In this document: positions 1 to 64,000 of the stretch, in pieces
Layout of the letters: every line of letters begins with the position of its first letter
Numbering within the stretch: position 1 is the stretch's first letter
Origin: Dehalococcoides mccartyi CG5
Lineage (GTDB): Bacteria > Chloroflexota > Dehalococcoidia > Dehalococcoidales > Dehalococcoidaceae
DNA: 64,000 nucleotides
Reading direction: 5' to 3'
Assembly (NCBI RefSeq): GCF_000830885.1
Contig: NZ_CP006951.1
Location: forward strand, 434,001-498,000
Made by a program: the position numbers and the translations under genes
The notes under the pieces: model-generated
Databases searched by the model: none
Seen by the model: only the letters and a program-made list of their open reading frames with translations
Told to the model about the DNA's origin: nothing

Positions 1-372
1 TTTAAGTTCGGAGTCCCAGTATAAGGCTTTGATAACGGCAAAGAAGTAATTGCCGTAGTCTTCCAGTTTGGGGCGTTGTTCGGTATTGACTACATCTTCA
101 ATGGTAAGGGGGTGGAGGCTAAAGCATTTGCCCAGTTCCTCCACCATGGCGGTATCCTGAAGCCCGTTTACCTTTATCCAGACTATGCCTTTGGACTGTT
201 TAATCTGAGTAATACAATCAGCCATGGTTTTTACGGGCAGAGGTTGATATGAATCCGGAGTGTAGGAGTGCAGGCTGAGGCTGGCCTTTTCTGTTTTCCC
301 TTCGCCTATAAATACTACCGAACCGGGCAGCATGCCCGCTTTCTGGGAATACTTTTTAGATTGTCTGGTCAT
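1..372 (-). CDS. corA: CorA-family Mg2+/divalent cation transporter, N-terminal part (truncated by window edge)
   Basis: An open frame runs off the left edge of the window; only the first 124 residues are present. The segment with ...LGKCFSLHPLTIEDVV followed by QRPKLEDYGNYFF is the typical N-terminal cytoplasmic domain of CorA/MgtE-type channel subunits, where the 'HPLxxEDV' and 'RPKxExYxxYxF' motifs are conserved. The pore-forming C-terminal helices and the GMN motif would lie outside the window. The start is ATG, preceded by a strong AAAGGAGG about eight bases upstream. The gene reads in the same direction as recR, but 38 bases separate them. The family call is fairly sure; substrate (Mg2+, Co2+, Ni2+ or Zn2+) cannot be told from this piece. 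Confidence 0.82.
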   Translation of the reverse strand, partial: MTRQSKKYSQKAGMLPGSVVFIGEGKTEKASLSLHSYTPDSYQPLPVKTMADCITQIKQSKGIVWIKVNGLQDTAMVEELGKCFSLHPLTIEDVVNTEQRPKLEDYGNYFFAVIKALYWDSELK

Positions 373-410
373 AGCCTTCCTCCTTTGGTGATTCAATCAG
401 GAAAGGCAAA

Positions 411-1025
411 CTAAAAGTTCTGGCGTCCCTCCATGGCTCGGCTTAAAGTTACATCGTCAGCATATTCCAGTTCTGTCCCGAAGGGTAAGCCCCGTGCCAG
501 TCTGGTCACTTTTATACCCAGTGGGGTTATCAGCCGCGAAAGGTACATGGCGGTGGCTTCACCTTCGGTAGTGGGATTGGTAGCCAGAATAATCTCTTCT
601 ACCTGACCATTATCCAGCCGAACCATAAGCTCGTTTATACGTATGTTCTGGGAGGTTATCCCTTCGGTGGGGGAAATAGCTCCATGCAGTACATGGTAGT
701 ATCCGCGGTAGACACCTACATGTTCAAGAGCCAGAATATCCTGAGGCTGTTCAACCACGCAAATCTTATTTGTTTCGCGTTTGGTATTCTGGCAAATGGG
801 GCAAAGCTCACTATCAGCCACGTTACAGCAAATGCGGCACTGGCTTATCTGGTTTTTTATATTGCGGATAGTGTCTGAGAGGGAAATAACCTGATCTTCA
901 GGTGCCCGCATAAGGTAAAATGCCAGACGCTGGGCGCTTTTCGGGCCTATACCCGGCAGTTTGCCCAGTGAATCTATCAGCTTGTTTACCACACCGGCCG
1001 TAGACGGTAAAGAAGTGTCCTTCAA
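411..1025 (-). CDS. recR: Recombination mediator RecR
   Basis: RecR works with RecO (and RecF) to load RecA on gapped DNA. The 204-residue length is normal. In order one sees a helix-hairpin-helix ([17 protein letters not shown], about 23-39), a four-cysteine zinc site (C63, C66, C75, C78) and a Toprim domain beginning near [10 protein letters not shown] (about 88) and containing the [12 protein letters not shown] motif. The start is a TTG with AGGAG seven bases upstream. It is the last gene of a dnaX-ybaB-recR operon, an arrangement that is widely conserved in bacteria. The call is essentially certain. Confidence 0.97.
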
Positions 1026-1046
1026 AAAAATCTCCTGCCGAACTTT

Positions 1047-1352
1047 TTACATAAGACCCGGAATTTTGACATCTCCTATAAGTCCCTGCATCTGCTTGGA
1101 GCCTTCTTTTTTGGTCTCTTCGTAAGCATCATTGAAAGCTTTGGTAAGGGCATTTTCCAGATCCTTGGGTTTGGCCGGATTGATAATTTCAGATGAAATA
1201 CTGAGGGACAGCACTTTTTGCTGGCCGTTCATCTTTATCTTGATAGCACCCTTGGCGCTTTCAGTCTCCACCACTATTTTTGCCAGTTCCTTCTGAGCTT
1301 TATCCAGCTTAGACTTAAGCTCCATGGCTTGCTTAATCATGTTCATGTTCAC
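1047..1352 (-). CDS. YbaB/EbfC family nucleoid-associated protein
   Basis: This is a 101-residue homodimeric DNA-binding protein of the YbaB/EbfC family. The N-terminal amphipathic helix (MIKQAMELKSKLDKAQKEL) is followed by the short beta region KGAIKIKMNGQQKVLSLSI and a C-terminal helix rich in Lys and Glu ending GLIGDVKIPGLM. The gene sits between dnaX and recR, as in most bacteria, with three bases between the dnaX stop and this start. Three in-frame starts lie close together (GTG at 1352, ATG at 1346 and 1340). The GTG has the best spacing (ten bases) to a GGAGGA ribosome site, so I kept it. Confidence 0.93.
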   Translation of the reverse strand: MNMNMIKQAMELKSKLDKAQKELAKIVVETESAKGAIKIKMNGQQKVLSLSISSEIINPAKPKDLENALTKAFNDAYEETKKEGSKQMQGLIGDVKIPGLM

Positions 1353-1355
1353 GTT

Positions 1356-3059
1356 TTACTTTTCCTCCACTGATATAATCTGGGCGCCCAGTTTCTGAGC
1401 TTGTTTTACCAAATGGTTGGTTTCGGCTTCAGATATGCATACCAGGGTGCATGTCTTGCCTACAAAATTTGAAATAAGTTCTGCAGTCACCTTACGGTTT
1501 TCCAGTTCTTCAATCTTGTCCTTGTGGTACTTGTATTTAAAGGACAGGGTGACTATATTTTTATCCATAGAAACCGGGCGGACACCGGCACTGCGGAGTA
1601 TGGCCACTGCCGCTGACCGTTTTAGATTGTCCGGTGCCTGATCCAGTATGCTTTTCCAGCTGACTTTAAGCTGTTCTATTATATCCCCAGCTCCAATAAG
1701 CACTTTTTCTTCCTCTTTGGGCGGGGCAGGGGCGGTGTATTTGGGTTTTTCCTCAATCGGAATAGCCGCTCTGGTAAGTTTGGGTGCAGATTCCTTAGTG
1801 TGAGGCTTGGGAGTAGCTGCGGTTTCTGCAGATGTATTCGGTTTAGTTAAGGTTTCCGTTTTGGGTTCTTTGGTGGGTATATTATTAGATGCTGCTGTCT
1901 TGGGTGCTTCTAACGGAGCAGGTTTATCAGCTTTAACAGCCGGTATTTCGTCTTTGGGTTTATTTGGAAGCGGTACGGTATTTTCATCCAGAGAAGCGTC
2001 TATCAGTGCCAGCTCAAAGCTCAGGCTGGAAGCCGTATCAGATGAAAAATCCAGCTGGCTGAAGGCCTTTATAGCTTTGGTAATATTCTCCAGATTGGTT
2101 ATACCGGAGACTTTTTGCAGGGCTTTTTTCTCATCAGCGGTCAGTTCCAGACTGCTTTCCGCTCCGCTGTTTACCAGCATAATCTGGCGGAGGTAATCCA
2201 GCAGTTCACGGCGGAACTGTTTTAAATCAAGCCCGTCTGCCAATACAGCGTTAAGGGTTTTAAGCCCGTTTTTAATGTCTTTTTTAAGTATATTTTCTGC
2301 CAGAGCTTTTATGCGTTCATCTCCGCTGATACCCAGAGCCGCCTGTACCTGGGACAGGCTTATTTCTGCTCCGTAAGTGGTGGCTATCTGCTGGAGCAGG
2401 TTTTCACCGTCACGGAAACTGCCTCCAGCCGAACGGGCTATCAGTTTCAAGGCCTCCGGCTCAACATTTATACCCTCTGCCAGACTTATCTTGCCCAGCT
2501 TGCGGGTCATATCCACCAGAGATACCCGGTGAAAATCAAACCGCTGGCAGCGGGACATGATGGTGGGCAAAACCTTGTGGATTTCAGTAGTGGCAAGTAT
2601 AAATATAACCCTTGGCGGTGGTTCTTCAAGCGTTTTCAGGAGTGCGTTTGAGGCACTGTTGGAAAGCATATGGACTTCATCTATGATATAAACTTTGTAA
2701 TTTGCCAGTGACGGGGAATACTGAACCTTTTCTTTTAGTTCGCGGATATCGTCTACTCCGGTATTGGAGGCGGCGTCTATTTCTATTATATCCATGGAAC
2801 TGCCCTCGGTTATGGAAAGGCACATGGGGCAGGTATTGCAGGGTTCACCCTTGCCCTGATTGGTGGTGCAGTTTACTGCCTTGGCTAAAATACGTCCGGT
2901 ACTGGTCTTGCCTGTACCTCTGGGGCCGCAAAAAAGGTACGCCTGAGCAATACGCCCGCTTGAAAGGGCGTTTTTCAGAGTGTGGGCAACGTGTTCCTGG
3001 CCGACAAGGTCAGCCAGAGTTTGGGGACGCCATTTGCGGTAAAATACCTGACAGGTCAT
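1356..3059 (-). CDS. dnaX: DNA polymerase III subunit gamma/tau
   Basis: This is the clamp-loader ATPase that opens the beta clamp. The N-terminal AAA+ domain carries Walker A GPRGTGKT (about residues 45-52), a four-cysteine zinc module just after it (NCTT...CNTCPMC) and the Walker B/DExH box IIDEVH. A Pro/Lys/Thr-rich linker (about 380-460) joins it to a tau-type C-terminal domain that may contact the replicase. The start was moved to the ATG at 3059, because MTCQVFYRKWRP matches the conserved family N terminus and a TATAAT box lies just upstream; the ATG at 3068 would directly abut that box. The gene is first in the dnaX-ybaB-recR operon. The function is certain; the start is a reasoned choice. 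Confidence 0.96.
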   Translation of the reverse strand: MTCQVFYRKWRPQTLADLVGQEHVAHTLKNALSSGRIAQAYLFCGPRGTGKTSTGRILAKAVNCTTNQGKGEPCNTCPMCLSITEGSSMDIIEIDAASNTGVDDIRELKEKVQYSPSLANYKVYIIDEVHMLSNSASNALLKTLEEPPPRVIFILATTEIHKVLPTIMSRCQRFDFHRVSLVDMTRKLGKISLAEGINVEPEALKLIARSAGGSFRDGENLLQQIATTYGAEISLSQVQAALGISGDERIKALAENILKKDIKNGLKTLNAVLADGLDLKQFRRELLDYLRQIMLVNSGAESSLELTADEKKALQKVSGITNLENITKAIKAFSQLDFSSDTASSLSFELALIDASLDENTVPLPNKPKDEIPAVKADKPAPLEAPKTAASNNIPTKEPKTETLTKPNTSAETAATPKPHTKESAPKLTRAAIPIEEKPKYTAPAPPKEEEKVLIGAGDIIEQLKVSWKSILDQAPDNLKRSAAVAILRSAGVRPVSMDKNIVTLSFKYKYHKDKIEELENRKVTAELISNFVGKTCTLVCISEAETNHLVKQAQKLGAQIISVEEK

Positions 3060-3068
3060 ATCTGCCAT

Positions 3069-3097
3069 ATTATACCCTAAAAATGTTATTCTCCAAA
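3069..3097 (-). promoter_or_regulatory. Probable dnaX promoter, leaderless
   Basis: On the minus strand TTTGGA, 17 bases and TATAAT end immediately before the ATG at 3068. A start of transcription about seven bases after the -10 box falls two to three bases before the ATG at 3059, so the mRNA would have almost no leader. The -35 match is weak and the -10 match is perfect. Confidence 0.5.
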
Positions 3098-3134
3098 GCA
3101 ATTTCGGGCAGATATTTAGCTAGGGGTTATTAAA

Positions 3135-3163
3135 AACCCCTGCCAGTTTATCCGTCAGGGGTT
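3135..3163 (-). terminator. Rho-independent terminator after the 4.5-3.2 kb minus-strand operon
   Basis: The arms AACCCCTG (3135-3142) and CAGGGGTT (3156-3163) form an 8-bp stem, followed on the minus strand by TTTTTA. A second copy of AGGGGTT at 3122-3128 can compete for the same arm (see findings). Confidence 0.75.
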
Positions 3164-3168
3164 GATAC

Positions 3169-3429
3169 TTATAAAAGGGTTTGAGTTTTAACAGTCTTAT
3201 TTCTATAAACAGGCGATCTGTCTTCGGTATCAGGAATGGGTTGGGTAGTAATATAGTCGATAATGCGGTTGCCGGTATTTACCATGTATTCACCCAGCCG
3301 CAGCATTAAGGGGCGTCTGGGGCTCGCAGGGCGGGCAGGGCGGGCAGGGTGCAGACGGCGGTAATCTTCTGCCTGCACCCTGTACTCTTTATTCAATTCG
3401 CAGTTGTATAAGTAATATATTTCAAACAT
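3169..3429 (-). CDS. Hypothetical 86-residue basic protein
   Basis: I do not recognise this frame. The predicted protein is basic and contains a low-complexity stretch HPARPARPASPRRP (about residues 27-40) encoded by a short GGGC-rich tandem repeat. The N-terminal part is rich in Tyr and acidic residues and has no signal peptide or membrane segment. No convincing ribosome site precedes the ATG. Support for it being a gene comes from its position, with the same direction as the upstream three-gene operon and a terminator six bases after its stop codon. That terminator could instead serve the upstream SHOCT-like gene, so the frame may be non-coding. Confidence 0.4.
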   Translation of the reverse strand: MFEIYYLYNCELNKEYRVQAEDYRRLHPARPARPASPRRPLMLRLGEYMVNTGNRIIDYITTQPIPDTEDRSPVYRNKTVKTQTLL

Positions 3430-3459
3430 TATTTATGCGTGTATCAGTATTAGTCAGGT

Positions 3460-3882
3460 TTATTCGGTAAAGACCTTTACCTTGCTCCCTTCGCTGTCCA
3501 CGTCCACCTCCATCTCTGTCATGGCCTCAATAAGGGGTTCTATGTCTTCTTCGCGAAGGTTCTTAAAGTCAAAATTGACCCCTTTTCCCTTTAGGTTGTG
3601 GTCTATTTCATTGGTGGCATCTGCCGGTAGTATGGAAGCCAGCTTGATTCCGGCTCTCAGCAAAGCCATAGGAACACGCACATTGACCTTGGCGTTTTTG
3701 TCTTCATCCGTGCCGTTTATTATCACTCTCAGGTACTTGGGGGAACCCTTGGGAGTGGCGGTGGCAATTGAGCCGGGTTTTTCGCCTTCATTACCCAAAG
3801 CTCCCAGTAGTTTATTGGCTTCATCTACCGTTATTTTGCCTTCAGAAAGCATTTGCAGTATTTTTTTGGTGTTTTCAGACAT
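3460..3882 (-). CDS. SHOCT-like domain protein (YvlB/LiaX N-terminal type)
   Basis: This is a 140-residue soluble protein. The first 30 residues (KKILQMLSEGKITVDEANKLL) form the short two-helix module that sits at the N terminus of many envelope-stress proteins of the YvlB/LiaX type. Here it is followed by a Gly/Lys linker and a second compact region with the pattern YLRVIINGTDEDKNAKVNVRVP, typical of a beta-rich domain that follows SHOCT-like modules. AGAGGAA seven bases upstream supports the ATG. It is the third gene of an operon after a DUF2089 regulator and a small membrane protein. The biochemical role is unknown; a function in membrane or stress signalling is only inferred from the family. 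Confidence 0.7.
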   Translation of the reverse strand: MSENTKKILQMLSEGKITVDEANKLLGALGNEGEKPGSIATATPKGSPKYLRVIINGTDEDKNAKVNVRVPMALLRAGIKLASILPADATNEIDHNLKGKGVNFDFKNLREEDIEPLIEAMTEMEVDVDSEGSKVKVFTE

Positions 3883-3897
3883 TTTAAGTATTCCTCT

Positions 3898-4182
3898 TTA
3901 GATAAATTGTATTTTTATATGAGTATTTTTATCCTGGATATCTGCATTTATCCCCCTCAGGGCACACCATACCCGGTAAAAATAAGGGCCGATAAGTAAC
4001 AGGAAACGGCCTCTGCCGCTTGCCCATGTCAGCAAAATGGCCAGTAACATGAACGGTGCAAGTACAATCATAAGTGCCAGTACAATGGGATAGACCAGGA
4101 ATAACGGCAATATAAGCGGGAAACTTCTGCCATGCTTGCCGAATGGTATTCCCACCCAAAGCAACATCGGTGGCCAGTACAT
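3898..4182 (-). CDS. Small hydrophobic membrane protein
   Basis: This 94-residue protein has two adjoining hydrophobic stretches (about residues 17-53) that probably form a transmembrane hairpin, then a basic turn (WASGRGRF) and a C-terminal tail that is polar and probably cytoplasmic. I know of no named family. Its ATG overlaps the stop of the DUF2089 gene by one base (TAATG), so the two are translationally coupled. The SHOCT-like gene follows after 15 bases. The consistent order of regulator, membrane protein and SHOCT-like protein suggests one membrane-linked sensing unit, which is inference from context only. Confidence 0.65.
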   Translation of the reverse strand: MYWPPMLLWVGIPFGKHGRSFPLILPLFLVYPIVLALMIVLAPFMLLAILLTWASGRGRFLLLIGPYFYRVWCALRGINADIQDKNTHIKIQFI

Positions 4183-4556
4183 TATCTTTGCAACCTCCTT
4201 AGAGCTTCTTCGACCGAGATTCCGCCTTTTTCCAGCTCTGTCAGTACATTATCATCTTCATTGGTCTTGGGTGGTGCGGGGAAGTTTTCAATAAAGTTGA
4301 AATTTGCACCTATCCGCTGGAGGCGGTTTTTTACGGTAGGGTAACTGATGCCGAAAAACTTCTCCATATCTTTTATAGAGCCGTGGCATTTTACAAATGC
4401 CATTACAAATACCTGGTCTTCAGCGGAGAGTCTGGCCAGATTAGGCAAATCAAAGCTGCCCTCAATGGCAATGCCTGAAGATACCAGTTTGACCCGCTCA
4501 ACAGTCACAGGTGCTCCCTGAGTGAGCTTGGTCAGTTCCTGCCAGTCTTTAACCAT
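4182..4556 (-). CDS. DUF2089 family putative transcriptional regulator
   Basis: The 124-residue protein matches the DUF2089 layout. An N-terminal beta region (PVTVERVKLVSSGIAIEGSF) is followed by LARLSAEDQVFVMAFVKC and a helix-turn-helix, GSIKDMEKFFGISYPTVKNR (about 65-84), which resembles sigma-factor region 4. Many DUF2089 proteins carry an N-terminal zinc ribbon; this one lacks it and begins directly at the beta region. The C-terminal tail (ELEKGGISVEEALRRLQ) resembles the first helices of the SHOCT-like protein two genes downstream. The gene heads an operon with its own strong promoter and a GGAGG ribosome site. A DNA-binding role is likely from the fold but has not been shown here. Confidence 0.8.
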   Translation of the reverse strand: MVKDWQELTKLTQGAPVTVERVKLVSSGIAIEGSFDLPNLARLSAEDQVFVMAFVKCHGSIKDMEKFFGISYPTVKNRLQRIGANFNFIENFPAPPKTNEDDNVLTELEKGGISVEEALRRLQR

Positions 4557-4594
4557 ATTAAGTACCTCCGGGTAGTTATTTAACTTATGCCAGT

Positions 4595-4623
4595 ATTATA
4601 TGTCAGAAAATTAAGAAAGTCAA
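4595..4623 (-). promoter_or_regulatory. Sigma70-type promoter of the DUF2089 operon
   Basis: On the minus strand TTGACT, exactly 17 bases and TATAAT precede the DUF2089 start. The predicted leader is about 30 bases and carries GGAGG. This is one of the best consensus promoters in the window. Confidence 0.8.
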
Positions 4624-4711
4624 TATGTATATTAATAAAATTAATAAAACAGGCGATAAATATTGATAGTGTTTATTTGGCTGTAAGGAGAGTAGTGCCC
4701 AGACAATAAAA

Positions 4712-4740
4712 AACCGGCCTCAGAATTTCCGAAGCCGGTT
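4712..4740 (-). terminator. Rho-independent terminator of the FtsZ-like gene
   Basis: The arms AACCGGC and GCCGGTT flank a 15-base loop that can extend the stem by two more pairs. On the minus strand the stem is followed by TTTTTTATTG. It lies 22 bases after the stop of the FtsZ-like gene at 4763. Confidence 0.85.
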
Positions 4741-4762
4741 AAATGCAGTGGTGTTTTAGAGG

Positions 4763-5941
4763 CTATTCAAGCAGGGAAGGAATATCTCTGCTGAGTTCAT
4801 CAATATCACGCCGCCTGTCCGCCAGGTCGGACTGACGCTGTTTGATAATAGGCATCATGCTGGTGGAACGGTTATAGTAGTAGCGTACCCGTTCCAGATC
4901 AGACAGCTCGGAGAAGATAACGGTTACGGTCATGGTATCTTTTTCACGGGGATAGTCACCGTTGCGGATAATGGCATTAGGGGCCATCTCTCGCAGCCAG
5001 TCGCCCTGTTCCTTTATGATATCCATGTTTATTTCTTTGGCAGGGGCGGAAATCAGGAAAAGCGCCCGGCCGGCATCACGAGGGTCAATTTTCAAGGAAA
5101 GCTCGCTTACAGCTTCATCCATAGCCCGAATACCCTTGTAGTTGGAAACGCTCTTCATGCGGAAATGGTCAGTCTTGTCAAAAGGCAGGGTCAAAGTGCG
5201 AACACGTGCCTTGCCGTGACCGATAACTGTCCAGCCCGAAATGGTCTGGATGATATCACCGGCGTCCATAGTCTTGGCACCGATGTATTTAGCATTTTTT
5301 TCTTCACCGGCACACAGCAAATCCCAGAAGGGTTCAACTATGAGTGAGTTTATCTTGGAAAGGTTGTAGCGGAGTGAAAAGTCCTTGCGGACATAACGCT
5401 GATTTTCTACCAATATAACCGCATCTGCTACCGAGCTGATGGATTTCAGGCAGACGGCGGTATTGTATACAGTGCGTTCTTCAGTTTTTTCCTCGTGTTC
5501 AAAAGGCATGGCTATCAGGGCATAAACCGGTTTGTCCATATAGCGCTCTTTGATATGCTGGGCAATAATGGAAACAGCACCCGAACCGGTACCGCCGGCG
5601 GCACCGGCAATAACCAGAAAACCGTCTGCATCATAAAAACGCTTGGTGGTGCGCAGGGCATCTATTACCTTATCGGCATCTGCTCTGGCTATTTCAGCAC
5701 CCAGCTCGTTTATTTTACCTACTCCATGCCCGCCGGTTTTACGCCCGCCGATAAGTATGCGGTGCTGGTGGTCAGGCTTGATGGTAACCAGACCGGAAAG
5801 GTCAGCCTGGTCTGTGTTTACGGCAAAGACTCCCGGGCAGATACTTACGTTTCGTTGGGAGCGTGCTCTTTTATCCATACGGGCAAACTCATCCGCTATG
5901 CGGCTGCCGCATTGCCCAAGGCCTATTACAATTAATTTCAT
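4763..5941 (-). CDS. Divergent tubulin/FtsZ-superfamily GTPase (second FtsZ-like protein)
   Basis: This 392-residue protein has the nucleotide-binding plan of the FtsZ/tubulin superfamily. A glycine loop GLGQCGSR lies at 7-14, the T4 signature GAAGGTGSGA at 113-122 (closer to the tubulin GGTGSG than the FtsZ GGGTGTG), and a T7-like segment MDAGDI at 225-230 corresponds to the FtsZ NLDFAD loop with both acidic residues retained. GTP hydrolysis is therefore plausible. It lacks an FtsZ C-terminal peptide for FtsA/SepF and ends in a charged helical tail (about 350-392). It is clearly distinct from the orthodox FtsZ at 54576-55706. The gene is monocistronic, with a consensus promoter and a terminator. 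CetZ or another FtsZ-like lineage is possible; cellular role unknown. Confidence 0.85.
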   Translation of the reverse strand: MKLIVIGLGQCGSRIADEFARMDKRARSQRNVSICPGVFAVNTDQADLSGLVTIKPDHQHRILIGGRKTGGHGVGKINELGAEIARADADKVIDALRTTKRFYDADGFLVIAGAAGGTGSGAVSIIAQHIKERYMDKPVYALIAMPFEHEEKTEERTVYNTAVCLKSISSVADAVILVENQRYVRKDFSLRYNLSKINSLIVEPFWDLLCAGEEKNAKYIGAKTMDAGDIIQTISGWTVIGHGKARVRTLTLPFDKTDHFRMKSVSNYKGIRAMDEAVSELSLKIDPRDAGRALFLISAPAKEINMDIIKEQGDWLREMAPNAIIRNGDYPREKDTMTVTVIFSELSDLERVRYYYNRSTSMMPIIKQRQSDLADRRRDIDELSRDIPSLLE

Positions 5942-5965
5942 TTTGTCCTCCGTTAATCGGGCTAA

Positions 5966-5994
5966 ATTCTAAACTATTAGCTTTAGCATGTCAA
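5966..5994 (-). promoter_or_regulatory. Promoter of the FtsZ-like gene
   Basis: On the minus strand TTGACA, 17 bases and TAGAAT lie upstream of the start at 5941. A CGGAGGA ribosome site lies in the short leader. The near-consensus sequence suggests strong expression. Confidence 0.82.
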
Positions 5995-6028
5995 CAACTT
6001 ACGTTTAGCTATTCTCAAGTTATTAGTT

Positions 6029-7036
6029 TTATTTTTTTGCAATATAGGCTATCAAATCTCCCAGACGGGTGGAATAGCCCCACTCATTGTCATACCATGA
6101 AAGTACTTTTACCATATTTCCGCCCAGAACCATGGTACTGGAGGCGTCTATGATAGAGCTGGCGGGATTACCCTTGAAATCACTGCTGACCAGCTCTTCT
6201 TCGCAGTACTCCAGTATACCTGAAAGCTTGCCTTGGGAGGATTCTTTGAAAGCGGCATTTACTTCTTCTACTGTTACATCTCTGGCCAGTTCACCCACAA
6301 AATCCACCAGTGAGACACTGGCTGAGGGTATGCGGAATGAAATGCCGTCCAGTTTGCCTTTCAGTTCGGGCAGGACCAAAGCTACCGCTTTGGCGGCACC
6401 GGTAGTGGTGGGGATGACATTTACGGCGGCGGCTCTGGCCCGACGGATATCCTTGTGGAACATGTCCTGTATTTTCTGGTCATTGGTATAGGCATGACAG
6501 GTGGTCATGAAACCTTTTTTAACCCCGAATTTGTCATGGAGCACTTTTATAAGAGGGGCAACACAGTTGGTGGTGCAGGAGGCATTGGAGATAATGCGGT
6601 GAGTATTGCAGTTATATTTGTCTTCGTTTACACCCATGACTATGGTGATATCCTCACCCTTAGCCGGGGCTGAAATAACCACGGTCTTAACACTTCCGCG
6701 GAGATGGGCAGCGGCTTTGCTGGCATCAGTAAACAGACCGGTAGATTCAATAACCAAATCTACGCCTGCGGTTTCCCACGGGATTTGCATGGGGTCGCGT
6801 TCACTGAAAACCCGAATGGGTTTGCCATCTACTATTATGGAGCAATCATCAGATTCAACTGTACCGGCGTATTTGCCATAGGTTGAGTCCCATTTTAAAA
6901 GGTGGGCATTGGATTTATTGTCTGCCAGATCATTTACGGCTACTACTTCAAGTTCGCCGCGGTGGTACTGGTTTATAGTCCGCAGTGTAATACGCCCGAT
7001 TCGCCCGAACCCGTTAATACCGATTCTGGTTACCAT
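6029..7036 (-). CDS. gap: Glyceraldehyde-3-phosphate dehydrogenase, type I
   Basis: This is the NAD(P)-dependent enzyme that interconverts glyceraldehyde 3-phosphate and 1,3-bisphosphoglycerate. At 335 residues it has the usual length. The N terminus has the dinucleotide loop GINGFGRIGR. The catalytic motif SNASCTTNC is complete, with the nucleophile at Cys154, and the phosphate-site region (HAYTNDQKIQD, then RARAAAVNVIPTTTGAAKA) is intact. It is the last gene of the run eno, TcmP-like, HgdB-like, gap, with 21 bases to the preceding stop and AGGGGGA upstream. In an anaerobe that fixes carbon from acetate and CO2 the enzyme probably runs in the gluconeogenic direction, which is inference. Confidence 0.97.
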   Translation of the reverse strand: MVTRIGINGFGRIGRITLRTINQYHRGELEVVAVNDLADNKSNAHLLKWDSTYGKYAGTVESDDCSIIVDGKPIRVFSERDPMQIPWETAGVDLVIESTGLFTDASKAAAHLRGSVKTVVISAPAKGEDITIVMGVNEDKYNCNTHRIISNASCTTNCVAPLIKVLHDKFGVKKGFMTTCHAYTNDQKIQDMFHKDIRRARAAAVNVIPTTTGAAKAVALVLPELKGKLDGISFRIPSASVSLVDFVGELARDVTVEEVNAAFKESSQGKLSGILEYCEEELVSSDFKGNPASSIIDASSTMVLGGNMVKVLSWYDNEWGYSTRLGDLIAYIAKK

Positions 7037-7057
7037 GTTAATCCCCCTTCGCGTAAA

Positions 7058-8077
7058 TTATAAATTCATCTGCTTTTTGGCTTTCAGCATATCCAGAAAG
7101 GCCTCCAGCCGAGTTTTCTGATGTTGATTTAAACCGAAATCCGCATTGCCTTCCAGCGTGAGTATGGGAAGCGGCAGTTTTTGCCTTAGTATAATATCAC
7201 CGATAGCCCGATGACAGAAAGCCTGAACGTAATGGATTATGCCGTCTATCTTACGCTCCGCAAGCTGGGTCTGTATATCCCTAAGGCGATATTCCATAGG
7301 GTAGGGGTAAGTATAGGCGGTGTAGGATTGCGAAATATCAGCGCCGCCATCCGGCAGACTGAACTGCCGCTGAATTTCATTAAATACCACTCTGGCTCCG
7401 TTTTGCTCAAGGTAGGGGTAAAGCTCCTCACCGAATACCGAAGGCACTCCCAGATAAGCCAGGCGCAATTCGGTCGCAGGGTAAGGGGTGCGGGTCTGGA
7501 CTGTGTTCAGCAGTTTTTGAATTTCGGCTTGGTACTTTACATAATCACCGTTAAAGTCTGAGCTGGATACCAGCCAGTAGTGGTTTTCAAAACCCGAGAC
7601 CTTATTATCGGCATAACAGAGATAGTCCAGCTTATGTACCAGTTCTCTGGCGGGTAAAAGCCTTTTTCGCCATTCATCAGCCGCTTCCAGAGTAGTGCCC
7701 AGCCTGAGGGCTAGTTTAGCAAGAGAGGCTTTTACTTCTGCGGGGTCAGGTTCGGTGGGGAAGTCAAAGGGAATGGTGCGGATGCCTTTCAGGTTTAAAA
7801 CTTCCCTGAGCATCTGGGTATTTGAGCAGTCACCGCTGGTTACGCAGATAACCTCGCTGATGCCCTTATCAAGGCAGACGCCATAGATGCCTTTTATCCA
7901 AGCGCAGCAGTTTAAAGGGAAGCCGTCTTTTTCAGCCAGACGGATAAGCCTGTCAGACTTGGGGTCTGAAACAAAAATATTATTCAGATCCAGCGGGCTG
8001 TAGCCTGCTGAAAGGAGTATTTCTATGGGTACAGTGGTAGTGATGCCGATATATTTATTTTGTCCGTTATTTTTCAA
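7058..8077 (-). CDS. HgdB-like 2-hydroxyacyl-CoA dehydratase family protein
   Basis: The 339-residue protein belongs to the HgdB/FldC superfamily (COG1775 type), whose members bind iron-sulfur clusters and either dehydrate 2-hydroxyacyl-CoA or carry double-cubane clusters. Supporting motifs are NCCAWIKGIYG (about 56-66), SGDCSN (about 84-89) and a late YVQAFCHRAIGD segment, each holding a candidate cluster cysteine. The usual partner subunit and the ATP-dependent activator (HgdC type) are not adjacent. It overlaps the upstream TcmP-like gene by four bases, so the two are translationally coupled. A stand-alone reductase or cluster protein is as likely as a true dehydratase. Family is fairly sure, substrate unknown. 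Confidence 0.75.
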   Translation of the reverse strand: MKNNGQNKYIGITTTVPIEILLSAGYSPLDLNNIFVSDPKSDRLIRLAEKDGFPLNCCAWIKGIYGVCLDKGISEVICVTSGDCSNTQMLREVLNLKGIRTIPFDFPTEPDPAEVKASLAKLALRLGTTLEAADEWRKRLLPARELVHKLDYLCYADNKVSGFENHYWLVSSSDFNGDYVKYQAEIQKLLNTVQTRTPYPATELRLAYLGVPSVFGEELYPYLEQNGARVVFNEIQRQFSLPDGGADISQSYTAYTYPYPMEYRLRDIQTQLAERKIDGIIHYVQAFCHRAIGDIILRQKLPLPILTLEGNADFGLNQHQKTRLEAFLDMLKAKKQMNL

Positions 8078-8892
8078 AACAGCTCACAGCTCAGGAAACG
8101 TTCTTTGTCCCATATGGTATCCAGGATATTTTTAAAATTTATCCGGTCAGAGACCACCGCCAGTTGGTAGCGGGCGGGTGAACCGGCATTAGCGGGCTCT
8201 TTGTGTACAACATGTTTATAGCCCATGTCTTTAAACCCTGCCAAATAGAGTCTCAGAAGCCGTTTGCGGGCTTCTTCGGTATTTATGCGTTTAGTATACC
8301 AGTCTTGGCGGATATCAATCCATTTATCATGCCCGAAAAAACGGCTGATGGAGTCCTGACAATCCAGCCGCCCCAGGTTACGTATCAGCGACATCTCCAG
8401 CGGCAGCACCAGCAGCATATCCGGTTTGCGGCCGTCTTTGTCTATCCCCCTGAGTGCCAGCTTTTTCAGGCTGGAGAATCGCAGGTGGTGAAAGCCGGGC
8501 GGTTCCAGCAGGATAAATACGGCCTCGCTTCGGGGGAAACTGTCCAGCACTTTTTGCAGGGTTTCTTCGTTTATTAAGCTGCCCGAAAGCACGTCTGCAC
8601 GGGCGGGCAGTAAGGGTTTTCTCAGGGCTGCCAAGGCGGTTTCGCTTTGGGCCAGCAGTACTATCTGGTTGAAAAAGCTCTCTTTCCCTTTTAATATATG
8701 GCAGGCTTCTCTGGGGCAGTTTATGCCCGCACAGACAGACTGATTGCTCCCCGCGAAAGCCTCCAGATAACCGGTGGGCTGCCTTACAGACTTGGCGTAC
8801 TCCCCGAGGAAGTCACTAAGGCACTCAAACTTGTAGCAGTCCCATTTGTCGGGCTGTTTAAAGTTTGTTCCCGTCTGGCCAGGCAGGCTCAT
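8074..8892 (-). CDS. Three-Cys-motif partner (TcmP)-like protein
   Basis: The 272-residue protein resembles the TcmP family. Near the N terminus KFECLSDFLGEYAKS is followed by the family-like GYLEAFAGSN (about 41-50). At the C terminus RYQLAVVSDRINFKNILDTI resembles the ending that TcmP proteins share, in which an aliphatic stretch plus S precedes a final IW. TcmP proteins are usually encoded beside a three-Cys-motif (Gp37/Gp68-like) protein and have no firmly known biochemistry. Here the neighbour is instead an HgdB-like cysteine protein, with a four-base overlap. AGAGGA upstream supports the ATG. It follows eno by 15 bases, inside the glycolytic operon. The assignment is by resemblance only. 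Confidence 0.6.
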   Translation of the reverse strand: MSLPGQTGTNFKQPDKWDCYKFECLSDFLGEYAKSVRQPTGYLEAFAGSNQSVCAGINCPREACHILKGKESFFNQIVLLAQSETALAALRKPLLPARADVLSGSLINEETLQKVLDSFPRSEAVFILLEPPGFHHLRFSSLKKLALRGIDKDGRKPDMLLVLPLEMSLIRNLGRLDCQDSISRFFGHDKWIDIRQDWYTKRINTEEARKRLLRLYLAGFKDMGYKHVVHKEPANAGSPARYQLAVVSDRINFKNILDTIWDKERFLSCELF

Positions 8893-8907
8893 ACGTCCTC
8901 TTTTTTA

Positions 8908-10212
<1,305 letters not shown>

Positions 10213-10692
10213 TTAGTTTATTAAATCCAGAGCCTTGGTAACCGCTTCAAGGGCATTTTCGGCCTTTATTACAGCGCTGTCAGATTTGCCGTTCTGACTC
10301 ATTGACCAGCTGTTTAAAGCTATTACCGGCAGCTCGATTTGAAGGGCATAAGCTATCTCGGATAAGGTGCCATAAGCCCCGCCAATGGCAATAACTGCCT
10401 GGGCAGATTTGACCACCATGATATTTCTGGCAAAACCTATACTGCTTACAATGGGGATTTGGACGTAAGGATTAGCCTCTTCACGGCTGTTTCCCGGCAG
10501 TATGCCTATGGTCAGCCCTCCGTTCAAGGAAGCCCCGCGGCAGGCGGCTTCCATTACCCCGCCCATACCCCCGCAGACAAGTGTAACTTGCCTTAGAGCA
10601 AGCTCTTTGCCTACTTCTTCGGCCAAGCGGGCTTCTTCAGAGGTGGCCTTTGAAGCACCAATTACGGCAACAAATATATGTTTATTCTTCAT
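10213..10692 (-). CDS. TIGR00725/LOG-like nucleotide-binding protein
   Basis: The 159-residue protein belongs to the SLOG/LOG-like group with a Rossmann-type fold. It begins with the strand VAVIGAS, then has the glycine motif LVCGGMGGVMEAACRGA (about 36-52) and later VIAIGGAYGTLSEIAYAL (about 103-120), the GGxGTxxE box shared by LOG-type phosphoribohydrolases and molybdenum-cofactor carrier proteins. The biochemical role of the TIGR00725 branch is unclear. I preferred the ATG at 10692 over the TTG at 10701; a -10 box lies so close upstream that either would be almost leaderless. The gene leads the eno operon. Confidence 0.8.
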   Translation of the reverse strand: MKNKHIFVAVIGASKATSEEARLAEEVGKELALRQVTLVCGGMGGVMEAACRGASLNGGLTIGILPGNSREEANPYVQIPIVSSIGFARNIMVVKSAQAVIAIGGAYGTLSEIAYALQIELPVIALNSWSMSQNGKSDSAVIKAENALEAVTKALDLIN

Positions 10693-10705
10693 GGAAGGCA
10701 AGGGA

Positions 10706-10735
10706 ATTATAACACCCCCGTACTATTTGGGGCAA
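10706..10735 (-). promoter_or_regulatory. Promoter of the LOG-like gene/eno operon, near-leaderless
   Basis: On the minus strand TTGCCC, 18 bases and an extended -10 (TGTTATAAT) sit in the 47 bases between pth and the LOG-like gene. The predicted start of transcription is at about 10699, leaving at most a seven-base leader and no ribosome site. Confidence 0.6.
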
Positions 10736-10739
10736 AGAT

Positions 10740-11309
10740 TTAGCAGTTGAAACGGTTGGATGCAGTATCCAGCCCGGAAGTAATCAGGCAGGCGAGTGCT
10801 TCGGCGGCCCGGGCAATAGCAGTTTCTATAATCTCCCGCTCTTCGCCGCCAAAGTTGCCCAGTACGTGGTCTACAACTTCAGCCCCGTTATTTCGGGCAT
10901 CTGGTTTGCCGATACCTATCTTGAGGCGGATAAATTCCTTGGTGCCAATGTCTGTAATAATAGAAGAAACCCCGTTATGCCCGCCGGCGCTCCCTCCCAG
11001 ACGCAGGCGGAGTTTGCCTGCCGGCAAATCCAGATCGTCCTGAACTACAATAATATCAGTGGCTTTCAGGTTGTAGCGGCGAAGCAACTGATTGACGGCC
11101 TTGCCGGAGAGGTTCATATATGTCTGGGGTTTGGCCAGCACTATTTCCTCGTCATTTATACGGCCGGAGCCGGTGCGGGAGAGGCAGCATTTTTTATCAA
11201 AGCTGATATGATTTTCTTTAGCAAAGCGGCTCAGGCACTGGAAACCTACGTTGTGGCGGTTGCCTGAGTACTCTTTGCCGGGATTTCCCAGTCCGATAAT
11301 AAGTTTCAT
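10740..11309 (-). CDS. pth: Peptidyl-tRNA hydrolase
   Basis: Pth frees tRNA from prematurely released peptidyl-tRNA. The 189-residue protein starts with the conserved MKLIIGLGNPGKEYSGNRHN, which holds the catalytic His (NRHNVGF), and continues with KPQTYMNLSG and the VVQDDLDLP segment holding the catalytic Asp. The GGSAGGHNGVSSI loop is also intact. I used the ATG at 11309, which overlaps the ligA stop by one base (TGATG), rather than the upstream TTG; the family N terminus begins at this Met. It is the second gene of a ligA-pth unit. The call is certain. Confidence 0.97.
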   Translation of the reverse strand: MKLIIGLGNPGKEYSGNRHNVGFQCLSRFAKENHISFDKKCCLSRTGSGRINDEEIVLAKPQTYMNLSGKAVNQLLRRYNLKATDIIVVQDDLDLPAGKLRLRLGGSAGGHNGVSSIITDIGTKEFIRLKIGIGKPDARNNGAEVVDHVLGNFGGEEREIIETAIARAAEALACLITSGLDTASNRFNC

Positions 11310-13351
11310 CAAGATTGCTCCAGCATATTTATAAATTCCCGTTCGGAAAGCTCTTTTACACCCATACTTCGGGCTTTGGCCAGCTTGGAGCCGGCATCTG
11401 CACCCACTACCAAATAGCTGGTTGCTTTGGTGACGTTATCCTTGGCTGTACCGCCGAGTGAGCGGATTTTTTCCTGTGCTTCTTCGCGGCTGAAACTTTC
11501 CAGCTTGCCGGTGACTACAAACTCCATGCCGGAAAATGGCATATTTTTGTTTACCGGTTTCTGGTCTGAAGTAAGCCGTACGCCTGCTTCTTCCAGACGG
11601 CGGATAACAGCCACATTTTTTTCTTCGCTGAAATACGCTACGATACTGCTGGCTATTTTGTCACCGATATCAGGTATAGTTTGCAGTTCACCAAGACCGG
11701 TTTTAGCCAGTGCCCATATATTCCCGTAGTGTCTTGAGAGCAGGGTGGCGGTCTCGTTGCCCACGTGGCGTACACCCAGACCGAATATTACCCTATCCAG
11801 CGGGCGGGTTTTACTGTCTGCAATGGCGTCTATTATATTATCCGCACTTTTTTCACCCATACGCGGCAGTTGCAGTAAATCAGCGGTGGTCAAGTAGTAC
11901 AGGTCCGATACGTTTTTCACCAGCCCCTGCTGTGCCAGTATTACGCTTAGGCTTTCGCCGATACCGCGTATATCCATAGCCCCTCTGGAAACAAAATGTT
12001 CAAGCTGGCGTTCAAACTGAGCGGGGCAGGAAACGTTGGTACAGTAGTGCATAGCTTCGCCTGCGGGGCGGTATATTTCCCCGCCGCACACCGGGCAGGC
12101 AGGGCGGTTAAGGTTCGGGTTAAACAGAGATTCTTCCATTCTGAAGGGTTTTGATTCGGGGTTGCGTTTACTCAGTACCGGTGCAACTACCTCAGGTATT
12201 ACTTCACCTGCCCGCTGGATAATGACCGTATCTCCTTCGCGGATATCTTTGCGGAGTATATCATCTTCATTATGCAGGGCGGCCTGTTTTACCACTACTC
12301 CGCCCACATTTACCGGCTCAAGTACGGCAAAGGGGTTTAATGTACCTGTACGGCCTACAGATATGCCTATTTTCTTCAGGCGGGTCATGACCTGTTCAGC
12401 CGGGAATTTATAGGCTATGGCCCAGCGGGGTTCACGACCTACGTCCCCCAGCCGGTGTTGCAGAGAGACGGAGTCCACCTTGAAAACTACTCCGTCTGCT
12501 TCATAAGGCAGTGAAGCCCGGTTTGCTGCCATCTGGCGGTAATATTCTTTGGCTTCTTCCATGGTGTTTACCAAGCGGTTAAGTGGATTTATCCTAAAGC
12601 CAATTTTGCTGAAATAATCCAGTATTTGCCAGTGGCTGTCAGGCAGCAGGCTGTCTTCTGAATATCCTAAAGCATAAATAAATATATCCAGCGGTCTTTC
12701 GGCCGTAACTGACGGGTCAAGCTGGCGGAGTGAACCGGCGGCGGCATTGCGTGGGTTGGCAAAAAGAGGCAGCCCTTTATCCGCCCTTTCGCGGTTGAGT
12801 TTGGCGAAGCCATTTTTGGAAAGATATACTTCACCCCTTACTTCAAAAACAGGGGGTGCGTTTGGTTCGGCGTTTAATGGTATGGAATGGATAGTCCGCA
12901 GGTTTCGGGTAATATTTTCACCCTGAAATCCGTCACCCCGGGTAGCACCGGTTGCAAATTTTCCGTTCCGGTAGGTAAGGGCTACCGCCAGGCCGTCCAT
13001 TTTGGGCTCGCAGTCTATCTGAAAAGAAATATTACCCAGCAGTTTCTTTACCCGCTGGTACCAAGCTTCCAGTTCTGTATCTGAAAAAGCATTTGCCAGA
13101 GAAAGTAACGGATAAGGGTGGTTTACAATCCCGAAAGCTTTAAGCGGCTCTGCCCCGACTTTTTGGGTGGGTGAGTCCGGGGTAACCAGTTCGGGGTGGG
13201 CTTCCTCCAGTTCTTTCAGGCGGCGGATTAGAGTGTCATACTGGGCATCAGAGATTTCAGGATTATCCTGAACGTAATATAGCTGGTTATGGCGGTTTAT
13301 TTCACGCCTTAGGTTTTCTACTTCAATCAAGGGGGAAAACATATCTTCCAT
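11309..13351 (-). CDS. ligA: NAD-dependent DNA ligase LigA
   Basis: LigA seals nicks in DNA during replication and repair. The 680-residue protein has the full domain order. An N-terminal Ia domain (HNQLYYVQDNPEISDAQYD) precedes the adenylation domain with the nucleophile Lys117 in EPKMDGLA. Then come the OB fold, a four-cysteine zinc finger (CPVCGG...C..C), helix-hairpin-helix repeats, and a C-terminal BRCT domain (GMEFVVTGKLESFSREEAQE). It is transcribed leftward and coupled to pth. The gene upstream on the other strand is a DUF1015 protein, so the 135-base gap holds divergent control signals. Confidence 0.98.
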   Translation of the reverse strand: MEDMFSPLIEVENLRREINRHNQLYYVQDNPEISDAQYDTLIRRLKELEEAHPELVTPDSPTQKVGAEPLKAFGIVNHPYPLLSLANAFSDTELEAWYQRVKKLLGNISFQIDCEPKMDGLAVALTYRNGKFATGATRGDGFQGENITRNLRTIHSIPLNAEPNAPPVFEVRGEVYLSKNGFAKLNRERADKGLPLFANPRNAAAGSLRQLDPSVTAERPLDIFIYALGYSEDSLLPDSHWQILDYFSKIGFRINPLNRLVNTMEEAKEYYRQMAANRASLPYEADGVVFKVDSVSLQHRLGDVGREPRWAIAYKFPAEQVMTRLKKIGISVGRTGTLNPFAVLEPVNVGGVVVKQAALHNEDDILRKDIREGDTVIIQRAGEVIPEVVAPVLSKRNPESKPFRMEESLFNPNLNRPACPVCGGEIYRPAGEAMHYCTNVSCPAQFERQLEHFVSRGAMDIRGIGESLSVILAQQGLVKNVSDLYYLTTADLLQLPRMGEKSADNIIDAIADSKTRPLDRVIFGLGVRHVGNETATLLSRHYGNIWALAKTGLGELQTIPDIGDKIASSIVAYFSEEKNVAVIRRLEEAGVRLTSDQKPVNKNMPFSGMEFVVTGKLESFSREEAQEKIRSLGGTAKDNVTKATSYLVVGADAGSKLAKARSMGVKELSEREFINMLEQS

Positions 13352-13424
13352 ACAGGTTATTAGTATATCACAGCCTATGTTTAGAGCAAGTACAAAAGTA
13401 TAGCCCCTTACGTTTAACGGGGGC

Positions 13425-13453
13425 TTGCGTCAGACGCCGTTCTAAGTTAAACT
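13425..13453 (+). promoter_or_regulatory. Probable promoter of the DUF1015 gene
   Basis: TTGCGT, 17 bases and TAAACT precede the gene at 13487, which has GAGGGAG just upstream of its ATG. The -10 match is moderate. Confidence 0.5.
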
Positions 13454-13486
13454 AAAACCAGATTTTTGTGAGAGGGAGCTAGAAGA

Positions 13487-14815
13487 ATGGCTGAAGTTCG
13501 GGCTTTTCATGGATTACGTTATAACCCTATGTTTGTTGATGATATGGCAGATGTTATCTGTCCGCCTTATGACATTATCAGCCCTGAACAGGAAAAGGCC
13601 CTTAAAGAGCGTAGCCCCTATAACTATATACGTCTTGAATACAGCCAGCCCACCCCTCAGGATAATATTGTAGATAACCGCTATACCCGGGCAGCTGCCA
13701 TACTGGAAAAATGGATTGGCGAACGGGTAATGACTGCCGAAAAAAAGGCGGCCATATATATACATGACCATTACTTCAGTGTGTTTGGCAAACAGTACAA
13801 AAGGCGGGGTATTATTGCCAGAGTGCGGCTTGAGGAATGGGACAGGATGGTTATCCGCCCCCACGAAGGCACACTCGCCGAACCCAAACGGGATAGAATT
13901 AACCTTATTTCAGCCGTCCGTGCCAATACCAGCCCGGTATACGGACTGTATCAGGATACTGAAAAAGATATAAACCGGGTACTGGAAATACAGACCGGCG
14001 GCAAACCCACCGTCAGTATGAATATTGAAGGCGAACGCCACGAACTCTGGGTAGTAACTGATGAATCAGCCATATCCAAGGTAACTGCTTTGTTTGATAA
14101 GAAACCCGTCTATATAGCAGACGGGCATCACCGCTATGAAAGTGCTCTGACCTACAGGCGTGAACGTCTGGCGGGTAACCCGCAGTTACCCTCTGATGAT
14201 CCGGTTAATTTTGTAATGATGACGTTGGTAGATTTTGCCGACCCCGGTTTGGTAGTTTTGCCGGCTCATCGTCTGTTGGGCGGTATGGATGCACGTACTC
14301 TTTCAAACCTGCAGACCAAACTGGCTTCGTTCTTTGACGTAACAACTATACCTGCCAAACTGCCTGCGGCTTGGGATACTTTAGACAAAGCCTTTAAAGA
14401 AGAGGGTAAAATCCGTCTGGTCATGTATGGTTTGGGAGGCACTGAAAACTTTACCATTTTGACACTGAGGGATTTGGAGACTGCCAGCAAACTCATGCCT
14501 TACTTCCATTCGGATATTTACAAAAAACTGGACGTGAGCATACTTGACCATATTATCCTTGAGGAGCTTATGGGGTTGAAGACGGTGGAAGACCCGCGCA
14601 TAGCTTTCAATTTTGACCGTAATGACGTCGTTTCGCGGATAAAGTCAGGTGAGTTCCAGTTGGCCTTTATTCTGAAGCCCATGAAGGCCGAGGTTATCAA
14701 GGCTATTTCAGATGTATCAGACCGCATGCCCCGTAAATCTACTTATTTTTTCCCGAAGTTACCCTCCGGGTTGGTAGTTTACCGTTTTGAATCAGAGGCA
14801 ATTGCCAAGAAGTAA
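13487..14815 (+). CDS. DUF1015 domain protein
   Basis: The 442-residue protein is a full-length DUF1015 member. It opens with the family N terminus (FHGLRYNP, then DVICPPYDIISPEQ) and contains the conserved box YIADGHHRYESALTYR (about 210-225). Other conserved segments are RPHEGTLAEPKRDR and SPVYGLYQD. Family members are often encoded near serine or one-carbon genes and have been proposed to act in that metabolism, but no reaction is established. Here an aminotransferase-serA-pdxT operon faces it across a shared terminator, which fits that association. The family is certain and the function unknown. Confidence 0.88.
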   Translation: MAEVRAFHGLRYNPMFVDDMADVICPPYDIISPEQEKALKERSPYNYIRLEYSQPTPQDNIVDNRYTRAAAILEKWIGERVMTAEKKAAIYIHDHYFSVFGKQYKRRGIIARVRLEEWDRMVIRPHEGTLAEPKRDRINLISAVRANTSPVYGLYQDTEKDINRVLEIQTGGKPTVSMNIEGERHELWVVTDESAISKVTALFDKKPVYIADGHHRYESALTYRRERLAGNPQLPSDDPVNFVMMTLVDFADPGLVVLPAHRLLGGMDARTLSNLQTKLASFFDVTTIPAKLPAAWDTLDKAFKEEGKIRLVMYGLGGTENFTILTLRDLETASKLMPYFHSDIYKKLDVSILDHIILEELMGLKTVEDPRIAFNFDRNDVVSRIKSGEFQLAFILKPMKAEVIKAISDVSDRMPRKSTYFFPKLPSGLVVYRFESEAIAKK

Positions 14816-14840
14816 GCTATCGGGTTATTAAAACAAAGAA

Positions 14841-14860
14841 GGGGAGGTTAAAACCTCCCC
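14841..14860. terminator. Bidirectional terminator between DUF1015 gene and pdxT
   Basis: GGGGAGG, a six-base loop and CCTCCCC form a 7-bp GC stem, followed by TTTATT on the plus strand. It lies between two convergent genes and can serve both. Confidence 0.7.
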
Positions 14861-14885
14861 TTTATTAATTTACATAAATATTTAA

Positions 14886-15473
14886 TCAGGCTTTATAAGT
14901 TTTAGCCATTTGGACAAAGTACCGATGAAAGCGGTTATCCCCAGAGAGTTCGGGGTGGAACGATATAGCCAGCAGGTTATTCTCCCTTACGGCTACAATA
15001 GTGCCGTCCGGCAGTTTGGACAGTATTTCAACACCCTTGCCGGTTTTTTCTACCAGAGGGGCGCGGATAAATACCGCCGGAAAATCAGCTTCATCCAGTC
15101 CTTTTACCTTCAGCATCGCTTCAAAGCTATTTACCTGCCGCCCGAAGGCATTTCGGCGGACGGTAATATCCATGAGCCCAAGCGGTTTGACTCCGGAAAT
15201 ATCTCCCGGCAGTTCTTTGGCAAGGCAAATCATGCCGGCACAGGTACCCCAAATGGGCATTCCCTTTTTTGCTAAAGCTTTTATGGGCTCTGCCATGCCA
15301 AATATATCAAGGAGCTTGGTTATGGTGGTGCTTTCACCGCCGGGTATAATCAACCCCGAAAGCTCTGGCAGTCCTTCGGCCTTGCGCACTTCCACCGCTT
15401 CTGCTCCGAGCGTACCCAGCATATTTAGATGTTCACGGAATGCCCCTTGCAGGGCCAGTACCCCAATTTTCAT
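14886..15473 (-). CDS. pdxT: Pyridoxal 5'-phosphate synthase glutaminase subunit PdxT
   Basis: PdxT hydrolyses glutamine and passes ammonia to PdxS for one-step synthesis of pyridoxal phosphate. The 195-residue protein starts MKIGVLALQGAFREH and has the oxyanion/binding loop IPGGESTTI. The nucleophile Cys is in GTCAGMICLA and the His-Glu pair in SFHPEL, so the triad is complete. I chose the ATG at 15473, which has GAGGGG five bases upstream, over a TTG at 15485. It is last in an operon after serA. No pdxS gene is in this window. PLP supply suits a neighbour that is a PLP-dependent aminotransferase. Confidence 0.95.
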   Translation of the reverse strand: MKIGVLALQGAFREHLNMLGTLGAEAVEVRKAEGLPELSGLIIPGGESTTITKLLDIFGMAEPIKALAKKGMPIWGTCAGMICLAKELPGDISGVKPLGLMDITVRRNAFGRQVNSFEAMLKVKGLDEADFPAVFIRAPLVEKTGKGVEILSKLPDGTIVAVRENNLLAISFHPELSGDNRFHRYFVQMAKTYKA

Positions 15474-15485
15474 TTTTCCCCTCAA

Positions 15486-15527
15486 ATAAGCAAGGCTACC
15501 AGCAATTTAAGCGGTAGCCTTGCTTAT
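15486..15527 (-). promoter_or_regulatory. Perfect 15-bp hairpin between serA and pdxT
   Basis: ATAAGCAAGGCTACC (15486-15500) and its exact complement (15513-15527) form a 15-bp stem with a 12-base loop. It lies between the serA stop and the pdxT ribosome site, with no T-run after it on the minus strand. It may be a processing site, an mRNA stabiliser or an inefficient terminator. Confidence 0.6.
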
Positions 15528-15547
15528 GTTTCCCAAAGACTGAGAAG

Positions 15548-17128
15548 CTAGATTTTTACTACCTGAACCATTTGAACATCCGGCAGGGATAGCAGCTGCT
15601 GACGCTGTTTTTCCGGCAGAGGTTCGTCCAGAGCCAGTATCATAAGGGCTTGCCCGCGGGCTTTCTGGCGGCTGAGGTGCATATAGCTTATATTTATATC
15701 CGCATCACCGGTTATCTTACCGGCAGAGCCGATAAGTCCGGGGCGGTCTATATGGTCTGCAAACAGAAAGTAACCGCCGGTGGGTACAATATCTATCCAG
15801 TAATCATTCAGCTTTACAATATGAACATCACCCCGTACCAGACTGCCGGCGACAGTATTGGATTTGCCGTTGTCGGTATCTATAGTAACGGTAATCAGGC
15901 TGGAGAAATTCTGGCAGGTGGATTCTTTTTGTTCGGTTACACCCAGCCCTCGCTGGGAGGCTACGATATCAGCATTAACCACGTTCACCCGTTCTTCGCT
16001 GATATGTTCAAGTATACCGCCCAGAACCAGAGCTTTCAGGGCAGTGGTATCATAAGCGGCCAGTTCACCGCAGTACTTGATGGTAACATTCTTCATATGG
16101 CCATCAGTCAGCTGGCTTACCAGACTGCCCACTGTGCGGGCAACCGGCATGAAGGGGCCGACTACTGGCAGGCTTTCAGCCGAAATATAGGGTGCATTTA
16201 CGGCATAACGGGCGGGGCGGCCTTCAAATACATCTATTACCTGTTTGACCACGTCAGAGGTGGCCAGTTCCTGAGCTTCGGCAGTGGAAGCCCCCAGATG
16301 AGGGGTAACGATAATATTATCACACTCAAAGAGGCAGCTCTCGGTGCATGGCTCTTTGGAGAATACGTCAATAGCGGCACCGCCGATGCGCTTTTCCTTA
16401 ACGGCCTTGGCTAGTGCTTCTTCATCTATAATGCCGCCGCGGGAGGTATTGATAAGGCGGACGGTGGGTTTCATCATTTCCAGTTCCTTGGGTCCGATAA
16501 GGCCCTTGGTCTGACCGGTCATGGGAACATGCAGGGTGATAAAGTCAGCCCGCTTCAGCAGGTCTTCAAAAGGCAGCAGTTCCACCTGCAGTTTTTTGGC
16601 ACGTTCCATAGATATAAACGGGTCATAACCTATAACCCGCATTTCAAGGGCCAGGGCGCGTTTGGCTATTTCAGAACCGATATTACCCAAGCCTACAATA
16701 CCCAGAGTTTTACCCTTCAGTTCAGAGCCCACAAATTCATTGCGTTTCCACTGGCCGGATTTTAAACTGGCGTTGGCTCTGGGAATATGGCGGGCCATAG
16801 CCAGCATAAGGGCCAGTGTATGTTCGGTAGCGGAGATAGTGTTGCCGGTGGGGGCATTCACCACGATAATACCATTACCGGTGGCGGTTTTGAGGTCAAT
16901 GTTATCTACGCCCACGCCGGCCCGGCCGATAACCTGAAGTTTTTTACCGGCGTTGATAATATCAGCGGTGACCTGAGTCTGGCTGCGTACCAGCAGGGCG
17001 TCATACTCACCGATAATGCTTATCAATTCTTCTGGTTTAAGGCCGGTCTTTACATCTACCTGTGCAATCTCCTTAAGAGGGGCTAACCCTGTTGCGGAGA
17101 GTGCATCGCTTACCAGTACTTTTTTCAT
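15548..17128 (-). CDS. serA: D-3-phosphoglycerate dehydrogenase
   Basis: SerA oxidises 3-phosphoglycerate to 3-phosphohydroxypyruvate, the first step of serine synthesis. The 526-residue length is that of the long form with an intervening allosteric-substrate-binding domain and a C-terminal ACT domain (IDRPGLIGSAGKITGDADIN). The catalytic half has GRAGVGVDNIDL, the NAD loop GIVGLGNIGSEIA and the active-site region LINTSRGGIIDEEAL with the His later in PHLGAST. It sits one base after the class V aminotransferase stop region, so the two enzymes are made together. ACT-domain feedback by serine is expected from the family but not shown here. Confidence 0.96.
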   Translation of the reverse strand: MKKVLVSDALSATGLAPLKEIAQVDVKTGLKPEELISIIGEYDALLVRSQTQVTADIINAGKKLQVIGRAGVGVDNIDLKTATGNGIIVVNAPTGNTISATEHTLALMLAMARHIPRANASLKSGQWKRNEFVGSELKGKTLGIVGLGNIGSEIAKRALALEMRVIGYDPFISMERAKKLQVELLPFEDLLKRADFITLHVPMTGQTKGLIGPKELEMMKPTVRLINTSRGGIIDEEALAKAVKEKRIGGAAIDVFSKEPCTESCLFECDNIIVTPHLGASTAEAQELATSDVVKQVIDVFEGRPARYAVNAPYISAESLPVVGPFMPVARTVGSLVSQLTDGHMKNVTIKYCGELAAYDTTALKALVLGGILEHISEERVNVVNADIVASQRGLGVTEQKESTCQNFSSLITVTIDTDNGKSNTVAGSLVRGDVHIVKLNDYWIDIVPTGGYFLFADHIDRPGLIGSAGKITGDADINISYMHLSRQKARGQALMILALDEPLPEKQRQQLLSLPDVQMVQVVKI

Positions 17129-17129
17129 T

Positions 17130-18218
17130 TTAACTCCTGAAACCTGCCTTGGGCAGGGCTAATTTAAGGTTATCCAGTGTAACTTTAATATCATTTTCAG
17201 TTACCCAGCCCAGATGGCCGATACGGAAAATCTTGCCTTCCAGAGGGCCCTGTCCGCCGGCCAGTACGGTGTTATATTCTTCCCGCATTATCTTTAAGAG
17301 CTTCTTTACATCCAGCCCCTCAGTGGCCACAATGGCGGTCACGGTGTTGGATGCGTATTTCTCTTCGGCAAGCAGGGTCAACCCCAGTTCCTTGACGCTC
17401 TTGCGGGTAAAGTCTGCAATTTTCTGGTGGCGTTTGAAGATATTCTGCATACCCTCTTTTTCCATCATAATTAGAGCTGTATGCAAAGCTACAATAACTG
17501 AAACACAAGGAGTCCAGGGTGTCTGGCCTTTTTCAATGCTGGCTTTGTGTTTGGCCAGATCCCAGTAGAAACGGGGCATCTTGGATTCGGCATTGGCCTT
17601 CCATGCTTCAGGGCTGACGGAAATAAAAGCCAAACCCGGGGGAACCATCCAGCCTTTTTGTGAGCCGGAAACAACTACGTCACAACCCCATTCATCAACC
17701 GGCAGGTTGATGGAACTGAGGCTGGAAATGGCATCTACCAGCAGCAATTTGCCGGCGCCCTTGATTACAGATGCCAGAGGCTTAAGGTCATTGGTAATAC
17801 CGGTGGAGGTTTCGTTGTGGGTAACCAGCACCGCTTTTATTTCGGGGTGTTCGGTCAAGGCTTTTTTAACCAAAGCCGGGTCTGCCGCTTTGCCCTGCTC
17901 AAAATTCAGGGCAATTATTTTAGCCCCGAAAATGGAAGCAATCTTGGCAAAACGTTCGCCGAATACGCCTATGGAAACGCTAAGTACGGTATCACCGGGG
18001 GACAAAAAGTTGACAGCCGCGGCCTCAAGGCCGCCGGTACCTGAGCCAGTGAGCACCAAGACATCATTTTTAGTCTGGAAGAAATACTTCAGTTTTTCAG
18101 CTACCTCTTTCATGATAGCGGCCATTTCGGGTCCGCGATGGTTTATCATCTGTTGGCCCATGGCTTTTAAGACTTCTTCAGGACAGGGGGTAGGTCCGGG
18201 AATTCTCAGGTTTTGCAT
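17130..18218 (-). CDS. Class V aminotransferase (serine-pyruvate/alanine-glyoxylate type)
   Basis: The 362-residue PLP enzyme belongs to the alanine-glyoxylate/serine-pyruvate branch of class V. The start RIPGPTPCPEEVLKAMGQQM is typical, TGSGTGGLEAA binds the phosphate, and LLVDAISSLSS carries the Asp that contacts the pyridine nitrogen. The Schiff-base lysine is in SGSQKGW (about 192-198). Because it is immediately upstream of serA and no phosphoserine aminotransferase is seen here, it may act as the serine-pathway transaminase, as proposed for similar serA-linked enzymes. Direct serine-pyruvate or serine-glyoxylate transamination is the alternative. AAAGGAG lies just upstream of the ATG. 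Confidence 0.9.
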   Translation of the reverse strand: MQNLRIPGPTPCPEEVLKAMGQQMINHRGPEMAAIMKEVAEKLKYFFQTKNDVLVLTGSGTGGLEAAAVNFLSPGDTVLSVSIGVFGERFAKIASIFGAKIIALNFEQGKAADPALVKKALTEHPEIKAVLVTHNETSTGITNDLKPLASVIKGAGKLLLVDAISSLSSINLPVDEWGCDVVVSGSQKGWMVPPGLAFISVSPEAWKANAESKMPRFYWDLAKHKASIEKGQTPWTPCVSVIVALHTALIMMEKEGMQNIFKRHQKIADFTRKSVKELGLTLLAEEKYASNTVTAIVATEGLDVKKLLKIMREEYNTVLAGGQGPLEGKIFRIGHLGWVTENDIKVTLDNLKLALPKAGFRS

Positions 18219-18245
18219 ACTGGCTCCTTTTTTAATATTACCTTT

Positions 18246-18273
18246 AGTATATAAAAAATATTACTTTTAGCAA
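18246..18273 (-). promoter_or_regulatory. Promoter of the aminotransferase-serA-pdxT operon
   Basis: On the minus strand TTGCTA, 16 bases and TATACT are followed by an AAAGGAG ribosome site. It lies in the 59-base gap after tyrS. Confidence 0.6.
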
Positions 18274-18277
18274 AATT

Positions 18278-19468
18278 TTAAATAGCTTTGGAGTAACGTC
18301 TCTTGCCGGCTTTTATTATGTCTCCGCATTTTACAGGAGTATTTTGGTCAGATATTTTTTCGGAATTTATTTCTACGGCACCCTGTTCAAGCAGGCGGCG
18401 GGCTTCGCTTTTACTTTTAGCCAGACCTGAAAGGATAATAAAATCTATTACACCAGTGTTTTGCCCGTTTTCCAGACGGCATTCCGGCATATCTTCCGGT
18501 ATCTCGCCCCGCTGTACCACCCGGGTAAACCGGGCATCAGCCTCCTGGGCGGCAGTTGCGTTATAAAGCTGGGTTAGCAGCTCACTGGCAAGGCGTTTTT
18601 TAAGTATCATGGGGTTTACCTGCCCGTTTTCCATCTGAGCCTTGAAATCGGCTATTTCTTGGTCGGGTATATCCGTTACCAGTTCAAAATACTGGAGTAT
18701 CAGTTCATCCGGAATAGACATGCACTTGCCGAATATCTCTGACGGGTCTTCGGCTACGCCTATGTAGTTACCTAGGCTTTTGCTCATTTTGTGGACGCCG
18801 TCAGTACCTACCAGTATTGGCACCATAAGTACCTGCTGAGGTTTCTGCCCCACCATTTCCTGAAGCTCTCTGCCTACCAGCAGGTTAAATTTCTGGTCTG
18901 TACCCCCGAACTCCACGTCAGACTTCACCATTACGGAGTCATAGGCCTGAAGCATGGGGTAGAGCAGTTCGGTTACGCTGATGGGTTTGCCGGCGGCATA
19001 TCTCTTGGCAAAGTCATCTCTGGCCAGCATTTGGGCTACGGTGAATTTGGAAGAAAGGCGGACTACGTCTTCCAGTTTAAAATTGCCGTACCATTCGCTC
19101 TGCCAGCGGACTTCGGTTTTATCTTTATCTACAATCTTGAAAAACTGTTCCAGATAGGTTTTGGCGTTTGCCTTTACCTGTTCGGCTGAAAGCATGGGGC
19201 GGGTGACGGATGCACCCGAAGGGTCACCAATCTGGGCTGTCCAGTCTCCCACTATCAAGACTACCTGATGCCCCAAATCCTGAAGCTGGCGAAGTTTCCG
19301 CAGGGCTACCATATGCCCCAGATGAATGTCAGGTGAACTGGGGTCAAAGCCTTCTTTAAGGCGGAGTTTACGTCCCGAAAGGAGTAGTTTTTTAAAATCT
19401 TCTTCTACAATTACTTCGGCTACACCACGTTTTAAAATCTGGTCTATCTGGTTTTCAGATTGGTTCAT
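18278..19468 (-). CDS. tyrS: Tyrosyl-tRNA synthetase
   Basis: TyrS charges tRNA-Tyr. The 396-residue protein is a class I synthetase with the HIGH-type motif in PDIHLGHMVALRKL (about 44-57) and KMSKS further along (GVHKMSKSLGNYIG). A C-terminal S4 RNA-binding domain (SGLAKSKSEARRLLEQGAVE) completes it. The short substrate loop LLYPMLQAYDSV fits the TyrZ-like group found in many anaerobes. It is the second gene of a ribF-tyrS unit, with six bases between them. Confidence 0.97.
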   Translation of the reverse strand: MNQSENQIDQILKRGVAEVIVEEDFKKLLLSGRKLRLKEGFDPSSPDIHLGHMVALRKLRQLQDLGHQVVLIVGDWTAQIGDPSGASVTRPMLSAEQVKANAKTYLEQFFKIVDKDKTEVRWQSEWYGNFKLEDVVRLSSKFTVAQMLARDDFAKRYAAGKPISVTELLYPMLQAYDSVMVKSDVEFGGTDQKFNLLVGRELQEMVGQKPQQVLMVPILVGTDGVHKMSKSLGNYIGVAEDPSEIFGKCMSIPDELILQYFELVTDIPDQEIADFKAQMENGQVNPMILKKRLASELLTQLYNATAAQEADARFTRVVQRGEIPEDMPECRLENGQNTGVIDFIILSGLAKSKSEARRLLEQGAVEINSEKISDQNTPVKCGDIIKAGKRRYSKAI

Positions 19469-19474
19469 TCGGTA

Positions 19475-20392
19475 TTACCTCAGTATGTCTCTGGCTTTTA
19501 ATATATCAACTGAAATTTGGGCTTTCAGGGCTTCGGCATTTGCAAAACAGACTTCGGAACGCAAAAACTCCACAAATTCCACTTTAAGGGTTTGTCCTTT
19601 TATGTCTCCCTTGAAATCCAGCAGGTGAACCTCAAGGCGGTGTTCCTCCTGCCCGAAGGTGGGGCATGAGCCTATATTTGCTACGGCTTTATATTCTTTT
19701 TCAGCTAGAAAGGCTTTGGCGGCGTAAACACCGTCTGCCGGCAGAGCCAGATAACCGGGCAGGGTAAGATTGGCGGTAGGAAATCCCAACTTTGTACCCC
19801 GGTTGGCGCCGCTTTGGACAGTCCCGCGCAGGTGGTAGTTCCTCCCCAGCATCAGCCGGGCTTTGGTAACATTGCCTGTCCTTAGCGCTTGGCGTATAGC
19901 AGTAGAGCTGACTATCTGGTTTTCTATGACCACCGGGGATACCACTGAAACGCTGAAATCCATAATATGGCTCAGCCGCCGCAGGGCGGTAGCATCTCCG
20001 GCTCGGTTTCTGCCCAAGGCAAAGTCTGAACCCACTACAATACCCTGCATGCGCAGATGGTCCAGCAGGTATCCCACAAAATCAGTGGCGCATATCTCGG
20101 CAATCTCAGGGGTGAAAGAAAGCATTATTATACGGTCAAGCCCCATCTGCTCTAGTGCCAGATTACGTTCTTCTAAACTTAATATTAGTTTTATATCGTC
20201 CTGGCCGAGTACTTTGCTGGGGTGATCCTTGAAGGTGATAAGGCAGCTTTGTAAATTGCGTTCTTTAGCCTGTTTTTTAAGCTCATTTATAAGGTGCTGA
20301 TGACCCAGATGGACACCATCAAAAACGCCTATGGTAATAAGGGTATCCTGGTCTGAGGCGTGGAGGATAAGTTCTTCTTCCAGGAGTGTCAT
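19475..20392 (-). CDS. ribF: Bifunctional riboflavin kinase/FMN adenylyltransferase RibF
   Basis: RibF phosphorylates riboflavin to FMN and adenylates FMN to FAD. The N-terminal nucleotidyl-transferase domain has GVFDGVHLGHQHLI and the SSTAIRQAL motif, and the C-terminal kinase domain has GANRGTKLGFPTANL. The protein is about 305 residues, the normal size. Two starts are possible, a TTG at 20404 directly abutting AGAGG, and the ATG at 20392, which I preferred. A promoter and a hairpin lie in the roughly 100-base leader. FMN riboswitches often precede riboflavin genes, but I could not recognise the RFN core here. Confidence 0.95.
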   Translation of the reverse strand: MTLLEEELILHASDQDTLITIGVFDGVHLGHQHLINELKKQAKERNLQSCLITFKDHPSKVLGQDDIKLILSLEERNLALEQMGLDRIIMLSFTPEIAEICATDFVGYLLDHLRMQGIVVGSDFALGRNRAGDATALRRLSHIMDFSVSVVSPVVIENQIVSSTAIRQALRTGNVTKARLMLGRNYHLRGTVQSGANRGTKLGFPTANLTLPGYLALPADGVYAAKAFLAEKEYKAVANIGSCPTFGQEEHRLEVHLLDFKGDIKGQTLKVEFVEFLRSEVCFANAEALKAQISVDILKARDILR

Positions 20393-20445
20393 AAAAGTTT
20401 CCAACCTCTTGCTAAATATTTCGTTTTAATATCTGATAAAGAAAA

Positions 20446-20472
20446 AGGGGCTTTCCGCAATATGAAACCCCT
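20446..20472 (-). terminator. Terminator-like hairpin in the ribF leader
   Basis: On the minus strand AGGGGTTTC, eight bases, GAAA-G-CCCCT and then TTTTC make an intrinsic-terminator shape with one bulged base. It lies downstream of the predicted ribF promoter and about 50 bases before the ATG, so it would act as an attenuator. Confidence 0.5.
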
Positions 20473-20500
20473 GCCAAAAAATAACTTTTAAACCTGATTT

Positions 20501-20529
20501 ATACTAACACAAGGCTATATATACGTCAA
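20501..20529 (-). promoter_or_regulatory. Promoter of ribF-tyrS
   Basis: On the minus strand TTGACG, 17 bases and TAGTAT predict a transcript starting near 20494 and a leader of about 100 bases. Confidence 0.6.
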
Positions 20530-20638
20530 TTTTGTTATATATATAAGGAATATAAGGGTGCAAATAAAATATTTTTGGGCGGGGGACTTTATTCTGGCAA
20601 ACCGGGCTATTTATGTTACATAAAAAATGGTATAATAC

Positions 20639-20667
20639 TTGACAAACTGTGTTTACAGGAGTACCAT
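20639..20667 (+). promoter_or_regulatory. Promoter of rpoB-rpoC
   Basis: TTGACA, 17 bases and TACCAT lie about 130 bases before rpoB. A TATAAT at 20631 is an alternative -10 box with a poor -35. The fit at -10 is moderate. Confidence 0.5.
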
Positions 20668-20674
20668 TATTATT

Positions 20675-20798
20675 TGCAAATTATGCCTCCAAAAAAAATG
20701 TCAAACCAAAAACAACAAGTTTTTCTTCTAGCCGCATTATTGTGCGCTTTCGTTTTTTAGCGCAACGACGTCCCTTGAGATTATAATAAGGAGCAAAC
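20675..20798 (+). promoter_or_regulatory. Long untranslated leader of rpoB
   Basis: About 120 bases separate the predicted start of transcription from the rpoB ATG. The leader contains a 6-bp hairpin (TGCGCT at 20743-20748 with AGCGCA at 20759-20764) whose loop ends in T6, and ends with AAGGAG six bases before the ATG. Such leaders often carry control sites for RNA polymerase subunits. Confidence 0.4.
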
Positions 20799-23700
20799 AT
20801 GGTATCTATGTTACCGAAGGCCGACGCCGCCACTGGTGTAATCCGCAAATCTTATGCCCAACTACCCGAGGTTGTCAATGTACCTAACCTGATAGAGATG
20901 CAGTTGCAGTCTTTTGTCTGGTTTCAAGAGGAGGGTCTCCGTGAGCTGATTGAGGAGATTTCTCCCATCAAAGACTTCGTGGGTAACAGGCTGGAGCTGG
21001 AATTCATAGGCTACGAATTCAGAGAGCCCCGTTTATCCGAATACGAATGCACCCAGCGTGACCAGACCTACTCTGTACCCCTGTACGTAAAGGCCAGGTT
21101 GATTGTAAAAACTACCGGTGAAATCAAAGAACCCTTTGATTTGTTCTTTGGGGATATTCCCCTTATGACCGCCTTGGGTACATTTATCACCAGCGGTACC
21201 GAACGGGTAGTGGTCAGCCAGCTGCTGCGTTCACCGGGTGTCTACTTTACCATTTCAGATGACCCGGCAACCGGCCGTCCCCTCTGCCATACCAACCTTA
21301 TTCCCAGCAGGGGTGCTTGGCTTGAATTTGAAACTTCCAACCGTGATGTTATTTCAGTAAAGATTGACGGACGCCGCAAGATTCCCGTCAGCACCCTGTT
21401 GCGTGCCATAGGTTATTCCGATGATCTGGATATTTTAAACCTGTTTGAGGTTATTGATAATGACCCCGAACGCCACTATATCCAGTCCAGTATTGACCGT
21501 GATCCCCTGGTAAAAGATGAGATTAGTGCCCTTATCGATATTTACAGCCGCTTGCGTCCAGGTGATCCGCCAAACGCGGATAACGCCCGCAAACTTATTA
21601 ATGAAATGTTCTTTGACCCCCAGCACTATGATCTGGGCAAGGTAGGCCGTTACAAGGTTAACCGCCGTCTGGAATTGCCTTCCCGTGAGGTAGGTGAAAA
21701 CCGTGCCCTTACCCGTGAAGACATAGTAGCCATTATCCAGCGGATTATCATGGTCAATAACGGCCAGGATACTCCGGATGATATTGACCATTTGGGCAAC
21801 CGAAGAATCCGCACTGTAGGTGAACTTGTTCAAAACCAGTTCCGCATAGGGCTGGTGCGTTTGGAAAGAGTTGCCCGTGAACGGATGAGCATTGTTAATC
21901 TGGAAATGGTTACACCCAGTGCTCTGGTTAATATCCGCCCTGTGGTTTCAGCCGTTAAGGAGTTCTTTGGCGGTTCACAGCTTTCCCAGTTTATGGATCA
22001 GACTAACCCTCTGGCTGAAATAACCAATAAACGCCGTCTGTCTGCCATGGGCCCCGGCGGTCTTTCCCGCGAGAGGGCCGGCTTTGATGTTCGTGATGTT
22101 CACTACTCTCATTACGGGCGTATCTGTCCCATTGAGACACCTGAAGGCCCGAACATTGGTCTTATCGGTTCTCTGGCTACCTATAGCCGGATTAACCGCT
22201 ACGGCTTTGTGGAGACCCCTTACCGCAAGGTTTATTCAAAACTGAAAAATAATGATAAAAAACTGGTTGGTCTTAAACTGAAGATTGAAATCAGTGAAAA
22301 AGGCAAAGTACTGGCGGCTGCCGGCAGTACAATCAGCGAAGACAGTTTCAAGCTTATTTCAAAGCTGCCTGAGTGTGATATTTCGGTTATGCCTTTTGTG
22401 TCTGCCGAAGTCAAATATATGCCTGCAGACGAAGAAGATCGCTATATAATTGCTCAGGCTAATACCCGTTTGGACGAGAAGGGCTATTTCCTTGATGACA
22501 GGATTGAAGCCCGTTCGGCTGAAAGATATGTGGTAGAGCCCCCAGATAAGATTGATTATATGGATGTTTCGCCCAAGCAGATCTTCAGTGTAGCGGCTTC
22601 GCTCATTCCCTTCCTTGAGCATGATGATGCTAACCGTGCCCTTATGGGTGCGAATATGCAACGCCAGGCTGTGCCTTTGCTTCGGGCTGAGGCACCTATG
22701 GTGGCTACAGGTATGGAACGTGAAGCGGCCAGATACTCCGGTCAGGTCATCTTTGCCAAACATGCCGGTGTAGCCAGTTCGGTTACCAGTGAAAAAATAA
22801 TAATCCGTACCGCCGAAGGCGGACACGATGAATACCTGCTGAAGAAATTTGTTCGTACCAATCAGGGTACCTGCATAAATCAGCATGCCATTATAAACAA
22901 GGGGCAGAAGATAGCAGCCGGGCAGGTACTGGCTGACAGCTCTGCCACTGAAAACGGCGAACTGGCTTTGGGGCAAAACTGTGTGGTGGCCTTTATGAGC
23001 TGGCAGGGTTTCAACTATGAAGATGCCATTATCCTTAGTGAACGGCTGGTACGTGAAGATGCCTTTACCTCCATTCACATTACCAAGCACGAACTTGAAG
23101 CTCGTGATACCAAACTGGGTGTTGAAGAAATAACCCGTGATATTCCTAACGTAGGTGAAGAAAGCCTGCGCGAATTGGATGAAGACGGTATTATCCGCAT
23201 AGGGGCTGAAGTTGGCCCTGACGATATTCTGGTTGGTAAGATCACCCCCAAGGGTGAAACCGAACTTTCAGCTGAAGAAAAATTGCTTAGGGCTATCTTC
23301 GGCGAAAAAGCCCGCGAAGTTAAAGACACTTCACTCCGTATGCCTCATGGTGAATGGGGCAAGGTTATAAATGTAAGGATTTTCTCCCGTGACAGCGGTG
23401 ATGACCTGCCTGCCAGAGTTAATAAATGGGTACAGGTCTGGGTTGCCCAGAAACGCAAGGTTTCAGTGGGTGACAAACTGGCCGGCCGCCATGGCAACAA
23501 GGGTGTTATATCCATAATTGCCCCGGTAGAAGATATGCCTTACCTGCCTGACGGCACTCCGGTGGACGTGGTTTTGAACCCCATCGGCGTACCTTCACGC
23601 ATGAACCTGGGGCAGATTCTAGAAACTCATCTGGGCTGGGCAGGGCATCTGCTGGGCTTTAGGGTGGCCACCCCCGTATTTGACGGTGCCGATGATACTG

Positions 23701-24620
23701 TAATTGAAGACGCTTTGGCCCGTTCTTGGCTCTCTGCCAAGGCCGGTGCAATAGATATGAGCCCTGAAAACAAACGTCCCAGTGCAGACGCTCACAAGGC
23801 TATAGAGTGGATAAAACAGCAGGGCTTTGACGGCAAGAAAATATTTGATGAAAAGCACCCCGGTCTGGCCAAGGAAGTCAGCCTTAAGCTTTGGCTTAAG
23901 GATATGGGTGTAGATGCCTCCGCTTTAAGCGGGGCTGAACTGGAAAAGAAAGCTTACGACGTAAGCAGCCAAAGCCGCTTGCCTTCGCCTATTGTGGGTA
24001 AATCAGTGTTGCGTGACGGTCGTACCGGCGAAACTTTTGACCAGCCGGTAACCGTAGGCAATATGTATATCCTTAAACTTATCCATCTGGTGGAAGACAA
24101 GGTACATGCCCGTGCTACCGGTCCTTACTCACTCATCAGCCAGCAGCCTCTGGGCGGCAAAGCCCAGTTCGGCGGCCAGCGCTTCGGTGAAATGGAAGTT
24201 TGGGCTATGTACGCTTACGGTACGGCTCATAACCTTCAGGAAATGCTGACTATCAAGTCAGACGATATTGCCGGACGTGCCAAGGCTTATGAATCCATAG
24301 TAAAGGGTGAGGATGTGCTCCAGCCCGGTGTACCCGAATCCTTCAAGGTATTGGTAAAAGAACTGCAGAGCCTGGGGCTGGCAGTTGAAGTAATAAATGA
24401 AGAAGTCAAAATTGCTCCATCTGAAAAGGTGTCCTCTTTAAATGAGGGAAACTTGCCGGCGAGTGATGAGATTTCTGCCGAAATACTTCCTGAAACTTTG
24501 TATGCCAATACAGAGGATATCAGTGAAGATTCCATGATGTCGGTAATAGATGCCGATGACCAAGATTTGGTAGTGTCATCAAATGATGAAGAGGTATCCG
24601 AAAACGATGAACGAAGTTAA
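20799..24620 (+). CDS. rpoB: DNA-directed RNA polymerase subunit beta
   Basis: This is the beta subunit of RNA polymerase, 1273 residues. Recognisable parts are the N-terminal protrusion/lobe ([19 protein letters not shown]), the rifampicin region ([15 protein letters not shown], then [21 protein letters not shown]) and the C-terminal clamp with [18 protein letters not shown]. The rif-region residues look wild type. After the conserved end (near [15 protein letters not shown]) the protein has an acidic, low-complexity tail of about 80 residues. The ATG has AAGGAG six bases upstream. rplJ and rplL are not adjacent. The stop overlaps the start of rpoC. Confidence 0.99.
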
Positions 24621-27600
24621 CGATTTTGATGCTATACGGATTTCACTGGCTTCCCCTGACCAGATAAGAAGCTGGTCTTATGGTGAGGTTACCAAACCTG
24701 AAACCATAAACTACCGTACTTTGAAACCGGAGCGGGATGGTTTATTCTGTGAGCGCATTTTTGGCCCGATCAAGGACTTTGAGTGTGCCTGCGGCAAGTA
24801 CAAACGTATCCGCTACAAGGGTATTATCTGTGACAAGTGCGGCGTGGAGATTGCCCGTGCCAAGGTACGGCGTGAACGGATGGGGCATATTGAATTGGCT
24901 TGTCCGGTAGGCCATATCTGGTTTACCCGCGGCATTCCCAGCCGGGTTGGCTTGCTGCTTAACCTTTCTACCCGCAGTCTTGAAAGGATAATTTATTATT
25001 CGCATTTCATTATCACTGCGGTAAATGATGATGCCCGTGAAAAGGCTATCAAAGACCTTGAGGTTATCTCATCCCAGAGGGTAGCAGACAAGGGCAGTGA
25101 AGTAGATACTCGGGTAGCCCAAATGGAAGCTGAAGATGCTACTGTTGAAGCTATAAACCAGATTCGCCGTGACTTCTCAACCGAACGAGAGCAAATGGAA
25201 GAAGATATCCAGTTGCTTATAGACCAGCTGAAAGACCTGCAAAAGGGCAATCTGCTGACCGAAAACCAGTATTACGAACTGAAACAACGTTTCAGCAATG
25301 TTTTTGAGGCATCTATGGGTGCTGAAGCCCTGCTGAAACTACTTTCATATATTGATATGGACAAGGAACGGAGCAAACTTATTCAGGAAACCCGCTCCAC
25401 TTCCGGCCAGCGCCGCAAAAAGGCCGGCAAACAACTCCAGCTGGTAGAAGCCTTCCGCCGCTCCAGCAACAAACCTGAATGGATGATAATGACTGTTCTG
25501 CCGGTACTGCCGCCAGACCTTCGTCCCATGGTTCAGCTTGATGGCGGCCGTTTTGCCACCAGTGACCTGAATGACCTTTACAGAAGGGTTATTAACCGTA
25601 ACAACCGTCTCCAGCACCTGATGGAAATCGGGGCACCGGAGATTATTATCCGCAACGAAAAGCGCATGCTTCAGGAAGCGGTAGATTCGCTTATTGATAA
25701 CGGACGCCGAGGCAAGAGTGTAGCTGTAAATGGTGACCACAAGGCCAAATCCCTTTCCGACCTGCTTCGCGGCAAACAGGGACGCTTCCGCCAGAACCTG
25801 CTAGGTAAACGGGTTGATTACTCTGGTCGTTCTGTTATCGTGGTAGGGCCTTCACTCAAGCTTTCACAGTGCGGTTTGCCCCGCCGTATGGCGCTGGAGC
25901 TGTTTAAGCCCTTTGTCATGCACCGTCTGGTACGGGATGGGTTAGCCCCCAATATCAAGAGTGCCCGCCGTTTGGTAGAGCGCGCCCGCCCGGAGGTTTA
26001 TGATATTTTGGAAGAGGTAGTCAAGGACAGGCCGGTTCTGTTGAACCGTGCTCCTACTTTGCATCGCCTTAGTATCCAGGCCTTTGAACCGGTACTTATA
26101 GACGGCAGCGCCCTCAGGCTTCACCCGCTGGTCTGTTCAGCCTTTAATGCTGACTTTGACGGTGACCAGATGGCTGTCCACGTGCCTCTTTCCAAAGCGG
26201 CCGTGAAGGAAGCCCGGGAAACCATGCTTTCTATTCATAATATGATGCTTCCCTCCAGTGGTGAACCGGTAGTATCTCCCAGCCTTGACATGGTCTTTGG
26301 CTGTTACTACCTGACCACCACTCGTCCGGGTGCCAAGGGTGAGGGTAAAATATTCGGTGACTTTGAAGAAGCCAAACGTTATTATGAAATGGGCATCATT
26401 GACCTGCGGGCTATTATCAAAGTCCGGGACGGCAAGGGTAATATGCTGGAAACCACTACTGGGCGGATTATCTTTAATGATGTCTTGCCCAAGGCTGTAG
26501 AGTTCCAGAATATGGATATACCCAAATCCGCCATTAAAAAGATTATCGGACGCTGTTACAAGATACTTTCCAGCCAGGATATGGCTGTCATGCTGGACAA
26601 GATAAAAGAACTGGGTTTCAAATTTGCTACCAGTTCCGGTATTTCCATCGCCATGAGTGATATTTCAGTACCGCGTGAAAAAACCAAGCTGGTAGCCGCC
26701 GCTGATGAGCGGACTGCCATTGCCGAAGGTCAGTTTGCCCGCGGCCTTATCACCGAGGACGAACGCTACAACAGTATTATTGAAACATGGATGGAAACTA
26801 CTGACCGCATTACTGATGCTATTCAGGCGGGCTTTGACAAACAGGGTTCTGTTTACATGATGGCTAACTCTGGTGCCAAGGGTAATATTTCCCAGATACG
26901 CCAGATGGCTGGTCTGCGCGGTCTTATGACTAACCCTTCCGGCCGTATCATTGACTTCCCCATCAAGTCTTCCCTGCGTGAAGGTTTGACAGCCCTGGAG
27001 TACTTCATATCCACCCATGGTGCCCGTAAGGGTTTGGCGGATACCGCTTTGCGTACTTCTGGTTCAGGTTACCTGACTCGCCGCCTTATAGACGTAACTC
27101 AGGATGTTATTATTCTTCAGGAAGACTGCGGTACTGCAAACGGCACCTGGATTATAGAACCCAAAGAAAAGGGTATGTTGCCGCCGCTGGTTGACCGCAT
27201 ACTTGGCCGCTGGACGGCTCATAATGTGGTTCACCCCCAGACTGGCGAAATTATCGTGGATAACAATGAAGAGATTGATGAAATCAAGGCTAAGGCTATC
27301 GGCGAAGCCGGTATTACCGAGGTATTTGTACGCTCTCCTCTTACCTGTGAGTCCACTCATGGCATGTGCCGCCGCTGCTACGGGCGTGATCTTGGTCGTG
27401 TTCGTCTGGTAGATATGAATACCGCAGTCGGTATTATTGCCGCCCAGAGTATCGGTGAACCCGGTACCCAGCTGACACTTCGTACCTTCCACACCGGCGG
27501 TGTGGTAGGCGTAGATATCACTACCGGTCTTCCCAGAGTTGAAGAGCTCTTTGAGGCCCGTCCGCCCAAAGTTCAGTCCATTATCTCCGAGATAGACGGT

Positions 27601-28494
27601 GTGGTAGAGGTTATTGAAAATGAAAACGGCCGCCATATCCGCATAGCCTCAGATGAAGTCTATCAGGATGAATACGAATTGCCTTCCGGTTGGAAAACTC
27701 AGGTTCAAAGCAGACAGTGGGTAGATTCCGGTATGGTATTGGCTTCACCTGAACTGGAAGGTAAATCCAAGGCAGTTGTTCAGAGTGACCAGAATGTGGT
27801 TGCCAGAGTGGCCGGTGAAGTTACCGTAGAGGGTAATCTTATTACCATCAAGTACAGCGAAAGCGAAGAACGGGAATACACCATACCTGCCGCTATGCAG
27901 ATAAAGGTTAAAACCGGGGATACCATCCGTGCCGGACAACAGCTGACTGACGGCTCAATAAACCCGCAGGATATTCTGTCCATTTTGGGCAGAGATGCCG
28001 TTCAGAAATATCTGGTTGAAGAAGTCCAGAAGGTTTACTACTCTCAGGGCGTACATATCAACGATAAGCACATAGAGGTTATTGCCCGCCAGATGCTTAT
28101 CAAGGTACGTATTGATTCTTCCGGTGATACAGACCTTGTTCCGGGTGAACTGGTAGACAAGTTCCGCTACGAGGATATCAATGCCAAGGTTCTGGCCGAA
28201 GGCGGTGAACCGGCAACTGCTCACACCGTACTTATGGGCATTACCCGTGCCTCCCTTAGCACTGAAAGCTGGCTGGCTGCGGCTTCCTTCCAGGAAACCA
28301 CCCGCGTGCTTACTGATGCCGCTATTTACGGCAGAGTAGACAAGCTATCCGGCCTGAAGGAAAATGTTATTATTGGTAAGCTTATCCCTGCCCAGTGCAA
28401 GTCCTGCAAAGAAGCTACTATTGAAAGGGCTGAACGGATAGCTGCGGCCGCTTCTGCACCTGCCATGAGCGGTCTGCCGGAGAATTGCCTCTAG
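24607..28494 (+). CDS. rpoC: DNA-directed RNA polymerase subunit beta'
   Basis: This is the catalytic beta' subunit, 1295 residues from the chosen start. The N-terminal zinc finger (CACG...CDKCGVE), the bridge and catalytic [15 protein letters not shown] loop with its three Asp residues, the second zinc site ([13 protein letters not shown]) and the trigger-loop region ([16 protein letters not shown]) are all present. I chose [12 protein letters not shown] at 24607, which is the usual family beginning, over ATG at 24583; both overlap rpoB. The C-terminal end ([16 protein letters not shown]) is slightly unusual but uninterrupted. A strong terminator follows. Confidence 0.98.
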
Positions 28495-28520
28495 GTTTCA
28501 GCATTTTTAAAAGACTTAAA

Positions 28521-28542
28521 AGAGGGGCTTTATGCCCCTCTT
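28521..28542 (+). terminator. Rho-independent terminator of rpoBC
   Basis: AGAGGGGC, a five-base loop and GCCCCTCT are followed by a run of T. It lies 27 bases after the rpoC stop. Confidence 0.92.
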
Positions 28543-28684
28543 TTTTATTAGTTGGAAATAGTTTTCAGGGCAGAGGAGAGTTTATGGTCAAGTACCTGCT
28601 GTTACCTTTTCAAGTTTCAAGCGGCACATGGCTTACGGAATTTGTTTTTGGCGGCTGACTTTTGGGAGTGTTACGCTTTATTTG

Positions 28685-28693
28685 TGCTATAAT
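28685..28693 (+). promoter_or_regulatory. Extended -10 promoter of ruvB, leaderless
   Basis: TGCTATAAT is a perfect extended -10 element. Transcription would start about seven bases later, at 28700-28701, exactly at the ruvB ATG. No good -35 box and no ribosome site are visible. Confidence 0.65.
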
Positions 28694-28700
28694 ACTTCAA

Positions 28701-29750
28701 ATGTCACAGGAAAAAGAGCGCTTGATTTCCGGGAAACTGGTTACAGATGATGCCAAGCTGGATACCAGCCTTCGCCCCCGTTGTCTGCCTGATTTTATTG
28801 GTCAAAAACGCCTCAAAGATAATCTTGGGGTAGCCATACAGGCGGCTAAACAAAGGGGAGAAGCGCTGGATCATGTCTTGCTTTATGGGCCGCCGGGACT
28901 TGGTAAAACCACTCTTTCGCACATAATAGCTCTGGAAATGGGGGTTAATATCCGTATTACCTCCGGTCCGGCTATTGAAAGACAGGGTGATCTGGCGGCT
29001 ATTCTTACCAATTTGAAACCCTTTGATATACTTTTTATAGATGAAATTCATCGGCTTAGCCGAAATGTGGAAGAAGTGCTCTATCCGGCTATGGAGGATT
29101 ATGCACTTGACATAATGGTAGGCAAAGGGCCGGGTGCCAGAAGCCTCAGGCTTAAACTGCCTCACTTTACCCTGATAGGGGCGACCACCCGCTATGCCAT
29201 GCTTTCCGCACCTCTGCGTGACCGTTTCGGTTCTATATTCCGGTTGGATTTTTATGATGAAGAAGCCATACATGATATAGTCCGCCGTTCCGCCCGCATA
29301 CTGGGGGTAGAGGCAGATGAAAACGGTCTTCACCAGATAGCCTGCCGTTCCCGCGGTACTCCCAGAGTGGCTAACCGCCTGCTTCGGCGTGTAAGAGACT
29401 ATGCTCAGGTAAAAGGCAATGGCTTGATTACGGCGGATATTGCGGCGGAATCCCTGGCCTGTCTGGAAGTGGACAAGCTGGGGCTGGATGAGATTGACCA
29501 CAAGGTTTTGAAAACCATTATCCATAAATTCGGGGGAGGGCCGGTGGGGCTTGAGACTATTGCCGCTGCTATTTCCGAAGAAGCGGATACCATTATGGAT
29601 GTTTACGAACCCTATCTGCTCCAGCTGGGATTTTTGGAAAGAACTCCCAGAGGGCGTCAGGCAACCCGTCTGGCTTACCAGCACTTAAGCATACCTTATC
29701 AGAATGACAAAAATAACCAACAGGGGCTTTGGACGGAGAATGGCAGCTAA
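28701..29750 (+). CDS. ruvB: Holliday junction branch migration helicase RuvB
   Basis: RuvB is the AAA+ motor that moves Holliday junctions with RuvA. The 349-residue protein has Walker [11 protein letters not shown], Walker B FIDEIHR, the sensor region [17 protein letters not shown] with the arginine finger, and a C-terminal winged helix ending in [16 protein letters not shown] started it at [11 protein letters not shown] (28701) rather than at an upstream ATG, since the upstream 13 residues would contain the promoter. ruvA and ruvC are not nearby. It overlaps queH at its 3' end. Confidence 0.97.
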
Positions 29751-30288
29751 ACTGCTTCTTCATGGCTGTTGTGCACATTGTACCGCTTACTCTTTCAAAT
29801 ACTGGCAGGAGCAGGGTTTTGAGGTAAGTGTTTACTGGTATAACCCCAATATCCACCCCTTTACAGAACACCAAAACAGGCTTGAAGCTATGGTAAAATT
29901 GTCCCAAGAACTTAGTTTTGAGCTTGTCACAGAGCCTCTTTATCAGATGGCTGAATATTTCAAAAAAGTAGCCGAAAAACCGGATGAACGCTGCCGTACC
30001 TGCTTTGATATGCGGCTGGGGCAAACTGCCGTTTATGCCGCAAGGTATGGGTATGAATATTTCTCTTCCAGCCTTTTTATCAGCCCCCATCAGAAGCATC
30101 AGGAAGCAGTTTTTTCGGCTGAAGCTTTTGCCAAAGAAACAGGGGTCAAATTTGCTTATGCAGACCTCAGGAAACGTTATTCGGACAGCCGGCATATTAC
30201 CAAGCCGTTGGACCTTTATCGCCAGCAGTACTGCGGGTGTATATACAGCGAGTATGAACGGTTCGGTAAAACAGACCCGCCTGCCTGA
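29740..30288 (+). CDS. queH: Epoxyqueuosine reductase QueH
   Basis: QueH (DUF208) reduces epoxyqueuosine to queuosine in tRNA and replaces the cobalamin-dependent QueG. The 182-residue protein starts [14 protein letters not shown] and has later cysteines in CRTCFDMRL and YCGCIYS, which hold the iron-sulfur cluster and neighbouring metal site in the family. The motif HKHQEAVF... in the middle is also conserved. I chose the ATG at 29740, 11 bases inside ruvB, because the family begins there and GGAG lies close by; an ATG at 29704 has no ribosome site. Other queuosine genes are not in the window. Confidence 0.92.
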
Positions 30289-30364
30289 AGATACAATATT
30301 TATCCTTTTTGCCAAGGCGTATATGCTAAAATATATTTGCACTATTTGCCAGAGGTTTTTATAA

Positions 30365-31006
30365 ATGGTCTATTTCATCCGCCCTATAAAAGACGAAGAT
30401 ATACCTGAACTCAATCAGATTGATAGGGAAGCCTTTCCTACCATGTGGCCAGCCACCAATTTTAAGCGTGAAATGGAAAACATCATGGCTCATTACATGG
30501 TGCTGGTTGATGGAGATTCCTCTAACCAAGCTGGGCCTAAAACCAATATAAATATTTGGAAGTGGCTTTGGAATTGCATATACCATGACAGCACTATTCT
30601 TCAGCCGGTTGCAGACCACCCGAAGGTAATCGGTTACGGTGCTATATGGGTCATGGCCGGTTCTGCCCATTTGGTCAGTGTGGCAGTACGGGAGGCATAT
30701 CGCCGTAAAGGATTTGGAGAATTGCTTTTGATAAGCTCTCTGAAAGAAGCTATTAAACACAAATGCTTTGAAATGACACTGGAGGTCAGGGTTTCAAATA
30801 TTGTAGCTCAAAATCTGTATTTGAAATATGGGTTTGCCATAAAGGGTATACGGAAAAAATACTATCTGGATAACCACGAAGATGCTCTTATCATGACTTT
30901 AGATAGCATTGACAGCCCTGATTTTCCGGCCAAATTGAAAGGATACAAAAACAGCCACACCCGGAAATGGAAAACCACACCGGGAATGGCCGAACTGGCT
31001 TCATAA
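30365..31006 (+). CDS. GNAT-family N-acetyltransferase, RimI-like
   Basis: The 213-residue protein has an acetyl-CoA-binding motif A (VSVAVREAYRRKGFGELLL) and motif B (NIVAQNLYLKYGFAIKGIRKKYY), the layout of RimI-type enzymes that acetylate protein N termini. Unlike standard RimI (about 150 residues) it has an insertion of about 30 residues near 55-85, rich in Trp and Asn, and an extended C terminus. An AGAGG ribosome site precedes the ATG. Upstream is an extended -10 (TGCTAAAAT, 30324-30332). RimI function is likely but the substrate is unproven. Confidence 0.8.
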   Translation: MVYFIRPIKDEDIPELNQIDREAFPTMWPATNFKREMENIMAHYMVLVDGDSSNQAGPKTNINIWKWLWNCIYHDSTILQPVADHPKVIGYGAIWVMAGSAHLVSVAVREAYRRKGFGELLLISSLKEAIKHKCFEMTLEVRVSNIVAQNLYLKYGFAIKGIRKKYYLDNHEDALIMTLDSIDSPDFPAKLKGYKNSHTRKWKTTPGMAELAS

Positions 31007-31022
31007 ATTTATTAAGGGGTAG

Positions 31023-31250
31023 TTACTCTTCGTCTCCGCCCCGTGACTTGCGTTTTAAATCGCCCAGAGACTTCAGCCGTTCAAATTCCATTTCGTCTAT
31101 GGGTTCGCAGAGTTTGACCGCACCCCGTTCAATGAGTATTTTATAAAGTTTGCGGCATTTCCAGCATTTATAAGGTCCTTCGTATACCTCGTCAGCCAAT
31201 GAAAAACTGCCAATTACGCCACAATCAGGGCAGGGGATTTTTGCCATCAT
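31023..31250 (-). CDS. Small zinc-ribbon protein
   Basis: The 75-residue protein has two CxxC pairs, CPDCG (near residue 6) and CWKCRK (near 28), a spacing typical of a zinc ribbon, then a mixed basic and acidic tail. I shortened the frame to start at the ATG pair near 31250, because AAGGAAG lies about nine bases upstream and the extra upstream residues overlap the neighbouring permease gene. I do not recognise a named family. It lies 64 bases downstream of, and in the same direction as, the permease gene. Confidence 0.6.
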   Translation of the reverse strand: MMAKIPCPDCGVIGSFSLADEVYEGPYKCWKCRKLYKILIERGAVKLCEPIDEMEFERLKSLGDLKRKSRGGDEE

Positions 31251-31314
31251 CTTGCAGGTACTTCCTTTCACAGACTTGTGTTTATAGCGTAATAGTTTAG
31301 CCTTTAGGGCAAAA

Positions 31315-31854
31315 CTATTCAAGCAGGTTTACCTTGGAAAATAGGGCGTTGGCCAGCATTCCGGCGGCCAGAGGCATCAAGGCGGTTACCGCCAGCCGTA
31401 TCAGGGCAAATTTCCAGCCCAGCATGCCAATTTCAAGGGGCAGACGGTTTACCGCCAGCAGTGACCAACCGGTCATGAAAGCTACCATAGTACCAGCTCC
31501 AGCACCACCGCCCAGCAATCCGGCGGCAATAGGCATACAGCTATAAGGCCCGCCCGGCATCAGCCCGCCAACAGCCGTACCGATAAGTACGCCCTTGAAA
31601 CCTGATTCCTGACCCAGCCACTGGCTGACGGTCTCTTCGGGTATGATAACCCTAAGCATACCGGCAATAACAAAGGCCAGTACCATCATGGGTAATACCT
31701 GAATAAATATATCCCAGGCGGCTTTAAATCCCTCTACGTGGGCGCCGTTTTTGTTGTAAGCAATAATGCTAACCACCACTGCTATAACTGCCAGAATCAG
31801 GGTGGGGATTATCATGGAAGGTCTTGAGCCTCTCTCGCAACTGTTACTTGCCAT
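31315..31854 (-). CDS. Half-size permease (DUF318/ArsP-like)
   Basis: The 179-residue integral membrane protein has about five predicted helices (near 14-34, 46-70, 85-112, 118-138 and 148-172). The motif VLIGTAVGGLMPGGPYSCMP, with Gly-rich turns and a Cys, resembles the PF03773 permease family, which includes the ArsP exporters, but those have about 300-350 residues and eight helices. The protein therefore corresponds to half of the standard transporter and could act as a homodimer or have a separate partner. AAGGAA lies before the ATG. Substrate is unknown. Confidence 0.6.
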   Translation of the reverse strand: MASNSCERGSRPSMIIPTLILAVIAVVVSIIAYNKNGAHVEGFKAAWDIFIQVLPMMVLAFVIAGMLRVIIPEETVSQWLGQESGFKGVLIGTAVGGLMPGGPYSCMPIAAGLLGGGAGAGTMVAFMTGWSLLAVNRLPLEIGMLGWKFALIRLAVTALMPLAAGMLANALFSKVNLLE

Positions 31855-31882
31855 ATTCCTTATACCAATATATCCTAAAGTC

Positions 31883-32557
31883 TTATTTTTTTAAAGTTTG
31901 TTTTTCAAGTAGCAGGCAAATATTCCGGGCGAAATATTTTGGTCCGCGGTGGCTTTTTTCGCCTGACGAACTGACTACCCTGAAGCCGGCTTTTTTGACC
32001 AGTGCTTCAATCTCCCAGCAGGTATACAGGCGATAATAACGTTTGAGTATTTGGTCTGGGCTTTTCCATGGCACCAGAGTCTCTCGCCCCTTAAACCAAA
32101 AGCGGGGCTGGAGGCGGTTCCAGACTGTCAGAAATATTTGACCATCGTCTTTCAATACCCTTCCGAATTCCTGCAGGACTTTTAGTTGGGAATCCTGCCC
32201 TTTCAGGTGGTGAAAACTGGCTACGGCAATCAGCCAGTCAAACTCGGCATCTTCAAAGGGCAGATTTTGCATATCTGCCACTGCCAGATTAGGTTTGAAG
32301 CCGTGCTTGCGGGCATATTTTCCGGCTTGGTTTATCATTTCGGCTGAAAAGTCTATACCATAAAGTTCAAAGCTGTCTTTAAAGGGTATGAAGTCTGCTC
32401 CGCAGCCGCAACCGGCATTAAGAAGCTTGCCTGTTTGCCATTTTGCAGCCAGTGCTGAAAGCTCGCGGCTGAAAATGGAGCGATGGCGAAAGCTGTACCA
32501 GCCGGCGGCTATACGGTCAAACACCTGTGACTGGGAAGTAAAATTTTGTTCGTTCAT
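31883..32557 (-). CDS. SAM-dependent methyltransferase, Trm9/ALKBH8-like
   Basis: This is a class I methyltransferase of 224 residues. The SAM loop is LLNAGCGCGADF, followed by GIDFSAEMI. N-terminal VFDRIAAGWYSFRHR and C-terminal LVPWKS with RYYRLYTCWEIEALVKKAGF match the pattern of Trm9 and ALKBH8 methyltransferase domains and their archaeal relatives, which methylate 5-carboxymethyluridine at tRNA position 34. The gene is divergent from elp3 with 43 bases between the starts, which supports a tRNA wobble role. A general small-molecule methyltransferase is the alternative. No ribosome site is visible; a TATAAC box lies nine bases upstream. Confidence 0.7.
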   Translation of the reverse strand: MNEQNFTSQSQVFDRIAAGWYSFRHRSIFSRELSALAAKWQTGKLLNAGCGCGADFIPFKDSFELYGIDFSAEMINQAGKYARKHGFKPNLAVADMQNLPFEDAEFDWLIAVASFHHLKGQDSQLKVLQEFGRVLKDDGQIFLTVWNRLQPRFWFKGRETLVPWKSPDQILKRYYRLYTCWEIEALVKKAGFRVVSSSGEKSHRGPKYFARNICLLLEKQTLKK

Positions 32558-32565
32558 AGCTTTAG

Positions 32566-32573
32566 GTTATAAT
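32566..32573. promoter_or_regulatory. Overlapping divergent -10 boxes of the Trm9-like gene and elp3
   Basis: GTTATAAT reads TATAAT on the plus strand (32568-32573) and TATAAC on the minus strand (32571-32566). The two genes may therefore compete for polymerase. -35 boxes are weak on both sides. Confidence 0.4.
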
Positions 32574-32600
32574 TAACTATCCTTACAGATAAGAGTATAT

Positions 32601-33980
32601 ATGAAGAAGCTTTCCCGAACAATATCAGGTGTTACCCCGGTGGCGGTTATGACCAAGCCGCTACCATGCCCCGGCAAGTGCATTTATTGCCCCACTTTTG
32701 CCGCTACTCCCCAAAGCTATACACCTGAATCTCCGGCTGTTTTGCGGGCTAAAAGCTGTGAATACCAGGCTTATAAACAGGTTGCCCTTCGCCTGAGGAT
32801 AATACAGGACATGGGACACCCTACGGATAAGGTTGAGCTTATAATCATGGGTGGCACTTTCCTTTCGGCAGATATCACTTACCAGTACGGCTTTATTAAA
32901 GATTGCTACGACGCTTTGAACGGAGTGGTGGCCGGCAGTCTGGAAGAAGCCAAAACCATAAATGAAACCGCCCAGCACCGCTGTGTGGGTTTATGTATTG
33001 AAACCCGTCCGGATATTTGCGGGAAGGCCGAAATACAACGGATGATAGATTTCGGGACTACCAGAGTGGAACTTGGCGTCCAGATGCTGGATGATGATAT
33101 TTATAAGCTGGTTGAACGGGGACATAGGGTTTCAGATGTGGCTGAGGCTACGTGTCTTCTGCGTGAATACGGCCTTAAAGTGCATTACCACTGGATGCCC
33201 GGACTTCCCGGCTCTTCTCCTGAAAAAGATCTGGCACTTTCCCGGATGGTGTTTGAAGACCCGCGGTTTTGCCCTGACGGGCTTAAGCTTTATCCCACTA
33301 TGGTAGTGGAAGGAACTATACTAGAACAGTGGTGGAAAGAGGGAAGGTACACCCCCTATCCCAATGGCACCATGACCGGGCTGATTGCGGATATCAAAGC
33401 ACTGGTGCCGCCTTACGTGCGTATTTCACGGGTACTTCGGGATATACCGGCTGTATTTATTAGCGCCGGCCTCAAAGACTCCCTGAGGGACGGGGTTCGC
33501 CAGATACTGGAAAGCCGCCACCAGAAGTGCAGGTGCATACGTTGCCGTGAATACGGCCACCGCCAGCGGAAAGGGCAGACCAGCGGTGAACCTACCTTAA
33601 GGCGTCTTGATTATCCTGCCTCAGGTGGCAAGGAGATATTCCTTAGCTTTGAAGATGCCTCTGACACTCTGTATGGTCTGCTCAGATTGCGTATACCCTG
33701 TGCATCGCTGCCTGTTCTGGGTCAGAAATATGGTGCTAAAACAGGGCTGGTGCGTGAACTGCATGTGTATGGCACAGAACTTTCACTTGGGGAACAGGGA
33801 GACCAGTCTGCCCAGCACCGGGGTCTTGGACGGAAACTGCTGGCGGAAGCGGAGTGTTTAGCCCGTGATGAATTCGGTCTTGACTCACTGGCTATTTTAA
33901 GCGGGGTGGGTGCCAGAGAGTATTACAGGTCACTGGGGTATGAACTGGTGGCTGGGTATATGTGCAAGCACTTAGACTGA
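32601..33980 (+). CDS. elp3: tRNA uridine(34) acetyltransferase/radical SAM enzyme Elp3
   Basis: Elp3 forms 5-carboxymethyluridine derivatives at the wobble uridine of tRNA. The 459-residue protein has the radical SAM cluster motif CPGKCIYC (C23, C27, C30) and, in the C-terminal third, a GNAT acetyltransferase domain (HRGLGRKLLAEAECLA, then SGVGAREYYRSLGYE). A cysteine/histidine-rich CRCIRCREYGH segment between the domains matches the Elp3 zinc site. The D. mccartyi enzyme has been studied structurally, so this family is well grounded. The N terminus is short compared with eukaryotic Elp3. No other Elongator genes are present; a Trm9-like gene lies divergent. Confidence 0.96.
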   Translation: MKKLSRTISGVTPVAVMTKPLPCPGKCIYCPTFAATPQSYTPESPAVLRAKSCEYQAYKQVALRLRIIQDMGHPTDKVELIIMGGTFLSADITYQYGFIKDCYDALNGVVAGSLEEAKTINETAQHRCVGLCIETRPDICGKAEIQRMIDFGTTRVELGVQMLDDDIYKLVERGHRVSDVAEATCLLREYGLKVHYHWMPGLPGSSPEKDLALSRMVFEDPRFCPDGLKLYPTMVVEGTILEQWWKEGRYTPYPNGTMTGLIADIKALVPPYVRISRVLRDIPAVFISAGLKDSLRDGVRQILESRHQKCRCIRCREYGHRQRKGQTSGEPTLRRLDYPASGGKEIFLSFEDASDTLYGLLRLRIPCASLPVLGQKYGAKTGLVRELHVYGTELSLGEQGDQSAQHRGLGRKLLAEAECLARDEFGLDSLAILSGVGAREYYRSLGYELVAGYMCKHLD

Positions 33981-34101
33981 TATTCGCGGAGACTTTGGCA
34001 GGTTTTGCCCTGTTGGGTTACAAGTGTTAAACTACAGGTGTAAATTTCGCTGATATATAAGTAAAACTAACTTAAAGTGAATGGTAAAAACGTTTTTTAG
34101 G

Positions 34102-34110
34102 TGCTAGAAT
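34102..34110 (+). promoter_or_regulatory. Extended -10 promoter of the Vhu hydrogenase operon
   Basis: TGCTAGAAT predicts a start of transcription near 34117 and a leader of about 80 bases ending in AGGAGG before the ATG at 34196. The -35 box is poor, which could mean an activator is needed. Confidence 0.45.
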
Positions 34111-34195
34111 ATAAACAGTTGTTTTATACAGTACCTTGTGTGTGTTACCTGCTTATATAGCACGGGAAAGCAAAAGACATGGCTAGGAGGATAAA

Positions 34196-35134
34196 ATGGT
34201 CCGTGTTGCTGAAGAATGGTTTGCAGTATGCGGAGGGTGTGAGCTCTCTCTACTGGATATAGGCGAACCACTGCTGGATGTTTTACCCCACTTGGAAATA
34301 GTTCATATGCCTGTTCTTATGGACCATAAACTTCTTGGACAGTGCGGCGACGGCAAGAAACTGGAAATCCCCGAAGCTGATCTTGGCATAATTACCGGCG
34401 GTATCAGAAATGAGGAAAACCGGGAACTGGCTCTGGAAATGCGCAAGAAGTGCAAGATAATAGTAGCCTTGGGTACGTGTGCCTGTTTCGGTGGTATCCC
34501 CGCTCTGGCTAATCTTTCCACTACCGAAGAAATGATGGAACAGATTTACAGCAAGGAGAAAGGCACTGAAAAGTCTGATTCTCCCAGTGATAAATCCCTC
34601 CCCAAAATGCTTGACCGTGTTTACGCCGTAGATGAAATGATCAAAGTAGATATTCACCTGCCAGGTTGTCCTCCCACACCCACCCATATAGCTGAACTGC
34701 TGGGTGCGGTACTTGAAGGTAAAAGCTTTGCACTTCCCGAAAGAAGTGTTTGTGATACTTGCCCCACCATACGCGAAAAACAATCTACCGGCGGACCTAT
34801 CAAACGTTCTTTGCAGAACGCCCAGTTTACCCCCGGCCGATATGACAATATGCGCTGTCTGAACGAACAGGGGTTATTCTGTTTGGGACCGGTTACCAAG
34901 GCCGGTTGCAACCGTATTTTGGGTGCTGACCCTTCAGAAGAAATTCCCCGCTGTATAAAGGCTTATATGCCTTGCCGCGGCTGTTTCGGGCCTATCCGGC
35001 AGGGTTCTAATCCCACTGCCGACATGATGGGTTCTTTAAGCTATATCGGGCGTGATCCAAAGGAGATTGTTGACCGGGTGGCCACCATAAACCGCTTTAT
35101 CGGTTCGGGTAGACTCCGCCCGCAGGATAAGTAA
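34196..35134 (+). CDS. vhuG: NiFe hydrogenase small subunit, Vhu/Mvh-type (group 3)
   Basis: The 312-residue small subunit holds iron-sulfur clusters that carry electrons to and from the NiFe site. Cluster ligands are visible at CGGCE (C12, C15), GTCACFGG, LPGCPPTPTH and a late CFGPIRQGSN. Additional cysteines near CLNEQGLFC and GCN fit the medial and distal clusters. There is no Tat signal, so it is cytoplasmic. It is followed by the large subunit after 31 bases. The usual MvhD and heterodisulfide reductase genes of methanogens are not seen. The symbol follows usage in Dehalococcoides for this pair. Confidence 0.88.
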   Translation: MVRVAEEWFAVCGGCELSLLDIGEPLLDVLPHLEIVHMPVLMDHKLLGQCGDGKKLEIPEADLGIITGGIRNEENRELALEMRKKCKIIVALGTCACFGGIPALANLSTTEEMMEQIYSKEKGTEKSDSPSDKSLPKMLDRVYAVDEMIKVDIHLPGCPPTPTHIAELLGAVLEGKSFALPERSVCDTCPTIREKQSTGGPIKRSLQNAQFTPGRYDNMRCLNEQGLFCLGPVTKAGCNRILGADPSEEIPRCIKAYMPCRGCFGPIRQGSNPTADMMGSLSYIGRDPKEIVDRVATINRFIGSGRLRPQDK

Positions 35135-35165
35135 TAACTACCCTTAGTTTATTCGGAGGATATAT

Positions 35166-36605
35166 ATGAAGCAGATTACAATTCAACCGGTTACCAGGAT
35201 TGAAGGTGCCGCCAAGGTTGTTATAAGCCTTGATGATAGTGGTAATGTATCTGATGCCCGCATGCATATTATAGAGCTTCGCGGTTTTGAAAAATTCTGT
35301 ATAGGGCGTCCGGTAGAGGAAATGCCCCGTATTACCCCGCGTATCTGCGGTGTTTGCCCGCTTTCCCACCATCTGTGTTCTGCTAAGGCCTGTGACAGTG
35401 TTTTCGGGGTTACCCCGCCGTCTGCCGGCCGCAAACTGCGTGAGCTGGCTAATGCCACCGCTTATCTGGAAGAACACATTCTCCACTTCTTCTTTTTAGC
35501 TGGAGCAGACCTTGTAATGGGTCCGGGTGAAAACTACTCCATGCGCAATGTTTTCGGTATAGCCCAGAAGATGCCTGAACTGGGGCAGAAGGTTATCCGT
35601 TCGCGCCATCTGGCCTCAAAAATGCTTGATTACCTGCTGGGAAAAGATATCCACCCGGTAGCGGCTGTGGCTGGCGGGTTTTCAAAACCGCTTACTGAAA
35701 CTGAACGTGAAAAAATGATGGAAATGGCTAAAGAGCTGTTGGAGTTCTCCAAGTTCTCCATAGCTTATGCCAAAGAAAATCTTTTCAGCAAATATGAAGG
35801 CCTGATCAAGGAAATTGGTGTTATCAAGACCGGCTTTTTGGGTACGGTGGATAAAAATGGTGCTCTAAACCAGTATGACGGCAATCTTCGCCTTATGCGT
35901 CCTGATGGCAAGTTTACCGAATTTGCCCCAAAAGATTACCTTGATCACATTACCGAACGGGTAGAAGACTGGAGTTACGCCAAATTCCCTTATGCCAAGG
36001 AGCTGGGTGAGTTCAATATGGATTTGGACAATCCCTCCGGCATTTTCCGGGTAAATACTCTGGCCCGTATAAATGCCTGTGACCGGATTGCTACCCCTCT
36101 GGCTCAAAAAGAACTGGAAGAATTTAGGGCTAAATTCGGCCGTCCTGCCCAGCAATCACTCCTTTTCAACTGGGCACGCCTGATAGAGCTTTTATACAAT
36201 GCAGAAAGAGTGATAGAGCTTCTTTCTGATCCCGAAATTACCAGCACCAATACCCGCGTACCGGTAACTCCCAAAGCCGGTCGGGGAGTGGGTTGTGTAG
36301 AAGCCCCCCGCGGCACTCTTATCCACGACTATACTACGGACGAAAATGGTCTGGTTACCGATGCCAATCTGGTGGTAGCTACTGTTATGAACAATGCTGC
36401 TATAAACATGTCCGTAAAACAAGCCGCCCAAACTCTTATCAAGGGTGGCAAATACAACGAAACTATTTTAGATGAAATTGAAATGGTTATACGGGCTTAT
36501 GACCCTTGCTTGTCCTGCTCTACTCACGAGCTTAACGGCAAAGTAGCGGTCAGGCTGGATATAGTTGATGCAAACGGCCAGCTGGTCCAGACTTACTCTA
36601 ACTAA
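35166..36605 (+). CDS. vhuA: NiFe hydrogenase large subunit, Vhu/Mvh-type
   Basis: The 479-residue catalytic subunit carries the NiFe site. The N-terminal L1 motif RICGVCPLSHH and the C-terminal L2 motif DPCLSCSTH give the four cysteine ligands. About 28 residues follow the last His, the length that a maturation protease removes after nickel insertion. GGAGG precedes the ATG. It lies directly upstream of a HycI-type protease gene. The length and motif variants match group 3 cytoplasmic (F420-non-reducing type) enzymes. Which electron carrier it uses in this organism is not known from the sequence. Confidence 0.93.
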   Translation: MKQITIQPVTRIEGAAKVVISLDDSGNVSDARMHIIELRGFEKFCIGRPVEEMPRITPRICGVCPLSHHLCSAKACDSVFGVTPPSAGRKLRELANATAYLEEHILHFFFLAGADLVMGPGENYSMRNVFGIAQKMPELGQKVIRSRHLASKMLDYLLGKDIHPVAAVAGGFSKPLTETEREKMMEMAKELLEFSKFSIAYAKENLFSKYEGLIKEIGVIKTGFLGTVDKNGALNQYDGNLRLMRPDGKFTEFAPKDYLDHITERVEDWSYAKFPYAKELGEFNMDLDNPSGIFRVNTLARINACDRIATPLAQKELEEFRAKFGRPAQQSLLFNWARLIELLYNAERVIELLSDPEITSTNTRVPVTPKAGRGVGCVEAPRGTLIHDYTTDENGLVTDANLVVATVMNNAAINMSVKQAAQTLIKGGKYNETILDEIEMVIRAYDPCLSCSTHELNGKVAVRLDIVDANGQLVQTYSN

Positions 36606-36607
36606 AT

Positions 36608-37111
36608 ATGGATTATTTACCGGAGTATTGTTCCCGTCCGGTGGTTGTATTCGGTTGCGGAAATATACTCTATGGTGATGACGGTTTTGGCCCGGCTGTG
36701 GCAGATTACTTAAATACCCATAGCCGGGTTCCTTCTTTTGCCTGCGTTATGGATGTGGGCACAGCTATCCGAGAGCTTTTATTTAACATAATAATAAGCG
36801 ACACCAAGCCTAAAGTTATAGTTTTGGTAGATGCTATGGAAACAGGGCTGGGAGTAGGGGAAATGGGGCTATTAACGGTAGACCAGGTATCTCCGGAAAA
36901 GATAAATGACTTTTCTCTACACCTTATGCCCACTCTGAATATGCTAAAAGAGCTTCATGCTGACGGGGGCGTGAGAATAGATGTACTGGCAGTTAAGCCT
37001 GAATACATTCCCCTTGAGATGGAACAGGGGTTAACCGGAAAAGTTCAAAAAGCGGTAGCCGAAACAGCCCGTTATATCGTGGATACCTATTTCAGCCAGC
37101 CGCTTCTTTAG
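36608..37111 (+). CDS. Hydrogenase maturation protease, HycI/FrcD type
   Basis: The 167-residue protein belongs to the endopeptidases that clip the C-terminal tail of NiFe hydrogenase large subunits. The start VVVFGCGNILYGDDGFGPAV has the conserved Asp used to sense nickel, and VLVDAMETG and the segment with HLMPTLN carry the other metal ligands. It lies two bases downstream of the large-subunit stop, so the likely substrate is that subunit. Its stop shares the four bases TTAG with the convergent gene at 37108. Confidence 0.92.
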   Translation: MDYLPEYCSRPVVVFGCGNILYGDDGFGPAVADYLNTHSRVPSFACVMDVGTAIRELLFNIIISDTKPKVIVLVDAMETGLGVGEMGLLTVDQVSPEKINDFSLHLMPTLNMLKELHADGGVRIDVLAVKPEYIPLEMEQGLTGKVQKAVAETARYIVDTYFSQPLL

Positions 37112-37413
37112 TTTATTTCCTGACTCCAGTTCTGCATCATTTCCTTTAGCTTCTGCCCCAGTTTAGGGTTATTCCGCAGGCGTTCAATGAAAATGGGGCA
37201 AGCCTCCAGCATGGAGTTTTGGGCGGCGGAAGCCATGGATAACATTTGTTGCATAGCAGCCTCATCCTGAGGTGCATTCATACCCGGACCGCCATTTTGC
37301 ACCTGACGGCGGATATCTTCAGAGGTGTAGCGCATGGGAGTTGTGCAAGCCCGGTACCAGGGGCATTCCTTGCACTGGGCTATATTTGATGCTTCGTTTA
37401 ATATATCAGTCAT
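37108..37413 (-). CDS. Hypothetical cysteine-containing protein
   Basis: The 101-residue protein is not one I recognise. Near the N terminus it has CKECPWYRAC (about 14-23), and a further Cys lies in EACPIF (about 71), giving four cysteines that could hold zinc or an iron-sulfur cluster. The middle (GGPGMNAPQDEAAMQQMLSM) is Gln/Met-rich and helical. It overlaps the hydrogenase protease stop by four bases on the opposite strand. The upstream neighbour is a CcdA/TlpA pair on the same strand. A redox role is possible from context only. Confidence 0.6.
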   Translation of the reverse strand: MTDILNEASNIAQCKECPWYRACTTPMRYTSEDIRRQVQNGGPGMNAPQDEAAMQQMLSMASAAQNSMLEACPIFIERLRNNPKLGQKLKEMMQNWSQEIN

Positions 37414-37430
37414 TGGTTACTCCTTAGTTC

Positions 37431-37970
37431 TTAGTTTATCTTGTTTAGCTGGTTATCAAAATCTGTCTGGCTGAAAAATGCCCCGAATTTTATGGCTTTT
37501 ATTATGCCTTCGGCATTTATAAAATAGGTAATGGGAATATAATTGGCATTATAGGTTTGCCCTGTAGCACCGGTGGTATCCAGCAGTACCGGAAAGGTAA
37601 ACCGGTTGTCCTTCAGAAACTGCTCTATCAGTGATTTATTTTCTGTTATATTTACCATAAGAATCTTAATGCCGCTGGGGAGAGCCTTGTTTTTTAGGTA
37701 GGCCGCTTCAAAGAAAGGCATTTCCTGTTTGCAGTAACTGCAGCTTATTTTCCAGAAGTTTAAAATTACCCCTGAACCCTGCAGGTTACTTAGCCTTATT
37801 TCCTGACCCGTAAGGTTTTTCAGGGAAAAATCAGGTGCCAGATTGTTTATTTTAATGCCTGCCACAGGTTGTTCACCATTGTCAGCCGGAACTGGCGTGG
37901 TTTGGCTGCAGGCGGACAGGCAAAGGCTACTAAGAAGCAGGAAACTGAGGGCTATAAGTTTACTTTTCAT
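37431..37970 (-). CDS. TlpA/ResA-type thioredoxin-like lipoprotein
   Basis: The 179-residue protein has a lipoprotein signal (hydrophobic residues 5-18, then LSAC lipobox with Cys at about 20) and a thioredoxin fold of the TlpA/ResA type with the active site CSYC in FWKISCSYCKQEMPFF. It is anchored to the outer face of the membrane. The next upstream gene on the same transcript is ccdA, one base away, which supplies electrons to such proteins. The cis-Pro region (NYIPITYFI) is present. Function is probably thiol reduction or cytochrome-type maturation outside the cell membrane. Confidence 0.9.
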   Translation of the reverse strand: MKSKLIALSFLLLSSLCLSACSQTTPVPADNGEQPVAGIKINNLAPDFSLKNLTGQEIRLSNLQGSGVILNFWKISCSYCKQEMPFFEAAYLKNKALPSGIKILMVNITENKSLIEQFLKDNRFTFPVLLDTTGATGQTYNANYIPITYFINAEGIIKAIKFGAFFSQTDFDNQLNKIN

Positions 37971-37971
37971 T

Positions 37972-38694
37972 TCAAATCTGCAGAGTGCTGAAAAAACCTA
38001 TTCGATTACCAAGTATAAGTATACCAATAAATATCAGTATCACGCCACTTGCACCGTATATAGCAGCTGAGTAGCGGCTGATTTTATGTACGAGCGGTAA
38101 GGTCTTTTGAATGAGCAGTCCCAACAGTACAAATGGAATGCCCATACCCAGAGAGAAAACAGCCAGCAGAGCCGAACCATAGAGCGGGCTTTCCCCTCCG
38201 AATGTAATGGATAGTATGCTTCCCAGCATTGGGCTTATGCAGGGCGTCCAGGCAAGGGTAAAAACCGCCCCGCTTAAAAAAGACCTGATATATCCCCCGG
38301 TTCTCAGGTTTTGCTGACTGGCCAGATGCTTTTCAAAACTGAGGGACGGAAAACGCAGGCTGAGTAGCATATATGTGCCAAAGATAACAAGCATTCCCCC
38401 GGAAAGTATCCTTACCCAGAGGTCACTGGGGTTTATGATAACCCCGCCCAGCCCGGATAAAGCCCCAAGGCTGGTAAAGACAAGGCTGAAACCGGCTACA
38501 AAGGCTATTGAATGCCGCAGAGCTTTAAAAGAAGTAATGGAGTTTGGCTGGGCATCAAGGACATCAGCTCCGGCCAGACTGGCCAAATAAATGGGCATCA
38601 TTGGCAGTACACATGGTGAGAAAAAAGCGGCCAGTCCGCCCGCAAGGGCTAAAAGGTAAGATACATCTTCCAAGCCTATCTTGCACCTTCCCAT
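37972..38694 (-). CDS. ccdA: CcdA-family thiol-disulfide transporter
   Basis: CcdA moves reducing equivalents across the membrane by thiol exchange. The 240-residue protein has six predicted helices and the paired cysteine motifs FFSPCVLPMMP (near 25-36) and WTPCISPMLGS (near 140-150), the hallmark of the family. It is directly upstream of, and one base from, a TlpA-like thioredoxin lipoprotein, so it most likely reduces that protein. The first ten residues (MGRCKIGLED) may be longer than the real N terminus. Confidence 0.93.
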   Translation of the reverse strand: MGRCKIGLEDVSYLLALAGGLAAFFSPCVLPMMPIYLASLAGADVLDAQPNSITSFKALRHSIAFVAGFSLVFTSLGALSGLGGVIINPSDLWVRILSGGMLVIFGTYMLLSLRFPSLSFEKHLASQQNLRTGGYIRSFLSGAVFTLAWTPCISPMLGSILSITFGGESPLYGSALLAVFSLGMGIPFVLLGLLIQKTLPLVHKISRYSAAIYGASGVILIFIGILILGNRIGFFSTLQI

Positions 38695-38711
38695 AGCCCT
38701 GAGAACAAGGC

Positions 38712-38733
38712 TATAATGTACTTTAATATTATA
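38712..38733. promoter_or_regulatory. Divergent -10 boxes between ccdA and the RecB-like nuclease gene
   Basis: TATAAT occurs on the plus strand at 38712-38717 and on the minus strand at 38733-38728, each 20-30 bases from the corresponding predicted start. -35 boxes are weak. Confidence 0.4.
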
Positions 38734-38756
38734 TCAGTTTTACAGGCGGAGTATTT

Positions 38757-39896
38757 ATGCGTCCCCTTTCTTACAGCCAGATAGACCAGTACCAAAGCTG
38801 TCCCCTAAAATACCGTTTTCTCTATATTGATGGCCTGAAACCGTTAGAAAAGGGATATTTTAGTTTTGGTACAACTTTGCATGACTGTGCCGAGCATTTT
38901 TTCAGGGTAAAAGTACCTCCACCCCTCAGTCTGGAAAAACTGATGGAGTATTACCAGTCGCACTGGCGGTCTGGAGGATACGAATCTGTTGAAATAGAAA
39001 AAAACTACCGCCAGTTAGGCAGGGAGATACTTGCGGAATTCCATCGCATACACCGGGCTGATTTTCATATGCCGCTGGCAGTAGAGCACCAGTACACCGT
39101 AAATCTGGATGGAGTCAAACTAACCGGCAAGATAGACAGGGTGGATAAACTCCCCTCAGGTGAACTCTGTATTGTGGATTACAAGAGTAATAAAGACCTG
39201 TTTTCGGCTGAATACGTTCAAGACAACCTCCAGCTAAGCCTTTACCAGCTGGCGGTAGAGCAGATTTGGTATTTGCCGGTAGGTGAACTTTGCCTGTATC
39301 ACCTGCGTTCAAATACAGTTATGCGTTGTCCTGCCAGAAGTAAAGAGGTTATCGCTGATGCCCGGCGGCTGGTGCTGGAAGTAGCCGGAAAAATAGAAAA
39401 GGCCATTTTCCCTGCCTGCGAAAACAATTTTTGCCCGTGTGACTTTGCCCATCTTTGTCCGCTGTATCGCCACAAATATGCACCCCCTCCGCAGTTACCC
39501 GAAGCATCACCTATAGATATACCCTTAGCGGTAGAGGAATATGTGATGCTTCAGTCACGGAAAAATGAAATTGAAGTCCGGATAGAAAGCCTCAAAGAGG
39601 CTATCATTGAATACTGCCGTGCTAGTTCGCTTGGGCGGGTATTTGGCAGTGAACACGCATTAAGCTACAAAGAGGTTTCACGCAGCGGGTATAACAACCA
39701 GGCGGTATATGATTTGCTTGAACCGCTGGGGTTGTGGGATAAGGTTTCAGAACTGGATAAAACCCTGCTTGAGAAATATCTGGAAACAGATGCCTGCGGG
39801 AAGGAACTGAAAGACCGGATACTGGCTTTGAAAGAGGTTGTATCCACCTCCCCGCGGTTATATGTCAAACAGGTTTCAAAAGACAAGGATAGTTGA
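38757..39896 (+). CDS. RecB-family PD-(D/E)XK nuclease with Fe-S cysteine cluster
   Basis: The 379-residue protein resembles the C-terminal nuclease half of AddB/RecB enzymes. It starts with LSYSQIDQYQSCPLKYRF, holding the first cluster cysteine, and has the nuclease core KIDRVDKL...ELCIVDYKSNK. The three remaining cysteines are near CENNFCPCDFAHLC. Such proteins cut DNA during repair or defence. No helicase half (AddA) is adjacent, so this is a lone nuclease. The C-terminal 120 residues are helical and include an SRSGYN segment. Family is likely, role not. Confidence 0.85.
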   Translation: MRPLSYSQIDQYQSCPLKYRFLYIDGLKPLEKGYFSFGTTLHDCAEHFFRVKVPPPLSLEKLMEYYQSHWRSGGYESVEIEKNYRQLGREILAEFHRIHRADFHMPLAVEHQYTVNLDGVKLTGKIDRVDKLPSGELCIVDYKSNKDLFSAEYVQDNLQLSLYQLAVEQIWYLPVGELCLYHLRSNTVMRCPARSKEVIADARRLVLEVAGKIEKAIFPACENNFCPCDFAHLCPLYRHKYAPPPQLPEASPIDIPLAVEEYVMLQSRKNEIEVRIESLKEAIIEYCRASSLGRVFGSEHALSYKEVSRSGYNNQAVYDLLEPLGLWDKVSELDKTLLEKYLETDACGKELKDRILALKEVVSTSPRLYVKQVSKDKDS

Positions 39897-39916
39897 AAGT
39901 ACAGGTTTATAGATAG

Positions 39917-40405
39917 ATGTTTTTTCAAATAATCGGCGTATTTTTGTTGGCACTGGTGGAAATCTGGCTTGCGATACCTATAGGTTTGATTTGGGGTTTA
40001 GACCCGTGGCTGGTTATCCTGCTGGTAATCGGGGGCACTCTGGTTGGAGTAGGTATTATAATCCTTTTGGCAGAGCGGGTACGCAGCGGCTCAAACCGCT
40101 GGCTGGATAAAAATCGTACCGGTGATGCAACGTTAAGCCTCTCAGCCCTGTTTGCCCAAATCATTTCTGCCCTGCAGGAAAGACTTCATTCAGGCCGTTT
40201 GTACAAAGTCTGGTTGAAATATGGGATTATCGGGTTAGGCATTTTATCTCCCGTGCTGACCAGTGCCCCCATAGCTGCCTTTTTGGGTGTTATGCTAAGT
40301 GCAGACAGACTTAAGCTATTTATCTGGATATCAGTCGGGGTGGCGGTTTGGACAACCGGGCTTACTTTGGCTATGCATTTCGGTTTGATACTGCTGGGGA
40401 TTTAA
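39917..40405 (+). CDS. Small multidrug export family membrane protein (COG2426-like)
   Basis: The 162-residue protein has about four hydrophobic helices: near 2-22 (FFQIIGVFLLALVEIWLAIP), 32-55, 105-125 and 135-160, with a cytoplasmic basic loop (RSGSNRWLDKNRTGD, about 56-75) between them. The layout LVEIWLAIPIG near the start and GILSPVLTSAPIAAFLG match the family annotated as putative small multidrug export proteins. The actual substrate has not been established for the family. Twenty bases separate it from the nuclease gene upstream. Confidence 0.65.
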   Translation: MFFQIIGVFLLALVEIWLAIPIGLIWGLDPWLVILLVIGGTLVGVGIIILLAERVRSGSNRWLDKNRTGDATLSLSALFAQIISALQERLHSGRLYKVWLKYGIIGLGILSPVLTSAPIAAFLGVMLSADRLKLFIWISVGVAVWTTGLTLAMHFGLILLGI

Positions 40406-40523
40406 GCTGATACAAAATATCCGGAATGCTTAGGGAAATATTTAAAAAACCTGATGCTAAAAGCAAAAACATATGGTACAATAAATTCTAGCAAACAAAG
40501 AGTTAGATTGCTAAAAGCGATTA

Positions 40524-40552
40524 TTGTTTGGGTATTTTAACAGTGTTATACT
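40524..40552 (+). promoter_or_regulatory. Promoter of the radical SAM-nrdJ pair
   Basis: TTGTTT, 17 bases and TATACT lie about 50 bases before the ATG at 40603. A hairpin (GCGAGCCT/AGGCTTGC, 40561-40582) lies between the promoter and the GGGGGA ribosome site. Confidence 0.55.
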
Positions 40553-40602
40553 TATAAAGGCGAGCCTTCCAAGAGGCTTGCTAATCATGTTTGGGGGACT
40601 GA

Positions 40603-41352
40603 ATGAAGGTTTATCATCTGGCATATGAGCCAAGTTACCATTCAATGGATTTTCATTTTTGGACTGAATGTAATTTAAAATGCCGTGGTTGTTATACCAA
40701 TTACGAGGTTTATGATTTTGGCCTGCTGGATGACCCGGTAGCCGAAATCATTACCCGTGAAAGACAATCTCCTCCCACTGAATTTCTGTCTTTTGACCAG
40801 GTCATGGAAAAGATAGACGGGTACACTATAAAATACGCGGTTTTTCTGGGTACTGAAGCGGTACTTGATCCCGAACTGCCTAAACTTGCCAAGGCCGTTC
40901 ATGAAAAATATGGTTCTTTCAATATCCTGCTGACCAATGGTATCAGGATGCCAGATCTTACAGATATTGACCAGATTATTTTTAGTCTGAAGGCTTACTC
41001 CGAAGATATTTATCGTGATTATACCAGCCGTTCAAATAAATCTGCGCTGGAAAATCTGAAGAAAATACATGCCGGTCTGGGTGACCGCAAACTTCACGTG
41101 GAAGTGGTGTATATACCTGATTATATTGCCAAAGACGAGATAGAAAAGGTTGCCCAGTTTTTGGCCAGTATAGATAAAGATATGTCTTTCCGTATAGATG
41201 CGTATTTCCCAATTCCGGGTTGCCCGTGGCGGGCAGCTAACAAGGAAGAAGTGGAAGAAGCTGCCGTGGTTGCCCGCAAATACCTGAATAACGTAGTAGT
41301 ACTTACTCTGGATATGAAACGAATCGGTGATAAGGCCGTTAAGGTTTTTTAG
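40603..41352 (+). CDS. Radical SAM protein upstream of nrdJ
   Basis: The 249-residue protein has the cluster motif CNLKCRGC (C23, C27, C30) in TECNLKCRGCYTN and then a typical partial TIM barrel (YAVFLGTEAVLDPELP; ILLTNGIRMPD; QIIFSLKAYSEDIYRDYTSR). Two further cysteines are not arranged as an auxiliary cluster, apart from PGCPW near 205. The stop abuts the nrdJ ATG with no gap, so the two are translationally coupled. Activase-like proteins (NrdG) pair with class III reductases, but NrdJ is normally self-sufficient with adenosylcobalamin. Its role is therefore open. Confidence 0.85.
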   Translation: MKVYHLAYEPSYHSMDFHFWTECNLKCRGCYTNYEVYDFGLLDDPVAEIITRERQSPPTEFLSFDQVMEKIDGYTIKYAVFLGTEAVLDPELPKLAKAVHEKYGSFNILLTNGIRMPDLTDIDQIIFSLKAYSEDIYRDYTSRSNKSALENLKKIHAGLGDRKLHVEVVYIPDYIAKDEIEKVAQFLASIDKDMSFRIDAYFPIPGCPWRAANKEEVEEAAVVARKYLNNVVVLTLDMKRIGDKAVKVF

Positions 41353-43152
41353 ATGACAGTAGGATTCGGCAGACAATCAATTCCGGCAAATGTGCGTTTA
41401 TCCACTACCGCCAAGAGGGTACTGGAGAAGAGGTATCTTAAAAAAGATGATAGTGGCCGGGTGATTGAAACGCCGGAAGATATGTTTCACCGGGTTGCCA
41501 AAGTGATGGCATCTGCCGAACACAAATATGCACCGGGTACGGATACCAGCCGTATTGAAGAGGAATTTTATCAGGCTATGTCCCGCTTGGAGTTCCTGCC
41601 TAATTCTCCTACCTTGTTGAATGCCGGACGGCAGGCTGGCCAGCTTTCGGCCTGTTTTGTCCTGCCGGTAGAAGATTCCATAGAATCTATCTTCGATGCC
41701 GTAAAACAGACGGCTCTTATTCATAAAAGCGGGGGTGGCACCGGGTTTTCTTTCTCTGACCTGCGTCCTGCCGGAGACAAAGTGGGTGAGCTGACGGAAG
41801 TGGCCGGAGGACCGGTTTCGGTAATAAATATATTTGCCGCCGCCGCAGATTATGTGCGTCAGGGTGGTGTGCGCCGGGGGTGTAACGCCGCTATTCTGGA
41901 TGTAACCCATCCGGATATTCTCAATTTTATTTCGTGCAAGGGTGACCCCAATGCCCTTACTAATTTCTATATTTCAGTTGTGGTCACCAGAGACTTTATG
42001 ACCAAGGTGCGCAGTGGTGAAGACTATGACATTATTAATCCCCATACCGGTGAAGTAGTCCGCAGGCTCAATGCCGCCTGTGTGTTTGATTGTATTGTAG
42101 ACCAGGCATGGAAAACGGGTGACCCCGGCTTGGTATTTATAGACCGCATAAATGATGATAACCCCACCCCATCCATAGCTCCCATCAGGCACGTAAGCGG
42201 CTGCGGTGAGCAAACCCTTTTGCCGTATGAATCATGCAATCTGGGGTCAATTTCTTTGCCCCGTATGCTTAAGCGTGACGGTGAACGGGTAGTGGTGGAC
42301 TATGAAAAACTGGGGCGGACAGTCAAAATGGCTATCCGTTTTCTGGATAATGTAATAGACGTAAATAAATTTCCCACCCCTGAAATTGAAAAAGCCACTT
42401 TGCGTAATCGCAAGATAGGCTTGGGGGTCATGGGTTTTGCCGATATGCTGGTTTTAATGGGCATACCTTACAATTCTGAAGAAGCTATATTTCAGGCCGA
42501 CCAGATAATGGATTTTATCAAAGAAACTTCTCATCGGGCTTCATCCAAGCTGGCCGAAATCAGAGGGTCTTTCCCCGCTTATGAAGGCAGTATGTATGAC
42601 GTACCGGGTGGACGCCCCATGCGAAATGCTACCTGTACCAGCATAGCTCCTACCGGCACGCTTTCTATTATCGCCGGGGTATCTTCAGGCATAGAGCCTT
42701 CTTTTGCCATGGTATTTGTGAGGAATATACTTGATGGTGAAAATCTGCTGGAGATAAACCCGTATTTTGAAGAAATGGCCAGACGTGAAGGGTTTCATTC
42801 AAGAGAGCTTTTTGAAAAGCTGGTTTCCTCAAACCACCTGCATGATATGGAGTGTATACCGGACTGGCTTAAACGCCTGCTGGTTACCGCTCACCGCATT
42901 CGCCCCGAATGGCATATCCGTATTCAGGCGGCTTTCCAGAAATATACTGACAATGCGGTTTCCAAGACTGTAAATTTCCCGCATGAAGCTACCCGTGAGG
43001 ATATGGCAAATGTGTTTAACATGGCCTATGATCAGGGGCTTAAGGGTATAACGGTTTACCGTGATGGAAGCCGGGCTGCCCAGCCATTGTGTACCAGCGA
43101 GTCGGGTGTCAAGCTGGTAGATCAGTATCTGGATAATTGCGCCTGCCATTAG
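41353..43152 (+). CDS. nrdJ: Adenosylcobalamin-dependent (class II) ribonucleotide reductase
   Basis: NrdJ reduces ribonucleotides using cobalamin. The 599-residue protein has the family motifs NSPTLLNAGRQAGQLSACF, HKSGGGTGFSFSDLRPAGD, GGVRRGCNAAILDVTHPDI and GCGEQTLLPYESCNLGS with the active-site Cys pairs. It ends with TVYRDGSR and then NCACH, without the C-terminal zinc-finger domain that longer family members carry. The short CxC tail may act as the redox thiol pair. There is no gap after the radical SAM gene. Its stop overlaps the convergent HD-GYP gene by TTAG. Confidence 0.95.
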   Translation: MTVGFGRQSIPANVRLSTTAKRVLEKRYLKKDDSGRVIETPEDMFHRVAKVMASAEHKYAPGTDTSRIEEEFYQAMSRLEFLPNSPTLLNAGRQAGQLSACFVLPVEDSIESIFDAVKQTALIHKSGGGTGFSFSDLRPAGDKVGELTEVAGGPVSVINIFAAAADYVRQGGVRRGCNAAILDVTHPDILNFISCKGDPNALTNFYISVVVTRDFMTKVRSGEDYDIINPHTGEVVRRLNAACVFDCIVDQAWKTGDPGLVFIDRINDDNPTPSIAPIRHVSGCGEQTLLPYESCNLGSISLPRMLKRDGERVVVDYEKLGRTVKMAIRFLDNVIDVNKFPTPEIEKATLRNRKIGLGVMGFADMLVLMGIPYNSEEAIFQADQIMDFIKETSHRASSKLAEIRGSFPAYEGSMYDVPGGRPMRNATCTSIAPTGTLSIIAGVSSGIEPSFAMVFVRNILDGENLLEINPYFEEMARREGFHSRELFEKLVSSNHLHDMECIPDWLKRLLVTAHRIRPEWHIRIQAAFQKYTDNAVSKTVNFPHEATREDMANVFNMAYDQGLKGITVYRDGSRAAQPLCTSESGVKLVDQYLDNCACH

Positions 43153-44153
43153 GTATGGTTGTTCATACGGGCAAATACAGCTACAATCTCCGGGTCAAAT
43201 TGTATACCTGAGCACCGTTTCAGCTCTTCCCATGCTTCTATATCTGTCATAGCTTTGCGGTATGGTCTGAGAGAGGTCATGGCATCATAGGCATCAGCCA
43301 GTGCCATTATTCTGGCTCCCAGCGGTATTTCTTCACCCTTCAGCCCGTCAGGATATCCGCGTCCGTTAAAATGCTCATGATGGTGGCGGACTATTTTCAG
43401 AATTTCATGGTCTTCGGTTATGGGGGAAAGAATGCGTTCACCCACGCTGGGGTGGGTTTTGATGTGGTTATATTCATCTTCGGTCAGATTGCCGGCCTTA
43501 TTCAGGCAGGCACTCCTGATACCTATCTTGCCTATGTCATGTACCAGCCCGGCTAAACGTATCTGCTCAACCGTGGCAAAAGGTAACTCCATAGCGCCGG
43601 CAATAGCCACTGAAGTTTCAGCTACCCGCTGTGAATGGCCGATAGTGTAACTGTCTTTGGCTTCAAGTGCATAAGCCAAGGAAGTAATAGCGTTGAAGAA
43701 AGAACCGCGGATTTTTTCCGCCTGATCTTTTATCTTTAATTCCAAATGTTCCTGGTAATCACGGTTTTCCAGTATAAGGCGGCGTTTTTCCAGTGCCCGC
43801 TCCATACCCATGATTACGGCATCCAGTTTGAACGGTTTGGTTACGTAGTCATATGCGCCCAGCTTCATGCAGTTTATGGCGGTATCGGTATCGCTTATGG
43901 CTGTGGCCATTATAACAGCGGTATCAGGTGAGACAATACGGATTTCGGGTAAAATATCCATGCCGGAAAGCCCGGGCATCTTTATATCCAGTATTGCCAG
44001 TGCGATATCATGGTTTTTTACTATTTCCATAGCTTCGGTAGCATTTGAGGCGGTCAGACATTTGTAGCCTTCGCTGGTTATTTTCTGGTAAAGCAGACGG
44101 CGTATCGTGTCTTCGTCATCTACTGTTAAGACAGTTTCACTTTTTGTAATCAT
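43149..44153 (-). CDS. Response regulator with HD-GYP domain
   Basis: The 334-residue protein has an N-terminal receiver domain (VDDEDTIRRLLYQK; phospho-acceptor Asp in LAILDIKMPG) and a C-terminal HD-GYP phosphodiesterase domain (GLVHDIGKIGI, then HHEHFNGRGYPDGLKG). HD-GYP proteins hydrolyse cyclic di-GMP or related dinucleotides; the HHExxxGxGYP motif looks intact. It follows a multi-PAS histidine kinase on the same strand by 29 bases, so the two probably form a signalling pair. No diguanylate cyclase (GGDEF) gene lies in this window. Confidence 0.93.
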   Translation of the reverse strand: MITKSETVLTVDDEDTIRRLLYQKITSEGYKCLTASNATEAMEIVKNHDIALAILDIKMPGLSGMDILPEIRIVSPDTAVIMATAISDTDTAINCMKLGAYDYVTKPFKLDAVIMGMERALEKRRLILENRDYQEHLELKIKDQAEKIRGSFFNAITSLAYALEAKDSYTIGHSQRVAETSVAIAGAMELPFATVEQIRLAGLVHDIGKIGIRSACLNKAGNLTEDEYNHIKTHPSVGERILSPITEDHEILKIVRHHHEHFNGRGYPDGLKGEEIPLGARIMALADAYDAMTSLRPYRKAMTDIEAWEELKRCSGIQFDPEIVAVFARMNNHT

Positions 44154-44182
44154 GCATACCTCTTAGAATAACTGACGGTTAT

Positions 44183-46741
44183 TTAATCTGGCTGGTTGAT
44201 TGGAATCTCTATAAAAAAGGTAGCGCCCTTACCTTCGGAACTTTCTGCGTATAGTTTACCACCGTGCTGGGTGATTATACCATGTCCGATAGATAGTCCT
44301 AACCCCGTACCTTTGCCTACTTCTTTAGTGGTAAAAAACGGATCAAATATATGATTTAAGACATTTTCTGACATACCCGGACCATCATCCCGAATAGAAA
44401 TCTGGATACTGTCGTTAAATTTGCGGCTTGAGATTACTATGGTACCTTCACCATGTGACTGGGTCATAAAATATTCAGCATTTATGACTATATTTAAAAG
44501 CACCTGCTGCATCTGGAAGTAGTCTGCTTTTATCTCCGGCAAATTTGGATCCAGATTGGTAATTAGCTGAATGTTATGGACTTTCTGCCCGTAGTTGCAG
44601 ATAGCAAGCACCTTATGTATTATCTGGTTCATGTCCACCCAGTCTTTGGATGGTTCATGGCGGCGGGCAAAGGTGAGAAGGTTACGGATTATTTCAGCCG
44701 CCCGCTGAGCTTCCTGGCTGATTATCTGGATATCCTGTCTCAGGTCTTCGGGCAGAATTTTCTCCTGAATAAGCTCTGAAAAACCTATCACACTGGTCAG
44801 AGGGTTATTAAGTTCATGAGCCAGTCCGGCGGACAATTCGCCCAGTGAAGCCAGCCGATCAGTTATCATCAGTTGGGCGGCTATCTTATGATGTTCGGTA
44901 ACATCCTTTATGGTGTGCACAGTTCCCATAGATAGCCCGTTTGCGTCCAGAATGGGGTCAATTGTTTCTTCAAAATGCTTATCTATATTTTCCTCAAAAT
45001 ACGCGATACGCTGGGTCTTTTTTGTATTAAAAGCTATAAGTTTCGGGCAATTTACTTTTGGGCAATCGGCATGGTGCAGTACCTGGTAGCATTTCTTGTT
45101 TAAAACGTCTTGGGGCTGGCAGTTCAGGGTTTTTGTAAATGCCCGATTAGCCCGCTGGATATTAAAGTCATTATCCAGCAGAAATACTATATCGGATATA
45201 TTATCAAATGTTATTCTCCATTCCTCTGCCGCCCTTAATAACCGGGCGTCCACTTTCTTGCGCTCAGTTATATCCCGTAATACGGCACAGCAATAATCAA
45301 TCCCCTCAAACTCAAGGAAATTGCACATTACTTCAATAGGTATTTGCTGCCCGTTTTTTGTAAACATGTCAGATTCTAATGAGAAATTGATAGCCTGTTT
45401 TAGTCTGACCCAGAGAGTTTTCCATCTTTCCGCAACGCATACAGGATTTATATTTATTACGTTTAAACTGCACAGTTCTGTCCGAGTGTAGCCCAGTGAT
45501 TGGCAGGCAGACATATTGGCGGCTATTATACTGCCGCTTTGATTAATCCAAAGAACAGAATCTGCCGTATGCTCAACTGAAAATGAGGTGAATTTCAGCT
45601 GTTTTTCGGCTTTTTTGCGCAGGTGGATATTTCGGGCTATGGCTACGTTGTATTCCATGTTATCGCACTGCATATAGTTGGCGGTTATTTCCACCGGTAT
45701 TTCTTCGCCGCTTATGTTTCGGTGGATAGATTCAAAACTAAGGTAGGCGCTGGTTTTCAGATTTTTCCAGTGCGCTTTCCAATCAATCTGATTAGTTATC
45801 AGGGCGTCTATATCCGTGACTTTTAGTTTTAGCAGGTCTTCTCGTCTGTAGCCGAGAGAGTTACAGGCTGATTGATTTACATCTATGAAATTACCCTCAG
45901 AATCAGTCCAGAATATGGCATCTGTAGTTTGTTCCAGTGCAAATCTGGTCAGACGGAGCATTTTTTCGGATTTTTTGCATATTGTAATATCGCTGGCTGA
46001 AAGTTGCAGATAGGAGGATTTGTTATCCCTGTTGATTATCCGGCTATGGCCGGAAAACCAGCAGGTTTGGCCGTTTTTATGGATTAGTTGAAGTTCAAAA
46101 GGTTGTCCGGTATCGGGTTTGCGGTCTTGAAACATTTTAATAATAAGGTCGGTTGTTTCACGGCTGAACAATCCGCAAGACTTCCAGTCTTCACCGGTTA
46201 CTTCGCTCACAAGATAACCGGTTACTTCCTCAAATATGTGGTTAGCAAATATCAGTTTGCCGTCAGGCTGAAAACCCATTACCAGAGGAGTTGCGGGCAG
46301 GTTTTTATCTGAAAAATCAGGGTGATTTGCATTATGCCGGACCTGATGTTGGCACTGGATATAGAATATTAGTCTGCCCGAAGATAGTTTACATAATATT
46401 TCTGCTGAAACCGGCAGCCCCTTTTTGCAGGGGATATAACAGGGTATCGGACCTAGAGGTATTCTAAACCGATCAAGTGTGTGGGTGTTAGGTTCCAAAC
46501 CTATTGGTTTTAGTATGTCTTGTGACAGGGTAGGGTTAGCCAGGTAATCCTCAGGTGAATAACCGCTGATAGAAGCTGAGTTTGAACTGACATAAATCAG
46601 CTGGGGTTCGGGCGAGGTTTTAAATATCAATACAAGATTGCGGGTACTTTCTATCATGGAAAGTATCTCTGTCAGGTCTGCACTTTCGGGCAAAACATTT
46701 TGCCTTGCAGAGGTGTGGCAGGATCTGTATTGGTCTTGCAT
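44183..46741 (-). CDS. Soluble multi-PAS sensor histidine kinase
   Basis: The 852-residue kinase has no signal peptide or membrane helix. Five PAS-like units can be seen at about 30-130, 150-265, 265-385, 390-500 and 505-620. The third and fourth look duplicated, sharing the pattern ...NxSACxSLGYxRxxL. The fifth has a Cys pair in HADCPKVNCPKL. The HisKA phospho-site is in LAHELNNPLTSV and the ATPase in GTGLGLSIGHG. It is the first gene of a pair with an HD-GYP response regulator. Ligands are unknown; the PAS5 cysteines could bind a metal or sense redox. Confidence 0.95.
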   Translation of the reverse strand: MQDQYRSCHTSARQNVLPESADLTEILSMIESTRNLVLIFKTSPEPQLIYVSSNSASISGYSPEDYLANPTLSQDILKPIGLEPNTHTLDRFRIPLGPIPCYIPCKKGLPVSAEILCKLSSGRLIFYIQCQHQVRHNANHPDFSDKNLPATPLVMGFQPDGKLIFANHIFEEVTGYLVSEVTGEDWKSCGLFSRETTDLIIKMFQDRKPDTGQPFELQLIHKNGQTCWFSGHSRIINRDNKSSYLQLSASDITICKKSEKMLRLTRFALEQTTDAIFWTDSEGNFIDVNQSACNSLGYRREDLLKLKVTDIDALITNQIDWKAHWKNLKTSAYLSFESIHRNISGEEIPVEITANYMQCDNMEYNVAIARNIHLRKKAEKQLKFTSFSVEHTADSVLWINQSGSIIAANMSACQSLGYTRTELCSLNVININPVCVAERWKTLWVRLKQAINFSLESDMFTKNGQQIPIEVMCNFLEFEGIDYCCAVLRDITERKKVDARLLRAAEEWRITFDNISDIVFLLDNDFNIQRANRAFTKTLNCQPQDVLNKKCYQVLHHADCPKVNCPKLIAFNTKKTQRIAYFEENIDKHFEETIDPILDANGLSMGTVHTIKDVTEHHKIAAQLMITDRLASLGELSAGLAHELNNPLTSVIGFSELIQEKILPEDLRQDIQIISQEAQRAAEIIRNLLTFARRHEPSKDWVDMNQIIHKVLAICNYGQKVHNIQLITNLDPNLPEIKADYFQMQQVLLNIVINAEYFMTQSHGEGTIVISSRKFNDSIQISIRDDGPGMSENVLNHIFDPFFTTKEVGKGTGLGLSIGHGIITQHGGKLYAESSEGKGATFFIEIPINQPD

Positions 46742-46806
46742 ATCCTTTCGCTGTTTGCCCTATAGTTTTGTTACAGGTGCAGGGCAGAAGGCTCAGATAT
46801 ATTAAA

Positions 46807-46815
46807 ATTATACCA
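46807..46815 (-). promoter_or_regulatory. Extended -10 promoter of the histidine kinase gene
   Basis: TGGTATAAT on the minus strand lies about 65 bases before the ATG. The -35 box is weak. Confidence 0.45.
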
Positions 46816-46916
46816 GGTTGAGAGTTAGACTGATCTCAGTATAACAGGGAAAGTGCCAAATGTCACGTGTTTTGACAAAAAAGATATATTGCAGTGAGAA
46901 ATTACGACAAAAGGCG

Positions 46917-47249
46917 TTAAGGCAGCAGGCCTTCGCGGCATTCGCGGTGTTTGAAACTTGGCTGATAGTCCCGACAGGCTTGGGGTTTAAAGTCATGAAT
47001 GGTACACAGAGATAAATTGTCTACTCCGCGTCCCATAAAGATACAGCCGTTTTGGTTGTGGCGGATAAGCATGGTTCTATGCCCGGGCCAGCGTTTGTCT
47101 GCATACTTAGCCTTGAATTCATCAAGGCTAAGGCTCAGATGATTAGCAATATTTTGGGCTTCGGCCATTTCCAAATGGGGCTGAAAATGAAGGCAGCAAT
47201 TGCCGCAGCGTCTGCATTCAAAAATATCGGTGTTTTCAATATCATTCAT
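46917..47249 (-). CDS. YkgJ-family cysteine cluster protein
   Basis: The roughly 110-residue protein has the family pattern of eight cysteines with the first group CRRCGNCC, then CIFM, LCTIHDFKPQACRDYQP and a terminal C near REC. YkgJ-type proteins are thought to bind a metal or Fe-S cluster through CxxCxxCC, with unknown function. I began it at the ATG at 47249 rather than 47258, because a TATAAT box overlaps the first ATG and predicts transcription starting at about 47250. No ribosome site is present. It is divergent from the Ig-like protein gene. Confidence 0.82.
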   Translation of the reverse strand: MNDIENTDIFECRRCGNCCLHFQPHLEMAEAQNIANHLSLSLDEFKAKYADKRWPGHRTMLIRHNQNGCIFMGRGVDNLSLCTIHDFKPQACRDYQPSFKHRECREGLLP

Positions 47250-47256
47250 GTACTTC

Positions 47257-47286
47257 ATTATAGTTGTCGGTTTGTGTTATTATCAA
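47257..47286 (-). promoter_or_regulatory. Leaderless promoter of the ykgJ-like gene
   Basis: On the minus strand TTGATA, 18 bases and TATAAT precede the start by only a few bases. The predicted start of transcription (about 47250) coincides with the ATG at 47249. Confidence 0.65.
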
Positions 47287-47293
47287 GGTAATG

Positions 47294-47321
47294 TTGATAA
47301 GGTTCTGGTAAGTGATATAAT
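47294..47321 (+). promoter_or_regulatory. Leaderless promoter of the Ig-like protein gene
   Basis: TTGATA, 16 bases and TATAAT precede the ATG at 47331 by only nine bases, so the mRNA would begin at about 47328. No ribosome site is visible. It is back to back with the ykgJ promoter. Confidence 0.65.
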
Positions 47322-47330
47322 CATTAAAAT

Positions 47331-48596
47331 ATGAAAATGAAAAAAGACTACATAATTAAACTTATTGCTACTCTGGTTATAAGCGGAGTGCTGTTTTTTG
47401 GTTCTGCTACAGTAAACAAGGCGGCCTTGGAAGGGCAGCTGTATTTTTCTGATGTTATTATCAAAGTAGGTACAAAGCTTACTGTGTATGGTCAGAATTT
47501 TCTGCGCCAGAGCAATGTAAAGCTGTTTTACGATGACCAAGAGGTTGCTCTTGGGGCGACCAATCAGTTGGGTGAATTTACGCTGAGCTTTATTATCCCG
47601 CCATCAGGACGGGGGCTGCACGCTGTAAAGGCGATAGATGCTGACTACAATATGGGTAGCGGATTAGTTCTTATGGAGAGCTGGATTGAACTGTCTGAAA
47701 ATGAGGCTGCCATCGGCGAAACTGTTAATATACGGGGTACAGGTTTTACCCCCTTAACATCAGTCAGCTTTTATTATAGTGATACGCCCCTTATTGTCAC
47801 CCCCAGCATTGTAAAGGCGGATCTGACAGGTAGTTTCTCGGTAAATTTTGCAGTCCCTGAACGCTTTGCCGGCGTTTATCTGGTGGAAGTACGTCAGGGA
47901 GATTATATAAACAGCCAGAGTTTAAAGGCGAATGTCTGGCTGGATATTAACCCGGAAATAGGTTTGGGCAAGGCACTTGATGTCGGGACGGAACTGAATA
48001 TTCACGGCAAAGGGTTTAAACCTAATGGTCAGGTAGATTTGCGGTATGACGGTGTCTCTTTACTGGTGGTAAATATAGATGATAAAGGCACATTTTCTGC
48101 CCAAGTAGTTATCCCCGCAGGTGCGGGCACCAGCCATAGCCTGACACTGGATGACGGGCAAAACCGGATAGTGCGCGAAGTTTGGCTGGAAAATACATCT
48201 CCATCAGCCCCCGTCATTACTTTGCCTGCTTCAGGTGAGGCACTAAGTTATCCGTTTACCTTTGGTTGGGAAGGGGTAAATGATGCAAGCGGCGTTGAGT
48301 ATGTTTTCCAGATAGCCTCTGATAGCGGGTTCGGCAGTATATTACTGGAGATAAAAGGCATAAAAGTTAGCCAATATATTCTGACTGACAATGAAGATAT
48401 AAATAATTCACCTGCTGCAAGTTTTTACTGGCGGGTTAAAGCTGTTGATGGCGCCGGAAATGAAAGCGGTTGGTCTGAAACAGGTGTTTTTGATAAAGCC
48501 TCACTAGTCCAGAATCTGGGGTTGGTTGTTGGGGTGGGGGCTGGGCTTGTTGCCATTATTCTATTCATGTGGTGGGCTATCCGAAACCGCCGGTAA
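47331..48596 (+). CDS. Secreted, membrane-anchored Ig/TIG-like repeat protein
   Basis: The 421-residue protein has an N-terminal signal helix (about 7-30) and a C-terminal transmembrane helix (about 395-416) followed by RNRR, so the bulk faces the outside. Between them are three related repeats of about 85-90 residues with a recurring core GxxLxIxGxxF (YGQNFL, RGTGFTP, HGKGFKP), the pattern of IPT/TIG or filamin-like domains. A final fibronectin-like unit follows, with the segment YWRVKAVDGAGNESGW. I recognise no enzymatic motif. A structural, adhesion or surface-layer role is plausible. Confidence 0.8.
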   Translation: MKMKKDYIIKLIATLVISGVLFFGSATVNKAALEGQLYFSDVIIKVGTKLTVYGQNFLRQSNVKLFYDDQEVALGATNQLGEFTLSFIIPPSGRGLHAVKAIDADYNMGSGLVLMESWIELSENEAAIGETVNIRGTGFTPLTSVSFYYSDTPLIVTPSIVKADLTGSFSVNFAVPERFAGVYLVEVRQGDYINSQSLKANVWLDINPEIGLGKALDVGTELNIHGKGFKPNGQVDLRYDGVSLLVVNIDDKGTFSAQVVIPAGAGTSHSLTLDDGQNRIVREVWLENTSPSAPVITLPASGEALSYPFTFGWEGVNDASGVEYVFQIASDSGFGSILLEIKGIKVSQYILTDNEDINNSPAASFYWRVKAVDGAGNESGWSETGVFDKASLVQNLGLVVGVGAGLVAIILFMWWAIRNRR

Positions 48597-48645
48597 TCTC
48601 AAAAAAAATATTTTTAACCTCCCATTGGCCTACGTTTGGGCTTCC

Positions 48646-48673
48646 TTGACAGTAGCTATGTTTCGTGTAGAAT
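48646..48673 (+). promoter_or_regulatory. Promoter of the aminomutase-ATP-grasp operon
   Basis: TTGACA, 16 bases and TAGAAT lie about 65 bases before the GTG at 48739, with AAGGAGG in the leader. Confidence 0.7.
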
Positions 48674-48738
48674 ATTATTCACAGTGACGTGTACCTGTGG
48701 TAAACGCCATAAATTGTTAAGGAGGCTTAAAGCCTAAC

Positions 48739-50058
48739 GTGACCAATACCGAAAAAATTAAAAACAAACAATCGGATGACCCTCTTGGCGCAGGTACAAT
48801 TGAAAATTGTGGTAAGGTAGACGATGAGCCCCCCAGTAGGCCTAACCAAACAAAAAGATTTAGACTTAAATATTTCCCCAAGGTAAGTGACCAGGATTGG
48901 AATGACTGGCACTGGCAATTCAAGAACCGTGTTACTTCTGTAGCAGAAATAGCAAGGTTTTTTCATTTGTCTGCGGAAGAATACCGGGATATGGACACGG
49001 TGTCTGCGGTATTCCCCCTTTCTGCCACCCCTTATTACCTTAGTCTGGTAGATTTTGATAATGTTAATGACCCCGTAAAACTCCAGCTTATACCGGATAC
49101 AGCCGAACTTTGCTTTGATGCTCACTGCTGTTCTGACCCTTTGGAAGAAGCCCACAGTTCGGTAGTGCCCGGTCTGGTACACCGCTATCCTGATAGGGTA
49201 GTAATGGTGCTGACAGATATTTGCCCTGTGCTTTGCCGCCACTGTACCCGTAAAAGGGAGTGGAAAAATGGTGGCTGGGTGCATACTCAGGCAGAGATAG
49301 ACGCCATGTTGGCCTATATACGCCAGAATCAAGCTATCCGAGATGTCATAATATCCGGTGGTGATCCCTTGACCCTGTCCACATCACGCTTGGAAAGTGT
49401 TCTTTCGGCCTTGCGTTCCATATCCCATGTAGAAATAATCCGCATTGGCACCCGCTATCCTGTAGTTTTACCCCAGAGGATAGATGATGAACTCTGCAGC
49501 ATGCTTTCCAAGTATGGGCCTATTTGGCTTAATACCCATTACAATCATCCTAATGAAATAACAGATGAATCCCGCCAAGCATGTGATCGTTTGGTCAGGG
49601 CGGGCGTACCTGTAAATAACCAGTCGGTGCTTTTAAAAGGCATAAATGATAGCTTGCCCGTCCAAAAAGCTCTTTGCCATAAACTCTTGATGAGCAAAGT
49701 GCGTCCTTATTATCTGTTCCAATGTGACAATGTTCAGGGTACAGAGCATTTCCATACCCCCATTGAAACCGGGGTGGGTATTATTGAGGGCTTGCGTGGT
49801 TATACCTCTGGTTTGGCTGTGCCGAATTATGTTATAGATTTGCCCGGAGGCGGCGGCAAGATTACCATCCAGCCGGACTATGTGCTGGATAAACAGGCTG
49901 ACGAATATATAATCCGTAATTACAAGGGTGAGATAATCCGTTTTAAAAACCCGGGTGGTCACAAAGTTTTTAGTAATACCGGTAGCACAGGTACTGTTAA
50001 AACTGCCGCTAAAATAAATGGAGAAACAGATGCGAATAGGGCTGTCATACGATCTTAA
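48739..50058 (+). CDS. kamA: Lysine 2,3-aminomutase (KamA-type radical SAM enzyme)
   Basis: KamA interconverts lysine and beta-lysine using SAM, PLP and an Fe4S4 cluster. The 439-residue protein has the cluster motif CPVLCRHC (C162, C166, C169) followed by TRKRE. It also has LFQCDNVQGTEHF and the PLP-lysine motif in VIDLPGGGGK. Two Asp residues, in QCD and VID, match those that bind the epsilon-amino group of lysine in studied KamA enzymes, which argues for lysine and against glutamate as substrate. The start is a GTG 13 bases from GGAGG. Its end overlaps the next gene by 29 bases. EF-P modification (EpmB) is less likely because of these Asp residues. Confidence 0.85.
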   Translation: MTNTEKIKNKQSDDPLGAGTIENCGKVDDEPPSRPNQTKRFRLKYFPKVSDQDWNDWHWQFKNRVTSVAEIARFFHLSAEEYRDMDTVSAVFPLSATPYYLSLVDFDNVNDPVKLQLIPDTAELCFDAHCCSDPLEEAHSSVVPGLVHRYPDRVVMVLTDICPVLCRHCTRKREWKNGGWVHTQAEIDAMLAYIRQNQAIRDVIISGGDPLTLSTSRLESVLSALRSISHVEIIRIGTRYPVVLPQRIDDELCSMLSKYGPIWLNTHYNHPNEITDESRQACDRLVRAGVPVNNQSVLLKGINDSLPVQKALCHKLLMSKVRPYYLFQCDNVQGTEHFHTPIETGVGIIEGLRGYTSGLAVPNYVIDLPGGGGKITIQPDYVLDKQADEYIIRNYKGEIIRFKNPGGHKVFSNTGSTGTVKTAAKINGETDANRAVIRS

Positions 50059-51046
50059 ACTGGCTTTGACCCCGGTAACCGGCGGCCCTGATGATGCGTT
50101 GGAGGAATATGACTCACCGGAAACGGTGGAGGCTATAACGAACTCCTTAACAGCGGCTGGACATGCTGTTTACCGTTTGGGTGGAGGTAAAGAATTTTTA
50201 CGCAAGGTACAGGAACAGAAACTGGATCTTGTTTTCAATATTTCAGAAGGTTTGGGTAACTACCGCAGCCGCGAAGCTCAAATTCCCGGTGTTTTAGAGA
50301 TGTTAGATATACCTTACACCGGTTCAGACCCGCAGACACTGGCAATCTGTCTGGATAAACCACTAACCAAGAAATTGGTGGCTGGTGCGGGCGTAAAGAC
50401 TGCCAAATGGCAGTTGGTTAGCAACTGTGAAGAGCTTTCAACCATAGACTGGTCGGATTTCCCTTTGCCGGCTTTCCTGAAACCAGCCTGCGAGGGTTCC
50501 AGCAAGGGTGTGCGGTTTGCTTCCCGGGCGGAAAGTACCGACGAGATAATGAGGATGGCTACAGAACTTTTAACTACCTATAACCAACCTGTTTTGGTAG
50601 AGGAATTTATAAATGGCGACGAAATTACGGTAGGTGTTATAGGGAACGATAAGCCTAAAGTTCTGGGTATAATGCGGATTGTGCCTAAAACCAAAGCCGA
50701 TTATTTTGTGTATTCCATTGAGATAAAACGCAACTGGCGGCAGATGGTAGAGTATGAAGTACCGGCGGCCTTACCTGCCAAAACTCTGGCCCGTATTGAA
50801 AAAGCCACACTGGATGCGTATAGAGTACTGGAATGCCATGATCTATGCCGGATGGATTTTAGGGTAAGCCCGGATGGTACGCCGTATTTTCTGGAGGTTA
50901 ACCCGCTTCCCGGTCTTAACCCTGTCAGCGGAGATTTACCTATTATGGCATCTAAATTAGGTATCAGCCACGCAGATTTGGTGTTAGAAATACTTAACAC
51001 TGCCATTGCCCGCCATAATTTGGTAGCGGCAGACTGTTTGGCCTGA
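50030..51046 (+). CDS. D-alanine-D-alanine ligase-like ATP-grasp ligase
   Basis: The 338-residue protein has the ATP-grasp fold of Ddl enzymes: PYTGSDPQTLAICLDKPLTK, the glycine loop EGSSKGVRF and FLEVNPLPGLNP with metal ligands. It joins an amine to a carboxylate using ATP. Because this lineage is thought to lack peptidoglycan, and because the gene overlaps a lysine aminomutase gene by 29 bases, the acceptor may be beta-lysine instead of D-alanine. I began it at the ATG at 50030, with GGAG seven bases upstream, instead of 50018. The binding loop residues that choose D-Ala are not decisive by eye. Confidence 0.8.
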   Translation: MRIGLSYDLKLALTPVTGGPDDALEEYDSPETVEAITNSLTAAGHAVYRLGGGKEFLRKVQEQKLDLVFNISEGLGNYRSREAQIPGVLEMLDIPYTGSDPQTLAICLDKPLTKKLVAGAGVKTAKWQLVSNCEELSTIDWSDFPLPAFLKPACEGSSKGVRFASRAESTDEIMRMATELLTTYNQPVLVEEFINGDEITVGVIGNDKPKVLGIMRIVPKTKADYFVYSIEIKRNWRQMVEYEVPAALPAKTLARIEKATLDAYRVLECHDLCRMDFRVSPDGTPYFLEVNPLPGLNPVSGDLPIMASKLGISHADLVLEILNTAIARHNLVAADCLA

Positions 51047-51066
51047 GTTAAATATGGGGTTCAATC

Positions 51067-51086
51067 AAGCCTCCTTCGGGAGGCTT
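51067..51086 (+). terminator. Rho-independent terminator after the ATP-grasp gene
   Basis: AAGCCTCC, a TTCG tetraloop and GGAGGCTT are followed by TTTATTT. It lies 20 bases after the stop. Confidence 0.9.
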
Positions 51087-51117
51087 TTTATTTGGCAGAT
51101 GGGTATGGTTGAGTGTC

Positions 51118-51146
51118 TTGCTATTTGAAAACGCTGAAGCTATAAT
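51118..51146 (+). promoter_or_regulatory. Promoter of the fur-znuABC operon
   Basis: TTGCTA, 17 bases and TATAAT give a start of transcription about 24 bases before the GTG at 51177. No palindromic Fur/Zur box was obvious nearby. Confidence 0.6.
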
Positions 51147-51176
51147 TGAGAAAAGGTATCAATTAGAAGGATTTAC

Positions 51177-51608
51177 GTGACAACTATCCAAAGCCGTATA
51201 CGCCAGAATAAATACAAGATAACTCCCCAACGGCAGGCCGTTTTGAAGGTGCTTTCGGCTGCCATTCAGCCGCTTAGCCCTGCAGAAGTGCATAAACTGG
51301 TACAGGCAGACAAACCGGCAACCGGTATGGCTACTGTGTATCGGTCACTTCAGCTTCTGGCTGAACTGGGGCTTATTTGCGAACTTCATACCGCCGGAAA
51401 CTGCCACCGCTACTTGCTAAAACGTATAGATTCCCATCACCACCATCTGATATGTTCCGGGTGCGGTCAAGTTGTTCATGTGGAGGGGTGCGGGCTTAAA
51501 GAGATTACGGAAAATCTGTCCAGACAAACAGGATTTGCCATTGATACCCATTTGCTGGAGTTTATTGGGCGGTGCCGGAATTGTCAGAAGGGGACTGGTA
51601 AAGTATGA
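51177..51608 (+). CDS. Fur-family regulator (probable Zur)
   Basis: The 143-residue metal-sensing repressor has the DNA-binding helices TPQRQAVLKVLSAA and GMATVYRSLQLL, the metal/dimer region SHHHHLICSGCG and a C-terminal CRNC that pairs as a structural zinc site. A GTG start with AGAAGGA is close upstream. It overlaps the start of the metal-binding lipoprotein gene by four bases (ATGA), so regulator and transporter are coupled. The neighbours make Zur or Mn-sensing Mur more likely than iron Fur. Confidence 0.9.
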   Translation: MTTIQSRIRQNKYKITPQRQAVLKVLSAAIQPLSPAEVHKLVQADKPATGMATVYRSLQLLAELGLICELHTAGNCHRYLLKRIDSHHHHLICSGCGQVVHVEGCGLKEITENLSRQTGFAIDTHLLEFIGRCRNCQKGTGKV

Positions 51609-52477
51609 AATTTAGGACATTATTTTTGAGTTTGATTCTAGGGGTTACACTTCTGAGCAGTTTACTGCTGGCAGGCTGTCAGGAAGAAACACCCTCTACT
51701 GCTAAACTGAAAATTGCAGTCAGTATAGTGCCACTAAAGGAGTTTACTCAGCAAATTGCAGGGGATAAGGCTGAGGTAGTTCTTATGGTTCCTCCCGGAG
51801 CAGAGCCGCATACTTATCAGCCGCTTCCTTCGCAGATGGTAGATGTAAGCCAGGCAGATATGTATGTGAAACTGGGATCTGATTTTGGTTTTGAGCAAAA
51901 CTGGCTTTCAAAAATATTGTCATTAAACCATTCTATGCTGGTTGTAGACAGTTCGGTAAATATTACTCTTGAAAGTAGCCTAGAGGATAGCGGGGCAGAT
52001 CCGCATATTTGGCTTTCCCCGCGTAATGCTATCCAAATGGTTAAAAATATCACTTTGGGGCTGATGAGTCTGGATCCCGAAAACCAAAGTTATTATGCCG
52101 CCAACAGAGATGCTTATCTGGCAAAGCTGGAGCAGCTGGATAACGAAATAACATTGGCCTTCAGTAATCTTTATAACCGCACTTTTCTGGTCTTTCACCC
52201 TGCTTGGGTTTACTTCGCCAGAGACTATAATCTGAAGGAACTTTCTATTGAGATAGAGGGCAAAGAGCCCACCCCCCAACAAATGATAGAAATTATAAAT
52301 ATGGCAATACAAAATAATATCAGCATTGTTTTCGCTTCGCCCCAATTTTCCAGCCGAAGTGCGGAGGCTATTGCTTCTGAAATAGACGGCAGGGTAGTGA
52401 TGATAGACCCACTGGCAGAAGATTACATAACGAATATGGAGTTTGTTTACAAACAAATGCAAGAGGTTATGAGCTGA
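51605..52477 (+). CDS. znuA: Zn/Mn ABC transporter substrate-binding lipoprotein (ZnuA-like)
   Basis: The 290-residue lipoprotein begins with a signal peptide and lipobox LAGC (Cys25). Metal ligands of the cluster A-I family are visible as His in GAEPHTYQPLPSQ, His in DPHIWLSPRN, His in VFHPAWVYFA and an Asp near the C terminus in MIDPLAED. There is no His-rich acidic loop, which often marks zinc-specific ZnuA. It overlaps the fur stop and is followed two bases later by the ATPase gene. Confidence 0.9.
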   Translation: MKFRTLFLSLILGVTLLSSLLLAGCQEETPSTAKLKIAVSIVPLKEFTQQIAGDKAEVVLMVPPGAEPHTYQPLPSQMVDVSQADMYVKLGSDFGFEQNWLSKILSLNHSMLVVDSSVNITLESSLEDSGADPHIWLSPRNAIQMVKNITLGLMSLDPENQSYYAANRDAYLAKLEQLDNEITLAFSNLYNRTFLVFHPAWVYFARDYNLKELSIEIEGKEPTPQQMIEIINMAIQNNISIVFASPQFSSRSAEAIASEIDGRVVMIDPLAEDYITNMEFVYKQMQEVMS

Positions 52478-52479
52478 GC

Positions 52480-53244
52480 ATGCCTGTCGTACCTGCCCTG
52501 GTGTTTAAGGGAGTGACAGCCAGTTTTGATGGGCTGGCAGTACTGGAAGATATTACTTTTTCCCAGCCCACAGGACGGATGCTGGGAATTATCGGTCCAA
52601 ATGGGGGAGGGAAAACTACTCTTCTCAAGCTGATTTTGGGGCTCGTTCAGCCTGATTGCGGCACTATAAAGGTGCTTGGCAAAAGCCCTGAGGATGCCCG
52701 GCCGGAGATTGGTTACGTTTCCCAGTACCACCTTTTTGACCGTGATTTCCCTATAAGTGTTTTGGAAGTGGTGTTGATGGGCAGATATTCCAAGCGCGGG
52801 TTGGCACATAGTTACCGTAAGGAAGATGTGGCTCTGGCTGAAGAATATCTGGATAAAGTGGGCATGTTGCCGTTTATTAACCGCCAGATAGGCCAGCTTT
52901 CAGGCGGACAGCAGAAGCGGGTATTTATAGCTAGGGCTTTGGTTAATCAGCCAAAACTGCTTATTCTGGATGAACCTACTGCCGGGGTAGATGCGGCCAT
53001 GCAAACCGGGCTGTACGAACTTTTAGAATCCTTGAAAAAAGATATGACTATTATTATGGTGACCCATGATATCAGTGCAGTGGCAGTATGCATAGATGAT
53101 ATTGCCTGTTTGAACAAGCATTTGTCATACCACCATGCCGAAGAGGGTTTGACTGCTGAAGATTTGGCTGAAACTTATAATTGCCCAATCCAGCTTATTG
53201 CACATGGGCAGGTACCTCACCGGGTGCTAAAGGAACACGAATGA
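52480..53244 (+). CDS. znuC: Zn/Mn ABC transporter ATP-binding protein (ZnuC-like)
   Basis: The 254-residue ATPase has Walker A GPNGGGKTT, a Q-loop YVSQYH, the LSGGQQKRVFIARAL signature, Walker B LLILDEPTAGVD and the switch His in TMVTHDIS-like MVTHDIS. It is the motor for the metal importer. Its TGA overlaps the permease ATG (ATGA). The ATG start is two bases after the lipoprotein stop, and no better start exists. Confidence 0.93.
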   Translation: MPVVPALVFKGVTASFDGLAVLEDITFSQPTGRMLGIIGPNGGGKTTLLKLILGLVQPDCGTIKVLGKSPEDARPEIGYVSQYHLFDRDFPISVLEVVLMGRYSKRGLAHSYRKEDVALAEEYLDKVGMLPFINRQIGQLSGGQQKRVFIARALVNQPKLLILDEPTAGVDAAMQTGLYELLESLKKDMTIIMVTHDISAVAVCIDDIACLNKHLSYHHAEEGLTAEDLAETYNCPIQLIAHGQVPHRVLKEHE

Positions 53245-54086
53245 TAGAGGCTTTGGGTTATGGCTTTATCCAGAATGCTATTTGGGCAGGGCTGCTGGCG
53301 GCAATAGGCTGCGGTATTATTGGCAGCTACGTCGTGGTAAAAAAACTGGCATCCATCAGCGGCGGTATTGCCCACGCTTCCTTTGGCGGAATCGGTCTGG
53401 GGTATCTGCTGGGCATTAATCCGGTGCTGGGTGCGCTGGCATTCAGTTTGCTGGCTGCTGCCAGCATGGGTACTCTTACTCGCCGAAGCCGCATAAGTGA
53501 AGATACTATTATCGGTATGCTTTGGGCTTTAGGTATGGCTCTGGGCATTATCTTTATTGGTTTAACTCCCGGTTATGCACCGGATTTATTCAGTTATCTT
53601 TTCGGCAATATCCTGACAGTGCCGTCTTCAGATCTGGTGCTTATGCTGGTGCTGGACGCACTGATAATAGGGGTGGTCTGGTTTTTCTATAAGGAATTTT
53701 TGGGGGTATCTTTTGACGAGGAATTTTGCCGGGTAAGCGGTATGCCCACCGGGCTGTTATATGTAATAATGCTGGGGCTTATAGCGCTGACAGTGGTAAT
53801 GCTGATACGAGTAGTAGGTATAATACTGGTAATAGCTTTACTGACCATACCGGCAGCAGTAGCCCGCCGTTTTACGGATAGCCTTTTAAAGATGATGGGG
53901 CTTTCAATAGGATTTGGGGTGGTTTTCTGTTTGGGCGGGCTGTGGCTTTCCTATATACTGGATTTCGCTTCCGGGGCTACTATTATACTCTTTAGCGTGG
54001 CGGTATTTCTGGCGGTTTTAGCTTTCAAGGGCAAAAAGAAACAAGAGCCGGCTTCAGATAAAACCGGCTGCATCAACCACGAATAA
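53241..54086 (+). CDS. znuB: Zn/Mn ABC transporter permease (ZnuB-like)
   Basis: The 281-residue permease has eight to nine predicted helices, with the family signature GSYVVVKKLASISGGIAHASFGGIGLGYLLG near the N terminus (quoted in part as SISGGIAHASFGGIGLGY). I trimmed an upstream extension to the ATG at 53241, which overlaps the ATPase stop by four bases. The C-terminal GKKKQEPASDKTG is cytoplasmic. It completes a Fur-regulated metal uptake system. Confidence 0.92.
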   Translation: MIEALGYGFIQNAIWAGLLAAIGCGIIGSYVVVKKLASISGGIAHASFGGIGLGYLLGINPVLGALAFSLLAAASMGTLTRRSRISEDTIIGMLWALGMALGIIFIGLTPGYAPDLFSYLFGNILTVPSSDLVLMLVLDALIIGVVWFFYKEFLGVSFDEEFCRVSGMPTGLLYVIMLGLIALTVVMLIRVVGIILVIALLTIPAAVARRFTDSLLKMMGLSIGFGVVFCLGGLWLSYILDFASGATIILFSVAVFLAVLAFKGKKKQEPASDKTGCINHE

Positions 54087-54109
54087 TGTCCTTCTTCTCT
54101 GTTACAAAA

Positions 54110-54460
54110 CTAGTGTGTGCCCAGAGGTCTGGTCTGGGGGAAAACATTTAGACCTATCAGCTTGCGTCTGGAAAAATTCTGCTGCTGTTTCCACTCCATG
54201 TTCCCCAAGCGGGTTACCATATCCCTTAGGGCTGGTTCACTAGTCAGGCAGTAAAGTTCAGCCCCGCCTTTTTGACAGAGCTTGATTATGCCACTGGAAA
54301 CCAGCGATTGAAGGGTGGGCAATATATCGCTTCCATCTTCTATGGTGCTTGCAATAGCAGAGCGGTCAAAGCGGGCAAAAGGATGCTTGCTGAAAAGAAG
54401 GATTATCTGGCGGCTGGTGTAATCTACGGCACTTTGTTTCAGAAACTCATCAAGTTCCAT
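54110..54460 (-). CDS. Hypothetical protein with possible winged helix
   Basis: The 116-residue protein is not one I recognise. Residues about 15-75 have alternating helices and strands (SRQIILLFSKHPFARFDRSA; LPTLQSLVSSGIIKLCQKG; ELYCLTSEPALRDMV) that resemble a winged helix-turn-helix of the MarR or ArsR kind, with the wing near GGAELYCLT. An AAGGAA ribosome site lies seven bases before the ATG. It converges with znuB, 23 bases apart, and lies upstream of ftsZ only across a hairpin. A regulatory role is possible. Confidence 0.55.
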   Translation of the reverse strand: MELDEFLKQSAVDYTSRQIILLFSKHPFARFDRSAIASTIEDGSDILPTLQSLVSSGIIKLCQKGGAELYCLTSEPALRDMVTRLGNMEWKQQQNFSRRKLIGLNVFPQTRPLGTH

Positions 54461-54512
54461 CTTCGTTTCCTTATCTATGTCAACCCTCGTTAGCTTTAAG
54501 ACTTAGATGTCT

Positions 54513-54551
54513 AGAGAGTGGCAGGGGAGGGAGTTCAACCTGCCACTCTCT
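54513..54551. terminator. Long hairpin after ftsZ
   Basis: AGAGAGTGGCAGG (54513-54525) and CCTGCCACTCTCT (54539-54551) form a perfect 13-bp stem with a 13-base loop. It lies 25 bases after the ftsZ stop. No clear T-run follows on either strand. Confidence 0.6.
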
Positions 54552-54575
54552 TTCAAGATATAAAAATGTAGAATA

Positions 54576-55706
54576 TTATCTGCTTAAGAAACGCGGCGGA
54601 GCCTGATGTGCGGCAGGAGCCGGTTTCCGGATGGAAGGCTGAGCGGATCGGTAACGCATAAACGAAGGAACTTCCAGTTCTTCCTGAGTTTTGCTTCTCA
54701 GACCTTTCATCATACGGGTCATTTCTTTTTCATGGTTGTTGGAAAGCATGCTTTCCTTGGTGGCAAAACCGGTGGCTATCAGGGTTATCTGTACTTCCTT
54801 ACCCATGCGGGGGTCAGTGCTGACACCAAAGATGATATTGGCCTGTGGGTCAACCGCCTGACGGATAACGTCTGCTGCGGAGTTTACTTCCATAAGGGAA
54901 AGGTCTTCGCCGCCGCATACGTTGTAGATAACACCCATAGCACCGTCAACCGCTATATCCAGCAGCGGGCTGGCCAGAGCGGCTCTGGCGGCATCAGCTG
55001 CCCGGTTCTGTCCGGCACCCTTGCCTATAGACATCCAGGCGGGGCCGGCATCTTTCATGACGGCTTTTACATCTGCAAAGTCCAGGTTGATGATACCCGG
55101 AACGGTGATAACTTCGGCAATGGCCTTGACGCCGTTGCAAAGAACTTCGTCAGCCAGTTTAAAAGCCCCGTCAACCCCTGTTTTTTGGTCAACCATATCC
55201 AGCAGGCGGTCATTGGGGATAATAATAAGCGTATCAACGCTATCTACTATGTTATTTATGCCTTCTTCGGCGGTTTGCATGCGGTGAGCACCCTCAAAGC
55301 AGAAAGGCTTGGTGCATACCGCAATGGTCAGAGCGCCGGATTCCTTGGCTATTTTGGCAACCACGGGGGCTGAGCCGGTGCCTGTACCGCCACCCATACC
55401 GGCGGTTACGAAAACCATGTCAGCACCTATTATGTTTTCTTTGAGCTCGCTCAGGCTTTCTTCGGCAGCTGCTTTGCCCATGGTGTGGTTACCGCCGGCA
55501 CCCAGACCGCGGGTGCAGCGTTCACCAATCTGGATTCGGGTAGCAGCTTCGGTAATAGCCAGATGCTGGGCATCAGTATTAACGGCTATAAACTCTACGC
55601 CCTGTATGTTATCCCGAACCATGCGGGTTACAGCGTTGCTGCCTGCACCGCCGCACCCGATAACTTTAATCTTTGCGCCACTGGGTACATATACTTTTTT
55701 TGACAT
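54576..55706 (-). CDS. ftsZ: Cell division protein FtsZ
   Basis: FtsZ polymerises at midcell and hydrolyses GTP. The 376-residue protein has the G-box [13 protein letters not shown], the nucleotide Asn in [10 protein letters not shown] and the T7 loop [12 protein letters not shown]. After a short linker it ends with [11 protein letters not shown], a typical C-terminal partner peptide, and a Pro-rich tail. It is second in the ftsA-ftsZ unit, 32 bases after ftsA, with an AAGGAT ribosome site. It is the orthodox FtsZ of the genome, in contrast to the divergent protein at 4763-5941. Confidence 0.98.
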
Positions 55707-55738
55707 TCTTTTATCCTTAGTAAATCATTATCCTTTCG

Positions 55739-56941
55739 TTAGTTTTTGGGGTTCCCAAACATTCGTGAGATAAAGCCGCCTTTAGCACTTTCTTCAGTGG
55801 TTGGGTGGCTCTTTGAGGCGTCTCGGTTATTGATACTCCAAAGCAACATGCCAACAACATTGGTACAGGCAGGATCATTTAAGATATCTGATACACCAAA
55901 TAAATTGGGGGGAGTACCTACCCGTACCGGGAGCCGCAGTACTTCGCTGCCAAGCTCTGCAATGCCGGGGAGGTTGGCAGTACCGCCGGTTATTACCAGC
56001 CCGGAAGGTACCATTTTGGAATAATCATCGCTGGGTAACTCCAGGATAATGAGGCGCAGCAGTTCTTCAACCCGCATCCTGACAATCTCGCAAAGGTCAG
56101 GATAAGAGAAGGTATGTCCGCTTTCAACAAAGTTAGCGTCATTACATTCACCGGGTATTACACTGCTATATCTTTGTTTGATATCTTCGGCCATCTCAAA
56201 AGGAATGCCCAGACCCACAGAAACATCGTGGGTTACCTGTGAGCCGGCAATGGGCAGAACTGATGTATGATAAATACTGTTGCCTTTGAAGGCAGCTATA
56301 TCTGTAGTGCCGCCACCGATGTCAGCCAAGATAACACCCTTTTCGCGTTCTTCATCGGTTAATGCTGCTTCAGCACTGGCTAAAGGATTGAAGACCAGGT
56401 CGTCAATCTCTACGCCGGCAGCACGGATGCACTTGGTAAGATTTTCAATTGAATTTGAAGCGGCGGTAATAATGTGGGTTTCGACATCCAGGCGGAAGCC
56501 ATGCATGCCTACCGGATTACTAACGCCTTCCTGACCATCCACCGAATAATTACGGGGGATGATGTGAAGTACCTTTCTGTCCTGGGGCATAGTGATACTG
56601 CTGGCAATATCTATAGCCCTTTGCAGGTCACTCTGGCGCACCAGGTGGTCGTTTCGGGTGATACTGATAACTCCGCGGTTGTTTTTAGAGTTGATATGTT
56701 TTCCGGTTACGCCTATCAAGGCGGATTTGAGTTTATAACCAGCAGTTCTCTCTGCCATGCTTACCGACTCACGGATGGCTTCCTTAGCTTCATTAAGGTT
56801 AACCACCATGCCCTTCTGCAAACCACGAGAGGGGACAACCCCTACTCCCAGTATTCTCAGGTCTCCGTTTTCGGTGTCAGCCATAACGGTACAGATTTTA
56901 CTTGTACCGACGTCTATGGCCGCTATCTGTCTCCTTTTCAT
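55739..56941 (-). CDS. ftsA: Cell division protein FtsA
   Basis: FtsA is the actin-like anchor that ties FtsZ to the membrane. The 400-residue protein has the phosphate 1 motif [12 protein letters not shown], the 1C domain, phosphate 2 [14 protein letters not shown] and the adenosine motif [14 protein letters not shown]. The C-terminal end [18 protein letters not shown] could form the amphipathic membrane helix. GAGGGAGAGG lies before the ATG. It follows a 69-codon gene by 59 bases. The cell wall genes that usually share this operon are absent. Confidence 0.96.
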
Positions 56942-57000
56942 TTTATTGCCTCTCCCTCATTTTTTATCCCCCGGCAACCCCTATATATATAGGTAGTTAC

Positions 57001-57210
57001 CTACTTGACGTGGCGAAAATGAACATTCCATTTACCGGATAGTGACTCAATAAAAGCCTTTGAATCAGTGCTGGGCGCGCGGTATAATTCTGCTAGGAAT
57101 CCATGAAGAAGTTCACCGCCACTCATGCCGGGCATAGGTTCAGCCGGCCCGGGTAGATTGATATGTACAATCTCCGTCATCAGCTTCTGATACTCAATTG
57201 CAGTCCCCAT
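57001..57210 (-). CDS. Hypothetical small protein upstream of ftsA
   Basis: The 69-residue protein has no recognised domain. It is mildly acidic, with a central Gly/Pro-rich stretch (LPGPAEPMPGMSGG, about 19-32) and helical ends. A GGGAGG ribosome site precedes the ATG, and a near-consensus promoter lies about 40 bases upstream, which supports expression. It is the first gene of the ftsA-ftsZ unit in the position where ftsQ sits in other bacteria, though it has no transmembrane segment and is far too small for FtsQ. A division-linked accessory role is possible but unsupported beyond position. Confidence 0.55.
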   Translation of the reverse strand: MGTAIEYQKLMTEIVHINLPGPAEPMPGMSGGELLHGFLAELYRAPSTDSKAFIESLSGKWNVHFRHVK

Positions 57211-57247
57211 AGGTATTTTCCCTCCCTTGAAGATTCAGTTGTGCCAC

Positions 57248-57277
57248 ATATTAATCCGTTCCAAATAGAGCCGTCAA
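57248..57277 (-). promoter_or_regulatory. Promoter of the small gene/ftsA/ftsZ unit
   Basis: On the minus strand TTGACG, 18 bases and TAATAT lie upstream of the start at 57210. A TTCCAA motif lies in the spacer and a palindromic TCCAA operator just upstream of the -35 box. Confidence 0.6.
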
Positions 57278-57283
57278 ATTTAG

Positions 57284-57377
57284 TCCAAAATAATTTTGGA
57301 ATATTCTAGCTGGAATTAGAACACTTGGAACTATTATAAAAAACGTCCTCAAAAATACCAGTTAATCCAACATTGGA
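57284..57377. promoter_or_regulatory. Palindromic TCCAA/TTGGA operator cluster
   Basis: TCCAAAATAATTTTGGA (57284-57300) is a perfect 17-base palindrome, and TCCAACATTGGA (57366-57377) is a second one whose centre is about 80 bases away. Between and around them are further half-sites (TTCCAA at 57259, TTGGAA at 57325, and GAATATTC at 57299). They lie between divergent promoters for the ftsA unit and the DUF5343 gene. Confidence 0.6.
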
Positions 57378-57402
57378 ATATACGCCAAAACAGATTAAAT
57401 TC

Positions 57403-57431
57403 TTGCTATTTCGTAATTGATGGAATAAAAT
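57403..57431 (+). promoter_or_regulatory. Promoter of the DUF5343 gene
   Basis: TTGCTA, 17 bases and TAAAAT end 17 bases before the ATG. The leader is short and contains GGAGGAG. Confidence 0.6.
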
Positions 57432-57448
57432 GTCTGGATGGAGGAGAA

Positions 57449-58138
57449 ATGGCTAATCTAAAAGGCTCAAAACCCTTACCCCCATATGTATCATACCGAA
57501 CCTTCTTAAACTTTCTTTTAGGCTTACAGGAGGCCATTCCATCTCGTTTAGACCGCAGTTTTTGGGGAGACAAGTGGTCTGGCAGTACCGGCACCCAGCT
57601 TATGTCTGCCCTGCGCTTTTTAGGTTTGGCAGATGCCGAAGGTATGCCGCGGGAAAAATTGCGCCGTTTGGTGGATGCCCGGGGAGAAGACCGTACCCTG
57701 ATACTCAGGCAGATTACGCTTGAAGGATATCAATTCGTTTTTAATTCTTCCGCAGATCCTGAATCACTTACCTATGCCCAGCTGGAAGAACTTTTCCATA
57801 ATAGCTTTAAAGTGGCGGATGATGTAGTTCGCAAGTGTATTAAGTTCTTTCTGGGGTTGGCAGAAGATGCTGATATATCCATTTCGCCGTTCGTTACCAA
57901 AAAATCACGTGTCGGACGGTCTGGAACTGGTACTAAGAAGATTCAAAAGAAAATAATACCAAGGACTGCTTCGCATGTTCTAATTCCAGATAATACAATG
58001 AAAGTTCCAGATAATTCAGATATGGATAGAGTGCTACTGGGTAAATTCCCTACATTTGATCCTGCATGGACGGATGAAGTTAAAGTAAAATGGTTTGAAG
58101 CTTTTGATGTTTTGCTTAAAAAGGTTTCTAAGGCCTGA
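57449..58138 (+). CDS. DUF5343 protein
   Basis: The 229-residue protein matches DUF5343. The N-terminal domain (about 10-145) has the family features YVSYRTFLNFLLGL, DRSFWGDKWSGSTGTQLMSAL and KCIKFFLGLAEDADI. A basic, Ser/Thr-rich linker (about 150-195) leads to a C-terminal module KFPTFDPAWTDEVKVKWF, a pattern also seen at the end of other DUF5343 proteins. No function is known. The protein is likely soluble. The gene is under its own promoter, with palindromic sites upstream, and is divergent from the ftsA unit. Confidence 0.8.
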   Translation: MANLKGSKPLPPYVSYRTFLNFLLGLQEAIPSRLDRSFWGDKWSGSTGTQLMSALRFLGLADAEGMPREKLRRLVDARGEDRTLILRQITLEGYQFVFNSSADPESLTYAQLEELFHNSFKVADDVVRKCIKFFLGLAEDADISISPFVTKKSRVGRSGTGTKKIQKKIIPRTASHVLIPDNTMKVPDNSDMDRVLLGKFPTFDPAWTDEVKVKWFEAFDVLLKKVSKA

Positions 58139-58262
58139 CCCCGAAGTAGTACTATCCCCTAGATTTTGATTGTACGCCCTCTTCCATTATATGAGTCTTT
58201 CGAAATTATGCTGTTTTTTAAAAACATTTTAAAATAATATTCCACAGACAGGACGTATAGGG

Positions 58263-58268
58263 TATAAT
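58263..58268 (+). promoter_or_regulatory. Probable promoter -10 box of the universal stress protein gene
   Basis: TATAAT, with a weak -35 at 58240-58245 (TTCCAC), precedes the ATG at 58295 by 26 bases. GAGGTC serves as ribosome site. Confidence 0.4.
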
Positions 58269-58294
58269 CTTCTGAGAACTTTTGAGGTCAGAAG

Positions 58295-59158
58295 ATGTAT
58301 TTTAAACGTATACTTATAACTCTTGATGGTACAAAAACAGCTGAAAAGACCCTTCCTGTGGCTGAACTTATGGCCAGTTACCCCGAAACCGAACTTTTAC
58401 TGGTAAGCATCTGTGATCCCAAACCTAAAATTACCGACGAACGCCAGAAATATTTGGATGCTAAATCTGCTGAATTACGGACAAAAGGCATTCAAGCCAA
58501 CGGAAAAATGTTCTGCGGTGAGCTTTTACCGCTTATTTTGAAATGTATCAATGAGAATGGTATTGACCTGTTGTGTATGGCTTCTCACGGATATACCGGA
58601 ATTAAGAAAATGGTACTGGGCAGTGTGTCCGAAAAGCTGATTAAAGCTACTAATCTGCCGGTATTATTGGTGAAGGAAGGGCATGACCCCGACAAGGCAG
58701 TTTTTGCAAATATTTTATTGCCACTGGACGGCTCACTCTTCTCTGAGGCTTGCCTAAAACAGGTATCTGATCTGGCACGTGATTTTAAGAGCAAACTTAC
58801 CTTGCTGGTGGTTATTCAACCGCCATGCATACCTTCAGACCGTTCACCCAGTATTCAACCCAGCTGGGATGAATATTACCAAGCACTTCTTGAAGAACTT
58901 AAACAGCAGGCACAGGCTTATCTGGAACGCTTGACCGGCGAGTTGCAGGCAAATGGAATTGAAACTGAATTCCGTATGGAAGTTTCAGACAAAATTCCTG
59001 AAACTATTTTAAGTACCGCCGAAGATATAAATGCCTCGCTTATTTCATTTACCACCCATAATCGCTCTGGAATAGAGAAATGGTATTATGGAAGTGTGGC
59101 AGCCGGCTTGATTGAAAATTCCTCACATCCCATGCTTTTATGGCGAAACTCCATTTAA
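58295..59158 (+). CDS. Tandem universal stress protein (UspA family)
   Basis: The 287-residue protein is two fused Usp domains (about 1-135 and 145-287). Each begins with the family strand (ILITLDGTKTAEKTL, ILLPLDGSLFSEACL) and ends with a GSVxxxLIxxxxxPxLL element after an S-H-G or T-H-N turn, the ATP-type nucleotide-binding layout. Tandem Usp proteins bind nucleotides and respond to stress in other bacteria. The second domain has a slightly longer loop with PPCIPSDRSPSI. No operon partner is evident. Confidence 0.93.
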   Translation: MYFKRILITLDGTKTAEKTLPVAELMASYPETELLLVSICDPKPKITDERQKYLDAKSAELRTKGIQANGKMFCGELLPLILKCINENGIDLLCMASHGYTGIKKMVLGSVSEKLIKATNLPVLLVKEGHDPDKAVFANILLPLDGSLFSEACLKQVSDLARDFKSKLTLLVVIQPPCIPSDRSPSIQPSWDEYYQALLEELKQQAQAYLERLTGELQANGIETEFRMEVSDKIPETILSTAEDINASLISFTTHNRSGIEKWYYGSVAAGLIENSSHPMLLWRNSI

Positions 59159-59165
59159 ACCTTGC

Positions 59166-59195
59166 TTGACACCTGCCTTTGTTCCTTTCTACAAT
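59166..59195 (+). promoter_or_regulatory. Promoter of the cyclase-rpe pair
   Basis: TTGACA, 18 bases and TACAAT precede the ATG at 59212, with AAAGG in a short leader. Confidence 0.7.
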
Positions 59196-59211
59196 TAGCT
59201 AAGGTAAAGGC

Positions 59212-59841
59212 ATGAAAAAAATTTACGACCTCAGCCCTGAAATACGCCCTGATATGATTAGCTGGCCGGGCGATAGTTGCCCGGAGATAACTCTGCTGCA
59301 CAGTATCAAGTACGGTTCTCATAGCAACCTTAGCCGGCTGACAATGACATTACATAACGGTAGTCATATAGATGCCCCGCATCATTTTTTTGAAGAAGGT
59401 ATTGGAGCGGGTGAGATACCTCTGGAGATACTGGTTGGTGATGTTCGGGTTTTGCGTTTTGGCGGGGTGAAAACTATTACCCGCAAAATGCTTGAACATG
59501 CTGACCTTAAAGGGGTAACTCGGCTTATTCTGGCTACTGACAATGAGAGCCTCTGGAAAAGGCCTGATTTTGATGAAAACTATACGTATATAGACATTGG
59601 AGCGGCTCAGTATCTGACTGAAATAGGTATACGGCTGTTGGGTATAGACTATCTTTCGGTAGAGGACTTTCAAGGTCTGGATGGAGTGCACAAGCATCTT
59701 TTAAGCCAAGGAGTGGTTATATTGGAAACGTTGCAACTTGCGGGTGTGCCTGAAGGTGATTATGAGCTTTACTGTTTGCCGCTGAAACTGGGCAAAGTGG
59801 ACGGGGCACCTGCCAGAGTAATATTGATAGAGAGAGATTAG
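59212..59841 (+). CDS. Cyclase family protein (KynB-like metal hydrolase)
   Basis: The 209-residue protein has the cyclase/KynB metal motif HNGSHIDAPHHF (about 48-59), which holds the conserved His and Asp ligands of a binuclear zinc centre. The later segments LGIDYLSVE and LAGVPEGDYELYCLPLKL match the family. Members act as arylformamidases or hydrolyse small esters or amides. No tryptophan-degradation gene is near, so the substrate is open. It abuts the following rpe-like gene with no gap. Confidence 0.85.
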   Translation: MKKIYDLSPEIRPDMISWPGDSCPEITLLHSIKYGSHSNLSRLTMTLHNGSHIDAPHHFFEEGIGAGEIPLEILVGDVRVLRFGGVKTITRKMLEHADLKGVTRLILATDNESLWKRPDFDENYTYIDIGAAQYLTEIGIRLLGIDYLSVEDFQGLDGVHKHLLSQGVVILETLQLAGVPEGDYELYCLPLKLGKVDGAPARVILIERD

Positions 59842-60504
59842 TTGAAAGACGTAAAAGTAGTGCCGGCTATACTTACAGATGATCCTGCGGCCTTTGAGTC
59901 CATGATAAAACAGTCAGAGGGTTTTGCACCGGTTGCCCAGATAGATATCATGGACGGGCAGTTCGTGCCTTCGCTAAGCATACCCCCGGAGGTTCTGGGC
60001 AGATATAAGCCCAGTTTTGCTTCCGAAATACACTTGATGACCCTGAATCCGGAAGAGTATCTGACTTACTGCAAGCAGCATGGTGCTCGCAGGGTAATAT
60101 TCCATTTTGAGGCAACCCCCCGCCCTGAATATGTTATCAGCAGGATAAAAGAGATGGGTTTTAAGGTGGGATTGGCAGTAAACCCGGAGACCTCTGTTGC
60201 AGAGTTCGCTCATCTGGTGCCTCAGGTGGATATGGTGCTTTTTATGTCGGTTATTCCCGGTTTTTACGGCGCGCCGTTTATACCTGAGGTACTTCTCAAG
60301 GTAAAAGAGTTTAAAAGGCGTTTCCCTGAAACCGAAATAGGGCTGGACGGCGGGGCCAAGCAGTCCAATATACCTGAGATTGTGGCGGCAGGGGTAAATG
60401 ATATATGCGTGGGGAGTGCTATTTTCCGGCAATCCGATCCGCAGTCAAGCTACCTGTATTTGGATAAACTGGCCAAAAATTCGGCTAAGGAAGCCGGGCT
60501 TTAG
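59842..60504 (+). CDS. Ribulose-phosphate 3-epimerase-like protein
   Basis: The 220-residue TIM-barrel protein resembles Rpe: QIDIMDGQFVPSLSIPP, LAVNPETSV, SVIPGFYGAPFIPEVL and GLDGGAKQSNIPEIVAAG with GSAIF. Compared with standard Rpe (about 220 residues) the first metal region reads IDIMDGQF rather than DVMDGHF, so one active-site His is replaced by Gln. The start is TTG right after the cyclase stop. Together with RpiB and Tkt on the other strand it completes a non-oxidative pentose-phosphate set. Epimerase activity is likely but the His change deserves caution. Confidence 0.8.
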   Translation: MKDVKVVPAILTDDPAAFESMIKQSEGFAPVAQIDIMDGQFVPSLSIPPEVLGRYKPSFASEIHLMTLNPEEYLTYCKQHGARRVIFHFEATPRPEYVISRIKEMGFKVGLAVNPETSVAEFAHLVPQVDMVLFMSVIPGFYGAPFIPEVLLKVKEFKRRFPETEIGLDGGAKQSNIPEIVAAGVNDICVGSAIFRQSDPQSSYLYLDKLAKNSAKEAGL

Positions 60505-60959
60505 CCTTCTTTTTCAACCTTAAGCAGTTTTTCAAGACGGCGTTTGTGTCTTTCTTCACCGGTGAAACGGGCATTTAAAAAGGCACTGATAATCTCTTTG
60601 GCTACTTCTATGCCTATCACTCTTGCTCCTAAACACAGCACGTTCATGTCATCATGTTCCACACCCTGGTGGGCAGAGTAAACGTCATGGCAGAGACCGG
60701 CTCTGATACCCTTTATTTTGTTGGCAGTGATACAGGCGCCCACTCCGCTACCGCAGATGATAATGCCTCGGTCTGTTTTTCCGCAGGCAACATTTCGGGC
60801 AACTGTCTGAGCAAAATCAGGATAATCATCAGAACTGTTATAGGTGCAAGCCCCCAGATCCAAAACTTTTAACCCCAAATGGTTCAGGAAGGGTAAAATA
60901 CCTGTCTTAAGGTCGTAACCGCCATGGTCTGCCCCGATGGCAATAGAGATATTACTCAT
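60501..60959 (-). CDS. rpiB: Ribose-5-phosphate isomerase B
   Basis: RpiB interconverts ribose 5-phosphate and ribulose 5-phosphate. The 152-residue protein begins [17 protein letters not shown] and has the active-site region [27 protein letters not shown] with the catalytic Cys, and [16 protein letters not shown] placed the start at the ATG at 60959, which has GGAG seven bases upstream and overlaps the tkt stop; the ATG at 60965 is too close to it. Its stop shares TTAG with the convergent rpe-like gene. Confidence 0.95.
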
Positions 60960-62952
60960 GTTCATTCTCCAAAAGCTTTAAAGCTTTTTCAGCCATGTTT
61001 TCAGGGGTCAGGCCGAAGTTTTTGTAAAGCAGGGGCGCCGGGGCTGATGCCCCGAAGTGGTCAATTGAAATAACAGTTCCGTTTGTACCCAGATATTTGC
61101 ACCAGCCCTGTGAGTTGCCAGCTTCCATTATTACCCGTGGCAGGGAAGAAGGCAGGACACTCTGGCGGTAGGTTTGGGGTTGGTTATCAAAAAGCTGCCA
61201 TGAAGGGAAAGATACTACCCTTGAGGATATGCCTTTCCCCTTAAGTATTTCAGCCGCTTCAACCGCTATAGTTACTTCAGACCCGCTGGCAACTAGAGCT
61301 ACCTGCGGGTGGGAGTCTGTTTCCTGCAGTATATATGCCCCTTTAGGCAGGTTTAAGGATTTTGTCTGAGAGTTATCTAAAAGCGGCAGTTTCTGACGGG
61401 ACAGGGCAATGGCGGTAGGGCCGTTCTTACGGAGTATAGCCGTTTTCCATGCCTGAGCAGTCTCATATGAATCTGCCGGACGGATAGTAACCAGACCGGG
61501 TACCGAACGCAGACCGGCCAGCTGTTCAATGGGTTGGTGGGTAGGGCCGTCTTCTCCCAGACCGATGGAATCATGGGTAAAAATATAAATCACCCTTTGC
61601 CCCATAAGTGAAGCCAACCGTACAGCCGGACGCATGTAGTCATAAAATATGAGGAAAGTGGCAACGTAAGGTATTATGCCCCCGTGGAGAGCCAGTCCGT
61701 TAGCTATTGCCCCCATGGCGTGCTCCCTCACTCCGAAATGGATATTCCGTCCCTCGTAATAGTGAGGTTCGTATTCCCCGCCGTCTTTGATAACGGTCTT
61801 GTTAGACGGGCTGAGGTCTGCCGAACCACCCATGAGAGAAGGCAGGCGGGAAGCCAAGGCATTTATCAGCAGGCCTGAAGCCTCGCGGCTGGACATAGCT
61901 TTGTCAAAGAGTCTATCCAGATCTTTGTCCCAGTCTTCAGGTAAGTTGCCCGAAAGCATGTCCTGCAGCAGTGAGGCTTTTTCGGGATAATGGCTTAAAT
62001 AGTAGTCCAGCTTGGACAACCAAACCTGCTGGGCTGTTTTGCCCTTGCCCAGTGCTTCGCGGAACTCTGTTAGAGCCTCAACTGGTATTACAAACGGTTC
62101 ATAGTCCCACCCCAGAGATTTACGGCTCTTGGATACCTCATCTGTTCCCAGCGGCTCGCCATGGGCAGAGGCCTTGCCGGCCTTATTCGGGCTGCCAAAG
62201 CCGATGATTGTTTTGCAGATAATCAGGCTGGGGCGGGTGGTATCTGACTGGGCTTGTTTAATAGCCTGAGATACCGCCTCCGGGTCAAGCCCGTCTACAT
62301 GGTCTATAACCTGCCAGCCGTAACTTTCAAAGCGCAGAGCTGCGTTTTCGGTAAAAGCCAGCTCAGTTGAACCTTCAATAGATATATCATTGTCATCATA
62401 CAGATAAATCAGCTTGCCAAGGGCTAAATGCCCGGCCAGAGAGGCCGCTTCTGAAGCTACGCCTTCCATCAGGTCTCCGTCAGAGACTATGCCGTAGGTA
62501 TAATGGTCTATAATTTTGCAATCCGGCTGGTTAAAAACCGCTGCCAAATGAGCTTCGGCCATAGCCATACCCACACCGCTTGCAAAACCCTGCCCAAGCG
62601 GGCCGGTAGTCATTTCAACCCCGGGAGTCAGGCCGTATTCCGGATGTCCCGGTGTTTTACTGCCCCACTGGCGGAAATTTTTAAGTTCGTCCAGCGGCAG
62701 GTCATAACCGGTCAGGTGGAGTAGTGAATAAAGCAGGGCAGAGGCATGGCCGGCTGAAAGTATAAAACGGTCACGGTTAGGCCAAGCGGGGTCCTGCGGG
62801 TTATGCTTGAGAAAATTTTGCCACAGGGCATATGCCATAGCGGCCATACCCATAGGCGCTCCGGGATGCCCTGAATTTGCCTTCTGAACAGCGTCTACCG
62901 AAAGAAAGCGAAGGGCGTTTATGCATAAACTATCTAATTTCGTATTTGACAT
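60952..62952 (-). CDS. tkt: Transketolase
   Basis: Transketolase moves two-carbon units between sugar phosphates using thiamine diphosphate. The 666-residue protein has the N-terminal [12 protein letters not shown] motif, the ThDP-binding GDGDLMEG-like [20 protein letters not shown], and the mid-domain [20 protein letters not shown]. The C-terminal domain is complete. A -10 box lies so close to the ATG that the mRNA may be leaderless. It is coupled to rpiB by an overlap. Confidence 0.97.
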
Positions 62953-62961
62953 ATGTGCCTA

Positions 62962-62990
62962 ATTTTAACGTTTAACAGGTTCTTTTTCAA
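62962..62990 (-). promoter_or_regulatory. Promoter of tkt-rpiB, near-leaderless
   Basis: On the minus strand TTGAAA, 17 bases and TAAAAT give a start of transcription at about 62955, three bases before the ATG. Confidence 0.6.
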
Positions 62991-63003
62991 ATCTGGTCTG
63001 AAG

Positions 63004-63513
63004 CTACCAGCCATTTTTATGGATATGGCTTTCCAAATAACGCTTTGCAGGCGGTTTGGTCTCCCCTTTTTTGCCGATGGCGATAAGGCTAAGCGGGCTG
63101 ATACTAACAGGTAGATTTAGTAAACGGGAAATGGCTTCTTTGCGTTCTTCGCGGGGGTGCAGTCCCAGCCAGCAAGCACCCAGTCCCAGTGCCTCTGCTG
63201 CCAGAAGGATATTTTGGGTAGCGGCCGCACAGTCCTGTATCCAGTAACCTGTTTTAGTTTCGGCACTTTGGTCTGCACAGACCATGATGGCCATCGGGGC
63301 TTCCTTCAGCATTTTGGAGTAAGGGTGAATATCCGGTATTTTATCCAGTATCCGGCGGTCATCTATAACTACAAAATGCCAGACCTGCTGGTTGCCGGCG
63401 GAAGGGGCAGCCATGCCTGCCCTTAAAAGGGTATCCAGTTCGGAGGCGCTTATATCTCCGTGTTGGTAATGGCGTATGCTTCGCCGGCTGAAAATGGCTT
63501 CAAGTGCATCCAT
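63004..63513 (-). CDS. Nitroreductase-family flavoprotein
   Basis: The 169-residue protein has the FMN-binding pattern of the nitroreductase family: FSRRSIRHYQ near the N terminus, GMAAPSAGNQQVWHFVVI, and ALGLGACWLGLHPREERKEA. Members reduce nitro groups, flavins or enones, and some act in other redox steps such as BluB-type chemistry. I started it at the ATG at 63513, where AAGGAG sits six bases upstream, instead of 63537. No substrate can be assigned from sequence. Confidence 0.88.
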   Translation of the reverse strand: MDALEAIFSRRSIRHYQHGDISASELDTLLRAGMAAPSAGNQQVWHFVVIDDRRILDKIPDIHPYSKMLKEAPMAIMVCADQSAETKTGYWIQDCAAATQNILLAAEALGLGACWLGLHPREERKEAISRLLNLPVSISPLSLIAIGKKGETKPPAKRYLESHIHKNGW

Positions 63514-63548
63514 TTTAAACTCCTTGACTAATGCCAATATCTCTTTAT

Positions 63549-63566
63549 ATCATATTATATTATGAT
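63549..63566. promoter_or_regulatory. AT-rich palindrome between nitroreductase and methyltransferase genes
   Basis: ATCATA and TATGAT flank TTATAT in the divergent gap. It could be an operator or the divergent -10 regions themselves. Confidence 0.3.
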
Positions 63567-63638
63567 CTGCTAAAGATTTCCCGAATGGCAAGGGCTTAAG
63601 TGCCCGATTTTTCCATTTAATAAATAAAGGGGAAGCTT

Positions 63639-64000
63639 GTGTTTAAAAAACTGGCAGATATAAATACTAAACCTGAGTTATATCAGCAGTACAGTGCACC
63701 TGTACTTTGGAATGACCCTCATATTTCCTCCCGAATGCTGGAGTTCCATCTCAATCCGGATATTGAGCCCGCTTCACGCAAGGCAGTATTCATTGAAAAA
63801 TCTGCAGGCTGGATAAAAGACTATTTTGGTTTGGGTGACGGCAAGCAGGTTTGTGATTTTGGCTGCGGGCCGGGGCTTTATACCAGCCGTTTGGCTGCCA
63901 CCGGTGCAGATGTGACCGGTATAGATTTCTCAAGCCGTTCTATCAGTTATGCCCGTGATTTTGCAGCCAGCCACTATCTGGATATTCATTATATAGAACA
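63639..64000 (+). CDS. SAM-dependent methyltransferase, N-terminal part (truncated by window edge)
   Basis: An open frame starts at GTG 63639, with AAAGGGGAA just upstream, and runs off the right edge after 120 codons. It has an N-terminal helix region (SRMLEFHLNPDIEPASRKA) and then the class I SAM-binding motif VCDFGCGPGLYTSRLAATGA and VTGIDFSSRSISYAR. Substrate cannot be assigned. The gene is divergent from the nitroreductase gene. Confidence 0.8.
   Translation, partial: MFKKLADINTKPELYQQYSAPVLWNDPHISSRMLEFHLNPDIEPASRKAVFIEKSAGWIKDYFGLGDGKQVCDFGCGPGLYTSRLAATGADVTGIDFSSRSISYARDFAASHYLDIHYIE

Follow-up and report, generated by a model that had tools for sequence, protein, structure and literature searches.

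The combination of a lysine 2,3-aminomutase (AblA) and an acetyltransferase (AblB) is the known route to N-epsilon-acetyl-beta-lysine in methanogens. In the structure of the C. subterminale lysine 2,3-aminomutase (2a5h) the ammonium group of lysine is held by two aspartates, D293 and D330. A KamA-family enzyme and beta-lysine also come together in the EpmA/EpmB system, where EpmA attaches beta-lysine to elongation factor P (EF-P). The preferred substrate of EpmA is (R)-beta-lysine, whereas AblA-type enzymes produce the (S) form. ATP-grasp ligases of the Ddl type join D-Ala to D-Ala, and carry an E15-S150-Y216 triad and Leu282 in the acceptor site (E. coli DdlB numbering). In the gene cluster for negamycin, an actinomycete antibiotic, beta-lysine formation is co-located with an ATP-grasp enzyme, which provides a precedent for the gene pair described here (PMC12154649). 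Unlike negamycin, which involves hydrazine chemistry, nothing of such chemistry was seen at our locus.

The window analyzed is a stretch of 64,000 nucleotides from the Dehalococcoides mccartyi CG5 genome (1.36 Mb, single contig). The kamA gene (48739..50058, + strand) has a GTG start with the sequence AAGGAGG located about 12 nucleotides 5' of it, and encodes a radical SAM/PLP lysine 2,3-aminomutase-like protein of 439 amino acids. The gene that follows (50030..51046, + strand) has an ATG start and encodes an amide ligase of 338 amino acids, assigned to the Ddl-fold ATP-grasp enzymes from homology, an AlphaFold2 model and structure matches. The longest mechanical reading of this frame starts at 50018. 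We set the start at 50030 because the ribosome-binding site is better (GGAG, 50019..50022, + strand, within the 3' end of kamA) and because the resulting N-terminus agrees with that of the relatives. The genes overlap by exactly the 29 nucleotides given in the preliminary description (50030..50058, + strand), and the overlap had the same length in 32 of 73 loci measured. The pair had been described as fused, which is wrong. The two genes are read in different frames and encode two separate proteins, for which the overlap suggests that translation is probably coupled.

A shared promoter and terminator had also been proposed. We found one promoter-like site (TTGACA-N16-TAGAAT, 48646..48673, + strand) with 11 of 12 matches in a consensus scan, and one hairpin followed by a T run that resembles an intrinsic terminator (51067..51086, + strand). 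Such sites were at least as common in shuffled sequence as here, and both are therefore plausible but not proven. Rfam found no riboswitch 5' of the operon in ten loci, so an osmolyte role has no backing from this side. Directly 3' of the terminator-like site, positions 51177-54086 hold genes for a Fur-family regulator, a metal-binding lipoprotein and an ABC transporter (zur-znu-like). A zinc metallophore reading based on these neighbors was dropped, since they are absent beside the operon in other lineages.

KamA matched the C. subterminale lysine 2,3-aminomutase with an E value of 5e-126, and its residues are numbered according to that enzyme. The residues that define the KamA family, CxxxCxxC, R134, D293, D330 and the PLP lysine K337, were conserved in 72 of 72 operon KamAs. 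The earlier observation that both lysine-marking aspartates are kept was thereby confirmed, and in this respect the enzyme resembles AblA. It was nevertheless found to score below the cut-offs of the curated models for AblA (TIGR03820, 472.5 vs. 525.4 bits), glutamate 2,3-aminomutase (TIGR04368, 449.4 vs. 650 bits), arginine 2,3-aminomutase (TIGR04468, 409.8 vs. 600 bits) and EpmB (TIGR03821, 248.5 vs. 369.3 bits). We therefore refer to it as lysine 2,3-aminomutase-like. The zinc cysteines of AblA are missing, with C268 being a serine and the C-terminal tail lacking cysteine, and the LAM_C match covers only positions 1-60 of 127. The operon KamAs formed a clade of their own, in which nearby positions are changed (A331 to L, L298 to T and Y322 to L). 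Judged from its sequence, KamA appears to be a lysine 2,3-aminomutase-like protein of a separate clade.

Because the AblA cut-off is missed and positions 331, 298 and 322 are changed, another basic amino acid is possible as substrate. In a wider form of this explanation KamA acts on arginine, ornithine, glutamate or a lysine derivative, and the product holds a different beta-amino acid. The separate clade and the failure to reach any aminomutase cut-off speak for it, but both lysine-holding aspartates are invariant and AblA gave the highest score of the three aminomutase models, which makes it improbable. Position 330 was found to be T in three annotated arginine aminomutases and C in rhizobial KamAs. 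Identity as an arginine aminomutase was rejected, as the protein has D330 and not T330.

The AlphaFold2 model of the ligase had a pLDDT of 91.6, and Ddl enzymes were its best structural matches, with Z about 33 and an rmsd of 2.3-2.7 over ~295 residues. Residue positions were derived from an alignment to E. coli DdlB including 47 homologues. The equivalents of the catalytic and metal-binding residues K97, K144, K215, R255, D257, E270 and N272 were conserved in 47 of 47, and the equivalent of S150, and probably that of E15, is retained. In contrast, Tyr216 is replaced by Arg (R234) and Leu282 by Asp (D302) in all 47 homologues. A further alignment, which included more divergent sequences, upheld K215, the metal residues and the change of L282 to Asp, while the Y216 and E15 columns fell in gaps or on other residues; the readings at these two positions consequently rest on the 47-homologue alignment. 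The Asp that takes the place of Leu282 in the acceptor pocket would fit a partner with a positive charge.

An ordinary D-Ala-D-Ala (or D-Ala-D-X) ligase, located behind kamA by happenstance, would account for Ddl enzymes being the best fold and sequence matches and for the conserved S150 equivalent. However, the ligase was below every Ddl cut-off (best 192.5 vs. 243), and the changes at Tyr216 and Leu282 exclude Ddl proper. They do not exclude every D-Ala-D-X ligase, since the Tyr position is variable in Van-type ligases too. A MurC-F set was not found, with at most one Mur_ligase_M match per genome, presumed to be folC. A survey of Dehalogenimonas likewise reported a lack of peptidoglycan synthesis genes (PMC13390414, 2026). 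The replaced Tyr216 and Leu282 together with the near lack of Mur-ligase-type genes make a cell-wall role unlikely, and we give an ordinary ligase of this kind hardly any weight. The doubt previously expressed about a role in D-Ala-D-Ala synthesis was well placed. The genes ftsZ and ftsA are retained at 54576-56941 although the genome lacks a Mur ligase set.

A neighborhood survey of kamA and ATP-grasp genes had been suggested to follow up the pair. We found kamA directly upstream of the ligase gene (ligase 1) in each of the 21 loci of the order, and present in 76 of 80 further loci, these being the best 80 of 506 candidates from a contig scan, all Chloroflexota and with other phyla under-sampled. 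Given this adjacency, the pairing is not a matter of chance. Three of the remaining four loci start at a contig end, and the fourth (L115) holds the ligases and a GNAT gene without kamA. Outside Dehalococcoides, ligase 1 was in nearly all loci of the order followed by ligase 2, a Ddl-like protein ~30% identical to ligase 1, and then by a GNAT gene; all four genes were found in this order in 72 of the 80 further loci. The pair is a shortened form of the operon kamA - ATP-grasp 1 - ATP-grasp 2 - GNAT, in which our ligase is ATP-grasp 1, rather than the self-contained two-gene system it had been taken for. A GNAT gene downstream of a KamA-type enzyme, as seen in most Dehalococcoidia, recalls AblA-AblB. 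The operon differs in having two Ddl-like ligases between the two, a GNAT that is not AblB by family match, and a KamA below the AblA cut-off and without the C268 zinc ligand. An MFS transporter gene was located just upstream of the kamA operon in 7 of 20 fetched loci of the order and 6 of the 80 further loci. This gene, seen in L036, L045-L050, L065, L075, L090, L100, L104 and L125, hints that the product is exported or taken up.

Among 301 Chloroflexota genomes ligase 1 was found in 28 (E up to 1e-40) and KamA in 106 (E up to 1e-90). All 28 genomes with ligase 1 also had KamA (hypergeometric 1.5e-14, ignoring kinship). Eleven of the 28 are outside Dehalococcoidia, and in ten of these ligase and KamA are on different contigs. 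Most of these ten ligases have 35-39% identity and carry Thr-Gly in place of Ser150-Ser151, and they may for these reasons differ in function. In three loci from other Chloroflexota (L144, L148 and L150) the ligase-ligase-GNAT genes have no adjacent kamA and KamA is on another contig.

KamA and ATP-grasp genes were also found together in unrelated settings. On a Thioflavicoccus plasmid (L141:2557-9421) the neighbors of KamA are a Ddl-like ligase, genes for diaminopropionate synthesis and one more ATP-grasp-like ORF, a set that looks like a small peptide cluster. In rhizobia (L158:4539-7143, L170:2493-5101 and L171:3962-6421) a KamA with C330 is found next to an ATP-grasp gene of another type, with the order of the two genes varying, and a contig from a viral collection (L157) holds another, independent pairing.

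The three Dehalococcoides genomes had neither ligase 2 nor the operon GNAT at the locus, and no copy of ligase 2 was found elsewhere in the present genome beyond one match of 26% identity. Strong purifying selection acts on the two genes that are left (dN/dS 0.067-0.089 for kamA and ligase 1). In the tree, the Dehalococcoides operon KamA grouped with KamA of the sister genus, which fits vertical descent of kamA. Going by the kinship table, we take this sister genus (g2) to be Dehalogenimonas and the genus of the close relatives to be Dehalococcoides. A match to AblB was present in only 3 of 41 relatives, which are the three Dehalococcoides, in each as an AblA-AblB fusion. In the present genome the fusion protein has 753 amino acids (L002:1345-3606; G000:C1 about 174.2-176.5 kb). 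This genome therefore also has the KamA-acetyltransferase route cited for methanogens, encoded apart from the pair. The occurrence of AblA-AblB in just the genomes without ligase 2 and GNAT is no more than suggestive of an exchange, as it may go back to a single evolutionary event.

Beta-lysine could also be used elsewhere in the cell. The genome encodes an EpmA-family protein (312 bits vs. a cut-off of 286.9), and epmA directly adjoins a second EF-P gene that has the PGKG loop lysine, while the other EF-P of the genome is without the PGKG loop. This efp-epmA operon is located outside the window (G000:C1:709960-711440; L174 and L175), and the same pair was present in 7 of 7 EpmA regions read in relatives. 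A short EpmA was found in 17 of 23 operon-carrying genomes and in none of the 18 others (41 relatives; the counts ignore kinship and incompleteness). The operon carriers, this genome among them, gave no EpmB-like match, and in such carriers the operon KamA often is the sole close KamA homologue. Taken together, KamA may chiefly supply beta-lysine to EpmA for attachment to EF-P, leaving the ligase as a side branch or with another substrate. Several observations argue against this. In two near-complete genomes (G001 and G014) kamA and the ligase occur in the absence of a short EpmA, KamA is far from an EpmB by score, and its gene overlaps the ligase gene with efp and epmA not nearby. The stereochemistry, (R) for EpmA against (S) for AblA-type enzymes, does not match either. 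We consider the EF-P explanation unlikely as the chief function. Beta-lysine may serve EF-P as well, but the EF-P route leaves the ligase unexplained.

We favor the reading that the pair is one half of an ancestral operon of the Dehalococcoidia, the other half of which was lost, and that the product of this operon is most likely a small beta-lysine-containing amide or peptide. We put the probability of this reading at roughly 55%. Its intact active site suggests that KamA would shift the alpha-amino group of L-lysine to C3 with the help of a [4Fe-4S] cluster, S-adenosylmethionine and PLP. The ligase, going by its Ddl fold and the conserved ATP-grasp residues, would then phosphorylate a carboxylate with ATP and join it to an amine, with beta-lysine as one of the partners. 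In Dehalococcoidia other than Dehalococcoides, the second Ddl-like ligase would add a further unit and the GNAT would acetylate the product. As these later steps are missing in Dehalococcoides, the product there is probably simpler and resembles a beta-lysyl dipeptide, perhaps with an acetyl group added by the separately encoded AblB domain. Our first guess for its role is an internal solute.

No sequence feature marks beta-lysine as the substrate of the ligase. The ligase-ligase-GNAT sets without adjacent kamA, and EpmA with EF-P as another use of beta-lysine, also count against the favored reading. A further-reaching version, in which this wall-less lineage has a dedicated and undescribed pathway for an acetylated beta-lysyl peptide (kamA, two Ddl-derived ligases and GNAT), KamA in addition feeds EpmA in place of EpmB, and Dehalococcoides has a cut-down version with AblA-AblB added, is doubtful. 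A limited literature search found nothing on a KamA and ATP-grasp pathway in Dehalococcoidia, an absence that says little.

Altogether, the interpretation in the preliminary description was partly supported. That beta-lysine is joined to a partner is still the best inference from the sequences, and the proposed ligation is now placed within a larger conserved operon of which half is kept in Dehalococcoides. The operon provides a short list of testable genes and substrates. Dehalococcoidia have no peptidoglycan and include bacteria used for the clean-up of chlorinated solvents. If the proposal is true, the persistence of Ddl-like genes in the absence of a wall would be explained by the recruitment of cell-wall ligases into a conserved metabolite pathway, and this would be a warning against annotating Ddl-like genes in Dehalococcoidia as D-Ala-D-Ala ligases.
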